Assembly: GCA_902763555.1 (NCBI GenBank)
Contig: CACWSI010000004.1
Coordinates: 1 to 37,715 of the forward strand
Direction of reading: 5' to 3'
From: an uncultured Erysipelotrichaceae bacterium
Lineage (GTDB): Bacteria; Bacillota_I; Bacilli_A; RFN20; CAG-826
DNA: 37,715 bases
Part shown: positions 1-37,715 of the stretch, one piece after another
Position numbering within the stretch: the stretch's first letter is position 1
Layout: each line of letters opens with the position of its first letter
Program-made: the position numbers and the translations under genes
Notes under the pieces: model-generated
Seen by the model: only the letters and a program-made list of their open reading frames with translations
Database searches by the model: none
What the model was told of the DNA's origin: nothing

Positions 1-1
1 C

Positions 2-1297
2 TCTAATCCTAAATACAATATGCAAAAGCCAGGCTATAGAGCCAAGATCGTTATTGGTAAAGATACAAGACGTTCTTCCTATATGCTTGAATACGCTGTC
101 GCTGCAGGTGCAGCATCCTCAGGTGCGGATGTTGAATTATTACACGTTACAACCACTCCATCAGTCTCTTATATCGTTAGACAAGATTGCTTCGACTGTG
201 GTGTGATGATTACTGCTTCTCATAACCCATTCTATGATAATGGTATTAAAGTCATTAATGGTAATGGTGAAAAGTTAGAAGATGCAGTGGCCTATTTAGC
301 AGAAGCTTATTTAGATGGTGACTTTAAGACATTAGGTTTAGAAGGTGAAAATGATTTACCATTTGCTAAACGTAGTGATATCGGCACAATTAATGACTAC
401 TCCAGCGGTAGAAATAGGTATATTGGTTATCTCATCTCTTTAGCGAAGCATTCTATGAAATCACTTAAGGTAGGTATTGATGCCGCGAATGGTGCGTCAT
501 GGATGATTGCTAAGAGTGTTTTTGAAGCACTAGGTGCCCAAGTCTATATCATCAATAACCATCCAGATGGTTTAAATATTAACTTCAATGCTGGTAGTAC
601 ACACATTGAAAACTTCTGTAAATACGTTAAAGACAATAAGTTAGATGTTGGCTTTGCCTTCGATGGTGACGCTGATAGATGTATCGCTGTTGATGAAAAC
701 GGTAAAGAAGTTGATGGTGATAAGATCATGTACTTATTAGCCTGTAAGTTACAAAATGAAGGTTCTTTAGATAAGAACACCGTAGTGGCCACAATTATGT
801 CCAACAGTGGTCTTGCTAAAGCCTTAAAACAAATTGGTGTTAACTTAGAAAGAACCCAAGTTGGTGATAGATTCGTCTTTGAAAGAATGGTCAACGAAGG
901 CTATGTCTTAGGTGGCGAACAATCTGGTCATATCATCATTAAGAAATACGCGACTACTGGTGATGGTGTTTTAACAGCCATCATGGTGGCAGAAGAAATG
1001 CTTGAAAGAAAAGAAGCATTATCTAAACTTGTCGCCCCAGTTAAAGTGTTACCACAAAAACTTAAAAATGTCAGAGTTACCGATAAAGCCGCGACTGTGG
1101 AAGATGAAGTCGTTAAAGCAAAATTTGACGAAGTCAATAAAGAAATCGGTGATAATGGTAGAGCCTTATTAAGACAATCTGGCACTGAACCAGTTGTCCG
1201 TATCATGGTGGAACTTGGTTCTCTCGCGGAATGCGATAAATATATCGACGCGATTTATAACGTCATTAAGAAGAGAGGTTATGTCATCGATGAATAA
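2..1297 (+). CDS. glmM: Phosphoglucosamine mutase GlmM (5' end missing)
   Basis: Interconverts glucosamine-6-phosphate and glucosamine-1-phosphate on the cytosolic path to UDP-GlcNAc and peptidoglycan. The alpha-D-phosphohexomutase signatures are all present: the phosphoserine loop ITASHNP near residue 67 of the visible part, the metal-binding loop DGDADR near 215, the sugar loop GEQSGH near 297, and the phosphate loop RQSGTEP near 385. GEQSGH rather than GEMSGH favours GlmM over phosphomannomutase. The frame is open from base 2, and the first Met at base 20 lies inside the fold, so the true start and the N-terminal FGTDG-type region lie upstream of the window. The stop overlaps the next gene by 8 bp, so it is the first visible gene of a three-gene amino-sugar operon. 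The family call is firm; GlmM versus another hexosephosphate mutase is very likely. Confidence 0.93.
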   Translation, partial: SNPKYNMQKPGYRAKIVIGKDTRRSSYMLEYAVAAGAASSGADVELLHVTTTPSVSYIVRQDCFDCGVMITASHNPFYDNGIKVINGNGEKLEDAVAYLAEAYLDGDFKTLGLEGENDLPFAKRSDIGTINDYSSGRNRYIGYLISLAKHSMKSLKVGIDAANGASWMIAKSVFEALGAQVYIINNHPDGLNINFNAGSTHIENFCKYVKDNKLDVGFAFDGDADRCIAVDENGKEVDGDKIMYLLACKLQNEGSLDKNTVVATIMSNSGLAKALKQIGVNLERTQVGDRFVFERMVNEGYVLGGEQSGHIIIKKYATTGDGVLTAIMVAEEMLERKEALSKLVAPVKVLPQKLKNVRVTDKAATVEDEVVKAKFDEVNKEIGDNGRALLRQSGTEPVVRIMVELGSLAECDKYIDAIYNVIKKRGYVIDE

Positions 1298-1961
1298 GAA
1301 AGCTGTCTTAACTAAAGATCTCTTCGATTGTAGTAGTGATTTCCTTAGAGAATATTTTGATGACTCAACATATCCTTGGGAATTACTTCCTCAAATTAAA
1401 GAAATTATTAAAAAAGTCTTAGAACAAGGTTTACCAGGTTATACCTTACTTAAAGAAGGTGTCCTAGTGGGTGAAAATGTTAGTATTGCACCTACCGCGA
1501 CAATCATTCCTCCAGCGATTATTGGTAATAATACAGAAATTAGACCAGGCGCTTATTTAAGAGGTAATGTCATCGTTGGTGATAACTGTGTCTTAGGTAA
1601 TTCTTGTGAATTTAAAAACTGTATCCTTTTATACCACGTCCAGGTCCCACATTATAGCTATGTTGGTGATAGTGTGCTTGGTAACTACGCTCATATGGGC
1701 GCGGGTAGTATCTGCTCTAACTTAAAGAGTGATGGTAAGAATATCGTTATCCATGGTGATAAGGATTATGAAACAGGATTAAGAAAAATAGGCGCTATTC
1801 TCGGTGACTATGCTGATATTGGCTGCCAATCCGTTCTTAACCCAGGTACAGTCATTGGTCAACACTCTCAAATCTATCCATTATCAATGGTGAGAGGTGT
1901 TGTCCCAGAAAATAGTATTTATAAAGCAAAAGATAATATCGTCGTAAAGGAGAAAAGATAA
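1290..1961 (+). CDS. GlmU-like left-handed beta-helix acetyltransferase without uridylyltransferase domain
   Basis: A 223-aa protein made mostly of hexapeptide repeats (for example VLVGEN, IIGNNTEI, VIVGDN), which form a left-handed beta-helix. The segment PHYSYVGDS matches the GlmU acetyltransferase active-site region (GHLTYLGD in E. coli), with the catalytic His and the Tyr kept, and the Lys of CEFKN matches GlmU Lys351. This suggests acetylation of glucosamine-1-phosphate, the step after GlmM. The N-terminal nucleotidyltransferase half of GlmU is absent; instead there is an 80-residue helical N-terminus. Such proteins are often labelled UDP-GlcNAc pyrophosphorylase in databases, which is probably wrong. 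I chose ATG 1290, which overlaps glmM by 8 bp behind AAGAGAGG at 1271; ATG 1281 is possible. The stop is 2 bp before nagB. The fold is certain, the substrate is inferred. Confidence 0.85.
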   Translation: MNKKAVLTKDLFDCSSDFLREYFDDSTYPWELLPQIKEIIKKVLEQGLPGYTLLKEGVLVGENVSIAPTATIIPPAIIGNNTEIRPGAYLRGNVIVGDNCVLGNSCEFKNCILLYHVQVPHYSYVGDSVLGNYAHMGAGSICSNLKSDGKNIVIHGDKDYETGLRKIGAILGDYADIGCQSVLNPGTVIGQHSQIYPLSMVRGVVPENSIYKAKDNIVVKEKR

Positions 1962-1963
1962 TT

Positions 1964-2686
1964 ATGAAAGTCGTCGTTGGCACTAACGAAGAAATCAGTA
2001 AATTAATCGCTGAAGAATTTATCAAACAAGTGCAAGCTAAACCAAACAGTGTTTTAGGCTTAGCGACAGGTACATCCCCAATTGAAGTGTACGCTAATAT
2101 GATTAAGGCCAATAAAGAAGGTCGTGTATCTTTTAAAGATGTCGCGACATTCAACCTTGATGAATACATCGGTTTAGAAGGAACACATGATCAATCATAT
2201 CGTTACTTCATGAACAAATACTTATTCGATGGCTTAGATATCGATAAAGCGCGTACACACGTGCTTAAAGGTGTCGGTGATTATTTAGCCTACGCTAATC
2301 AATACGACGCTCTAATCGCCTCTTTTGGTGGCATTGACCTTCAAATCTTAGGTATTGGTAGTGATGGTCATATCGCTTTCAATGAACCAGGTACTCCATT
2401 TGATTCTTTAACCCATGTCGCGGAATTAACAGAACAAACAATCAAAGATAACTCAAGATTATTCAATGATATCTCTGAAGTTCCTACTAAAGCGGTCACT
2501 ATGGGCTTAAAGAGCATTATGAACGCAAGAAAGATTGTCTTAATCGCTACTGGTAAAAACAAAGCACAAGCTATCTATAACTTACTAAAAGGTCCAATGA
2601 CTGAAGAAGTTCCATGCTCCATCCTTCAAAAACACCCAGATTGCACAATCTATGTTGATGAAGATGCATATAGCTTAGTTAAGTAA
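1964..2686 (+). CDS. nagB: Glucosamine-6-phosphate deaminase NagB
   Basis: Converts glucosamine-6-phosphate to fructose-6-phosphate and ammonia. At 240 aa it has the short Bacillus-type length. Catalytic residues line up with the E. coli enzyme: Asp66 in FNLDEY (E. coli Asp72), and Asp134, His136 and Glu141 in IGSDGHIAFNEPG (E. coli Asp141, His143, Glu148). The N-terminal LATGTSP phosphate-binding loop is present. AAAGGAG stands just upstream of ATG, and the gap to the preceding gene is 2 bp. It shares an operon with GlmM, so a catabolic enzyme sits beside anabolic ones; NagB is reversible and could help set the glucosamine-6-phosphate pool. A terminator follows directly. Confidence 0.96.
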   Translation: MKVVVGTNEEISKLIAEEFIKQVQAKPNSVLGLATGTSPIEVYANMIKANKEGRVSFKDVATFNLDEYIGLEGTHDQSYRYFMNKYLFDGLDIDKARTHVLKGVGDYLAYANQYDALIASFGGIDLQILGIGSDGHIAFNEPGTPFDSLTHVAELTEQTIKDNSRLFNDISEVPTKAVTMGLKSIMNARKIVLIATGKNKAQAIYNLLKGPMTEEVPCSILQKHPDCTIYVDEDAYSLVK

Positions 2687-2700
2687 TTATTGCTAAAAAT

Positions 2701-2737
2701 AAAAAAGTGGGCTCACGTTATGCGTGAACCCATTTTT
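2701..2737. terminator. Rho-independent terminator, probably bidirectional
   Basis: GGGCTCACG (2709-2717) pairs with CGTGAACCC (2723-2731), with one mismatch and loop TTATG. An A-run lies before and a T-run after, so it can end both the nagB operon and the small leftward gene at 2751-2906. Confidence 0.9.
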
Positions 2738-2750
2738 ATTATGAAATTAA

Positions 2751-2906
2751 CTAGAATGATTTCTTAAGAATTCGCTTCGCTTCTTCTTGCGAAAAAGTTC
2801 TTCCTTCTTTAATATCTTTATAGCCTTTTTCTAATTCTTCATTTAATTGTTCTGGTGTTAAATCTTCAATATAGATTGGTTTATTATTTTTATCTTTATT
2901 TTTCAT
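2751..2906 (-). CDS. Small antitoxin-like protein (51 aa)
   Basis: A short ORF read leftward from ATG at 2906 to TAG at 2751. The upstream strand carries AGAGG about 8 nt before ATG and a good sigma-A-type promoter, which is the main reason to accept so small a gene. The sequence is highly charged and predicted helical. Its second half, ELEKGYKDIKEGRTFSQEEA, resembles the C-terminal part of short RelB/DinJ- or Phd-like antitoxins that wrap around a toxin. No adjacent toxin of matching type is seen; the nearest toxin-like gene is the divergent DUF3990 protein at 3019. Antitoxin function is inference; an orphan antitoxin or toxin-loss remnant is equally possible. Confidence 0.6.
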   Translation of the reverse strand: MKNKDKNNKPIYIEDLTPEQLNEELEKGYKDIKEGRTFSQEEAKRILKKSF

Positions 2907-2935
2907 AAGGCTGCCTCTTTGCTATTAACGATATA

Positions 2936-2965
2936 TTTATAACTTGTTTGTATCATTTGTGTCAA
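2936..2965 (-). promoter_or_regulatory. Promoter of the 51-aa gene
   Basis: On the minus strand, a perfect -35 TTGACA (2960-2965) is followed after 18 bp by TATAAA (2936-2941). It lies in the divergent gap between the small gene and the HTH-DUF3990 gene, so a regulator binding here could control both. Confidence 0.75.
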
Positions 2966-3018
2966 CAAAGTATTTATTTTTATTTTCAAATATAGTAATC
3001 TTTTCTTAGAGAAAATTT

Positions 3019-3873
3019 ATGGAATACAAAATTAAAGAAGATTTAGAAAATATCAGAAAGTTCTATGGACTAACTCAAAGTGAATTAGCGGAAGAACTGG
3101 GTGTTGAAAGAGTGCGTCTAGCAAGAACTGAAATAGGGGAAACCGCTCCTAGAAAAGAACTATTAGACTTAGTCTATAATTATGCCTTTTCTCGTGGGCT
3201 ACAATTAAATTTACAAAAAGAAATGTTCTATAAAGAAGAAACGGAAAAAGGACACATACTTTTAACTCATTCTTCTAAAAAAGGCATCGAAGGTAAGATA
3301 TCCACTAAATACGGTAGAGAAAGAAATGATTTTGGCTATGGCTTTTATTGTGGTTCTTCTTATGAAAAAGCTGCAGCCTTTACATGCCAATACCCTGATT
3401 CTTGTGTTTATTTTATCGATTTTAATCCCAAAGGCTTAAAGCGTGTTGAATTTGGCGTTGATCAAGAATGGATGCTTGCTATTGCGTATTTTAGAGGATC
3501 ATTAAATGAATACGCTGATAATAAATTTATACAGTCAATTGTTAATAAAGTAAAAGAAGCTGATTATATTATTGCGCCTATCGCCGATAATCGTATGTTT
3601 CAAATCATTGATTCTTTCATCGATGGTGAAATAACAGATGAGCAATGTAAGCACTGCCTAGCGGCCACTAATCTAGGCATGCAATATGTCTTTATTACCG
3701 ATAAAGCCGTCAGTCGTTTAACAGTTTTGGAAAGATGTTTTGTGTCTTCTAAAGAAAAAGAATATCTCACTAATGAAGCAATTGAATTTCAAAAACAAGG
3801 CCAGGACAAAAGTAAACTTGCTAGGATCCAGTATAAGAACCAAGGTAAATACATTGAGGAGCTTTTAAAATGA
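3019..3873 (+). CDS. HTH (XRE) protein fused to DUF3990/ADP-ribosyltransferase-like domain, putative toxin
   Basis: 284 aa. Residues about 5-62 form a helix-turn-helix of the XRE kind (LTQSELAEELGVERVRLART). From about residue 80 the protein looks like DUF3990: LLTHSS (His84) at the start, then the hallmark DFGYGFY at 104-110, and later QYVF.TDKAVSRL. DUF3990 is related to ADP-ribosyltransferases and commonly acts as, or is paired as, a toxin; I infer an NAD-dependent modifying enzyme or toxin that also binds its own promoter. Its TGA stop overlaps the ATG of the next gene (ATGA), so the two are translationally coupled as in toxin-antitoxin pairs. The leader is weak (AGAG before ATG, TATAGT as a possible -10). 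Which residue completes a catalytic triad cannot be settled by eye. Confidence 0.8.
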   Translation: MEYKIKEDLENIRKFYGLTQSELAEELGVERVRLARTEIGETAPRKELLDLVYNYAFSRGLQLNLQKEMFYKEETEKGHILLTHSSKKGIEGKISTKYGRERNDFGYGFYCGSSYEKAAAFTCQYPDSCVYFIDFNPKGLKRVEFGVDQEWMLAIAYFRGSLNEYADNKFIQSIVNKVKEADYIIAPIADNRMFQIIDSFIDGEITDEQCKHCLAATNLGMQYVFITDKAVSRLTVLERCFVSSKEKEYLTNEAIEFQKQGQDKSKLARIQYKNQGKYIEELLK

Positions 3874-4742
3874 AAAAGATAGATCATGATGGCTTACTTT
3901 TATGTAAAATCCAAGGCGCTATATTTGAAAACTCTTTAAAGAAAACTAATACTAGTTCCGAAATCTTTATCCGTCGTTTTATGTTTTCTGATATTGCTAA
4001 AGAATTTGATTCAAAAGCCTATCTAGATGGTTCAATCACTAAAGATGAAGTATTCGAATTAATCGAGGATGAATATGGAGAATCTAGTTATGGAAAAAAC
4101 AAATATAGTGAGCAAGTCCTACATTGGATAGGCTACCTATACCGTTATTTTTCTTATACTTATGAGCTTACGTCAAAACAAGTCTATCGTTATGTTAAGC
4201 CAAAAGAGTTAAATGGTCTTTATCTTGCGTATCATTCGCTTGATTGTGCTCAAGCTATTGAACGTATCCTAGAGGCCAAAAACATCTCTTTTGATATTGA
4301 TGAGCAAAACAAAAGATTATTACAAATCATTAAAGAAACTAGATATGGCAAAGAAATAACTATGAATTCAGTCTTTGATGATAATAAGCCGTTTAATTCA
4401 AAATCCAACGATGTATTACGTGAACCACAAGAAATCCTTACTTTTGATTATAAATATAAAGGCAAGAATGTTGGACAAATAGATATCAAAAAAATGAATA
4501 CCACTTTAGGATTCAAAATTACTATTTATGGTGATTATTCTAAAAGAGGCATGGAATCCACTCTCTTAACAAAAGCGCTTGCATTAACTAAATCATTTAA
4601 TGACATCAAGAAGATAACGACATCCGTTAATAAAGATGAACAAGCAATGATAGAGGCTCTTAAGCGTTATGACTTTATTTATCAAGATGAAGATAATAAG
4701 AAAATTTATTTTGAAAAGAAACTTAAAGCTACTAAATCTTAA
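3870..4742 (+). CDS. Partner of HTH-DUF3990 protein with C-terminal GNAT-like region, putative antitoxin
   Basis: 290 aa, overlapping the upstream gene by 4 bp. Residues 1-150 match, from memory, a conserved gut-Firmicutes protein found beside HTH-DUF3990 genes: a segment around IFIRRFM (31-37), YSEQVLHWIGYLYRYFSY near 82-99, and YHSLDCAQAIERILEAKN near 119-136. That protein normally ends soon after this point. Here about 140 extra residues follow, and the last 100 look like a GNAT acetyltransferase: a strand pair, YSKRGMES where the acetyl-CoA loop would be, a long helix, TTSVNKDEQAMIEAL, and a terminal YDFIYQDE...YFEKKL strand. The acetyl-CoA loop departs from the Q/RxxGxG/A consensus, so catalysis is doubtful. 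The 3' end overlaps the convergent NERD gene by 11 bp. The antitoxin role is inference. Confidence 0.7.
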   Translation: MKKIDHDGLLLCKIQGAIFENSLKKTNTSSEIFIRRFMFSDIAKEFDSKAYLDGSITKDEVFELIEDEYGESSYGKNKYSEQVLHWIGYLYRYFSYTYELTSKQVYRYVKPKELNGLYLAYHSLDCAQAIERILEAKNISFDIDEQNKRLLQIIKETRYGKEITMNSVFDDNKPFNSKSNDVLREPQEILTFDYKYKGKNVGQIDIKKMNTTLGFKITIYGDYSKRGMESTLLTKALALTKSFNDIKKITTSVNKDEQAMIEALKRYDFIYQDEDNKKIYFEKKLKATKS

Positions 4743-5427
4743 TTAGCTTATTACATTTAGAACATCTTAAGCCATTAGGCACAATAGAGAGTATGCCCCC
4801 ACAGTCGGGGCATATTTTCTTTTCTATCGCTATTCTTAACTTCTTTTGGTATTCTCTTCTATCTTTAGTGATTTTCTTTATGCTTTCTAAATGCATCTCA
4901 TCATTCACATAAGCTTCTTTATCCAAAAGTGTTTGATAGATTGATTCAATGACTTCTTCAGATAGTGGTTTATCACTAGTGATTAGATTGATTCTTTTTA
5001 AGATATCATTAGGGCCACAGACATTGAATAAATCTAATTCATCAACATTACTACGTACAAACACTACAAAGCAGTAGATAGGATAGTCTTTACCTAATGT
5101 TCTTTTAATGATTCTGATATGTGATTGATTTTGTTTAAGAGGGTTATGGAATGTTTCGGTTTTAATCCTGCCTTTATATGGGTATGTCTTTTTCCAATAT
5201 GAATCGTCTTCTAAACCAGTAATACGACCAAAATGATTTTTAGTCTCAATAACAAAAATACCATTTTCTCTAATGAGAATATGGTCTATTTGATGGGAGA
5301 CATTATTGTCCCCTAATAACACTAGATTATTGATTAAACGATGAAAGGAGGAATCCTTATCTAAAGTAAGGGATACCAGTTGTTCTCCTTCTTCTCCGCG
5401 TTTAAGTTTTCTAGTTGTTTTCTGCAT
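4732..5427 (-). CDS. NERD (nuclease-related) domain protein with C-terminal zinc ribbon
   Basis: 231 aa. The N-terminal half carries NERD signatures: GEEGEQLV near residue 10, then IDHILIRENGIFVIETKN near 47-64 (the D...E-x-K pattern of restriction-endonuclease-like nucleases), and NPLKQNQSHI near 95. The end has CPDCGG and RCSKC, a four-Cys zinc ribbon. NERD proteins are thought to act on nucleic acids, and several occur in defence or plasmid contexts; no specific role can be claimed here. ATG at 5427 lies inside the preceding gene (17-bp overlap) without a clear ribosome-binding site, so it is probably coupled to it. The 3' end overlaps the convergent gene at 3870-4742. Confidence 0.85.
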   Translation of the reverse strand: MQKTTRKLKRGEEGEQLVSLTLDKDSSFHRLINNLVLLGDNNVSHQIDHILIRENGIFVIETKNHFGRITGLEDDSYWKKTYPYKGRIKTETFHNPLKQNQSHIRIIKRTLGKDYPIYCFVVFVRSNVDELDLFNVCGPNDILKRINLITSDKPLSEEVIESIYQTLLDKEAYVNDEMHLESIKKITKDRREYQKKLRIAIEKKICPDCGGILSIVPNGLRCSKCNKLIKI

Positions 5428-5842
5428 TAAGAATAGGTGTTAATAATTTAAGAGTGTCTTCGTTTAATAAGTCATTCATTAAGTAAGCAAATGTATTCAT
5501 GACCTCTTGTTCGTCTTTTAAACAAATCGCTGTGTAGTGGAGTTCTAAATAATCTTTATTTTTGATATTAGTAATGTACGCTCTAAACCAAGGATTATTA
5601 TCATTGAAATGATTGATAAGATACAAAGTATCATATGTTCTTTCAGACACATCAAATGTTAAGAATAAATGAATTGTGCCCGCTTTATAGACAACAAATC
5701 TTAGATAGACAGAATTAGTAAAATATTTCTTCGCAGTAATTTGACTATGAACAGTTAAAGATTCCGCTGTTTCTTCATCGACTTGTAAACCGATTTTTTC
5801 ACCATATTGTAATAGTTGTTCTTTTAAATTTAAAAGATTCAT
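5411..5842 (-). CDS. Small conserved-type protein of unknown function upstream of NERD gene
   Basis: 143 aa, no recognised family. I chose ATG at 5842 because AAGGAGA lies about 8 nt before it; an in-frame ATG at 5881 has no such support and would fall on the promoter. The protein is soluble, with an N-terminal helix (LKEQLLQYGEKIGLQ), a block of strands with paired aromatic residues (YLRFVVYKAGTIHLFLTFDV) and C-terminal helices. That alpha-beta-alpha layout recalls the YbjN/secretion-chaperone fold, which is only a visual guess. It overlaps the NERD gene by 17 bp, so the two are one unit. Confidence 0.75.
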   Translation of the reverse strand: MNLLNLKEQLLQYGEKIGLQVDEETAESLTVHSQITAKKYFTNSVYLRFVVYKAGTIHLFLTFDVSERTYDTLYLINHFNDNNPWFRAYITNIKNKDYLELHYTAICLKDEQEVMNTFAYLMNDLLNEDTLKLLTPILNAENN

Positions 5843-5871
5843 AATTTGTATCTCCTTCTTAGAGTGAAAAT

Positions 5872-5880
5872 AGTATAACA
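5872..5880 (-). promoter_or_regulatory. Extended -10 promoter of the 5842/5427 gene pair
   Basis: The minus strand reads TGTTATACT, an extended -10 (TGN plus TATACT at 5872-5877), giving a leader of about 25 nt that contains AAGGAGA. No good -35 is visible. Confidence 0.6.
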
Positions 5881-5888
5881 TATTTTCT

Positions 5889-5916
5889 TTGAATAATTAG
5901 ACTATGTGTGTAAAAT
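5889..5916 (+). promoter_or_regulatory. Promoter of the 5925 glycosyltransferase, likely leaderless
   Basis: TTGAAT (5889-5894), 16 bp, TAAAAT (5911-5916). Only 8 nt separate the -10 from ATG 5925, so transcription should begin at or within 2 nt of the start codon. No Shine-Dalgarno sequence is present. Confidence 0.6.
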
Positions 5917-5924
5917 AAGTGGGT

Positions 5925-6638
5925 ATGAAATTAAGTATCGTTGTTCCTTGCTATAACGAAAGTAAGGATATCGCTAAAAATAGCGAGATTATCAAAAACT
6001 ATTTAGAATCTATTAAACAAGACTATGAATTAATCTTAGTCAATGATGGTAGTAAAGATAACACTAAGGAAGTAATTGAAGCTATCCCAGGTGTTAAGGC
6101 TTTATCATATGAACCAAACCGCGGTAAAGGTGGCGCGGTTAAATATGGTATAGAAAATGCTACTGGTGACTATGTCTTATTCATGGACGCTGATTTATCT
6201 ACAGACTTAGAAGCTATTGATAAATTCATTAAGTTAGCCCCTAACTATGATATGGTCATTGGTAGTAGACACGCTAAAGATAGTGTTATTAAAAAGAAAC
6301 AACCAGCCTTAAGAGTGTTTATTGGTTGGTGCTGCCGTAAACTTGTTAACATGAAGTTTCACTTCAAATATAAAGACACTCAATGTGGTTTTAAAGCCAT
6401 GAGAACAGATATCGCTAAAAAGATCGTCTTCAAACAAGTCGTTAATAACTTCGCCTTTGATGTTGAATACTTATATATCGCTAAATTAAATAATTTATCC
6501 ATTTACGAAATGGGTGTCATCTGGGCGGATGATCGTGGAAGTACTGTTTCACCATTAAAATCATCCATTAAGTTCTTTAAGGACTTATCATTTATTAAAA
6601 AACATAAAAAGACTTATCTATTTGATGAAGAAAAGTAA
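5925..6638 (+). CDS. Family 2 glycosyltransferase, polyprenyl-phosphate sugar synthase-like
   Basis: 237 aa with a GT-A fold: IVVPCYNES at the N-terminus, LVNDGSKDNT near 39-48, and the metal-binding MDADLST near 88. GSRHAK near 112, DTQCGFKAMR near 147 and FDVEYLYIA near 171 match the DPM1/ALG5-type enzymes that load mannose or glucose onto a polyprenyl phosphate. No C-terminal membrane helices follow. The product would be a lipid-linked sugar donor for envelope glycans; the actual sugar is not predictable. I take ATG 5925; an in-frame GTG lies 6 nt upstream. It stands alone between a divergent gene and a terminator, and its mRNA appears leaderless. Confidence 0.9.
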   Translation: MKLSIVVPCYNESKDIAKNSEIIKNYLESIKQDYELILVNDGSKDNTKEVIEAIPGVKALSYEPNRGKGGAVKYGIENATGDYVLFMDADLSTDLEAIDKFIKLAPNYDMVIGSRHAKDSVIKKKQPALRVFIGWCCRKLVNMKFHFKYKDTQCGFKAMRTDIAKKIVFKQVVNNFAFDVEYLYIAKLNNLSIYEMGVIWADDRGSTVSPLKSSIKFFKDLSFIKKHKKTYLFDEEK

Positions 6639-6655
6639 GAGCCAGTGGCTCTTTT
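6639..6655 (+). terminator. Compact terminator
   Basis: GAGCC (6639-6643), loop AGT, GGCTC (6647-6651), then TTTT. It begins on the base after the stop codon of the glycosyltransferase. Confidence 0.8.
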
Positions 6656-6682
6656 ATTTTCAAATAAATAGTATTAATCTAC

Positions 6683-6711
6683 TTGCAAATGCACTCTAAA
6701 TATAGTAAAAT
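6683..6711 (+). promoter_or_regulatory. Promoter of the AbiEi-like gene, likely leaderless
   Basis: TTGCAA (6683-6688), 17 bp, TAAAAT (6706-6711). ATG 6721 is 9 nt beyond the -10, leaving at most 2-3 nt of leader. Confidence 0.6.
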
Positions 6712-6720
6712 AAGGTGCAA

Positions 6721-7338
6721 ATGAAAGAAAATACTAACTATTCAAAGATTCAAAAAATATTTAAAAACAATGGTGGCTTTATCACCAGAGCAGATATCGA
6801 TTCCGCTGATATACCATCATGGTTTCTTTCTGACTTTGTAAAAAGAAATAACCTGATAAAAGTAGCGCCTGGTTTTTATACCTCTAACGATTTCCTAGTT
6901 GATGATCTGTTTGTTCTTCAAAAGAGATTTTCAAAATACATCTTTTCAGGAATGAGCGCTCTATATCTACATGGTCTTACCGATAAGATTCCTACTGAAA
7001 TAGAAGTTACTGCACCTCAAAACTACAACCCATCTAGAAAGATAATTAGCAACCTCTCTATCCACAAAATATCTAGTGACGATAAATATCATCTTGGAAT
7101 AGAAGAAGTAAAAACAATGTTTGGCAACATCGTTAAAGTATATGACGCAGAGCGCACCATATGTGATGTTATAAAATATCGTGATAGATACGATTCCGAA
7201 ACCTTTGTTAAAGCGGTTAAGTCATATATTAAAAAAACAAATAACCAAATCAAACTCTTTAGGTATGCTAGAGAACTTGGGATAGAAAAGAAAGTTTATG
7301 AAGTAATGGAGGTCTTTACTGGCGCTTCTAACTTATAA
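6721..7338 (+). CDS. AbiEi-family antitoxin/regulator, no AbiEii toxin adjacent
   Basis: 205 aa. The N-terminus is a winged-helix segment (IQKIFKNNGGFITRADI...W FLSDFVKRNNLIKVAPGFY), which is the AbiEi DNA-binding domain. The middle segment FSGMSALYLHGLTD and the later VKVYDAERTICDVIKYRDRYD are typical of the AbiEi C-terminal domain. In AbiE type IV systems this protein represses the operon and counters the nucleotidyltransferase toxin AbiEii, which normally follows. Here the next gene is convergent and overlaps the 3' end by 11 bp, so the toxin is absent. It may be a solitary regulator or antitoxin. I take ATG 6721; GTG 6715 is in frame. Confidence 0.87.
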   Translation: MKENTNYSKIQKIFKNNGGFITRADIDSADIPSWFLSDFVKRNNLIKVAPGFYTSNDFLVDDLFVLQKRFSKYIFSGMSALYLHGLTDKIPTEIEVTAPQNYNPSRKIISNLSIHKISSDDKYHLGIEEVKTMFGNIVKVYDAERTICDVIKYRDRYDSETFVKAVKSYIKKTNNQIKLFRYARELGIEKKVYEVMEVFTGASNL

Positions 7339-8398
7339 TCAAATCAATAAGCGAACTATCACTTAATAGATTAAACAAATCATCCTCGTTATTAATGACG
7401 AGGTTTTTTGTTCTCTCATAATAGTGGTTAATCACTCTATCAGTAGTGGTCTTAGCCTTCTTATAGTTATCTTCTTTAAGATTATCTAATTGTTCTTCAA
7501 TTAAAGTAATCATGCATCTACGAAGCATAGCGATAAGAGAAGTCTCTAACCAACAATCAATGTCTTTACTAATACGTTTTAACTTGATATATAAATCTAA
7601 GCCATCTTCAGGTGTATGCCATAAGTCTGCGAAGATATAATCATATTTATTATTCTTACTAACATATTTAATCGCATCATCTTTGATGATAGTAATCTTA
7701 TTTTTATTAATAAAATGTGGGAATAACAAATTATTAAATAAGTTAATGATGTTTTGATCTTTTTCAATAATAGTGATGTGCTTAACTTCATCTTTAAGTG
7801 CCATCATAAATGGTACATAGCCCATTCCTAGACCGAGCACTAAAACGTTACCGTGTCCCTTATTTACAAATGGTTTCATTGTTTCTATTTCATTTGGATT
7901 AAGTGACATCCAGATGTTGTTACCTTCACATAACGCTAAATAGGAGAAAGGCTTTTTAAAATAACCAATCGCACTGTATTCTTTATAATCTTTAGTGACA
8001 CTTATCTCATCATAGGCAAATGTTTGATATGGCTCATATGTAATATTTCTTACAGAGTACTGTTTATATCTACCAGTGGCTTTAATAGTTTGAACATATT
8101 TATTGTTTAAATATTCTTTAGGCTCTAAACACTTAATACGTTTAACGCAGTATTCATCAGTGATACCAATAGTCTCTTCATCATTCTTATCAAAATTAAA
8201 TTCATCATACATGATGTTAACGAAGGCCTCAGGTTCACTTAAACCTTGCTTAACATAACTATCTATCTTTTCAAGTGAAAAGAAGTCAGTATAACTATTA
8301 ACTTCATTAAATAATTCCGCGACCCAAGTATTGATTTGGTTATTACGGATTACTTCATTGATTTTATTCTTAAGATTTTTATCGTTAGTAAATTTCAT
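7328..8398 (-). CDS. Class I SAM-dependent methyltransferase-like protein (spermidine synthase-like fold)
   Basis: 356 aa. The C-terminal half has a Rossmann methyltransferase core: motif I VLVLGLGMGYV at 185-195, the acidic end of strand 2 (IIEKD near 211-215), KDDAIKYV near 240, and YDYIFADLW near 253. The N-terminal 180 residues are a separate helical region followed by strands (YEPYQTFAYDEI) of unknown role. Spermidine synthase-like proteins with this core are common among uncharacterised methyltransferases; no polyamine-specific residues can be confirmed. It overlaps the AbiEi gene tail to tail. The start at 8398 has a -10 only 6 nt away, suggesting a leaderless mRNA. Confidence 0.8.
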   Translation of the reverse strand: MKFTNDKNLKNKINEVIRNNQINTWVAELFNEVNSYTDFFSLEKIDSYVKQGLSEPEAFVNIMYDEFNFDKNDEETIGITDEYCVKRIKCLEPKEYLNNKYVQTIKATGRYKQYSVRNITYEPYQTFAYDEISVTKDYKEYSAIGYFKKPFSYLALCEGNNIWMSLNPNEIETMKPFVNKGHGNVLVLGLGMGYVPFMMALKDEVKHITIIEKDQNIINLFNNLLFPHFINKNKITIIKDDAIKYVSKNNKYDYIFADLWHTPEDGLDLYIKLKRISKDIDCWLETSLIAMLRRCMITLIEEQLDNLKEDNYKKAKTTTDRVINHYYERTKNLVINNEDDLFNLLSDSSLIDLIIS

Positions 8399-8404
8399 AC
8401 CTTA

Positions 8405-8410
8405 ATTCTA
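8405..8410 (-). promoter_or_regulatory. -10 box of the methyltransferase gene, likely leaderless
   Basis: The minus strand has TAGAAT at 8405-8410, six nt before ATG at 8398, so +1 should fall on the start codon. The -35 is poor, which keeps confidence modest. Confidence 0.45.
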
Positions 8411-8449
8411 ACTTAATTATTAAACAAATAGATGAAAAATCTATTGTTT

Positions 8450-8458
8450 TGGTATAAT
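8450..8458 (+). promoter_or_regulatory. Extended -10 promoter of the 8487 gene
   Basis: TGGTATAAT is a TGN-extended -10 with no clear -35. The leader is about 22 nt and carries GAGGAA before ATG 8487. Confidence 0.65.
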
Positions 8459-8486
8459 ATCTTTACCATAACTGAGGAATCCATTT

Positions 8487-10154
8487 ATGAAAAAGTTTTT
8501 TAGAGGTTTAATCATTACTTTAGTAGTCCTTATCATCTTACCAATTGCCCTTATCTTCATTTTCTTATTTGATACAGGAAAGATGAAAGTCACATATGAT
8601 GATAACTTTTCAATGGAAAAATGGTCTCAAGCCTTAGTCGTGGATTCTCTTGATCACACTGTGGATCAAAAGAAAGCTTCATTCGTCGTCAGTGAAGCGG
8701 ATATTAACAATATCTTATATTCCGGTATTAAGAATAATACGCAAATCCAAAAATATCTCACACAGTTTGCGATTGATATTCAAGAAGATGCTTATACATT
8801 AAATGTTTCTGGTAAGTTCTTCTTCTTTGAAACAAGAGCGAAGTTAGCCACTAAGTTAAGTAAAGGTAAAGTTGGTGATAAAGATGCCTTTATCTTAAGC
8901 GTTGATAAGATGTCTGTTGGTCGTTTAACACAACTTAAACCAATCGTCATGTTCTTCTTAAATCAATTCTTAACTAATGAGACATTAGATGCTTTAACCG
9001 CAAATCTTAAATTACATACTGATTTACAAAACTCTAGATTATATATCTACACTGAAGACTTAAGAGAAATGATTAATCAAGGCATCAATGGTGGCGCTGG
9101 TACATCTGAATTCTATTTTGCCTTTATTAATAATTTCTTAGATTTAAACTTAGTGAACATCGACTTCTATGGCGGTGATTCATTAAGCGTTGATATTAAC
9201 TTAGAACCATTAACCGGCAATGATTATGACGCTAGTGTGGGTGCTAATGTCTATTATCCAATGCCATATGAAAATACCTTAACTAAACTCACCATCAATG
9301 GTGAAGAAAAGAAGTTATCTTTAGATGTTATTAAAGATGCTATCGCGGTCTTATTTAATAAAGGACTTATTACAAACGCTAACTTAAGTTCCCTTAGTAA
9401 CTATTTATTCAATGGTTATAACGGTAGTAATGCTCCTGAATATAGCTTGACTGATATTGGCATTACTGTTAAAGAAGCATATCAAGGTTTCAACCTTGTG
9501 GAAGCTTCCTCTATTGATGATATGTTAAAGAACGCTGTTAGTAATTATGATGGCTATGTGACTGATATATCAACCACAAGCTTTGATATCGCTACTTTAA
9601 AAGAAAGTGAAATCAATCTCTTCTTAAAATCACAATCATGCTTTGGTATGAAATACTTCTTAAATAGAGAAGTGAGTGAAGGTAATCATAAAGTTAACTA
9701 TATCGCTTTAGATAATGCTTATATGAATATATATGGCGATACCGCTATTATCTCTGTTGGCTTAAATATCAATGGCTTAGAAACATATGTCACCCTTAAG
9801 ATGATCGTTGATAATAGTAACACCGATAGTAGTAAGTTAGTCTACAAAGTAGATAAAATCTATTTCGGTAAAGAAAGTGAAGGATTGTTCGTTAGTGATG
9901 ACACTAAAGATGTCATCTTTGAAACATTAGCGGAATCCGTTAATCAATCTTCTTTCAAATTTGAAAGAGAAGGCAAAATGACTATCTCATTTGATGCCTT
10001 ATTAACAACCGCGATTAACGCTATTGATACAAGTTCAGCAATCGGCTTAGCTTATAAAGAATTCTTACAAAATAATGCGACATTCTCTGTCGCCGTTGAT
10101 GGTAACGCAGTAACTGATAACTCTTCAGTTAAAATCGTTGCGTCACGTAGCTAA
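8487..10154 (+). CDS. Membrane-anchored extracellular protein of unknown function
   Basis: 555 aa. Residues 7-29 form one strong N-terminal membrane helix after KKFFR, with no lipobox and no clear cleavage site, so the protein is probably anchored with a large outside domain. The ectodomain holds two stretches that begin alike: ASFVVSEADINNIL near 65 and TLKESEINLFLKSQ near 371, each followed by long alternating strands (for example YTLNVSGKFFFFETRAKL; MNIYGDTAIISVGLNINGL). This recalls tandem YpmS/DUF2140-like modules, by eye only. It is followed by a convergent gene overlapping by 4 bp. Function unknown; envelope assembly or lipid handling would fit but is not shown. Confidence 0.8.
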   Translation: MKKFFRGLIITLVVLIILPIALIFIFLFDTGKMKVTYDDNFSMEKWSQALVVDSLDHTVDQKKASFVVSEADINNILYSGIKNNTQIQKYLTQFAIDIQEDAYTLNVSGKFFFFETRAKLATKLSKGKVGDKDAFILSVDKMSVGRLTQLKPIVMFFLNQFLTNETLDALTANLKLHTDLQNSRLYIYTEDLREMINQGINGGAGTSEFYFAFINNFLDLNLVNIDFYGGDSLSVDINLEPLTGNDYDASVGANVYYPMPYENTLTKLTINGEEKKLSLDVIKDAIAVLFNKGLITNANLSSLSNYLFNGYNGSNAPEYSLTDIGITVKEAYQGFNLVEASSIDDMLKNAVSNYDGYVTDISTTSFDIATLKESEINLFLKSQSCFGMKYFLNREVSEGNHKVNYIALDNAYMNIYGDTAIISVGLNINGLETYVTLKMIVDNSNTDSSKLVYKVDKIYFGKESEGLFVSDDTKDVIFETLAESVNQSSFKFEREGKMTISFDALLTTAINAIDTSSAIGLAYKEFLQNNATFSVAVDGNAVTDNSSVKIVASRS

Positions 10155-10594
10155 ATATTGGCGAATATATCGTGAATACAGTCTGTGATTTCATCGCAGA
10201 CTTTTTCATATCTACCTGTATACCAAGGATCTTCTATTTCATAGATGCTAGGTGTGTATTTATTAATACGATAAATAATGCCTTTGTGGTTATCTAATTG
10301 TCTTAATAATGAATAATAGTTTTCATCATCCATACAAAAGATATAATCCGCTCCTTCATAATCTATTTGTCTAATGCGTTGCGCAGCATGAGGATACATA
10401 GGTACTCCTCTTCTATATAATTCTCTTTTCATTGGAGGATAGACATCGTTACCGATTTCTTCAGAGGATGTCGCTCTTATAAGGATATTAAATTCTTTGT
10501 CTCTACAAATTTCCTTTAAGTATTGTTTTGCAATAAAAGCCGCAGCAGGGCTACGGCATATTGAACCATGACAAACAAAGATAATGGTCTTCAT
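10151..10594 (-). CDS. Low-molecular-weight protein-tyrosine-phosphatase
   Basis: 147 aa. The N-terminal P-loop reads VCHGSICRSP (residues 7-16), fitting the CX5R(S/T) active site with Cys8 and Arg14, although most relatives have GN where this has GS. The general-acid Asp is in EDPWYTG near 121. These cytosolic enzymes remove phosphate from tyrosine (or arginine) residues and often control bacterial tyrosine kinases of polysaccharide synthesis. ATG is 2 bp after the stop of the ABC transporter subunit with no ribosome-binding site, so it is the coupled last gene of the exporter operon. Its 3' end overlaps the convergent surface-protein gene by 4 bp. Confidence 0.9.
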   Translation of the reverse strand: MKTIIFVCHGSICRSPAAAFIAKQYLKEICRDKEFNILIRATSSEEIGNDVYPPMKRELYRRGVPMYPHAAQRIRQIDYEGADYIFCMDDENYYSLLRQLDNHKGIIYRINKYTPSIYEIEDPWYTGRYEKVCDEITDCIHDIFANI

Positions 10595-10596
10595 AA

Positions 10597-12570
10597 CTAT
10601 TCTAATTCAACAGCGCCTGTATATAGTTGATAGTAGGCACCTTTCTCGGCAATCAAGGATTCGTGATTACCTCTTTCGATAATCTCACCTTTATCTAAAA
10701 CAAGAATATAGTCAGCATTTTGAATAGTGCTTAATCTATGAGCAATAACAAATGTTGTTCGACCTTTCATTAATTGATCCATACCTTTTTGCACTAATCT
10801 TTCAGTACGAGTATCAATAGAAGATGTCGCTTCATCAAGAATCATAACAGGAGCATCAGCGATAGCCGCTCTTGCAATAGAGATTAATTGTCTTTGACCT
10901 TGTGATAAGTTAGAGCCATCACCTGAAAGCATAGTGTTGAAGCCTTGAGGCAATCTCATAATAAAGTCATAGGCATTAGCAATCTTCGCTGCTTCATAAA
11001 CTTCTTCATCAGTCGCGTCTAATCTACCATATCTGATATTATCCATGACTGTACCAGTGAATAAGTTTACGTCTTGTAAAATCACGCCTAAAGAGTGACG
11101 TAAGTCGTCTTTTTTAATCTTATTGATATTTATGCCATCGTAACGGATTTTGCCGTCTGCAATGTCATAGAAACGATTAATTAAGTTAGTAATAGTGGTC
11201 TTACCTGCACCAGTGGCACCCACTAAAGCAATTTGTTGACCTGGGTGAGCGTAAACACTAACGTTCTTAAGAACAGTCTTCTTACCATCATAAGAGAAGT
11301 CGATATCGTCTATTACGATATCACCTTTAAGTTCAGTATAAGTAACTGTACCATCTGCTTTATGAGGATGTTTCCAAGCATAGTCTCTAGTTCTTTCACT
11401 AGTTTCTTCAAATGTACCATCTTCATGGTATTTGATATTCACTAATGTGACATAACCATCATCCGCTTCAACGACTTCATCTAATAAGTCAAAGCATCTT
11501 GATGCACCTGCAATACCCATAACCACGAACATAATTTGTTGTGAGAAGTTACTAACGTTTTGTGAGAACATTCTCGAATACATTAAGAATGGTACTAATA
11601 AAGTGGCATAGAAGACAGTGGCAGTGTCAATTCTAACCCAACCAGTAAGGGCTAAGTTATAACCTTTGTTGATATATAAGAGACAGCTTAAGATAGCCAC
11701 AAAGACATAAACAAAGTTACCAATATTACCATTGATTGGCATCATGATATTACCAGCGATGTTTGCGGTTGTTGCGTTCTTGCATAACTCATCATTAACT
11801 ACTTCAAACTCTTTGAAGCTTTCTTCTTCGTGAGTAAAGACCTTAATGACTTTTAAGCCAGTAATACTTTCTTCAATTGAACCTTCAACTTTTGATAAGC
11901 TCTTTTGTTGAGCGACGAAGAATTTGGAAGCGCGACCACCAATGAGCTTGGTGTTAACAAGCATTGCTAATGTGCCAACTAAGACAACAAGAGTCATCCA
12001 AACAGATAATGAAAGCATAACAAATAAGCAGCCAATAACTGTTAAGCCAGTGGCAAACATATTTGGTAAGGACTGTGAAACAAACTGTCTAATGGTATCA
12101 ATATCGTTAGTGTATAACGACATAATCGCACCGTTTTGGTGTGTATCAAAATATTTTACAGGAAGTTTCTGCATATGAGAGAACATCTTGATACGGAATA
12201 AGTTGAGATATTTTTGTGTTACAATCGCCATTGTTCTAGTCCATGTCCATGAACAAAGAACACCAACTAAATAGATACCGCCCAAAACAAACATCAAAGT
12301 TGGAATATTAGCAGGAATAGTTGCGAAGTTAAGTAAGTTAACGTCTACAAATTCAGTAAAGGCATTTCTACCTTGTTTAATTGATTCAGTGATAACACTG
12401 GTGATAAGACTAGCGAAAACACCACCAGATAAGTTAACGACAATCGAAAGGATTAAGGCAATTAATGAAATAATGATTTCAAGTTTGAAATTATGCCATA
12501 AGGATTTAATTAATCTTTTAGCTGTGCCTTTTTTAGGTTTAGCGTATTGTTTAATCTTTAATGGTGGCAT
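10597..12570 (-). CDS. ABC exporter subunit with catalytic ATP site (heterodimer partner B)
   Basis: 657 aa: a six-helix transmembrane domain (about residues 25-340) and an ATPase domain. Walker A GATGAGKTT is near 450, signature LSQGQRQ near 553, Walker B VMILDEATSS with the catalytic Glu near 576, and switch His in IAHRLST near 608. About 45 extra residues, rich in charged groups (around DGTFEETSERTRDYAWKHP), lie between the two domains, as in many clostridial relatives. Together with the next gene it matches the TM287/288, LmrCD and BmrCD type of heterodimeric multidrug or lipid exporters: this chain supplies the good Walker B but the variant LSQGQ signature. It starts at ATG 12570 behind AAAGGAGGT, 1 bp after the partner. 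Confidence 0.93.
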   Translation of the reverse strand: MPPLKIKQYAKPKKGTAKRLIKSLWHNFKLEIIISLIALILSIVVNLSGGVFASLITSVITESIKQGRNAFTEFVDVNLLNFATIPANIPTLMFVLGGIYLVGVLCSWTWTRTMAIVTQKYLNLFRIKMFSHMQKLPVKYFDTHQNGAIMSLYTNDIDTIRQFVSQSLPNMFATGLTVIGCLFVMLSLSVWMTLVVLVGTLAMLVNTKLIGGRASKFFVAQQKSLSKVEGSIEESITGLKVIKVFTHEEESFKEFEVVNDELCKNATTANIAGNIMMPINGNIGNFVYVFVAILSCLLYINKGYNLALTGWVRIDTATVFYATLLVPFLMYSRMFSQNVSNFSQQIMFVVMGIAGASRCFDLLDEVVEADDGYVTLVNIKYHEDGTFEETSERTRDYAWKHPHKADGTVTYTELKGDIVIDDIDFSYDGKKTVLKNVSVYAHPGQQIALVGATGAGKTTITNLINRFYDIADGKIRYDGININKIKKDDLRHSLGVILQDVNLFTGTVMDNIRYGRLDATDEEVYEAAKIANAYDFIMRLPQGFNTMLSGDGSNLSQGQRQLISIARAAIADAPVMILDEATSSIDTRTERLVQKGMDQLMKGRTTFVIAHRLSTIQNADYILVLDKGEIIERGNHESLIAEKGAYYQLYTGAVELE

Positions 12571-12571
12571 A

Positions 12572-14356
12572 CTAATTACCTCCTTTCTGCGTTTGTGATT
12601 GATAAACTTCTTGGTAAATAGTGTTGTGCTTCAAAAGTTCACTATGTGTTCCAATAGCGTTAATTTCACCGTTATCTAAAACAATGATTTGATCAGCTTC
12701 TTCTATAGAAGAGATACGTTGAGCAATGACAATCTTTGTCATTTCAGATAAATCTTCTTTTAAAGATTTTCTAATCATTCTATCTGTTTTAGTATCAACG
12801 GCAGAGGTGGAGTCATCTAAGATTAAAATCTTAGGCTTCTTTAAAATCGCTCTAGCGATACATAATCTTTGTTTTTGACCACCAGAGAAGTTAGCGCCGC
12901 CTTGTTCAACGACTCTATCTAACCTGTCTGGGAAGTTATCAACATGAGCAATATCTAAAGCCTTGATGATTTCTTCATCAGTGGCTTCTTTATTTCCCCA
13001 TTTCATATTGCTTCTGACATTACCAGAGAATAAGTAGTTCTTTTGAAGAACAACTGCAACGGAATCTCTAAGTGTTTTTAAATCATAGTCTCTAACATCA
13101 TGGCCAGCGACAAGCACTTTACCTTCAGTAACATCATACAAACGAGAGATAAGATTCACTAAAGAACTCTTACCTGAACCAGTGGAACCGATAATACCGA
13201 TGAATTGACCAGACTTAATATTGATATTTAAGTTGCTGACCGCATAGCGTTCAGCTTCTTTCTTGTATTTAAAGGAAACGTTTTCAAAGATGATAGAACC
13301 ATCTTTTATCTCATAAATTGGATTTTCTGGATTAACGATTGTGGATTCTTCATTAAGAACCTCATAGATACGTTTAATTGATTCAAGAGACATGACCAAC
13401 ATTGTGACAATCATAGAAATCATCATGATGGACATTAAGATTTGAATGCCGTATGTCAATAATGCGGACATGGTTTCAGGCGCAAATGAACCCCAAATAG
13501 GGTCACCGTTTGCATCTAATGTTCCTGGTGCCATTTCAAGAATAATGTAAGTAGAGAAGAACATGGTCAAAAGATAGACCACGTGTATTGATGTATTCAT
13601 TAATGGAGTCATTAAAGCAACGATCTTTTCCGCTTTAATAAAGTCTTTACTTAAGTTACTAGAAGCAGTGGAGAATTTGTTATCTTCATAGTCTTCTCTA
13701 ACAAATGTTTTAACCACTCTCATACCTGCAACGTTTTCTTGCACAGATTCATTTAAAGCATCATATCTCTTAAACACTCTTCTAAAGATGCCCATTGCAC
13801 GTCTAGCGAGTAAGAAGAAGATAAGACCAATAACTGGAATAGCGACAACGAATATTAAAGCAATCGCACCACCAGTGACAAATGCCATAATCGCGGAGAA
13901 TATAAGCATTAATGGTGCTCTGACAACAATTCTAATCGCCATTGCAAATGAGTTTTGTGTATTCGTGACGTCTGTAGTCATTCTAGTCACTAAACTAGAA
14001 GCATGGAAGTGATCAATATTCTCAAAAGAGAATGATTCAACTTTAGCATATAAATCTTTTCTTAAGTTTTTGGCAAAACCAGAAGAAGCATATGAGGCAT
14101 ATCTACCACCGAGAATACCACAGGCAATAGAGATGATTGTTAATGAAAGCATGATAATGAAGTAAGGAAGTATATCCGCAAAGGTGATATCCAAAACACC
14201 AGCGGGATCCGGCTTCATTTCTTTAATAAACAGCTGCATAACGAAAGGCAAAGCACATTCAACCGCCGCTTCACCAATCATAAATAAAGGAGTGATAATT
14301 GCGTAGATTTTATACTCTCTAACACTTTTGAAGACTTTTTTAATCATCTCAAACAT
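12572..14356 (-). CDS. ABC exporter subunit with degenerate ATP site (heterodimer partner A)
   Basis: 594 aa, a six-helix exporter domain then an ATPase domain. Walker A GSTGSGKSS is near 387 and the signature FSGGQKQR near 490 is good, but Walker B reads ILILDDSTSAVD, with Asp in place of the catalytic Glu, and the switch His is Gln (IAQRISS near 543). Those two losses are the hallmark of the non-hydrolysing half of heterodimeric exporters. The functional ATP site is thus formed by this chain's signature and the partner's Walker motifs. It is the first gene of the operon, with AAAGGAGG before ATG and a promoter holding a palindromic operator, so expression is likely repressed until an inducer appears. 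Substrate unknown. Confidence 0.93.
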   Translation of the reverse strand: MFEMIKKVFKSVREYKIYAIITPLFMIGEAAVECALPFVMQLFIKEMKPDPAGVLDITFADILPYFIIMLSLTIISIACGILGGRYASYASSGFAKNLRKDLYAKVESFSFENIDHFHASSLVTRMTTDVTNTQNSFAMAIRIVVRAPLMLIFSAIMAFVTGGAIALIFVVAIPVIGLIFFLLARRAMGIFRRVFKRYDALNESVQENVAGMRVVKTFVREDYEDNKFSTASSNLSKDFIKAEKIVALMTPLMNTSIHVVYLLTMFFSTYIILEMAPGTLDANGDPIWGSFAPETMSALLTYGIQILMSIMMISMIVTMLVMSLESIKRIYEVLNEESTIVNPENPIYEIKDGSIIFENVSFKYKKEAERYAVSNLNINIKSGQFIGIIGSTGSGKSSLVNLISRLYDVTEGKVLVAGHDVRDYDLKTLRDSVAVVLQKNYLFSGNVRSNMKWGNKEATDEEIIKALDIAHVDNFPDRLDRVVEQGGANFSGGQKQRLCIARAILKKPKILILDDSTSAVDTKTDRMIRKSLKEDLSEMTKIVIAQRISSIEEADQIIVLDNGEINAIGTHSELLKHNTIYQEVYQSQTQKGGN

Positions 14357-14388
14357 ATCTTTTCCTCCTTTTCTATGTATGCTAGAAA

Positions 14389-14417
14389 ATTGTAAAGTTC
14401 GATAACGAACTTGTCAA
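14389..14417 (-). promoter_or_regulatory. Exporter promoter with palindromic operator in the spacer
   Basis: On the minus strand: TTGACA (14412-14417), exactly 17 bp, TACAAT (14389-14394). The spacer plus one base is a perfect inverted repeat AAGTTCG-TTAT-CGAACTT (14395-14412). A dimeric repressor (TetR, MarR or similar) bound there would block RNA polymerase. No regulator gene is adjacent. Confidence 0.85.
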
Positions 14418-14468
14418 TTGAAAAGCAACAATGACTATCAAAGTTGGCGGAAACTCATACAAAAGTTG

Positions 14469-14474
14469 TATAAT
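14469..14474 (+). promoter_or_regulatory. -10 box of glf, likely leaderless
   Basis: TATAAT ends 9 nt before ATG 14484 (intervening ATAGGGGCT). +1 should be within 3 nt of the start codon. The GGGG is too close to ATG for a normal ribosome-binding site. Confidence 0.6.
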
Positions 14475-14483
14475 ATAGGGGCT

Positions 14484-15593
14484 ATGAAAAAGAATTATGA
14501 TTATTTAATTGTTGGCGCTGGTTTATTCGGCGCGGTGGCCGCTCATGAATTAAACAAACGCGGCTATAAAGTTTTAGTGGTGGAAAAACGTAATAACATC
14601 GCTGGAAACATCTACACAGAAGAAATCGAAGGTATCCAAGTTCATAAATATGGACCACATATCTTCCATACCTCCAAAAAAGAAATCTGGGACTATGTTA
14701 ATCAATTTGGCAAGTTTAACGATTTCATCAACATGCCTTTAGCCTATTACAAAGGCAAGTACTATAACATGCCATTCAACATGAACACATTCCATCAAAT
14801 TTTTGGAGTGGATAAACCAGAAGAAGCTAAGGCGTGTATTGAAAAAGAGATAGAAGCCGCGAATATCAAGGAGCCAAAAAACCTTGAAGAAAAAGCTATC
14901 TCAATGGTGGGTACAACTATCTATGAAATGCTCATCAAAGGCTATACCCAAAAACAATGGGGTAGACCATGTAATGAATTACCACCTTTCATCATCACTC
15001 GTTTACCAGTGAGATATGAATATAACAACAACTACTTCAATGATATTTATCAAGGCATCCCAATTGGTGGATACACCAAATGGATTGCTAATATGCTTAA
15101 AGGTATTGAAGTGAGATTAGGTGTCGATTATTTAGAACATAAAGATGAATTAAACGCTCTCGCAGATGAAATCATCTATACTGGTGAAATTGATAAGTTC
15201 TTTGACTATAAGTTAGGCGCTCTTGAATGGAGATCACTTAGATTCGAAGAAGAAATCATTGATAAACCTGATTACCAAGGCAATGCTGTTGTTAATTATA
15301 CAGAATATGAAGTGCCATATACCCGTATTGCTGAACATCAATACTTTGAACCAGGACAAAAGCACAATAAGACAGTCATTACAAAAGAATACTCTAAGAC
15401 TTGGACTTTAGGGGACGAAGCATATTATCCACTTAATAACGAGAAGAATAGTGTGCTATACTTAAAATATCAAGAATTAGCCAAACAAAATCCACATATT
15501 CACTTTGGTGGTCGTTTAGGTACCTATTCTTATTACAACATGGACGTCGTAGTAGAGAAGGCGCTTCAATTAGTAGAGAGCCTTCTTAACTAA
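14484..15593 (+). CDS. glf: UDP-galactopyranose mutase Glf
   Basis: 369 aa flavoenzyme that converts UDP-galactopyranose to UDP-galactofuranose for envelope glycans. The FAD-binding motif VGAGLFGAVAA is at residues 8-18, followed by VVEKRNNIAGN at the end of the second strand. Family motifs HKYGPHIFHTS near 54-64, YTQKQWGRP near 155-163, RLPVRYEYNNNYFNDIYQG near 174-192, and RLGTYSYYNMD near the C-terminus are all present. I take ATG 14484; extended forms starting upstream would cross the promoter. It divides from the exporter operon over a 127-bp gap. The glycosyltransferase downstream could use the galactofuranose donor, which is inference from proximity. Confidence 0.95.
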   Translation: MKKNYDYLIVGAGLFGAVAAHELNKRGYKVLVVEKRNNIAGNIYTEEIEGIQVHKYGPHIFHTSKKEIWDYVNQFGKFNDFINMPLAYYKGKYYNMPFNMNTFHQIFGVDKPEEAKACIEKEIEAANIKEPKNLEEKAISMVGTTIYEMLIKGYTQKQWGRPCNELPPFIITRLPVRYEYNNNYFNDIYQGIPIGGYTKWIANMLKGIEVRLGVDYLEHKDELNALADEIIYTGEIDKFFDYKLGALEWRSLRFEEEIIDKPDYQGNAVVNYTEYEVPYTRIAEHQYFEPGQKHNKTVITKEYSKTWTLGDEAYYPLNNEKNSVLYLKYQELAKQNPHIHFGGRLGTYSYYNMDVVVEKALQLVESLLN

Positions 15594-15598
15594 GTAAC

Positions 15599-15626
15599 TT
15601 GCATAAATATTCAACTTTACTATAAT
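15599..15626 (+). promoter_or_regulatory. Promoter of the 15663 glycosyltransferase
   Basis: TTGCAT (15599-15604), 16 bp, TATAAT (15621-15626). The leader of about 30 nt contains a small hairpin GGCC-AAAG-GGCC (15634-15645) and no Shine-Dalgarno sequence near ATG 15663. Confidence 0.65.
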
Positions 15627-15662
15627 GTTGTAAGGCCAAAGGGCCGGGTTTAATAACGAATT

Positions 15663-16697
15663 ATGAAATACATTACATTTACAATTCCTTGCTACAACTC
15701 ACAAGACTACATGCGCCACTGCATCGATAATCTCGTTGCCGCTGGTGAAGATGTTGAGGTCATCATCGTCAATGACGGTAGTAAAGATGACACTGGAAAA
15801 ATCGCTGACGAATATGAAAAGAAATACCCAACAATCGTGAAAGCTATTCAAAAAGAGAATGGTGGTCATGGATCAGGGGTTATGGCAGGTATCCATAACG
15901 CTAATGGTATGTTCTTTAAGGTTGTCGATAGTGACGACTGGGTTGAAACCAAAGATGTTTTAGACATGCTTGAATTAATCAAACGTCACGAAGCAGAAAA
16001 CGCTAATGTCGACTTATACATCACTAACTATGTTTATGAACATGCTGCTGACAATTCACAATATGTTATGCATTATCGTAAATGCTTACCAGCAGAACAA
16101 ATCATTGCTTGGGAAGATATGAAGCGTGTGAAGTTAGAAACAGTCTTCTTAATGCACTCATTACTATATAGAACTAGTAAGTTAAGAGAATCCAAGATGG
16201 AACTTCCTAACCATACCTTCTATGTTGATGACATCTATGCCTATCAACCATTACCATTTATGAAGAAGATCTTCTATCACGATATTGATTTATATCATTA
16301 CTTCATCGGTCGAGCGGATCAATCCGTTAACTATGGCACAATGTGTAAGAGATATGAACAACAAATGAGAGTATTCAAAATCATGTTCACAGCCTATAAG
16401 TATGATGAAATCATCAAACAACCAAAACACTTAAAGAAATATATGTTCAAATGGTTAATGACAATATGTGGCATTACCATTATGACCATTGTTGGCACTA
16501 AAGAAGATAAAAAGAAACGTTGGAAAGTGTTCCATGAATACTTTGATGAACTTAAAGGACTCGATAAGAAACTCTATAACAAGATTAGACATCGTTCCTT
16601 AGCGTGCTTTGCCTTCAACTTACCAGGTTATGGTTTAAAGTCATTCGCTAGTAAGAATGGTTATAAAGTCTTCCAAAAGAGATTAAAACTTGGATAA
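15663..16697 (+). CDS. Family 2 glycosyltransferase
   Basis: 344 aa. The GT-A domain occupies about the first 220 residues: FTIPCYNSQDYM at the start, IIVNDGSKDDT at 34-44, ENGGHGSG near 61-68, and the metal-binding VVDSDDW near 83-89. The C-terminal third (YHYFIGRADQSVN, then Lys/Arg-rich helices around KKYMFKWLMTICG) matches envelope-polysaccharide transferases that act at the inner membrane face; one hydrophobic stretch near 265-280 may dip into the membrane. With glf just upstream it may build a galactofuranose-containing glycan, but acceptor and donor are not determinable. A strong terminator follows directly. Confidence 0.88.
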   Translation: MKYITFTIPCYNSQDYMRHCIDNLVAAGEDVEVIIVNDGSKDDTGKIADEYEKKYPTIVKAIQKENGGHGSGVMAGIHNANGMFFKVVDSDDWVETKDVLDMLELIKRHEAENANVDLYITNYVYEHAADNSQYVMHYRKCLPAEQIIAWEDMKRVKLETVFLMHSLLYRTSKLRESKMELPNHTFYVDDIYAYQPLPFMKKIFYHDIDLYHYFIGRADQSVNYGTMCKRYEQQMRVFKIMFTAYKYDEIIKQPKHLKKYMFKWLMTICGITIMTIVGTKEDKKKRWKVFHEYFDELKGLDKKLYNKIRHRSLACFAFNLPGYGLKSFASKNGYKVFQKRLKLG

Positions 16698-16705
16698 TAA
16701 CAAAG

Positions 16706-16729
16706 ACCTCTCAAATGAGAGGTTTTTTG
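16706..16729 (+). terminator. Rho-independent terminator
   Basis: ACCTCTC (16706-16712), loop AAAT, GAGAGGT (16717-16723), then TTTTT. Perfect 7-bp stem ending the glycosyltransferase transcript. Confidence 0.95.
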
Positions 16730-16757
16730 TTGCAACTTTAAAATATTATTTTAAAAT
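16730..16757 (+). promoter_or_regulatory. Promoter of the 16784 membrane protein
   Basis: TTGCAA (16730-16735), 16 bp, TAAAAT (16752-16757), starting right after the upstream T-run. The leader carries AAAGGGAG 7 nt before ATG 16784. Confidence 0.6.
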
Positions 16758-16783
16758 ATATGTTATCTAAAGGGAGTTATTCT

Positions 16784-17302
16784 ATGAAAGAAAAATACGC
16801 AAGAATTATCGCCGCTGTTATCTTAATTGTCATGGGCATCATCATCGCTGTTGTTGGCGCTGGTGCTCTTGATTTATATTTTGGTATCGGCTGCTTAGTC
16901 GCTGGTGGTGTTTTAGTGATTTTAAATATCATTAGCCTTGCAAAATCAAAACAAATCACATTTGGTCAATTATTCTTAAGTACCGCTTTAATTGTTCTAG
17001 GCGTTTGCTTTATCTGGACTCATTATGTATCATTCACAATGTTAATTAACTTAATTGTCTTATTGATACTTGGTTTAGGCATTGCTTTATTCGCCTATGG
17101 TTTATTCACAGTCATCTTAAGCAAGAAAGTCGCTATTGGTGTTGTGGAAATGGTTTTAGGTATTGTGGTTATTGTCTTCACAATCCTTTACTTAAATATT
17201 TCTGATTTCCAAAAAGCCTTCTGGATTGTCACTGGTATCGCTATTGCGGCATATGGCGTTCTTGAACTTATTAGTGTTCTTGCAAATAAGAAACTCAAAT
17301 AA
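16784..17302 (+). CDS. Small polytopic membrane protein, DUF308/HdeD-like
   Basis: 172 aa with six hydrophobic segments in three hairpins: about 5-24, 29-50, 60-77, 83-107, 113-133 and 140-160, then a Lys-rich tail (ANKKLK). Repeated Gly-rich helices such as IVMGIIIAVVGAGAL and GIGCLVAGGVLVIL resemble the DUF308/HdeD membrane family. I chose ATG 16784 for its well-spaced GGGAG; the in-frame ATG at 16760 lies in the promoter. It is single-gene, between two terminators. No function can be assigned. Confidence 0.8.
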   Translation: MKEKYARIIAAVILIVMGIIIAVVGAGALDLYFGIGCLVAGGVLVILNIISLAKSKQITFGQLFLSTALIVLGVCFIWTHYVSFTMLINLIVLLILGLGIALFAYGLFTVILSKKVAIGVVEMVLGIVVIVFTILYLNISDFQKAFWIVTGIAIAAYGVLELISVLANKKLK

Positions 17303-17328
17303 TAAGCAAAACATCAAAAAAGTAACAA

Positions 17329-17356
17329 AGAATCACATAAAATGTGGTTCTTTTTA
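17329..17356 (+). terminator. Rho-independent terminator
   Basis: AGAATCACAT (17329-17338), loop AAA, ATGTGGTTCT (17342-17351), then TTTTATT. Ten base pairs with one G-T. Confidence 0.9.
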
Positions 17357-17366
17357 TTAACGTGCG

Positions 17367-17490
17367 TATAATTGGTTGCGTTGGTTTACATCATTCCGCA
17401 ACTTAAAAGCGACGTAAAAACAACCACAAATTGGTGGTGTGTAAACCACGCTATTTCCTACAATATGCGAGAAATCATTCAAGGAGGGTT
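17367..17490 (+). promoter_or_regulatory. Promoter and long structured leader of the membrane XRE gene
   Basis: TATAAT at 17367-17372 gives a leader of about 115 nt, far longer than others here. It can form a 12-bp helix GCGT-GGTTTACA (17378-17390, one bulged T) with TGTAAACCACGC (17440-17451), enclosing a hairpin ACCAC/GTGGT (17423-17427/17434-17438). A second helix, GTTGCG/CGCAAC (17375-17380/17397-17402), uses the same GCG and so excludes the first. AAGGAGGG (17481-17488) serves ATG 17496. It could be a switching RNA, or the GGTTTACA arms could be paired operators for the XRE protein, with TACAAT at 17458 as an inner -10. Confidence 0.5.
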
Positions 17491-17495
17491 TATTT

Positions 17496-18167
17496 ATGAC
17501 CATAGGTGAAAAACTACAACAATTGAGAAAAGATAGTAACTATACTCAAGAAGAACTAGCGGACATTATGAATGTGTCTCGTCAATCAATTTCTAAATGG
17601 GAAAGTGATGTAGCATTCCCAGAAACAGAAAAGCTCATTACATTATCAAAACTATATCAATGTTCTATTGATTATTTATTAAATGAAGATAGTGATGAAA
17701 AAGTTAAAAGTCGTGGACGTGGTAAATCGTTTAATACAAAGAAGTTACCACTTATCGTTATGACTCTAGGCTTCTTCTTATTTACATATTTTGCCTATGG
17801 CTTTGTTTGGTATGGTATTCCTATTGGAAGTGGCCTAATCGATTACGTTTATTTAAATACATACCAATTATTATTCTCAGGCGCTTTTGGCTATGAATCT
17901 TGGGCGGGAATATTTGCCGCTGTATTTTATTTCTCTTTTGGTTTTATTCCACAAGTTGTCGCTATAACTTATATCTTCCTAGATTGGAAGGGCTTAGGAA
18001 CAATTTTAAAGATCTCCAATATCCTTTATTTCCTTGCTGCTACGCTTAATCTATCAATGTGTTTCCAAGATGGATTCAATGGCGCTGCGCCAGGTGTGTT
18101 ATGCGGCTTCTCTTTCATACTCTGCATTCTCCAATTTGCGGTCCCAACAATCAGAAAGACTCGTTAA
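17496..18167 (+). CDS. XRE-family transcriptional regulator with C-terminal membrane domain
   Basis: 223 aa. Residues 1-66 are a classic XRE helix-turn-helix (LRKDSNYTQEELADIMNVSR, then QSISKWESDVAFPETEKL, ending YLLNEDSDE). A basic linker (KVKSRGRGKSFNTKK) leads to four or five membrane segments: about 79-103, 118-135, 140-160, 172-190 and 197-216. Such membrane-tied XRE proteins probably sense an envelope or ionic cue and control nearby genes; this is family inference. It starts at ATG 17496 behind AAGGAGGG after an unusually long, foldable leader. The 3' end overlaps the convergent GH2 gene by 17 bp. Confidence 0.87.
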   Translation: MTIGEKLQQLRKDSNYTQEELADIMNVSRQSISKWESDVAFPETEKLITLSKLYQCSIDYLLNEDSDEKVKSRGRGKSFNTKKLPLIVMTLGFFLFTYFAYGFVWYGIPIGSGLIDYVYLNTYQLLFSGAFGYESWAGIFAAVFYFSFGFIPQVVAITYIFLDWKGLGTILKISNILYFLAATLNLSMCFQDGFNGAAPGVLCGFSFILCILQFAVPTIRKTR

Positions 18168-19839
18168 TCTCTTTAATAACAGGTATATCCACTTTGATTT
18201 CTTTACGGTCATAAGTGATGAAACCATTCATCTCTTCTTCAACATCACTTAGTTGAGTATAGATGAAACCAGACATACCTTTATTCTTACAAGGTTTAAT
18301 CTCTTCGTTAATAAATCTTATATATTCTTTTTGGAAGTCTTCTTTATTGTTAAAAAGTAAGTAAATGAAGCCTTCCTTTTTCTTTGCTTCTTTTAAACGC
18401 TTATCAAGGATATAAGCGCCACATTCGGAACAGACATATGCTCTTCCTTTGAGTTTGAATCTATTAGGTACTTTAACTTTCCATTTATAAATATGCATTG
18501 ATTTAACATCGCTACTACCTTGGTCATGCCATCCTGATGCATGGTCATAGATTCTAGTAGGATCAATAAGTTTAAGTTCTTGATATATTTCTTTAGCGTC
18601 AAACTGTCCCCAACCCTCATTAAAGATGGTCCAGTAAACAATGCATGGACAGTTATAAAGTAAGTCGATAGTTTCCTTAAATTCATTAAGCGCTTCTCTT
18701 CTTCCTTCTTCATTTTCTCTAAAGAATTTTTTATATCTATGGTCATTAATTTTATATCTCACGAATAGGGGAACTTGGTTAAGCCAGAAATCATATTTTG
18801 TGCAGCCATTTACAAAGTCTTGCCACACTAATAAACCAAGTCTATCGCAGTGGTAATACCACCTCATAGATTCGATCTTAATATGCTTTCTAGAAACGTT
18901 AAATCCAAGTGACTTAATGAGGTTAATATCATTTATGTAATCTTCATCGCTATTAGGCGTTAATAAGCCGTCTTGATAATAGCCTTGATCAAGAACGCCT
19001 TTCATAAAATAAGGTTTGTTATTTAAGGCGATAACTGTTTTACCTTTTTCATTTTTCATTAACGAAATTTTTCTCATTGCAAAATAAGAAGAAACTTCAT
19101 CAACATCATTTGAAATAACAAATTCATAAAGGTATGGATCTTCAGGTGACCAAAGTCTCATATCTTTAATAGAAATAATGTTCTCTTTATCCGCTTCAAT
19201 TTCGTAAATTTGATTTTTTAAATTGAGTTTTGCAGACTTATTGGAACTTTTGAAGCTTATTTTAGCGACTTTTTGATCAATATCTGGCGTTATCTTAATT
19301 GATTCAATATAACCGGTCTTAACGCTCTCTAACCACACTGGCATATAGATACCAGATTGAGGTTTATACCAGATACCTTCAGGCTTCAAAGCTTGCTTAC
19401 CTGAGGAGTGATATGAGCTATTCGTGGTGTCCTGAACTCTAACAATAATCGTGGCGTTATCCCCATCCAAATATGGTTTGATGTCCATTTCAAAAGGCAG
19501 GAAACCACCAACATGTTTCATCACAAATTGGTCATTAACAAATACTTCTGCGATTTGGTCAACCGCTCCGAAGTGTAGTATAACTTTATCCTTAATAAAT
19601 TCCTTAGGTAATTCGACATTTAATCTATAGAAAAGATAGTCATCTGGAAGGACAGTTTTATTAACGCCGCTCTTCTCTACTTCAGGAGAAAAAGGTACTA
19701 AGATTTGGCCATCAAATTTATTAGGAATTTTATCTTCTTTTCTAATGGCATATTCCCAATATCCATTAAGACAAATATAGGAATCTCTTTTAAACTGTGG
19801 ACGAGGATATTCACTTAGTGGAATCATTGTTTCGTTCAT
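18151..19839 (-). CDS. Glycoside hydrolase family 2 enzyme (beta-galactosidase/glucuronidase-like)
   Basis: 562 aa with the GH2 order: an N-terminal jelly-roll sugar-binding domain (LNGYWEYAI near 25; DDYLFYRLNVELP near 66; VILHFGAVDQIAEVFVN), an Ig-like sandwich to about 270, then a TIM barrel. The acid/base Glu is in IFNEGWGQFD near 407 and the nucleophile is probably the Glu of CSECGAY near 471. There is no signal peptide, so it acts in the cytosol on imported sugar. It is short for the family, lacking extra C-terminal domains. The start overlaps the transporter gene by 29 bp and the stop is TGA. With transporter and galactokinase upstream, release of galactose is the natural guess; glucuronidase or another beta-glycosidase cannot be excluded. 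Confidence 0.88.
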   Translation of the reverse strand: MNETMIPLSEYPRPQFKRDSYICLNGYWEYAIRKEDKIPNKFDGQILVPFSPEVEKSGVNKTVLPDDYLFYRLNVELPKEFIKDKVILHFGAVDQIAEVFVNDQFVMKHVGGFLPFEMDIKPYLDGDNATIIVRVQDTTNSSYHSSGKQALKPEGIWYKPQSGIYMPVWLESVKTGYIESIKITPDIDQKVAKISFKSSNKSAKLNLKNQIYEIEADKENIISIKDMRLWSPEDPYLYEFVISNDVDEVSSYFAMRKISLMKNEKGKTVIALNNKPYFMKGVLDQGYYQDGLLTPNSDEDYINDINLIKSLGFNVSRKHIKIESMRWYYHCDRLGLLVWQDFVNGCTKYDFWLNQVPLFVRYKINDHRYKKFFRENEEGRREALNEFKETIDLLYNCPCIVYWTIFNEGWGQFDAKEIYQELKLIDPTRIYDHASGWHDQGSSDVKSMHIYKWKVKVPNRFKLKGRAYVCSECGAYILDKRLKEAKKKEGFIYLLFNNKEDFQKEYIRFINEEIKPCKNKGMSGFIYTQLSDVEEEMNGFITYDRKEIKVDIPVIKEINESF

Positions 19840-21154
19840 TGATTTTCCTCTCCTTTCTAATCATTAAAATGACTGGAATAATCGCTAAGGCAAAGATGAT
19901 ACCGGTAGCGAAGAATAACCATCTATTAGGAGGATAGACTGTCACACCATATTCGTTTTGATATGGATTACCGCCTAAACGGCAAATAATCTCTGCTATA
20001 ACCATAGGACCAATAATCATTGGAATTAAAACAGTAAAGATCATTCTGACACCTTGAAATAAACCAACTTCTTTGACTGGTGTGTAGTCTCTAACTTTAG
20101 CCCCTAATACTGCGGTACTAATTAAATAACCAGACATTAGGATAATGCCACCTATAATTAAACCGATTTGTGTGCCCATTCCTTGACCCGCTGGAATAGC
20201 AAATACTGTAATACCTCCAACTGCGCCAACAATAAGGGCAGGAATCATAATCTTATTCTTACCAATCTTGTCCATAAATAAACCAAAGATAACGGTAATC
20301 GCACTCGCAGTTAATAAAACAATGCCTAAGCTAATAGTGAAGTTAGTGTCAACAATACCTAAGACATTCTGAACATATAAGATGAAGTAAGGCATGAATA
20401 CTTGTAAACCAATATTAAAGACCATAAAGGCAATAAGAGTGATATATAAAACTGGATTGGCTTTAATCACACTTGGTCTAAAACCATAAATAATATTCTT
20501 TAAATAAGGTTCTTCTTTATTAGGACTTGTGACATCCTTAGGCGCTAAGAAGATAGAAACAATACCAATTACTAAAGTAATACCACCAAAGATATAGAAG
20601 AATAAATCCCATCTCTTAGTGGCCCCATCTCCTACGTCAACAAATATACCTGCTACGACAATAACGGCAATTAACGCTAATAAAGGAAGAACAGATAAGA
20701 CGCTTTCGACTTTACTTCTATTCTTTTCGGTCGTGTTATCAGTAACAAAAGCATTAAATGCCGCGTCATTCGCGGTACTACCAAAGAAAGTCATCACACA
20801 GTCCATGATGACAATTAAAGTACCGGCTAAAAAGACATTGTGCGCTACTAAAGTAATAGAAGAATGAGGATCCAAGAAAGCAAAAGCAATAATAGATATA
20901 CCCCATAATATATAACCAGTGGATATTAATAGCTTTCTTTTACCCAATCTATCACTGACCGCACCCATTAAAAGAGTTGTTAATGTTGCTGCAGCGGCGC
21001 TACAAGCGGTCATCACGGGAATAAAACCATATTCACTAGTGCAGTCAAAAACATAGACATTGAAATAGTTGTTTTCAATAGCCCACGCTAATTGGCCAAC
21101 AAAACCAGCTAATATAAACATTAGCCATCTTCTTAGACCTATTTTGTTTTCCAT
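19811..21154 (-). CDS. MFS sugar transporter (GPH/SLC45-like)
   Basis: 447 aa, about 12 membrane helices in two halves. The loop between helices 2 and 3 reads MGAVSDRLGKRKLL, the MFS signature, and its second-half counterpart is GLFMDKIGKNKI. WAIENNYFNVYVFD at residues 24-37 is like the SLC45/GPH sugar-cation symporters. AAGGAGG lies before ATG 21154. Its place between galactokinase and a GH2 enzyme suggests uptake of a galactoside or other beta-glycoside; the substrate is inferred from neighbours only. Confidence 0.88.
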   Translation of the reverse strand: MENKIGLRRWLMFILAGFVGQLAWAIENNYFNVYVFDCTSEYGFIPVMTACSAAAATLTTLLMGAVSDRLGKRKLLISTGYILWGISIIAFAFLDPHSSITLVAHNVFLAGTLIVIMDCVMTFFGSTANDAAFNAFVTDNTTEKNRSKVESVLSVLPLLALIAVIVVAGIFVDVGDGATKRWDLFFYIFGGITLVIGIVSIFLAPKDVTSPNKEEPYLKNIIYGFRPSVIKANPVLYITLIAFMVFNIGLQVFMPYFILYVQNVLGIVDTNFTISLGIVLLTASAITVIFGLFMDKIGKNKIMIPALIVGAVGGITVFAIPAGQGMGTQIGLIIGGIILMSGYLISTAVLGAKVRDYTPVKEVGLFQGVRMIFTVLIPMIIGPMVIAEIICRLGGNPYQNEYGVTVYPPNRWLFFATGIIFALAIIPVILMIRKERKINERNNDSTK

Positions 21155-21166
21155 ACCTAATCCTCC

Positions 21167-22327
21167 TTATTTGATTTCGGAAGGTATCTGATTTCTAACA
21201 TTAACTATATGAACGTTTCCTTCACCGTACTTTTCTTTTGCGGCAAGTAAAACGTTATTTAAAACTTTATTTGGAACAAGGGCGATAACAGAGCCTGCAA
21301 AGCCTCCTCCATTAATTTTGACACCAGCTTCATTATTAGAGGCTTTCATAATTAATTCACAAGCTTCTAATGGTGAGCCTTCAATCTTATCGACATACAT
21401 ATTGTGCAATAAATCAGTGGATGATTCTCTTGATTCATTAATTAGTCTAATCAGTGTTTGGATATCATTATTGCTAATTGCCTCATATGCTTCTCTAACA
21501 CGTCTATTTTCACCATAGAAATGTAGGGCTCTTTGATATGCAATTTCACCATATTTTGATATGCCGTCTTGCTTATTTTCGATAACTTTGGCTTCTTCAA
21601 CGTCTCTTAAATATTCCTCGCCAAAATAGTGGGCAACTTTAAACATATCATCTGGAATTGCTTTATATAAATGGTCTAATCCTGCGTGACTACCACCTGA
21701 ATTAACAATGACAAAAGAATAATCATTTAATTCAACGTTAAGTGATTTAACTACTGGATTATCGATATCTTTAAAATCGATATAAACTAGACCGCCATAA
21801 GCGACACCTATTTGATCTAATAAGCCACACATCTTGCCGTAATAATTACGTTCAGCGAATTGGCTAGCCTTACATAAGGTCATTAAAGGTACTTGTTCAT
21901 CATTAAATAGTTTATTGATGGTTTGAGCCACTAATAATTCAAAAGCGGCGCTGCTAGATACACCCGCGCCACCAGGAATTTGGCTCTTCATATAAATATC
22001 AAAGCCACCATATTTATAAATTTCACTTAAATAAGCGACTATACCTCTAATTAATGCGGATGACTTGCCAATTTCTTCTTCATTCTTTTCTAAAGATGCT
22101 AAATCAATAGAAAAGCCACCAAAGCCTTCACTATAAACATTAACTAATAAGTCATTTCTAGCTTTAATTGCCGCGAATATTGATAAAGAACAAGTCGCTG
22201 CAATACATAAACCATGGTTATGGTCAGTGTGATTACCTAATACTTCAAAACGACCGCCACAGCTTAAATATAGTTCTGGTTCGACTTTATATGTTTCTAA
22301 AAACTTATTCTTGAGGTAGTTCTTCAT
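21167..22327 (-). CDS. galK: Galactokinase GalK
   Basis: 386 aa GHMP kinase, phosphorylating galactose at C1. The galactokinase signature GRFEVLGNHTDHNHG is at residues 25-39, the ATP loop PGGAGVSSSAAFE near 118-130, the catalytic Asp in CGLLDQIGVAYGG near 167-179, and the third GHMP motif KINGGGFAGSV near 345-355. Asn in GNHTDH, where E. coli has GEHTDY, is normal for Firmicute enzymes. No galT, galE or galM is in view, so the Leloir pathway must be completed elsewhere. The gene overlaps popT by 23 bp and precedes the transporter by 12 bp. Confidence 0.93.
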   Translation of the reverse strand: MKNYLKNKFLETYKVEPELYLSCGGRFEVLGNHTDHNHGLCIAATCSLSIFAAIKARNDLLVNVYSEGFGGFSIDLASLEKNEEEIGKSSALIRGIVAYLSEIYKYGGFDIYMKSQIPGGAGVSSSAAFELLVAQTINKLFNDEQVPLMTLCKASQFAERNYYGKMCGLLDQIGVAYGGLVYIDFKDIDNPVVKSLNVELNDYSFVIVNSGGSHAGLDHLYKAIPDDMFKVAHYFGEEYLRDVEEAKVIENKQDGISKYGEIAYQRALHFYGENRRVREAYEAISNNDIQTLIRLINESRESSTDLLHNMYVDKIEGSPLEACELIMKASNNEAGVKINGGGFAGSVIALVPNKVLNNVLLAAKEKYGEGNVHIVNVRNQIPSEIK

Positions 22328-23312
22328 TTTCTTTCACTTCTAGTTGGGCTCTTTTTCTTTGAGCAACTACTAATCTATAACTTAAGAAAGCACAAAGTGC
22401 TAATACTAAAATACCAATTATAATTTCTAACCACATTGGTAAGACTGGATGAATAATAACATTTGGATTATTACCATATTCTGGGTTAGCCCATGTTTGA
22501 TAATAATCAACAATATTAGAGTTAGCGAATAACACTAAAATAGATCCCGCAATAAAACCAATAATGACGAAGAATGTTTCTTTACGACATTTCTTTAATA
22601 AGATATTCATGATTTTAGAAACTAAAACCACACCGATTAAACAGCCAACAGCGAAGCATCCTAAAACACCAAATAGGGCACCTGTGTGTGAGAAATCACC
22701 TTGTTTAATCATTTCACTAGCCCAGCCTTTAACGTTATCCACAAGTGGTCTATAGAATCCTAAGATTAAAAGAATCAAAGAACCAGATAAACCAGGAACA
22801 GTTAAAGCGACCGCGGCAACCGCACCAACAGGAATAAGTAATAAATATAACCACCAAGCAGGTTGAGGTAAGAATAAATCATTCACAGAGAAATGATTAA
22901 GTCCCGCAATGATATTTAAAACGCCTAGTGCAACAACAAATAGTGCACCTATTGCAATAAGTAAGCCATTTTTCTTAGTGATCTTTTCACCTTTAACTTC
23001 ATCAGTAATGCCAGGGAAAGAACCAATTAAGAATCCAGCGAATACACATATTAAAACAAACATTAAATATTCAAAGGCATAAGAGAAGATGATAATACAG
23101 GCTACTACCGCAATAAGAATACCTAATAGGATTGGAATTAATACTTTAATAGCCCAGCCAAACTTCTTTCTAAAGTTATTAACTGCACCAATGATATCTT
23201 CATATACATGGAAGATGACCGCTATAGCGGCTCCTGAAACACCAGGAATCGCGGCTCCTGCACCGATGGCTAAACCAGCCACTAGTTTTCTAAACCATTC
23301 TTTGACTTTCAT
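22305..23312 (-). CDS. DUF368 membrane protein, PopT-type undecaprenyl-phosphate transporter
   Basis: 335 aa with about eight to ten membrane segments. The DUF368 hallmarks are clear: GLAIGAGAAIPGVSGAAIAV near 14-33 and a second, related LTVPGLSGSLILLILGFY near 174-191, the two re-entrant-looking repeats of the family. DUF368 (PopT) proteins return undecaprenyl phosphate to the inner leaflet for peptidoglycan and teichoic acid synthesis. It is the first gene of the popT-galK-transporter-GH2 operon, an odd partnership. The -10 lies 9 nt before ATG, so the message looks leaderless. Family firm; function from published family work. Confidence 0.88.
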   Translation of the reverse strand: MKVKEWFRKLVAGLAIGAGAAIPGVSGAAIAVIFHVYEDIIGAVNNFRKKFGWAIKVLIPILLGILIAVVACIIIFSYAFEYLMFVLICVFAGFLIGSFPGITDEVKGEKITKKNGLLIAIGALFVVALGVLNIIAGLNHFSVNDLFLPQPAWWLYLLLIPVGAVAAVALTVPGLSGSLILLILGFYRPLVDNVKGWASEMIKQGDFSHTGALFGVLGCFAVGCLIGVVLVSKIMNILLKKCRKETFFVIIGFIAGSILVLFANSNIVDYYQTWANPEYGNNPNVIIHPVLPMWLEIIIGILVLALCAFLSYRLVVAQRKRAQLEVKENEELPQE

Positions 23313-23321
23313 ACCGTATCA

Positions 23322-23350
23322 ATTATACGAGAGTTAGTTTATTTAGTAAA
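23322..23350 (-). promoter_or_regulatory. Promoter of the popT operon, likely leaderless
   Basis: On the minus strand TTTACT (23345-23350), exactly 17 bp, TATAAT (23322-23327). Nine nt separate the -10 from ATG at 23312. No ribosome-binding site is present. Confidence 0.7.
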
Positions 23351-23376
23351 TAAAGTGTCTTTTTCTATCATTGTGA

Positions 23377-23382
23377 TATAAT
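23377..23382 (+). promoter_or_regulatory. -10 box of the pth-mfd cluster
   Basis: TATAAT, 17 nt before ATG 23400, leaving a leader of about 11 nt without a strong ribosome-binding site. It is divergent from the popT promoter, within 60 bp. Confidence 0.6.
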
Positions 23383-23399
23383 AACACCACGAGATTTAT

Positions 23400-23954
23400 A
23401 TGAAACTTATTGTAGGCTTAGGAAATCCAGGAAAGAAATATGACAAGACTCGTCATAATATGGGCTTTATGGCTATCGACCTTTTAGCGGATCAAGCAAA
23501 GATTGATATCGATAAAGAAGTTTTCCATTCCTTAATGGGTAGAGGCAAGATTTATGATGAAGATTGCATCCTCATTAAACCTCAAACATTTATGAACCTC
23601 TCTGGAACAGCGGTGCAAGAAGTTGTTCATTATTTCAAGATTGAAATCGATGACATCATCGTTGTTTTTGATGACATGGCTTTAGAACCAGGCAGAATTA
23701 GAATCAGAAAAGAAGGTTCTTCTGGTGGTCATAAGGGCATGCAAAACATTATTGATTGTTTATCAACCGACAAGATTAAAAGAATTCGTATTGGTATTGG
23801 TGAACCTGGTGAATGGGACACTGTTGACTATGTGTTATCTAAACCTCTTAAAGACGAACAACCTTTAATCGATGAAGCAATTGAAAACGCTGTTGGTGCA
23901 TTAAAGGAGGCTCTTAAGTCTGATTTTGATCGGGCGATGAACAAATATAACTAA
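23400..23954 (+). CDS. pth: Peptidyl-tRNA hydrolase
   Basis: 184 aa cytosolic enzyme that frees tRNAs from stalled peptidyl-tRNA. Signature residues are visible: VGLGNPGKKYDKTRHNMGF with Asn8 and the catalytic His20, KPQTFMNLSG near 60-69 with the substrate-binding Asn, DDMALEPG near 94 with the catalytic Asp, and GSSGGHKGMQNI near 109-120. It heads the rightward cluster, as pth does beside mfd in other Bacilli. mfd follows after 15 bp. Confidence 0.96.
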   Translation: MKLIVGLGNPGKKYDKTRHNMGFMAIDLLADQAKIDIDKEVFHSLMGRGKIYDEDCILIKPQTFMNLSGTAVQEVVHYFKIEIDDIIVVFDDMALEPGRIRIRKEGSSGGHKGMQNIIDCLSTDKIKRIRIGIGEPGEWDTVDYVLSKPLKDEQPLIDEAIENAVGALKEALKSDFDRAMNKYN

Positions 23955-23969
23955 TTAAGGAGGTATAAA

Positions 23970-26900
23970 TTGAACCTTTTTAACAGGTTAAAATCTAATA
24001 GTGTTACCCCCCTCTTCCAAAGGAAATCGGGGCATTTTGTCGTTGATGATAATAATGGAATTGCCCTTTTAGTGGCCTCTTCCTATAAGAATAAAAAAGA
24101 ACCAATCCTATTAATAACTTCTAATTTATATAAAGCGCAGCAAGTATATTCCGCGTTAGTCTCGTTCTTAGGTAAAGATGATGTTTTACTCTTCCCAAGT
24201 GATGAACTTATCAGAGCGGAAACAATTGCCCAGTCAAAAGAAATGGCAGCGCACCGCCTATTTGTCTTAAATGAAATCCTTCATAGAGATAATCCAATAG
24301 TGATCGCTAACTTAGCAAGCGCCACTCGTTATTTACCTTCACCAGAATTATTTAAAGAAAGAACATTCACTTTAAAGAAAGGTAAACATTATCAACTAGA
24401 GGATATTAGAAGAAAACTCATTAAAGATGGTTATGCCTTAGTTAATAAAGTTGACCAATCACTACAGTTTGCGATTCGTGGTGATGTTTTAGATATCTTC
24501 TCCGTTAATAATGATAATCCTGTGCGTATTGAATTCTTTGATGATGAAATCGAAAGTATGAGATATTTTGATCTCGCTAAACAGACATCTATCGGGATGC
24601 TTGATGAAGTCACTATCTTACCAGCGTCAGATATCTTATTTAATGATGAAGATTTAGCCAAAAGTGGTGATAAATTATACGCAAATATTGAGAAAGATAA
24701 AGAAGTCATTGGATTAACACTTTTTGAAAAATTACGCGACACGGCTGATGATTTGGCCTTTATTTTGAGTGAAGGACAAGTCGATGAAAAGCTTTATAAA
24801 TACTATGGATTCTTAACTAAAGAGCATTATTCAATTTTTGATTACTGCAGGGACTTTAAAAATGTTTTTATCGACGCTAATGCGATTAAGAATTCTAATG
24901 ATATGCTTCAAAGAGATTCTCATACATATTTAGATGAGTTATATGAAAACGGTAAAGCCTTATCAAGACTAGAAATCTATCAGGATATCAATCGTCTAGT
25001 AAATATGAATAACCATATTACAACTTCATCTTTGTTAGATTCTCCATCTTCCATTTCTTTCCCTGTTAAAGCGGTGCCATTCCAGGCTAGCAAAAAAGCA
25101 GATGCGATAAATATTATCTTTTCCTATTTAAAAGATGATTATCAAATCGTTTTAGCCCTAAATAACAAAGAACATATCCATCTTGCCCAACAGGTATTGG
25201 ATTTTCAACACATTAAATACCAAGTGGTAAATGATTTTGAATTACCAAAAGAAGGTAAAGTTGGTATTTCTTTAATTAACTTATCAAGTGGTTTTGTACT
25301 AAGCGAAGAAAAGATTGTTTATTTAACAAGCGCTGAACTATTTAATGAAAAAGTTAGAACCGCAAGATTTGATAATAGATTTAAAGAAGCTACGATTCTT
25401 AGAAGTTATGAAGAATTAGAACCAGGTGACTATGTTGTCCATGAGTATCAAGGTATTGGTCAATTTATCGCTCTTCAAACTTTAGAAGTAAATGGCACTC
25501 ATAAGGACTATTTAAAGATTGCTTATTGGGGTAATGAATTCTTATATGTTCCAGTAGTTCAATTCCAATTAGTGAGAAAGTATTTAGGCAAAGAAGGTGC
25601 CGCTCCTAGATTAAGCCATTTACATAGTAAAGACTGGGAAAACACTAAAAAGAAAGTCAAAGCAAGAGTTAACGATTTAGCGGAACGCCTTATGCAACTA
25701 TATGTGGAAAGAAGTAAAGCTCAAGGCTTTGCCTTCCAACAAGATGATGAATTCCAACAAGAATTCGAAAATGAATTTGAATATCCATTAACTCGTGATC
25801 AAGAAAAAGCCTTAAATGATATTAAAAAGGATATGGAAAGCAGCGCTCCTATGGACCGCTTATTATGTGGTGATGTGGGCTTTGGTAAAACTGAAGTGGC
25901 CTTTAGAGCGGCCTTTAAAGCCATCCTTTCTGGTAAACAAGTTGCTATTTTATGTCCAACCACATTATTAGCGAGACAACACTACGAACTAGCGTGCAAA
26001 CGTTTTGCTAACTTTGATGTTAATATCGCAGTCTTTTCTAGACTAGTAAAAGCCTCTCAACAAACTAAATATATGAAGCTTGTCGAAGAAGGAAAAGCCC
26101 ACCTTATTATAGGCACGCATCGCTTACTTTCTAAAAATCTCCACTTCAATAACCTTGGTTTATTAATCGTTGATGAAGAACAACGTTTTGGTGTGGAGCA
26201 AAAGGAAAGAATCAAAGAAATTAAGAAAGATATTGATGTCTTAACTTTATCTGCCACACCTATTCCTAGAACACTTCAAATCAGTTTAATCGGTGTTAGA
26301 AGTATGTCTAAGATTGATACTCCTCCACAAGATAGAATGCCAATCCAAACATATGTCACTCCATTTAGATTAGATGTTGTTAAAGAACTAATTGAAAGAG
26401 AATTAGGAAGAAACGGACAAGTCTTCTTCTTACATAACAATATCGCCACTTTATATAACAGAGTATCAACATTACAAAAGCTCTTACCTAATGTGCATAT
26501 TGGTGTAGCGCATGGCAAGATGGATAGAGAAGACATTGAAGATGTGATGATGCGTTTCTATGAAGGCGAAATTGATGTTTTAGTGTCCACATCCATTATT
26601 GAAAATGGTATTGATGTCCCTAACGCTAATATGATTATCGTTGAAGATAGTGAAAACTATGGTTTATCACAGTTATATCAAATCAAAGGTAGAGTGGGTC
26701 GTTCTTCTAGAATTGCCTATGCTTATTTAATGTACAGTGAATATAAAGTCTTAAATGAAAAAGCTCAAAAGAGATTAAAAGCTCTGCAAGACTTTACTGA
26801 ACTCGGTAGTGGCTATAAAATTGCTCAGCGCGACTTAATGATTAGAGGCGCTGGCGACATCTTAGGTCCAGAACAAGCGGGATTTATTGATTCTATTGGT

Positions 26901-27446
26901 CTTGATATGTATATCAAGTTATTAAATGACGCTGTTAAGGAGAAGATGGAAGGTAAAGTTGAAGAAGAAGATGTTGAAATCAATCCAACTTTAGATATCG
27001 ATGCCTATATTCCAAATAGCTATGCTAAAGAAGGCGATAAGATTGAACTTTATCAAGAAATCTTACACGCGCCAACTTTATTTGAATTAGAAACTATTAA
27101 AACAAAGACTAGAGATGTCTATGGTAGACTTCCTGAAGAAGTTGAATCATTATTTGCGAAACGCAGCATCGATTTATTAACCAAAGAAGCTCATGTTTTA
27201 AAACTTCAAGATAAAGCAAAGTTTGTGGAAATCAACTTAGGTGATGAATATATTAATATCAAAGGTATTGGTAATATTTTATTTGAAGCATTAATTCCAT
27301 TTTTAGCGTTTGTTAAAATCAGTTATGCTAATAATGTCTTTAGAATCGTGCTTAATAAAGGTAAGAACTGGGTTTATGACCTAGAAAATATCCTTAAGAG
27401 TTTATTGGAAATACAGAATCATTTCGTAGTGAAGGAAATTAACTAA
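23970..27446 (+). CDS. mfd: Transcription-repair coupling factor Mfd
   Basis: 1158 aa translocase that pushes stalled RNA polymerase off DNA and recruits UvrA. The N-terminal UvrB-like region carries DEL IRAETIAQSKE near 77-90; the RNA-polymerase-interacting domain is around DYVVHEYQGIGQF near 486; the motor follows with Walker A GDVGFGKTE near 634, DEEQ near 735, LSATPIPRTL near 763-772, and the motif VI region QIKGRVGRSSR near 904-914. The C-terminal D7 domain is present. It starts with TTG at 23970, supported by a perfect AAGGAGG 6 nt upstream; no nearby ATG would keep the N-terminus. Full length for the family. Confidence 0.97.
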   Translation: MNLFNRLKSNSVTPLFQRKSGHFVVDDNNGIALLVASSYKNKKEPILLITSNLYKAQQVYSALVSFLGKDDVLLFPSDELIRAETIAQSKEMAAHRLFVLNEILHRDNPIVIANLASATRYLPSPELFKERTFTLKKGKHYQLEDIRRKLIKDGYALVNKVDQSLQFAIRGDVLDIFSVNNDNPVRIEFFDDEIESMRYFDLAKQTSIGMLDEVTILPASDILFNDEDLAKSGDKLYANIEKDKEVIGLTLFEKLRDTADDLAFILSEGQVDEKLYKYYGFLTKEHYSIFDYCRDFKNVFIDANAIKNSNDMLQRDSHTYLDELYENGKALSRLEIYQDINRLVNMNNHITTSSLLDSPSSISFPVKAVPFQASKKADAINIIFSYLKDDYQIVLALNNKEHIHLAQQVLDFQHIKYQVVNDFELPKEGKVGISLINLSSGFVLSEEKIVYLTSAELFNEKVRTARFDNRFKEATILRSYEELEPGDYVVHEYQGIGQFIALQTLEVNGTHKDYLKIAYWGNEFLYVPVVQFQLVRKYLGKEGAAPRLSHLHSKDWENTKKKVKARVNDLAERLMQLYVERSKAQGFAFQQDDEFQQEFENEFEYPLTRDQEKALNDIKKDMESSAPMDRLLCGDVGFGKTEVAFRAAFKAILSGKQVAILCPTTLLARQHYELACKRFANFDVNIAVFSRLVKASQQTKYMKLVEEGKAHLIIGTHRLLSKNLHFNNLGLLIVDEEQRFGVEQKERIKEIKKDIDVLTLSATPIPRTLQISLIGVRSMSKIDTPPQDRMPIQTYVTPFRLDVVKELIERELGRNGQVFFLHNNIATLYNRVSTLQKLLPNVHIGVAHGKMDREDIEDVMMRFYEGEIDVLVSTSIIENGIDVPNANMIIVEDSENYGLSQLYQIKGRVGRSSRIAYAYLMYSEYKVLNEKAQKRLKALQDFTELGSGYKIAQRDLMIRGAGDILGPEQAGFIDSIGLDMYIKLLNDAVKEKMEGKVEEEDVEINPTLDIDAYIPNSYAKEGDKIELYQEILHAPTLFELETIKTKTRDVYGRLPEEVESLFAKRSIDLLTKEAHVLKLQDKAKFVEINLGDEYINIKGIGNILFEALIPFLAFVKISYANNVFRIVLNKGKNWVYDLENILKSLLEIQNHFVVKEIN

Positions 27447-27448
27447 TT

Positions 27449-27706
27449 ATGCGTTTAGATGTCGTACTAAAATTATCAGGTTTAATTAAAAGAAGAACGG
27501 TCGCAAAAGAGCTTGCAGAACGTGGCCGAATTTTGATTAATGATCGAGTTGCAAAACCATCAAGCGAAGTCCGTGAAGGAGATCGTTTAGAACTACATTT
27601 AGGCAACCGTGTTTTAATCGTTGAGATTAACTTCATTGAAAGATTTAAAAAGGAATTTCCAACATATAAAGAGATCCTCACAACTAAGGTAAATAGCGAT
27701 GCTTAA
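27449..27706 (+). CDS. rqcP: RqcP, S4-domain RNA-binding protein
   Basis: 85 aa. An S4 fold fills the protein: MRLDVVLKLSGLIKRRTVAK at the start, ERGRILINDR near 24-33 and EVREGDRLEL near 40. This is the YabO/Hsp15-like family; RqcP works with RqcH on obstructed large ribosomal subunits to add alanine tails during ribosome rescue. It sits 2 bp after mfd and overlaps tilS by 8 bp, the same neighbourhood as B. subtilis yabO, though the sporulation genes that separate them there are missing. Confidence 0.92.
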   Translation: MRLDVVLKLSGLIKRRTVAKELAERGRILINDRVAKPSSEVREGDRLELHLGNRVLIVEINFIERFKKEFPTYKEILTTKVNSDA

Positions 27707-28901
27707 TCTTAATAAAAATCAGAAATATTTATTAGCGTGTTCTCATGGTCCAGACTCAATGGCCCTTTTCTACATGCTTAAAGAAGAAGGTTATAATTTT
27801 GCAGTGGCTCATGTTAACTATCATCTCCGTGAAGAAAGCAATTTAGAGCAACAACAATTAGAAGAGTATTGCGCTAAAAGAAACGTCCAATTATTTGTTA
27901 AAGATGTTGATGAATATTTAGGCAATAATAACTTAGAAGAAAAGTGCAGAGTAATCCGTTACTCATTCTTTAAGGATTTAGCGAATCAATATAGCTTTGA
28001 TGCAGTGTTAATCGCACACAATCAAGATGACCTCATTGAAACATACTTAATGCAAAAAAGGCGGCAAAACTTGGTTCAATTTTTCGGAATTAAAGAAAAT
28101 CCTATCATTTTTGACGTAAAAATTATCCGTCCTTTGCTTAGCTATTCCAAACAAGAATTATTAATGTTTTGCGACTTAAATAAGGTCGAATATTCAATTG
28201 ATAAGACTAACTTAGAAGATGTCTTTTTACGTAACAAAATCAGACATGAAGTAGTCGAGAAAATGGATAAAAACGATCGTCAAAAAATCTTAAAAGAAAT
28301 CAATGAAGAAAATAAAAAGTTAGAAGCAATTAATGAAAAGATTTCAAGAATAACCACTAATAAATGTGAAGAATATAATAGGTTAACTGATGAAGAGTTC
28401 TTATACGCTCTTGTTAATAAAGGAAGAGAACTAAAACCAAACTTTACAATGAGTCGAAATCAAGGCTTAGAAATTAGAAAAATCTTCCTTTCTGATAAGG
28501 CTAATATCTCCGTTAATGTTGATGATTTGACCTTAGTGAAAAGCTATGATTCTTTCCAATTTGTGGATCAAAATAAAGAGGTAGATTTCTCTTATAAAAT
28601 TGATGAGCCAACCATCCTTGATACTGAATTTTTTTATTTAGATTTTACAGGTGACACGAGCAACCGTAACGTGAGTAAAAATGACTATCCAATCACGGTT
28701 AGAAATGCTAAGCCAAATGACACTTATCTCATCAAAGGGTATGAGAAACAATTAAGAAGATTATTTATTGACTGGAAGGTTCCCGTTCCATTAAGAAAAA
28801 GATGGCCAGTCATCGTTAATAAAAACGGAACAATTATCTACGTTCCTAGATATCAAAAAGACTTTAAAAAAGAAGATAACTGCAATTTTTATGTGAAGTA
28901 A
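27699..28901 (+). CDS. tilS: tRNA(Ile)-lysidine synthase TilS
   Basis: 400 aa. Adds lysine to C34 of the tRNA-Ile that reads AUA. The PP-loop is at residues 12-21, ACSHGPDSMAL; the usual SGGxDS has His at its first Gly. AHVNYHLRE near 38-46, AHNQDDLIET near 107-116 and FLRNKIRHEVV near 177-187 are classic TilS motifs. The C-terminal tRNA-binding domain is present (VRNAKPND, LRRLFIDWKVP, near 330-370). It overlaps rqcP by 8 bp and ends the first transcription unit of the cluster; hprT, usually next, is absent. Confidence 0.93.
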   Translation: MLNLNKNQKYLLACSHGPDSMALFYMLKEEGYNFAVAHVNYHLREESNLEQQQLEEYCAKRNVQLFVKDVDEYLGNNNLEEKCRVIRYSFFKDLANQYSFDAVLIAHNQDDLIETYLMQKRRQNLVQFFGIKENPIIFDVKIIRPLLSYSKQELLMFCDLNKVEYSIDKTNLEDVFLRNKIRHEVVEKMDKNDRQKILKEINEENKKLEAINEKISRITTNKCEEYNRLTDEEFLYALVNKGRELKPNFTMSRNQGLEIRKIFLSDKANISVNVDDLTLVKSYDSFQFVDQNKEVDFSYKIDEPTILDTEFFYLDFTGDTSNRNVSKNDYPITVRNAKPNDTYLIKGYEKQLRRLFIDWKVPVPLRKRWPVIVNKNGTIIYVPRYQKDFKKEDNCNFYVK

Positions 28902-28943
28902 ACCCCATTAGGAGCATTTTTCTTTATAAAATAAAAGAAATAT

Positions 28944-28952
28944 TGTTATAAT
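28944..28952 (+). promoter_or_regulatory. Extended -10 promoter of ftsH
   Basis: TGTTATAAT is a TGN-extended -10. The leader of about 30 nt ends in GAGGAGGT (28973-28980), the strongest ribosome-binding site of the window. Confidence 0.75.
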
Positions 28953-28988
28953 TAATCAATCGCGTAAATATTGAGGAGGTAAAAAAAT

Positions 28989-31037
28989 ATGGATGAAGAA
29001 AACAATAGACCTCAAGGTCGAATTTCTCGAAGCTTTATTTTTTCGATATTATTCGTCGCTGCAATATTAGGTTTAATCGCATATTTCATTTTCTCTAATA
29101 TGAGCACAGTCAAACAAATCCAACCAGACTTGTTTGTGGATTACTTAGCCAAAGGCAAAATCACTGATGTTCAATTAGTCCAAGGTGAAACAAAGATTAC
29201 AATCAATGGTCATTATTCTGAAACTGATTCCAATGGTAAACCTGTTAAAACAACGTTTACCACAGGTATCCCAGAAGAAATGTATAACACAACATTAGAT
29301 TGGTACGTTGATATTGATGGCGATGGTACTAAAGAAACTATTCAAAAATCAATCACTCAAATGATTGTTGATGCCGCTAAGGACAATGAATACAAGCCAG
29401 GTGTTGCACCAAAGTTTGTTATCACTGTTAAAGATCCTTACGAATCAACATGGTTTGATCGTTGGGGCCCAACAATTATTATCCTAGCGGGTTCCACATT
29501 ACTTTTATTATTCTTGTTCTCAAGAATGTCCTCTTCTGTCAATTCCTCAAACAGACAAGCGATGGATTTCAACCGTTCTCGTGCTAGAAGAGTCAACACA
29601 AGCAAAATCAAATTTGATGATGTTGCCGGTGCTGATGAAGAAAAAGTCGAAATGGAAGAATTAGTGTATTACTTAAAAGAACCAAAGAAATATACAAAGT
29701 ATGGCGCTAAATTACCAAAGGGTGTCCTCTTAGTAGGCCCTCCAGGATGTGGTAAGACATTATTAGCCAAAGCCGTTGCGGGTGAAGCTGGTGTTCCATT
29801 CTTCTCCATCTCTGGTTCCGACTTTGTCGAAATGTTCGTTGGTGTCGGTGCAGGACGTGTTAGAGACATGTTCAGAATCGCTAAAGAAAATGCTCCATGC
29901 TTAGTCTTTATCGATGAAATCGATGCTGTTGGTAGACAAAGAGGTGCTGGTTTAGGTGGTGGTAACGATGAACGTGAACAAACACTTAACCAATTACTCG
30001 TTGAAATGGATGGCTTTAATGATAACTCTGGTATTATCGTTATCGCTGCGACAAATAGAGATGACGTTCTCGATCCAGCTCTTTTAAGAGCAGGTCGTTT
30101 TGATAGAAAGATTACAGTTTCCTTACCTGATGTTAAAGGTAGAGAAGCTATCTTCAAAGTCCACTCAAGAAATAAGAAAGTTTCTTCTGAAGTCAACTTT
30201 GAAAATCTTTCAAAGAGAACTGTTGGTTTCTCCGGTGCTGATATTGAAAATATCATGAATGAAGCTGCAATCTTAGCAGTTCGTAACAATAAAGAAGAAA
30301 TTACTGTTGCGGATATTGATGAAGCTATTGACCGTCGCTTTGCGGGTCCAGCTAAGAAATCTCGTTCTTTAACCGAAGAAGAAAAGTGGAGAACAGCTTA
30401 CCACGAAAGTGGTCACGCTATCGTTGGCTTAAAATATCCTCATGCTGGTAAAGTCCAAAAGATCACCATCATCCCACGTGGCAATTATGGTGGTTGGGTC
30501 TTAGCTACTCCAGAAAAAGATAAATATAATTTAACCAAAGGTGAATTGATTGCTGATATCGTTCTTGATATGGGTGGTCGTTCCGCTGAAGAAATCTTCT
30601 GCGATGATATTGATACAGGCGCCTATGCTGATATTAAAAACGCTACCGCCAGAGCACGTGCGATGGTGTGCGAATATGGTATGTCTGATTTAGGTCCTAT
30701 CCAATATGAAAGAGATACTGGTAGTGTCTTCTTAGGAAGAGACTATACAAATACACAAAAGAATTTCTCTGCTGAAACAGCGACAAAGATTGATGCTGAA
30801 ATCCGTAAGATTATCGACTTCGCTCACGCTGAAGCTCTCCGTGTCATTAAGGAAAATAGAGAAGACGTTGAACTTCTCGCTAAGACCTTAGTGGAACGTG
30901 AACAAATCACTGCTGAAGAAATCGAATACTTGATGGAACATCGTCATCTTAAAGGAGATGAAAAACCAGCAGAAGAACAACCTAAAGTAGAAGCTGAAGA
31001 ACCAAAGGCTGAAGCTACTGAAGGTGAAGATAAATAA
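28989..31037 (+). CDS. ftsH: ATP-dependent zinc metalloprotease FtsH
   Basis: 682 aa membrane-bound AAA+ protease for membrane quality control. Order: helix 1 (about 17-36), an extracytoplasmic loop longer than usual with a calcium-loop-like DIDGDGTKE near 111-119, helix 2 (about 160-176), the AAA domain with Walker A GPPGCGKT near 250, Walker [13 protein letters not shown] near 308, and the second region of homology [20 protein letters not shown], then the protease domain with zinc motif HESGH near 472-476 and the third ligand Asp in [10 protein letters not shown]. The C-terminal 25 residues are Glu/Lys/Pro-rich and probably disordered. Monocistronic, with its own promoter. Confidence 0.97.
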
Positions 31038-31044
31038 TTAACTT

Positions 31045-31067
31045 AGGAAGGGCAAAACCTTCCTTTT
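31045..31067 (+). other. Hairpin between ftsH and dusB
   Basis: AGGAAGG (31045-31051), loop GCAAAA, CCTTCCT (31058-31064), then TTTACT and ATG 31071. The short T-run makes it a weak terminator for ftsH. AGGAAGG is also the only ribosome-binding-like sequence for dusB, about 19 nt upstream and hidden in the stem. Confidence 0.75.
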
Positions 31068-31070
31068 ACT

Positions 31071-32048
31071 ATGTGGAAATTAGGTCAATTTAACATCGAA
31101 GGAAAAGTCGTTCTTGCCCCAATGGCGGGAATCACAAGTGCAGGTTATCGAAAATACCTCAATACTTTTGGCGTGGACGTCTGTGTTTCTGAGATGGTTT
31201 CTGATATGGGACTTATCTATCAAAACAAAGAAACTGAGTCTTATGTGACCTATGAAAAAGATGGAACATTAACTGGTGTTCAATTATTCGGCGCTAAGCC
31301 TGAAAACCTCGCAAAAGCTGCAGCCGTATCGCTTAAGTTAAACCCAAATATCGACTTTTTTGATGTGAACATGGGTTGTCCTGTTCCTAAGGTTACTAAG
31401 ACCGGCGCGGGCTCTGCTTTAATGCTAAATCCTAGCTTATGTGGCGAGATCATTAAGGCCATTAAGAGTGTTACCGATAAACCAGTCACTGTGAAGATTA
31501 GATTAGGCTATAATGAGGTTAACTTCTTAGATGTTATAAAGGAGCTCGAAAATAGTGGTGTTGATGCCATTGCAATACATGCTAGAACAAGAAAAGAACT
31601 CTATATGGGAGAACCACATTTTGACCTCTTAAAAGACTTAAGAAGCAAGATGAAAGTGCCACTCATTGTCTCAGGTAATATCTATACTTTGGATGACGCA
31701 ATTAACGCTCTTGAAATAACAGGAGCGGACGCTGTGATGGTGGCCCGTGGTGGTATGGGAAATCCCTTCCTCATTAAGCAAATAAAAACCTATTTTGAAA
31801 CAGGTGAAAGATTACCAAATCCATCATTTGAAGAACAATGTAATTACTGTTTAGAACTTGCTAAATCAATGTGTGAAGAAAAAGGCGAATTAACTGCGAT
31901 GAGAATATACCGTGGAATCGCTCCTAAATTCTTCTCAGGATTTGCTAATTCAAGAACACTAAGAACAATACTTGCTACCTCATTAACGGACTATGCTTCG
32001 TTAGTGAGGATTCTTGATGAATTCAAGAAAGAAAATATTAAATTTTAA
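31071..32048 (+). CDS. dusB: tRNA-dihydrouridine synthase DusB
   Basis: 325 aa FMN enzyme that reduces uridines in the tRNA D-loop. VLAPMAGITSAGYRK at residues 14-28 is the FMN loop; DVNMGCPVPKVTKTGAGSAL near 98-117 holds the catalytic Cys; AIHARTRKELYMGEPH near 171-186, VSGNIYT near 198 and VMVARGGMGNPFL near 220 complete the barrel. In B. subtilis dus lies just before lysS, as here. ATG 31071 has no free ribosome-binding site, only the AGGAAGG inside the preceding hairpin. Confidence 0.94.
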   Translation: MWKLGQFNIEGKVVLAPMAGITSAGYRKYLNTFGVDVCVSEMVSDMGLIYQNKETESYVTYEKDGTLTGVQLFGAKPENLAKAAAVSLKLNPNIDFFDVNMGCPVPKVTKTGAGSALMLNPSLCGEIIKAIKSVTDKPVTVKIRLGYNEVNFLDVIKELENSGVDAIAIHARTRKELYMGEPHFDLLKDLRSKMKVPLIVSGNIYTLDDAINALEITGADAVMVARGGMGNPFLIKQIKTYFETGERLPNPSFEEQCNYCLELAKSMCEEKGELTAMRIYRGIAPKFFSGFANSRTLRTILATSLTDYASLVRILDEFKKENIKF

Positions 32049-32050
32049 CG

Positions 32051-32084
32051 TTTGTCTTTGATTAGACAAATTCTCGTATATAAT
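32051..32084 (+). promoter_or_regulatory. Inverted repeat and -10 before lysS
   Basis: TTTGTCT (32051-32057), TTGATT, AGACAAA (32064-32070) is a perfect inverted repeat just after the dusB stop, without a T-run. It is followed by TATAAT (32079-32084). CTTTGA at 17 bp would be the -35, inside the repeat. It may be an operator for lysS. The leader is too short for a T-box. Confidence 0.55.
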
Positions 32085-32120
32085 ATTTGAGCGTGGATAT
32101 TTGAAAGGAAAGTTGAAAAT

Positions 32121-33605
32121 ATGAACATTAATGAATTAAATGACCAAGAACTAATCCGTTTAGAAAAGATTAAAAAATACCAAGAATTAGGTATCGATCC
32201 ATTTGGTCAAGCTTATAAAGTTTCCCATTCGATTAAGGAGATTCGTGCCTTATGCAATAAGAAGAGCGAAAAAGCCCTTGCTAAAATGGCTTTAAAAGTT
32301 TCTGTCGCAGGCCGTATCAAAGCTATTCGTAAAATGGGTAAAGCCTCCTTTATGAATATCCAAGATAAAACTGGTAATATCCAAGTTTATTTATCACTTG
32401 ATGGTTTAGGCAAAAAGAACTATGACCTTTTCAAGATGGCGGATATCGGTGATATCGTCGGTGTTAAAGGTATCATGAACTTAACAAGAACTGGTGAATT
32501 GACAATTAAAGCCCAAAAGTTCATCCATTTAACAAAGTGCTTACATCCATTACCAGAAAAGTTCCATGGCTTAACTGACGTTGAAGAACGTTCTAGAAGA
32601 AGATACTTAGACTTAATCATGAACGAAGAAGCAAGAAAAGTCGCCTTCATGAGACCTCAAATCATTCGTAGTATCCAACACTTCCTTGATGGTAAAGGTT
32701 TCACTGAAGTTGAAACATCAATTCTTTCCCCAATCTTAGGTGGTGCTTCCGCTCGTCCATTCATCACACATCACAATACATTAGATAAAGATTTCTACTT
32801 AAGAATCGCTACTGAACTTAACCTCAAACGTTTACTCGTTGGTGGTATGGAAAGAGTGTATGAAATTGGTAGATTATTCCGTAATGAAGGTATGGATGCT
32901 TCCCATAACCCAGAATTCACCACAATTGAAATTTATCAAGCCTACAGCGATTTAAGAGGTATTGGTGATTTAACCGAAAAGATGATTAGAAATGCCGCTA
33001 AAGAAGTAACAGGTTCTGCAATTGTCAAATACGGTGACCGTGAAATCAATTTCAAAGACCCATTCAAATGGATCTCTATGAATGACTTAATTAAAGAAAA
33101 ATGTGGTATTGATTTTAAAGAAGTCAAAACCTATGAAGAAGCGAAGAAACTCGCTGACGAACGTGACTTACATTTAGACAAGTTCAAAAACACAGTGGGC
33201 TATGTTATGAATGAATTCTTTGAAGAGTTCTGCCAAGATGATTTAATTCAACCTACCTTTGTTTATGAATATCCAATCGAAGTTTCTCCATTAACTAAGA
33301 AAGAAAAAGATCCAAGATTCGTCCAAAGATTTGAATTATTCGTGAATGGTAAAGAACTTGCTAATGCCTATACCGAACTTAATGACCCATTAGATCAAGA
33401 AGAAAGATTCCTTGCTCAATTAGAAGCCAAGAAGTTAGGCGATGAAGAAGCCAGTGAAATGGATAAAGACTTCGTTGAAGCTTTAGAATATGGCATGCCT
33501 CCAACAGGCGGCGTGGGCATGGGTATCGATAGATTAGTCATGTTATTAACTAACCAAGCCCAAATCCGTGAAGTCATTCTCTTCCCAACAATGAGAGACA
33601 GATAG
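32121..33605 (+). CDS. lysS: Lysyl-tRNA synthetase, class II
   Basis: 494 aa, the usual length. The N-terminal OB-fold anticodon-binding domain spans about 55-150 (VAGRIKAIRKMGKASFMNIQ near 56-75). Class II catalytic motif 1 is around RPQIIRSIQHFLDGKGFTEV near 178-197, motif 2 around YEIGRLFRNEGMDASHNPEF near 247-266, and motif 3 GMGIDRLVMLLTN near 471-483. ELANAYTELNDP near 413 is the LysRS-specific signature. AAAGGAAAG precedes ATG 32121. It ends the housekeeping cluster with a strong terminator. Confidence 0.97.
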   Translation: MNINELNDQELIRLEKIKKYQELGIDPFGQAYKVSHSIKEIRALCNKKSEKALAKMALKVSVAGRIKAIRKMGKASFMNIQDKTGNIQVYLSLDGLGKKNYDLFKMADIGDIVGVKGIMNLTRTGELTIKAQKFIHLTKCLHPLPEKFHGLTDVEERSRRRYLDLIMNEEARKVAFMRPQIIRSIQHFLDGKGFTEVETSILSPILGGASARPFITHHNTLDKDFYLRIATELNLKRLLVGGMERVYEIGRLFRNEGMDASHNPEFTTIEIYQAYSDLRGIGDLTEKMIRNAAKEVTGSAIVKYGDREINFKDPFKWISMNDLIKEKCGIDFKEVKTYEEAKKLADERDLHLDKFKNTVGYVMNEFFEEFCQDDLIQPTFVYEYPIEVSPLTKKEKDPRFVQRFELFVNGKELANAYTELNDPLDQEERFLAQLEAKKLGDEEASEMDKDFVEALEYGMPPTGGVGMGIDRLVMLLTNQAQIREVILFPTMRDR

Positions 33606-33650
33606 AAATTTTCGCGAAATAATAAAAATTTTGGACAAAATTCAAAAAAT

Positions 33651-33681
33651 GCCCCTATTACATTATTGAGGGGGCTTTTTT
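33651..33681 (+). terminator. lysS terminator
   Basis: GCCCC (33651-33655) pairs with the end of GAGGGGGC (33668-33675) around an AT-rich loop, followed by TTTTTT. The stretch 33606-33650 before it is AT-rich, with a TTTCGCGAAA palindrome (33610-33619) and no gene. Confidence 0.88.
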
Positions 33682-33748
33682 GATGGCTCATGCCAAGGTC
33701 TAACTTTTCTGCTTAAGGTCCCTTTTACTCACTTATACGTATACGCGC

Positions 33749-33777
33749 TTTACAAATTGAGTTTTGGCTAGTATAAT
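33749..33777 (+). promoter_or_regulatory. Promoter of the rpsF-ssb-rpsR operon
   Basis: TTTACA (33749-33754), 17 bp, TATAAT (33772-33777). Upstream is a palindrome TATACGTATA (33734-33743) and two AAGGTC copies near 33695 and 33715, of unknown meaning. Confidence 0.85.
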
Positions 33778-33783
33778 TGACAC

Positions 33784-33850
33784 GCTACAATGTAGCATTA
33801 ATCTCTGCTACCAATGCCAAATATGGTAGCCATTAGACCAGAGGGAGGTA
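33784..33850 (+). promoter_or_regulatory. Structured rpsF leader, candidate S6:S18 autoregulatory RNA
   Basis: The leader starts with hairpin GCTAC-AAT-GTAGC (33784-33796) and then GCTACCA/TGGTAGC (33807-33813/33824-33830) with a ten-base loop. CTCTG (33803-33807) can also pair with CAGAG (33839-33843), next to the ribosome-binding site GGGAGG (33843-33848), closing a stem with bulge CATTAGAC. Many bacteria have a leader here that binds the S6:S18 complex and shuts translation. The published CCG bulge is not evident, so assignment is tentative. Confidence 0.55.
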
Positions 33851-33856
33851 TATAAA

Positions 33857-34147
33857 ATGCGCAATTATGAAATTATGTACATTTTGAAGGCCGACTTAGA
33901 CGAAGCCGCTCGTGAAGCTGAAATGGGCAATATCCAAAAGCTCCTTGAAAAGAACGGCGCCAAGGTTAACAACACAGATACCAAGATGGGTTTACGCGAA
34001 TTAGCGTACGAAATCAAGGATCAAACCAAAGGTTTCTATGTCATCCTCAAAGTGGAAGCTGATGAGGCTGCACTTTATCAATTCAATCGTAAAGTCAAAA
34101 TCAATCCAGCCGTGTTACGTCATCTAGTTACAGTTGATCAACAATAA
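33857..34147 (+). CDS. rpsF: Ribosomal protein bS6
   Basis: 96 aa. The start MRNYEIMYILKADLDE and RELAYEIKDQTKGFYVILK near 48-66 are diagnostic for bS6 of the small subunit, which pairs with bS18 on 16S rRNA helix 22-23. GGGAGG stands before ATG. The gene order rpsF-ssb-rpsR is the standard one; ssb follows after 13 bp, so all three are co-transcribed and open to S6:S18 feedback at the leader. Confidence 0.97.
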   Translation: MRNYEIMYILKADLDEAAREAEMGNIQKLLEKNGAKVNNTDTKMGLRELAYEIKDQTKGFYVILKVEADEAALYQFNRKVKINPAVLRHLVTVDQQ

Positions 34148-34160
34148 GGAGGACAATTAC

Positions 34161-34583
34161 ATGGTTAATCGTGTACTCTTAATGGGTCGCTTAGTTAAGG
34201 ACCCAGAATTAAGAAAAACCAATTCTGATGTTAGCTTTGCTACATTCACTCTTGCCGTGGACAACCGCGTGAGAGAAGCTGATGGCACAAGGGGTACAAT
34301 CTTCATTGATTGTCGTGTCTTCAGAGAACAAGCTGAAAGCTTAGTTAAGAACACCAGAAAAGGTAGTAGGATCGCAGTTGACGGCAGTCTCAATCAAAGA
34401 AACTTTGAACGCAAAGACGGAACAAAAGGTAAAGTAATTGAGGTCATCGTTGATAGTGTGACATTCTTAGATCCTAAGAAAGACGCACCAGCGGAAGAAC
34501 CAAAATTCGATGATGTTCCAGCTCAGTCCAGCGGCAATAATCTTGACTTAAATGACTTGCCAGATGACGATCTTCCATTTTAA
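34161..34583 (+). CDS. ssb: Single-stranded DNA-binding protein
   Basis: 140 aa. The OB-fold covers about residues 1-105: MVNRVLLMGRLVKDPELRKT, then FATFTLAVDNRVRE, FIDCRVFREQAE and RIAVDGSLNQRNFERKDGTK. A disordered acidic tail ends in DDDLPF, the conserved tip that recruits replication and repair proteins. AAGGAGG lies 8 nt before ATG 34161; an upstream in-frame start at 34134 would overlap rpsF and lacks such a site. Confidence 0.97.
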   Translation: MVNRVLLMGRLVKDPELRKTNSDVSFATFTLAVDNRVREADGTRGTIFIDCRVFREQAESLVKNTRKGSRIAVDGSLNQRNFERKDGTKGKVIEVIVDSVTFLDPKKDAPAEEPKFDDVPAQSSGNNLDLNDLPDDDLPF

Positions 34584-34602
34584 TTAAAAGAAAGGGAAAA
34601 TT

Positions 34603-34830
34603 ATGGCATTTAGAAAAGTTAGACCACATAAAAAAGTATGTATCTTCTGCAAGAACAAATCTAAATTCATTGACTACAAAGACGTTGAACTCTTAAAGAC
34701 AATGATTACCCCAAACGGTAAGATTTCCACCAGAAGAGCTACAGGCACATGCGCCAAGCACCAAAGAGAATTAGCCAAAGCTATCAAAAACGCTAGATTC
34801 ATGGCTCTTCTCCCATACGTTGCTGACTAA
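34603..34830 (+). CDS. rpsR: Ribosomal protein bS18, zinc-ligand form
   Basis: 75 aa. [19 protein letters not shown] near 11-29, [19 protein letters not shown] near 44-62 and the terminal MALLPYV identify bS18. Cys12 and Cys15 with Cys50 and His53 form a likely zinc site, so this is the Cys-bearing version; many bacteria carry a Cys-free paralogue for zinc shortage. Last gene of the operon, followed by foldable non-coding DNA and a terminator. Confidence 0.96.
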
Positions 34831-34836
34831 TTACGG

Positions 34837-34982
34837 TCTTCATGTGTTAGGACAGTCGCAATTTGCCTCAGTTGACTAAAAATGACTTTCCTCGCAAGGC
34901 ATTAGTCGGAGCATATGAAGAAGTCCTAAATCTAGGGCTAAATCAATGTAAATTAAGTCGTCTATAATGGGCGGCTTTTTTT
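34837..34982 (+). ncRNA. Candidate structured RNA downstream of rpsR
   Basis: This gene-free stretch has strong complementary segments: TCTTCATGTG (34837-34846) with CATATGAAGA (34912-34921), TTAGGAC (34847-34853) with GTCCTAA (34923-34929), GACTAA (34874-34879) with TTAGTC (34902-34907), and TGCCT (34864-34868) with AGGCA (34897-34901). Each pair of helices is in a-b-a'-b' order with almost no linker, so they look like competing folds rather than one knot. It ends in a terminator. It could be the 3' part of the rpsR message or a separate RNA; no promoter is clear and I recognise no known RNA family. Confidence 0.4.
34956..34982 (+). terminator. Terminator after rpsR and the foldable stretch
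   Basis: AGTCGTC (34956-34962), loop TATAATG, GGCGGCT (34970-34976), seven T. Closely resembles the terminator at 37449. Confidence 0.9.
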
Positions 34983-35158
34983 GTGCTGTCTGGGCGGTCT
35001 GTCTGGCGTCGTCAAGGTGTGCACGTTTCGTTGACTAAAAAAATTTTAATTTTCTCTTATTATGTAGTATAAAATTTGCATTTTTCTTAAATTAAATATC
35101 CTTTTCTTCTATAATAAAAGTGTTAATTAATATAGGAATTAATATAGGGGGTTTTCTT
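34983..35158. other. Intergenic region with GC-rich patch and repeat
   Basis: No gene seen. 34984-35030 is unusually GC-rich, with near-repeats of GTCTGG and GGCG. GTTGACTAAAAA at 35030-35041 repeats 34871-34882 exactly. From 35037 it is extremely AT-rich up to the lipoprotein promoter. Confidence 0.6.
35110..35115 (+). promoter_or_regulatory. -10 box of the lipoprotein gene
   Basis: TATAAT, with weak TTAAAT 17 bp upstream. Leader about 40 nt, ending in GGGGG before ATG 35159. Confidence 0.55.
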
Positions 35159-37153
35159 ATGAAAAGAAGAAAATTGATATTCTTAGGATTAATGCTTAGC
35201 GGGTTAATCCTCTCTTCGTGTGGCCATAATCAAGAGCCAGCAAAGCCAACAAAACCTGTTGAACCAACTTATTTAACAGTTAGTGAAGCGGTTGTTTTAG
35301 CTAATCAAGTGGGAACAGAAGGCACTAGTGAAAAGCAATATGTAACAGGAACAGTAAAAAGCATTAGCAATCCTACATATGGCGAAATGTATATCACTGA
35401 TGGCGTTAAAGACTTATATGTCTATGGCGTTTATTCAAGTGATGGCACAACAAAATATAGCGATCTAACAACTAAGCCATATACGAATGATGAAGTATTC
35501 TTATATGGATTTGTGAAAGCATATAATGGTAATCCAGAGATGGGAAAATCTTGGTTAATGAAAATGGTGCCTCATCAAGATGATGCTGATGTTCATGATT
35601 ATGAGTCAATGAATATTAATAACGCTAGAGGGGCAGCAAATAATAGTAAAGTCCTTGTTCAGGGAGTTGTTGCTACAATTACTTATTCTAACGGTAAAGT
35701 TCCTAGTGGTGTTTATCTCGTTGATGATACTTCTTCAATTTATGTCTATAGTCCAGAGATTGCTGGAAGAGTGGAAGTTGGTGAAGAAGTTAAAGTCGCT
35801 GGTACTAAAACCGAATACATCCTTGAAAGCGAACTTGGCTACGCTCAAACATTTGGCTATCAAGGTTCTATCCAATTAGATAAGGCAATCTTTGTAAGTT
35901 CTTTAGGAAAGAATAAATATTTCTTAAAGAGTTGGATACAAGAAACAACCATGAAAGATATCATGGAAACTCCATTAACAAATAACATTACAACTTTAAT
36001 TCATAAAGTTACTGCAATCGTTAATAAAGTTCCTGGAACAGGATTTGTTAACTATTACATTAATGATTTAGATAATGAAACAGGCTCATATGTTTATACA
36101 TTATGTAATGGAAGCGATTTCAATTACTTAGATGCATATGATGGAAAGATTTGCACAGTTTATGTTGCTGTTCATAACGCAAAATCAACAAACTCTGGCA
36201 TCTTCTATCGTTTAATGCCAATCAAAGTAGAAGAAAATACAACCTTCTCAATGACTGATGAACAAAAAGCACAATTTGCGTTAGATTATTACGCTTCTAA
36301 ACAATTCTTAGCGGAATATAGTTCTGATCCATCATTAGAATTATTTACTTCTATTAGTAATGAATATATTCCATTTAGTGATGTTGCAGTTTCTTATACT
36401 TCTAATAGTGAGCTAGTTACCTTTAATGAAGAAAACGACAAATTAGTTATGCATATCGCTAACGGTGTTGCTCAAGTTAATGTCACTATGACAGCAACAT
36501 ATAACGGAGTTACTGTTAATAAAGTCATTTCCTTTAAAGTTATTGATTCAGTACTTCCTGAAACAGAATCTATCGCTGATGTGATTAACGAAGAAGACGG
36601 TACTTCTGTTTGTGTTAAAGGAATCGTTATGTCCTCATTAGTGAATCAAACCGGATTCTATATCAATGACGGAACTGGAGTTATCGCAGTTAGAACCACT
36701 AAAGAAGAGATGAAAGGAATTGCCATTGGTAATGAAGTAGTAATGGAAGGTAGTAGAATACATATCGTCAAATCAGGATCTAGTAACGTTGGCCAATCCT
36801 GTATTGATAATGCGACATGTGTTGTTAACTTATTTGGCAACCATCCATATGATAAATCAACATTTATCACTAATATGACATTCGATGAAATCGTTACTAG
36901 TGAAAAGAATAAACAAGCAACAGAAGATTTAACATGTAATGTCTATGTTGCTAAATGTCATTTAAGAAAATCAGGTTCTCAATATTCTACAAACTATTAT
37001 TTGAGTAATGCTGCTCATGATAAAGAATTCTTGCTCTACGCTGGTAGTGGTACTCAATATTCAGCGTTTGATGCTTTCAGTGATGACCGTGAAATCACTG
37101 TTGAATTCATGCTTGTTGATTGGAATACCAACCACAATCTTAAATACACTTAA
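35159..37153 (+). CDS. Surface lipoprotein with about five OB-like modules and one Ig-like domain
   Basis: 664 aa. A lipoprotein signal peptide (MKRRKLIFLGLMLSGL) ends in the lipobox LSSC with Cys21, then a Pro/Lys/Glu linker. OB-like modules are judged by a repeated hairpin: GEMYITDGVKDLYVYG (75-90), GVYLVDDTSSIYVYS (184-198), VNYYINDLDNETGSYVY (297-313), GFYINDGTGVIAVRT (499-513) and TNYYLSNAAHDKEFLLYAG (611-629). Residues about 400-463 look like a bacterial Ig domain. Such OB lipoproteins are common on gut bacteria and may bind glycans or nucleic acids; no ligand can be named. I chose ATG 35159 for its GGGGG and intact signal peptide. Codon use is slightly more AT-rich than in the housekeeping genes. 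Confidence 0.87.
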   Translation: MKRRKLIFLGLMLSGLILSSCGHNQEPAKPTKPVEPTYLTVSEAVVLANQVGTEGTSEKQYVTGTVKSISNPTYGEMYITDGVKDLYVYGVYSSDGTTKYSDLTTKPYTNDEVFLYGFVKAYNGNPEMGKSWLMKMVPHQDDADVHDYESMNINNARGAANNSKVLVQGVVATITYSNGKVPSGVYLVDDTSSIYVYSPEIAGRVEVGEEVKVAGTKTEYILESELGYAQTFGYQGSIQLDKAIFVSSLGKNKYFLKSWIQETTMKDIMETPLTNNITTLIHKVTAIVNKVPGTGFVNYYINDLDNETGSYVYTLCNGSDFNYLDAYDGKICTVYVAVHNAKSTNSGIFYRLMPIKVEENTTFSMTDEQKAQFALDYYASKQFLAEYSSDPSLELFTSISNEYIPFSDVAVSYTSNSELVTFNEENDKLVMHIANGVAQVNVTMTATYNGVTVNKVISFKVIDSVLPETESIADVINEEDGTSVCVKGIVMSSLVNQTGFYINDGTGVIAVRTTKEEMKGIAIGNEVVMEGSRIHIVKSGSSNVGQSCIDNATCVVNLFGNHPYDKSTFITNMTFDEIVTSEKNKQATEDLTCNVYVAKCHLRKSGSQYSTNYYLSNAAHDKEFLLYAGSGTQYSAFDAFSDDREITVEFMLVDWNTNHNLKYT

Positions 37154-37196
37154 TTTTCAGTAAGCGTTGATAAAATGATTAGATACGGTTTGATAA

Positions 37197-37394
37197 TTGA
37201 AGAAAATTATTGATTATTGTGAAAAAAATGGAATCAAAAAATATGAAGTTCCAAAAAGAAAATTAAACATTAATAAGCTGTCTAACTCTATAAAACAAAT
37301 TGATCCAAACTTTGATCCAATAAAGGTGAGATTTTCCAATGATTTAGAACTAGTTAAACCATTTTCTTTGACAAATGAGGAAGGTAATTTTTAG
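37197..37394 (+). CDS. Uncertain short ORF (65 aa)
   Basis: Begins at TTG directly after an in-frame TAA, with no ribosome-binding site. The predicted peptide (KKIIDYCEKNGIKKYEVPKR at the start, FDPIKVRFSNDLELVKPFS near the end) looks protein-like in composition but matches nothing I know. It may be a decayed gene remnant, or chance. The terminator at 37449 could serve it or the lipoprotein. Confidence 0.25.
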   Translation: MKKIIDYCEKNGIKKYEVPKRKLNINKLSNSIKQIDPNFDPIKVRFSNDLELVKPFSLTNEEGNF

Positions 37395-37448
37395 ACAAAA
37401 CAGGAAAAATGGGTTTGGACGATCACACTTCAAAAAAGTAAGAAAATA

Positions 37449-37476
37449 AGTCGTCCAATAAGGGCGACTTTTTTTA
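37449..37476 (+). terminator. Rho-independent terminator
   Basis: AGTCGTCC (37449-37456), loop AATAA, GGGCGACT (37462-37469), seven T. Eight base pairs with one G-T. Confidence 0.93.
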
Positions 37477-37490
37477 GACTTAATCAATAT

Positions 37491-37550
37491 AAAAAAGGAG
37501 CCAAACCCACAATAACCACAAAGTAAGTTTGAGGAGCTCCGTTCTTGTGG
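37491..37550 (-). ncRNA. Candidate small RNA (about 60 nt) with own promoter and terminator
   Basis: Read leftward from a TATAAT promoter. The RNA starts CCACAAGAAC, then GGAGC (37540-37536) and CAAAC (37531-37527) pair with GTTTG (37506-37502) and GCTCC (37501-37497), leaving bulge TCCT, and a run of six or more T follows. CCACAA (37550-37545) can also pair with TTGTGG at 37521-37516 or 37512-37507, giving a pseudoknot or alternative fold. The exposed UCCUC resembles an anti-Shine-Dalgarno seed of trans-acting small RNAs. No ORF fits. No known family recognised. Confidence 0.55.
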
Positions 37551-37554
37551 CTAC

Positions 37555-37583
37555 ATTATAGCATATTTTTAAAAAGTGAATAT
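37555..37583 (-). promoter_or_regulatory. Promoter of the small RNA, with inverted repeat
   Basis: The minus strand has TGCTATAAT, a TGN-extended -10 (TATAAT at 37555-37560). Immediately upstream is an inverted repeat GCATATT...AATATGC (arms 37561-37567 and 37579-37585), which may be an operator. The -35 is poor (ATATTC). Confidence 0.6.
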
Positions 37584-37627
37584 GCTTAAGAATTAATTAA
37601 TAGTCGCCCGAAAAGGGGGCCTACGAC

Positions 37628-37697
37628 AATTAAAGTGGATTTAAGTGGGGACACCTAAATCTACCTGCCTAGGCTACAACATTAAAAGTGGAGACCC
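37628..37697. repeat. Cluster of AAGTGG repeats at the window edge
   Basis: Three related units: AATTAAAGTGGA (37628-37639), TTTAAGTGGGGAC (37640-37652) and ATTAAAAGTGGAGAC (37681-37695). The first and third are preceded by GCCTACGAC and GGCTACAAC, so about 21 bp is imperfectly duplicated. Also GTGGATTTA (37636-37644) can pair with TAAATCTAC (37656-37664). Spaced repeats like these occur at ends of IS21-type elements, but no transposase is in view. Confidence 0.4.
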
Positions 37698-37715
37698 TTC
37701 ACGCGTTATTGTGAG

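Follow-up and report, generated by a model that had tools for sequence, protein, structure and literature searches.

With a probability that we put at about 0.82, the minus-strand element at 37491..37550 is an orphan: it encodes the antitoxin RNA of a type I toxin-antitoxin family located on chromosomes, and the toxin gene that belongs to it has been deleted here. It lies near the end of the analysed window, which is a whole contig (G000:C4) of 37,715 nucleotides from an uncultured Erysipelotrichaceae bacterium. The type I small-hydrophobic-peptide features are present at homologous loci and absent from the window, where the toxin gene is missing, so that the locus would represent an orphan antitoxin and not a complete system.

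A minus-strand small RNA gene in the window

An earlier note, made from the sequence alone, had described the element as a free-standing small RNA (sRNA) gene with an extended -10, a T-run and no open reading frame (ORF). All of these features are confirmed on the minus strand (Table 1), no ORF being found within the element, and the promoter and hairpin recur together in relatives. The TG that precedes the -10 hexamer is found in 61 of 83 sRNA copies. The window promoter has no good match to a -35, which is why a scan for consensus promoters does not report it. We infer that transcription starts at about 37548-37551. The hairpin stem joins GGAGC (37540-37536) to the GCUCC within GGCUCC (37502-37497), and in the minimum free energy (MFE) structure UCCU (37535-37532) forms a bulge. 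The UCCUC that had been read as exposed in a bulge is thus bulged in its first four letters, but its last C is paired. The window sRNA folds moderately better than shuffled sequences (z -1.7; 8-10 of 200 shuffles equally good), and it is recurrence that sets the element above chance: 72 nt are identical in genome G001, and the family extends to 58 of 224 family genomes.

Table 1. Features of the small RNA locus in the window
Feature	Position	Strand	Basis or remark
Extended -10 TGCTATAAT, sRNA promoter	37563-37555	minus	sequence read
Candidate orphan antitoxin sRNA, T-run at end	37491..37550	minus	R1 match 37486-37562, E 9.6e-18
5' segment CCACAA, partner of hairpin loop	37550-37545	minus	sequence and covariation
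First loop partner TTGTGG	37521-37516	minus	register conserved in relatives
Second TTGTGG partner of CCACAA	37512-37507	minus	sequence read
Near-invariant AAGAAC	37546-37541	minus	identical in 70/83 copies
Terminator hairpin GGAGCUCCUCAAAC...GUUUGGCUCC	37497..37540	minus	MFE structure and stem covariation
T-run	37496-37491	minus	sequence read
Deletion scar	37485..37491		L007 291-421 and 623-683 match window on either side

Distribution of the small RNA family

A sequence-only model built from 18 sRNA copies (R1, comprising promoter, hairpin and T-run) detected the sRNA in the above fraction of the genomes of the host's family, representing 12 of its 35 genera. Searches of 279 genomes of the order and 395 of the class, which could overlook weak or diverged copies, gave matches exclusively within the host's own family. 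A DNA search within the same genus found the promoter and hairpin, frequently several times per locus; G004 has four sRNA copies within 0.8 kb, and G006, G014 and G015 have two each. Among named records, the exact promoter-sRNA pattern occurs in uncultured metagenome-assembled genomes (MAGs), many of them ruminant-derived, that are filed under Erysipelotrichaceae, Bacillales or Bacilli.

Two possible affiliations were rejected. A known RNA family found no match at the cut-off in Rfam, which returned no matches in the window at the gathering score and sub-threshold matches only for the window end and five homologous loci. A phage or plasmid origin was likewise discarded, as the sRNA found no counterpart among 72,556 plasmids and 50,697 phages. 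A single pattern match in IMG/VR was attributed to chance, lying inside a phage coding region without a terminator hairpin or toxin.

A convergent toxin-like gene in relatives

An ORF of 25-29 codons faces the sRNA from the opposite strand at 62 of 85 fetched copies, or 63 if one CTG start recognised by eye is counted. The ORF ends at the sRNA T-run/terminator and starts about 158 nt from the sRNA -10, which is itself conserved; thus, in 62-63 of the 85 copies, an antitoxin-type sRNA with its own promoter is convergent with the ORF, and the spacing between the two is constant. The ORF is preceded by its own, normally spaced Shine-Dalgarno sequence (SD) and by a leader in which AACUCGGAACGG occurs. 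Its product is a one-helix, hydrophobic peptide with the consensus MKxxxKExxxLLKxxLICLLLCLLxxLxK, in which Met1 and Cys18 are invariant among 28 chosen members and the best 17-aa stretch has a hydropathy of 2.2-3.6. Differences between the ORFs are distributed 30:20:50 over codon positions 1, 2 and 3, and the median dN/dS of 0.25 indicates purifying selection. Pfam and NCBIfam gave no family at a meaningful level for these peptides, and assignment to a known toxin family was rejected.

This layout corresponds to a type I toxin-antitoxin pair in which the peptide would be the toxic component. Judged from its sequences, the family is probably one of chromosomal type I toxin-antitoxin pairs, with the sRNA as antitoxin, and it has no match in Rfam, Pfam or NCBIfam. 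The earlier note had proposed a trans-acting regulator of translation with an anti-SD motif. The anti-SD-like motif is present and control of translation is likely, but trans action finds no support, because the target in relatives lies convergently right behind the sRNA, as for a cis-encoded type I antitoxin. In L047 (1501-1760), the place behind the sRNA is taken by another ORF, small and hydrophobic (MRLIKKTIILVIIAALLLTLVS), which lacks the family leader and is possibly another toxin type.

Covarying pairings

RNAalifold predicted no pairs in a first alignment whose 3' half was probably misaligned, and we therefore tested pairings by shuffling partners among 62 copies, a procedure that ignores shared descent and may overstate significance. 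The terminator stem covaries (z 7.3), as does the pairing between the 5' segment and the hairpin loop (z 9.5), which has at least four contiguous pairs in 59 of the 62 copies. The shuffle test gave no support to the internal stem P3 (GAC/GUC; z -0.4). With the first four nt after the -10 excluded, the 5' segment/loop pairing has a z of 5.6, and nt 1-4, which are probably upstream of the start site, covary too (2 of 20,000 shuffles as good). Because these first positions also covary, the pairing may operate within the sRNA, within the toxin strand or in the two alike. The suggested pseudoknot potential thus gains support, with the proviso that the pairing may belong to the toxin strand, and both proposed TTGTGG partners of CCACAA are in place. 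AAGAAC reads GUUCUU on the toxin strand, 3' of the hairpin, where it is the probable U-tract of a toxin-strand (bidirectional) terminator.

A candidate switch at the toxin Shine-Dalgarno sequence

The toxin mRNA probably starts at a stem-loop that is conserved as (N)GACAAAG[A/C]AAAGUC(N), the two sides of its stem changing in step (UGAC/GUCA, CGAC/GUCG, GGC/GCC). In many copies this 5' stem-loop lies downstream of TATAAT-like boxes. The leader CCUCNN pairs with the SD NNGAGG at 1.87 of 2 variable positions, as against 1.19 after shuffling, and the SD can therefore be hidden. The leader element GGAACGGAG resembles the sRNA 5' arm, the two forming an inverted repeat in the DNA, and for this reason the leader also complements the 3' end of its own mRNA. 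The latter pairing scores 20.0 against 17.4 in shuffles (z 8.7; 0 of 20,000), the partners in L007 being GGAACGGAG and CUCCGUUC.

We folded 45 predicted mRNAs, with a median length of 214 nt and an assumed 3' end, by partition function. The SD of the full mRNA had a median predicted probability of 0.113 of being unpaired; this fell to 0.0012 when the last 45 nt were removed, to 0.0032 when the 3' end was shuffled and to 0.0014 when the cognate sRNA, pairing over about 51 nt at the 3' end, was added. The cognate sRNA lowers predicted SD accessibility in 41 of 45 pairs, a result that depends on the exact 3' end assumed: taking 6 nt off gives 0.007, while 15 nt of readthrough makes no change. For L007, whose sRNA is that of the window, the prediction falls from 0.31 to 0.0015 with the sRNA. 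These folding probabilities suggest that the fold between leader and 3' end partly frees the SD and that the sRNA reverses this. A non-cognate sRNA also cuts predicted accessibility, to 0.003, so that sRNA specificity is not demonstrated by this calculation, and RNAcofold found no cognate preference in sRNA-leader contacts.

We propose the following mode of working. In intact copies, two convergent genes would end at one common hairpin; one would yield the sRNA, the other an mRNA of roughly 214 nt that encodes a membrane peptide of some 29 aa. The leader anti-SD can close the toxin SD, and the adjoining stretch can pair with the mRNA 3' end; the sRNA has the leader sequence in its 5' arm and is fully complementary to the mRNA 3' end. 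Without the sRNA, the leader would be folded on the mRNA 3' end and the SD partly free. Binding of the sRNA to that end would release the leader, whose anti-SD would then close the SD, and RNase III cleavage of the sRNA-mRNA duplex may contribute. A more far-reaching reading, conceivable though well short of probable, is that of a type I family whose antitoxin is a mimic of the leader and takes the mRNA 3' end so that the mRNA closes its own start, and whose toxins are repeatedly lost while orphan antitoxins may guard against remaining paralogues.

Toxin loss in the window and elsewhere

In G001, the nearest relative, this locus has the sRNA, next a stretch of about 200 bp containing the toxin, leader and toxin promoter, and then the rpsR operon terminator. 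These roughly 200 bp are absent from the window, where the sRNA runs straight into the terminator region of the adjacent rpsR operon. The window and G001 (L007) sRNAs are the same over the first 72 nt, promoter included, an identity that is compatible with the local level of about 97% and does not make conservation of the sRNA after toxin loss significant. Two further sRNA copies in the window genome, near rpsO (L005) and recA (L056), have also lost the toxin and keep its last codons, with translated remnants ...FSLLALLIK* and ...VICLFLCLLIKLV*.

Altogether 22 of the 85 copies lack an intact family toxin. By our own classification, two are otherwise intact and have a start codon changed from ATG to ACG (L051, copy 1501-; L061, copy 1405-), 11 are extra sRNAs spaced about 95-126 nt beside another pair, eight are solitary (including L047, with its different small ORF) and one is cut by a contig end. 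When such a pair decays, the order open to it is toxin first and antitoxin afterwards. Array sRNAs without a toxin directly before another copy are seen at L023, L041, L051, L058 and L059, and further at L066, L067, L068, L069 and L075; some extra array sRNAs show decayed 5' ends.

The surroundings hold other differences. An intact family toxin, MKQLKELKLALVLIVICLFLCLLLKLV, is present in the window genome at G000:C40 (L108) 1-208, where a second contig-end repeat replaces the antitoxin side. A 99-bp repeat at 37617-37715 reaches the end of the window; it is found at the ends of C7, C20 and C24 and in other genomes of the genus, interrupts a terminator hairpin that is intact in G001, and is probably the end of a mobile element inserting in terminators. 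Relative to G001, the window also has about 2.6 kb more at 34843-37427, including an ORF for a putative lipoprotein of 677 aa, between the rpsF-ssb-rpsR operon and its terminator.

Alternative explanations

The same family could operate in another mode, with the sRNA covering the SD directly and/or a 3' duplex triggering mRNA decay, as in par_pAD1 and txpA/RatA, and with the leader/3'-end pairing as a by-product of the inverted repeat. We regard this as a serious contender, not far below an even chance. The sRNA CCUCNN covaries with the SD NNGAGG (1.5 paired positions out of 2, against 0.96 after shuffling), although this signal may merely follow from sRNA and leader being mutual copies. The approximately 51 nt of complementarity at the mRNA 3' end also speak for this mode, as does the 3'-end overlap found in every type I pair known from Gram-positive bacteria up to 2014 (PMC4147584). 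Against a by-product, the leader/3'-end pairing covaries in its own right (z 8.7).

Other readings concern the window locus itself. The orphan sRNA could have been retained because it regulates in trans or protects against other family toxins. Such retention would agree with an sRNA that is intact including its promoter, with the absence of the toxin from all three sRNA copies of a genome that has a further toxin at G000:C40, and with the lowering of predicted SD accessibility by non-cognate sRNAs. We nevertheless consider it unlikely: the local identity of about 97% accounts for 72 identical nt, the window sRNA ranks 61 of 83 sRNAs in predicted pairing with the C40 leader, and the antitoxin side of C40 is hidden by the contig-end repeat. 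Neutralisation of the C40 toxin in trans by the window sRNA was dropped on the latter two grounds. It is very improbable that the toxin is missing through faulty assembly of a fragmented MAG. The genome is in 82 contigs and the contig end, about 150 bp off, lies in a repeat common to other contig ends, but the deletion scar is inside the contig, two other copies have different toxin truncations beside other genes, and toxin loss of the same type occurs in other genomes. Least credible of all is that the element is only the terminator hairpin of an upstream gene, a possibility that the earlier note had itself raised for a gene beyond the window. Hairpin and T-run do make a terminator and the contig end blocks the view further upstream, yet across 12 genera a conserved -10 lies directly 5' of the hairpin, and promoter and hairpin travel together beside varied upstream neighbours.

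Significance

A type I antitoxin gene orphaned by toxin deletion, and the pairs to which it is related, would make known a toxin-antitoxin family, uncatalogued and often tandem, in a clade of Bacilli that are uncultured and come mostly from the rumen. Dozens of natural variants make the predicted SD-closing switch testable by mutation and compensation. The repeated loss of toxins with the antitoxin kept reveals a decay route of such pairs and calls for caution, as intergenic 'orphan sRNAs' can be leftovers of toxin-antitoxin pairs.

Comparison with known type I systems

A literature search on type I systems and Erysipelotrichaceae-like names, in which subscription papers were thinly covered, found nothing relevant. 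The closest precedents are bsrG/SR4 and par_pAD1. In bsrG/SR4 of the B. subtilis SPbeta prophage, the antitoxin acts at the mRNA 3' end and the distant SD closes tighter (PMC4147584; PMC5848175; PMC8309996), from 4 to 8 bp (PMC4147584; PMC5848175). The family described here is similarly a convergent type I pair with 3'-end binding and remote SD closure, both predicted in our case. However, the bsrG toxin is unrelated and has 38 aa, the bsrG/SR4 overlap is longer (about 120 nt), the descriptions of bsrG/SR4 consulted contain no leader-mimicking inverted repeat, and the new family is chromosomal, with no phage link found.

In the E. faecalis par_pAD1 system (Fst/RNA II), two RNAs, one of about 230 nt and one of 40-65 nt, converge on a bidirectional terminator; the mRNA begins with a 5' stem, and a leader stem-loop hides its SD (PMC7472228). 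The new family shares the convergence and, as predicted, the RNA sizes, the 5' stem and the SD-hiding leader stem. Its hairpin, flanked by the T-run and, on the other strand, by GUUCUU, may likewise act as a bidirectional terminator. The Fst toxin signature consists of a Trp after the helix, a P/D/S/TXXXG motif and a charged C-terminus (PMC7472228); the peptide alignment of the new family lacks it (Trp, PXXXG, charged C-terminus). The par_pAD1 repeats are direct, making sRNA and leader complementary, whereas here the long element is an inverted repeat that makes them alike, and only the short CCUCNN/NNGAGG match is direct.

The aapA1/IsoA1 toxin mRNA folds back between its 5' and 3' ends and is inactive at full length. 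A long-range 5'-3' fold-back also keeps the full-length toxin mRNA of hok/Sok inactive (PMC4147584). Fold-back is common to these systems and the new family, but here it is predicted to open the SD instead. The E. coli ldr/rdl loci combine tandem chromosomal genes for small hydrophobic toxins with an sRNA of about 60 nt (PMC4147584). The new family has the same tandem chromosomal copies, small hydrophobic toxin gene and sRNA size of about 60 nt; unlike its sRNA, Rdl overlaps the ldr 5' UTR, and the peptides are unrelated. We class these loci as a new family of type I systems whose regulatory design is a variant, and the window locus as an orphan antitoxin.
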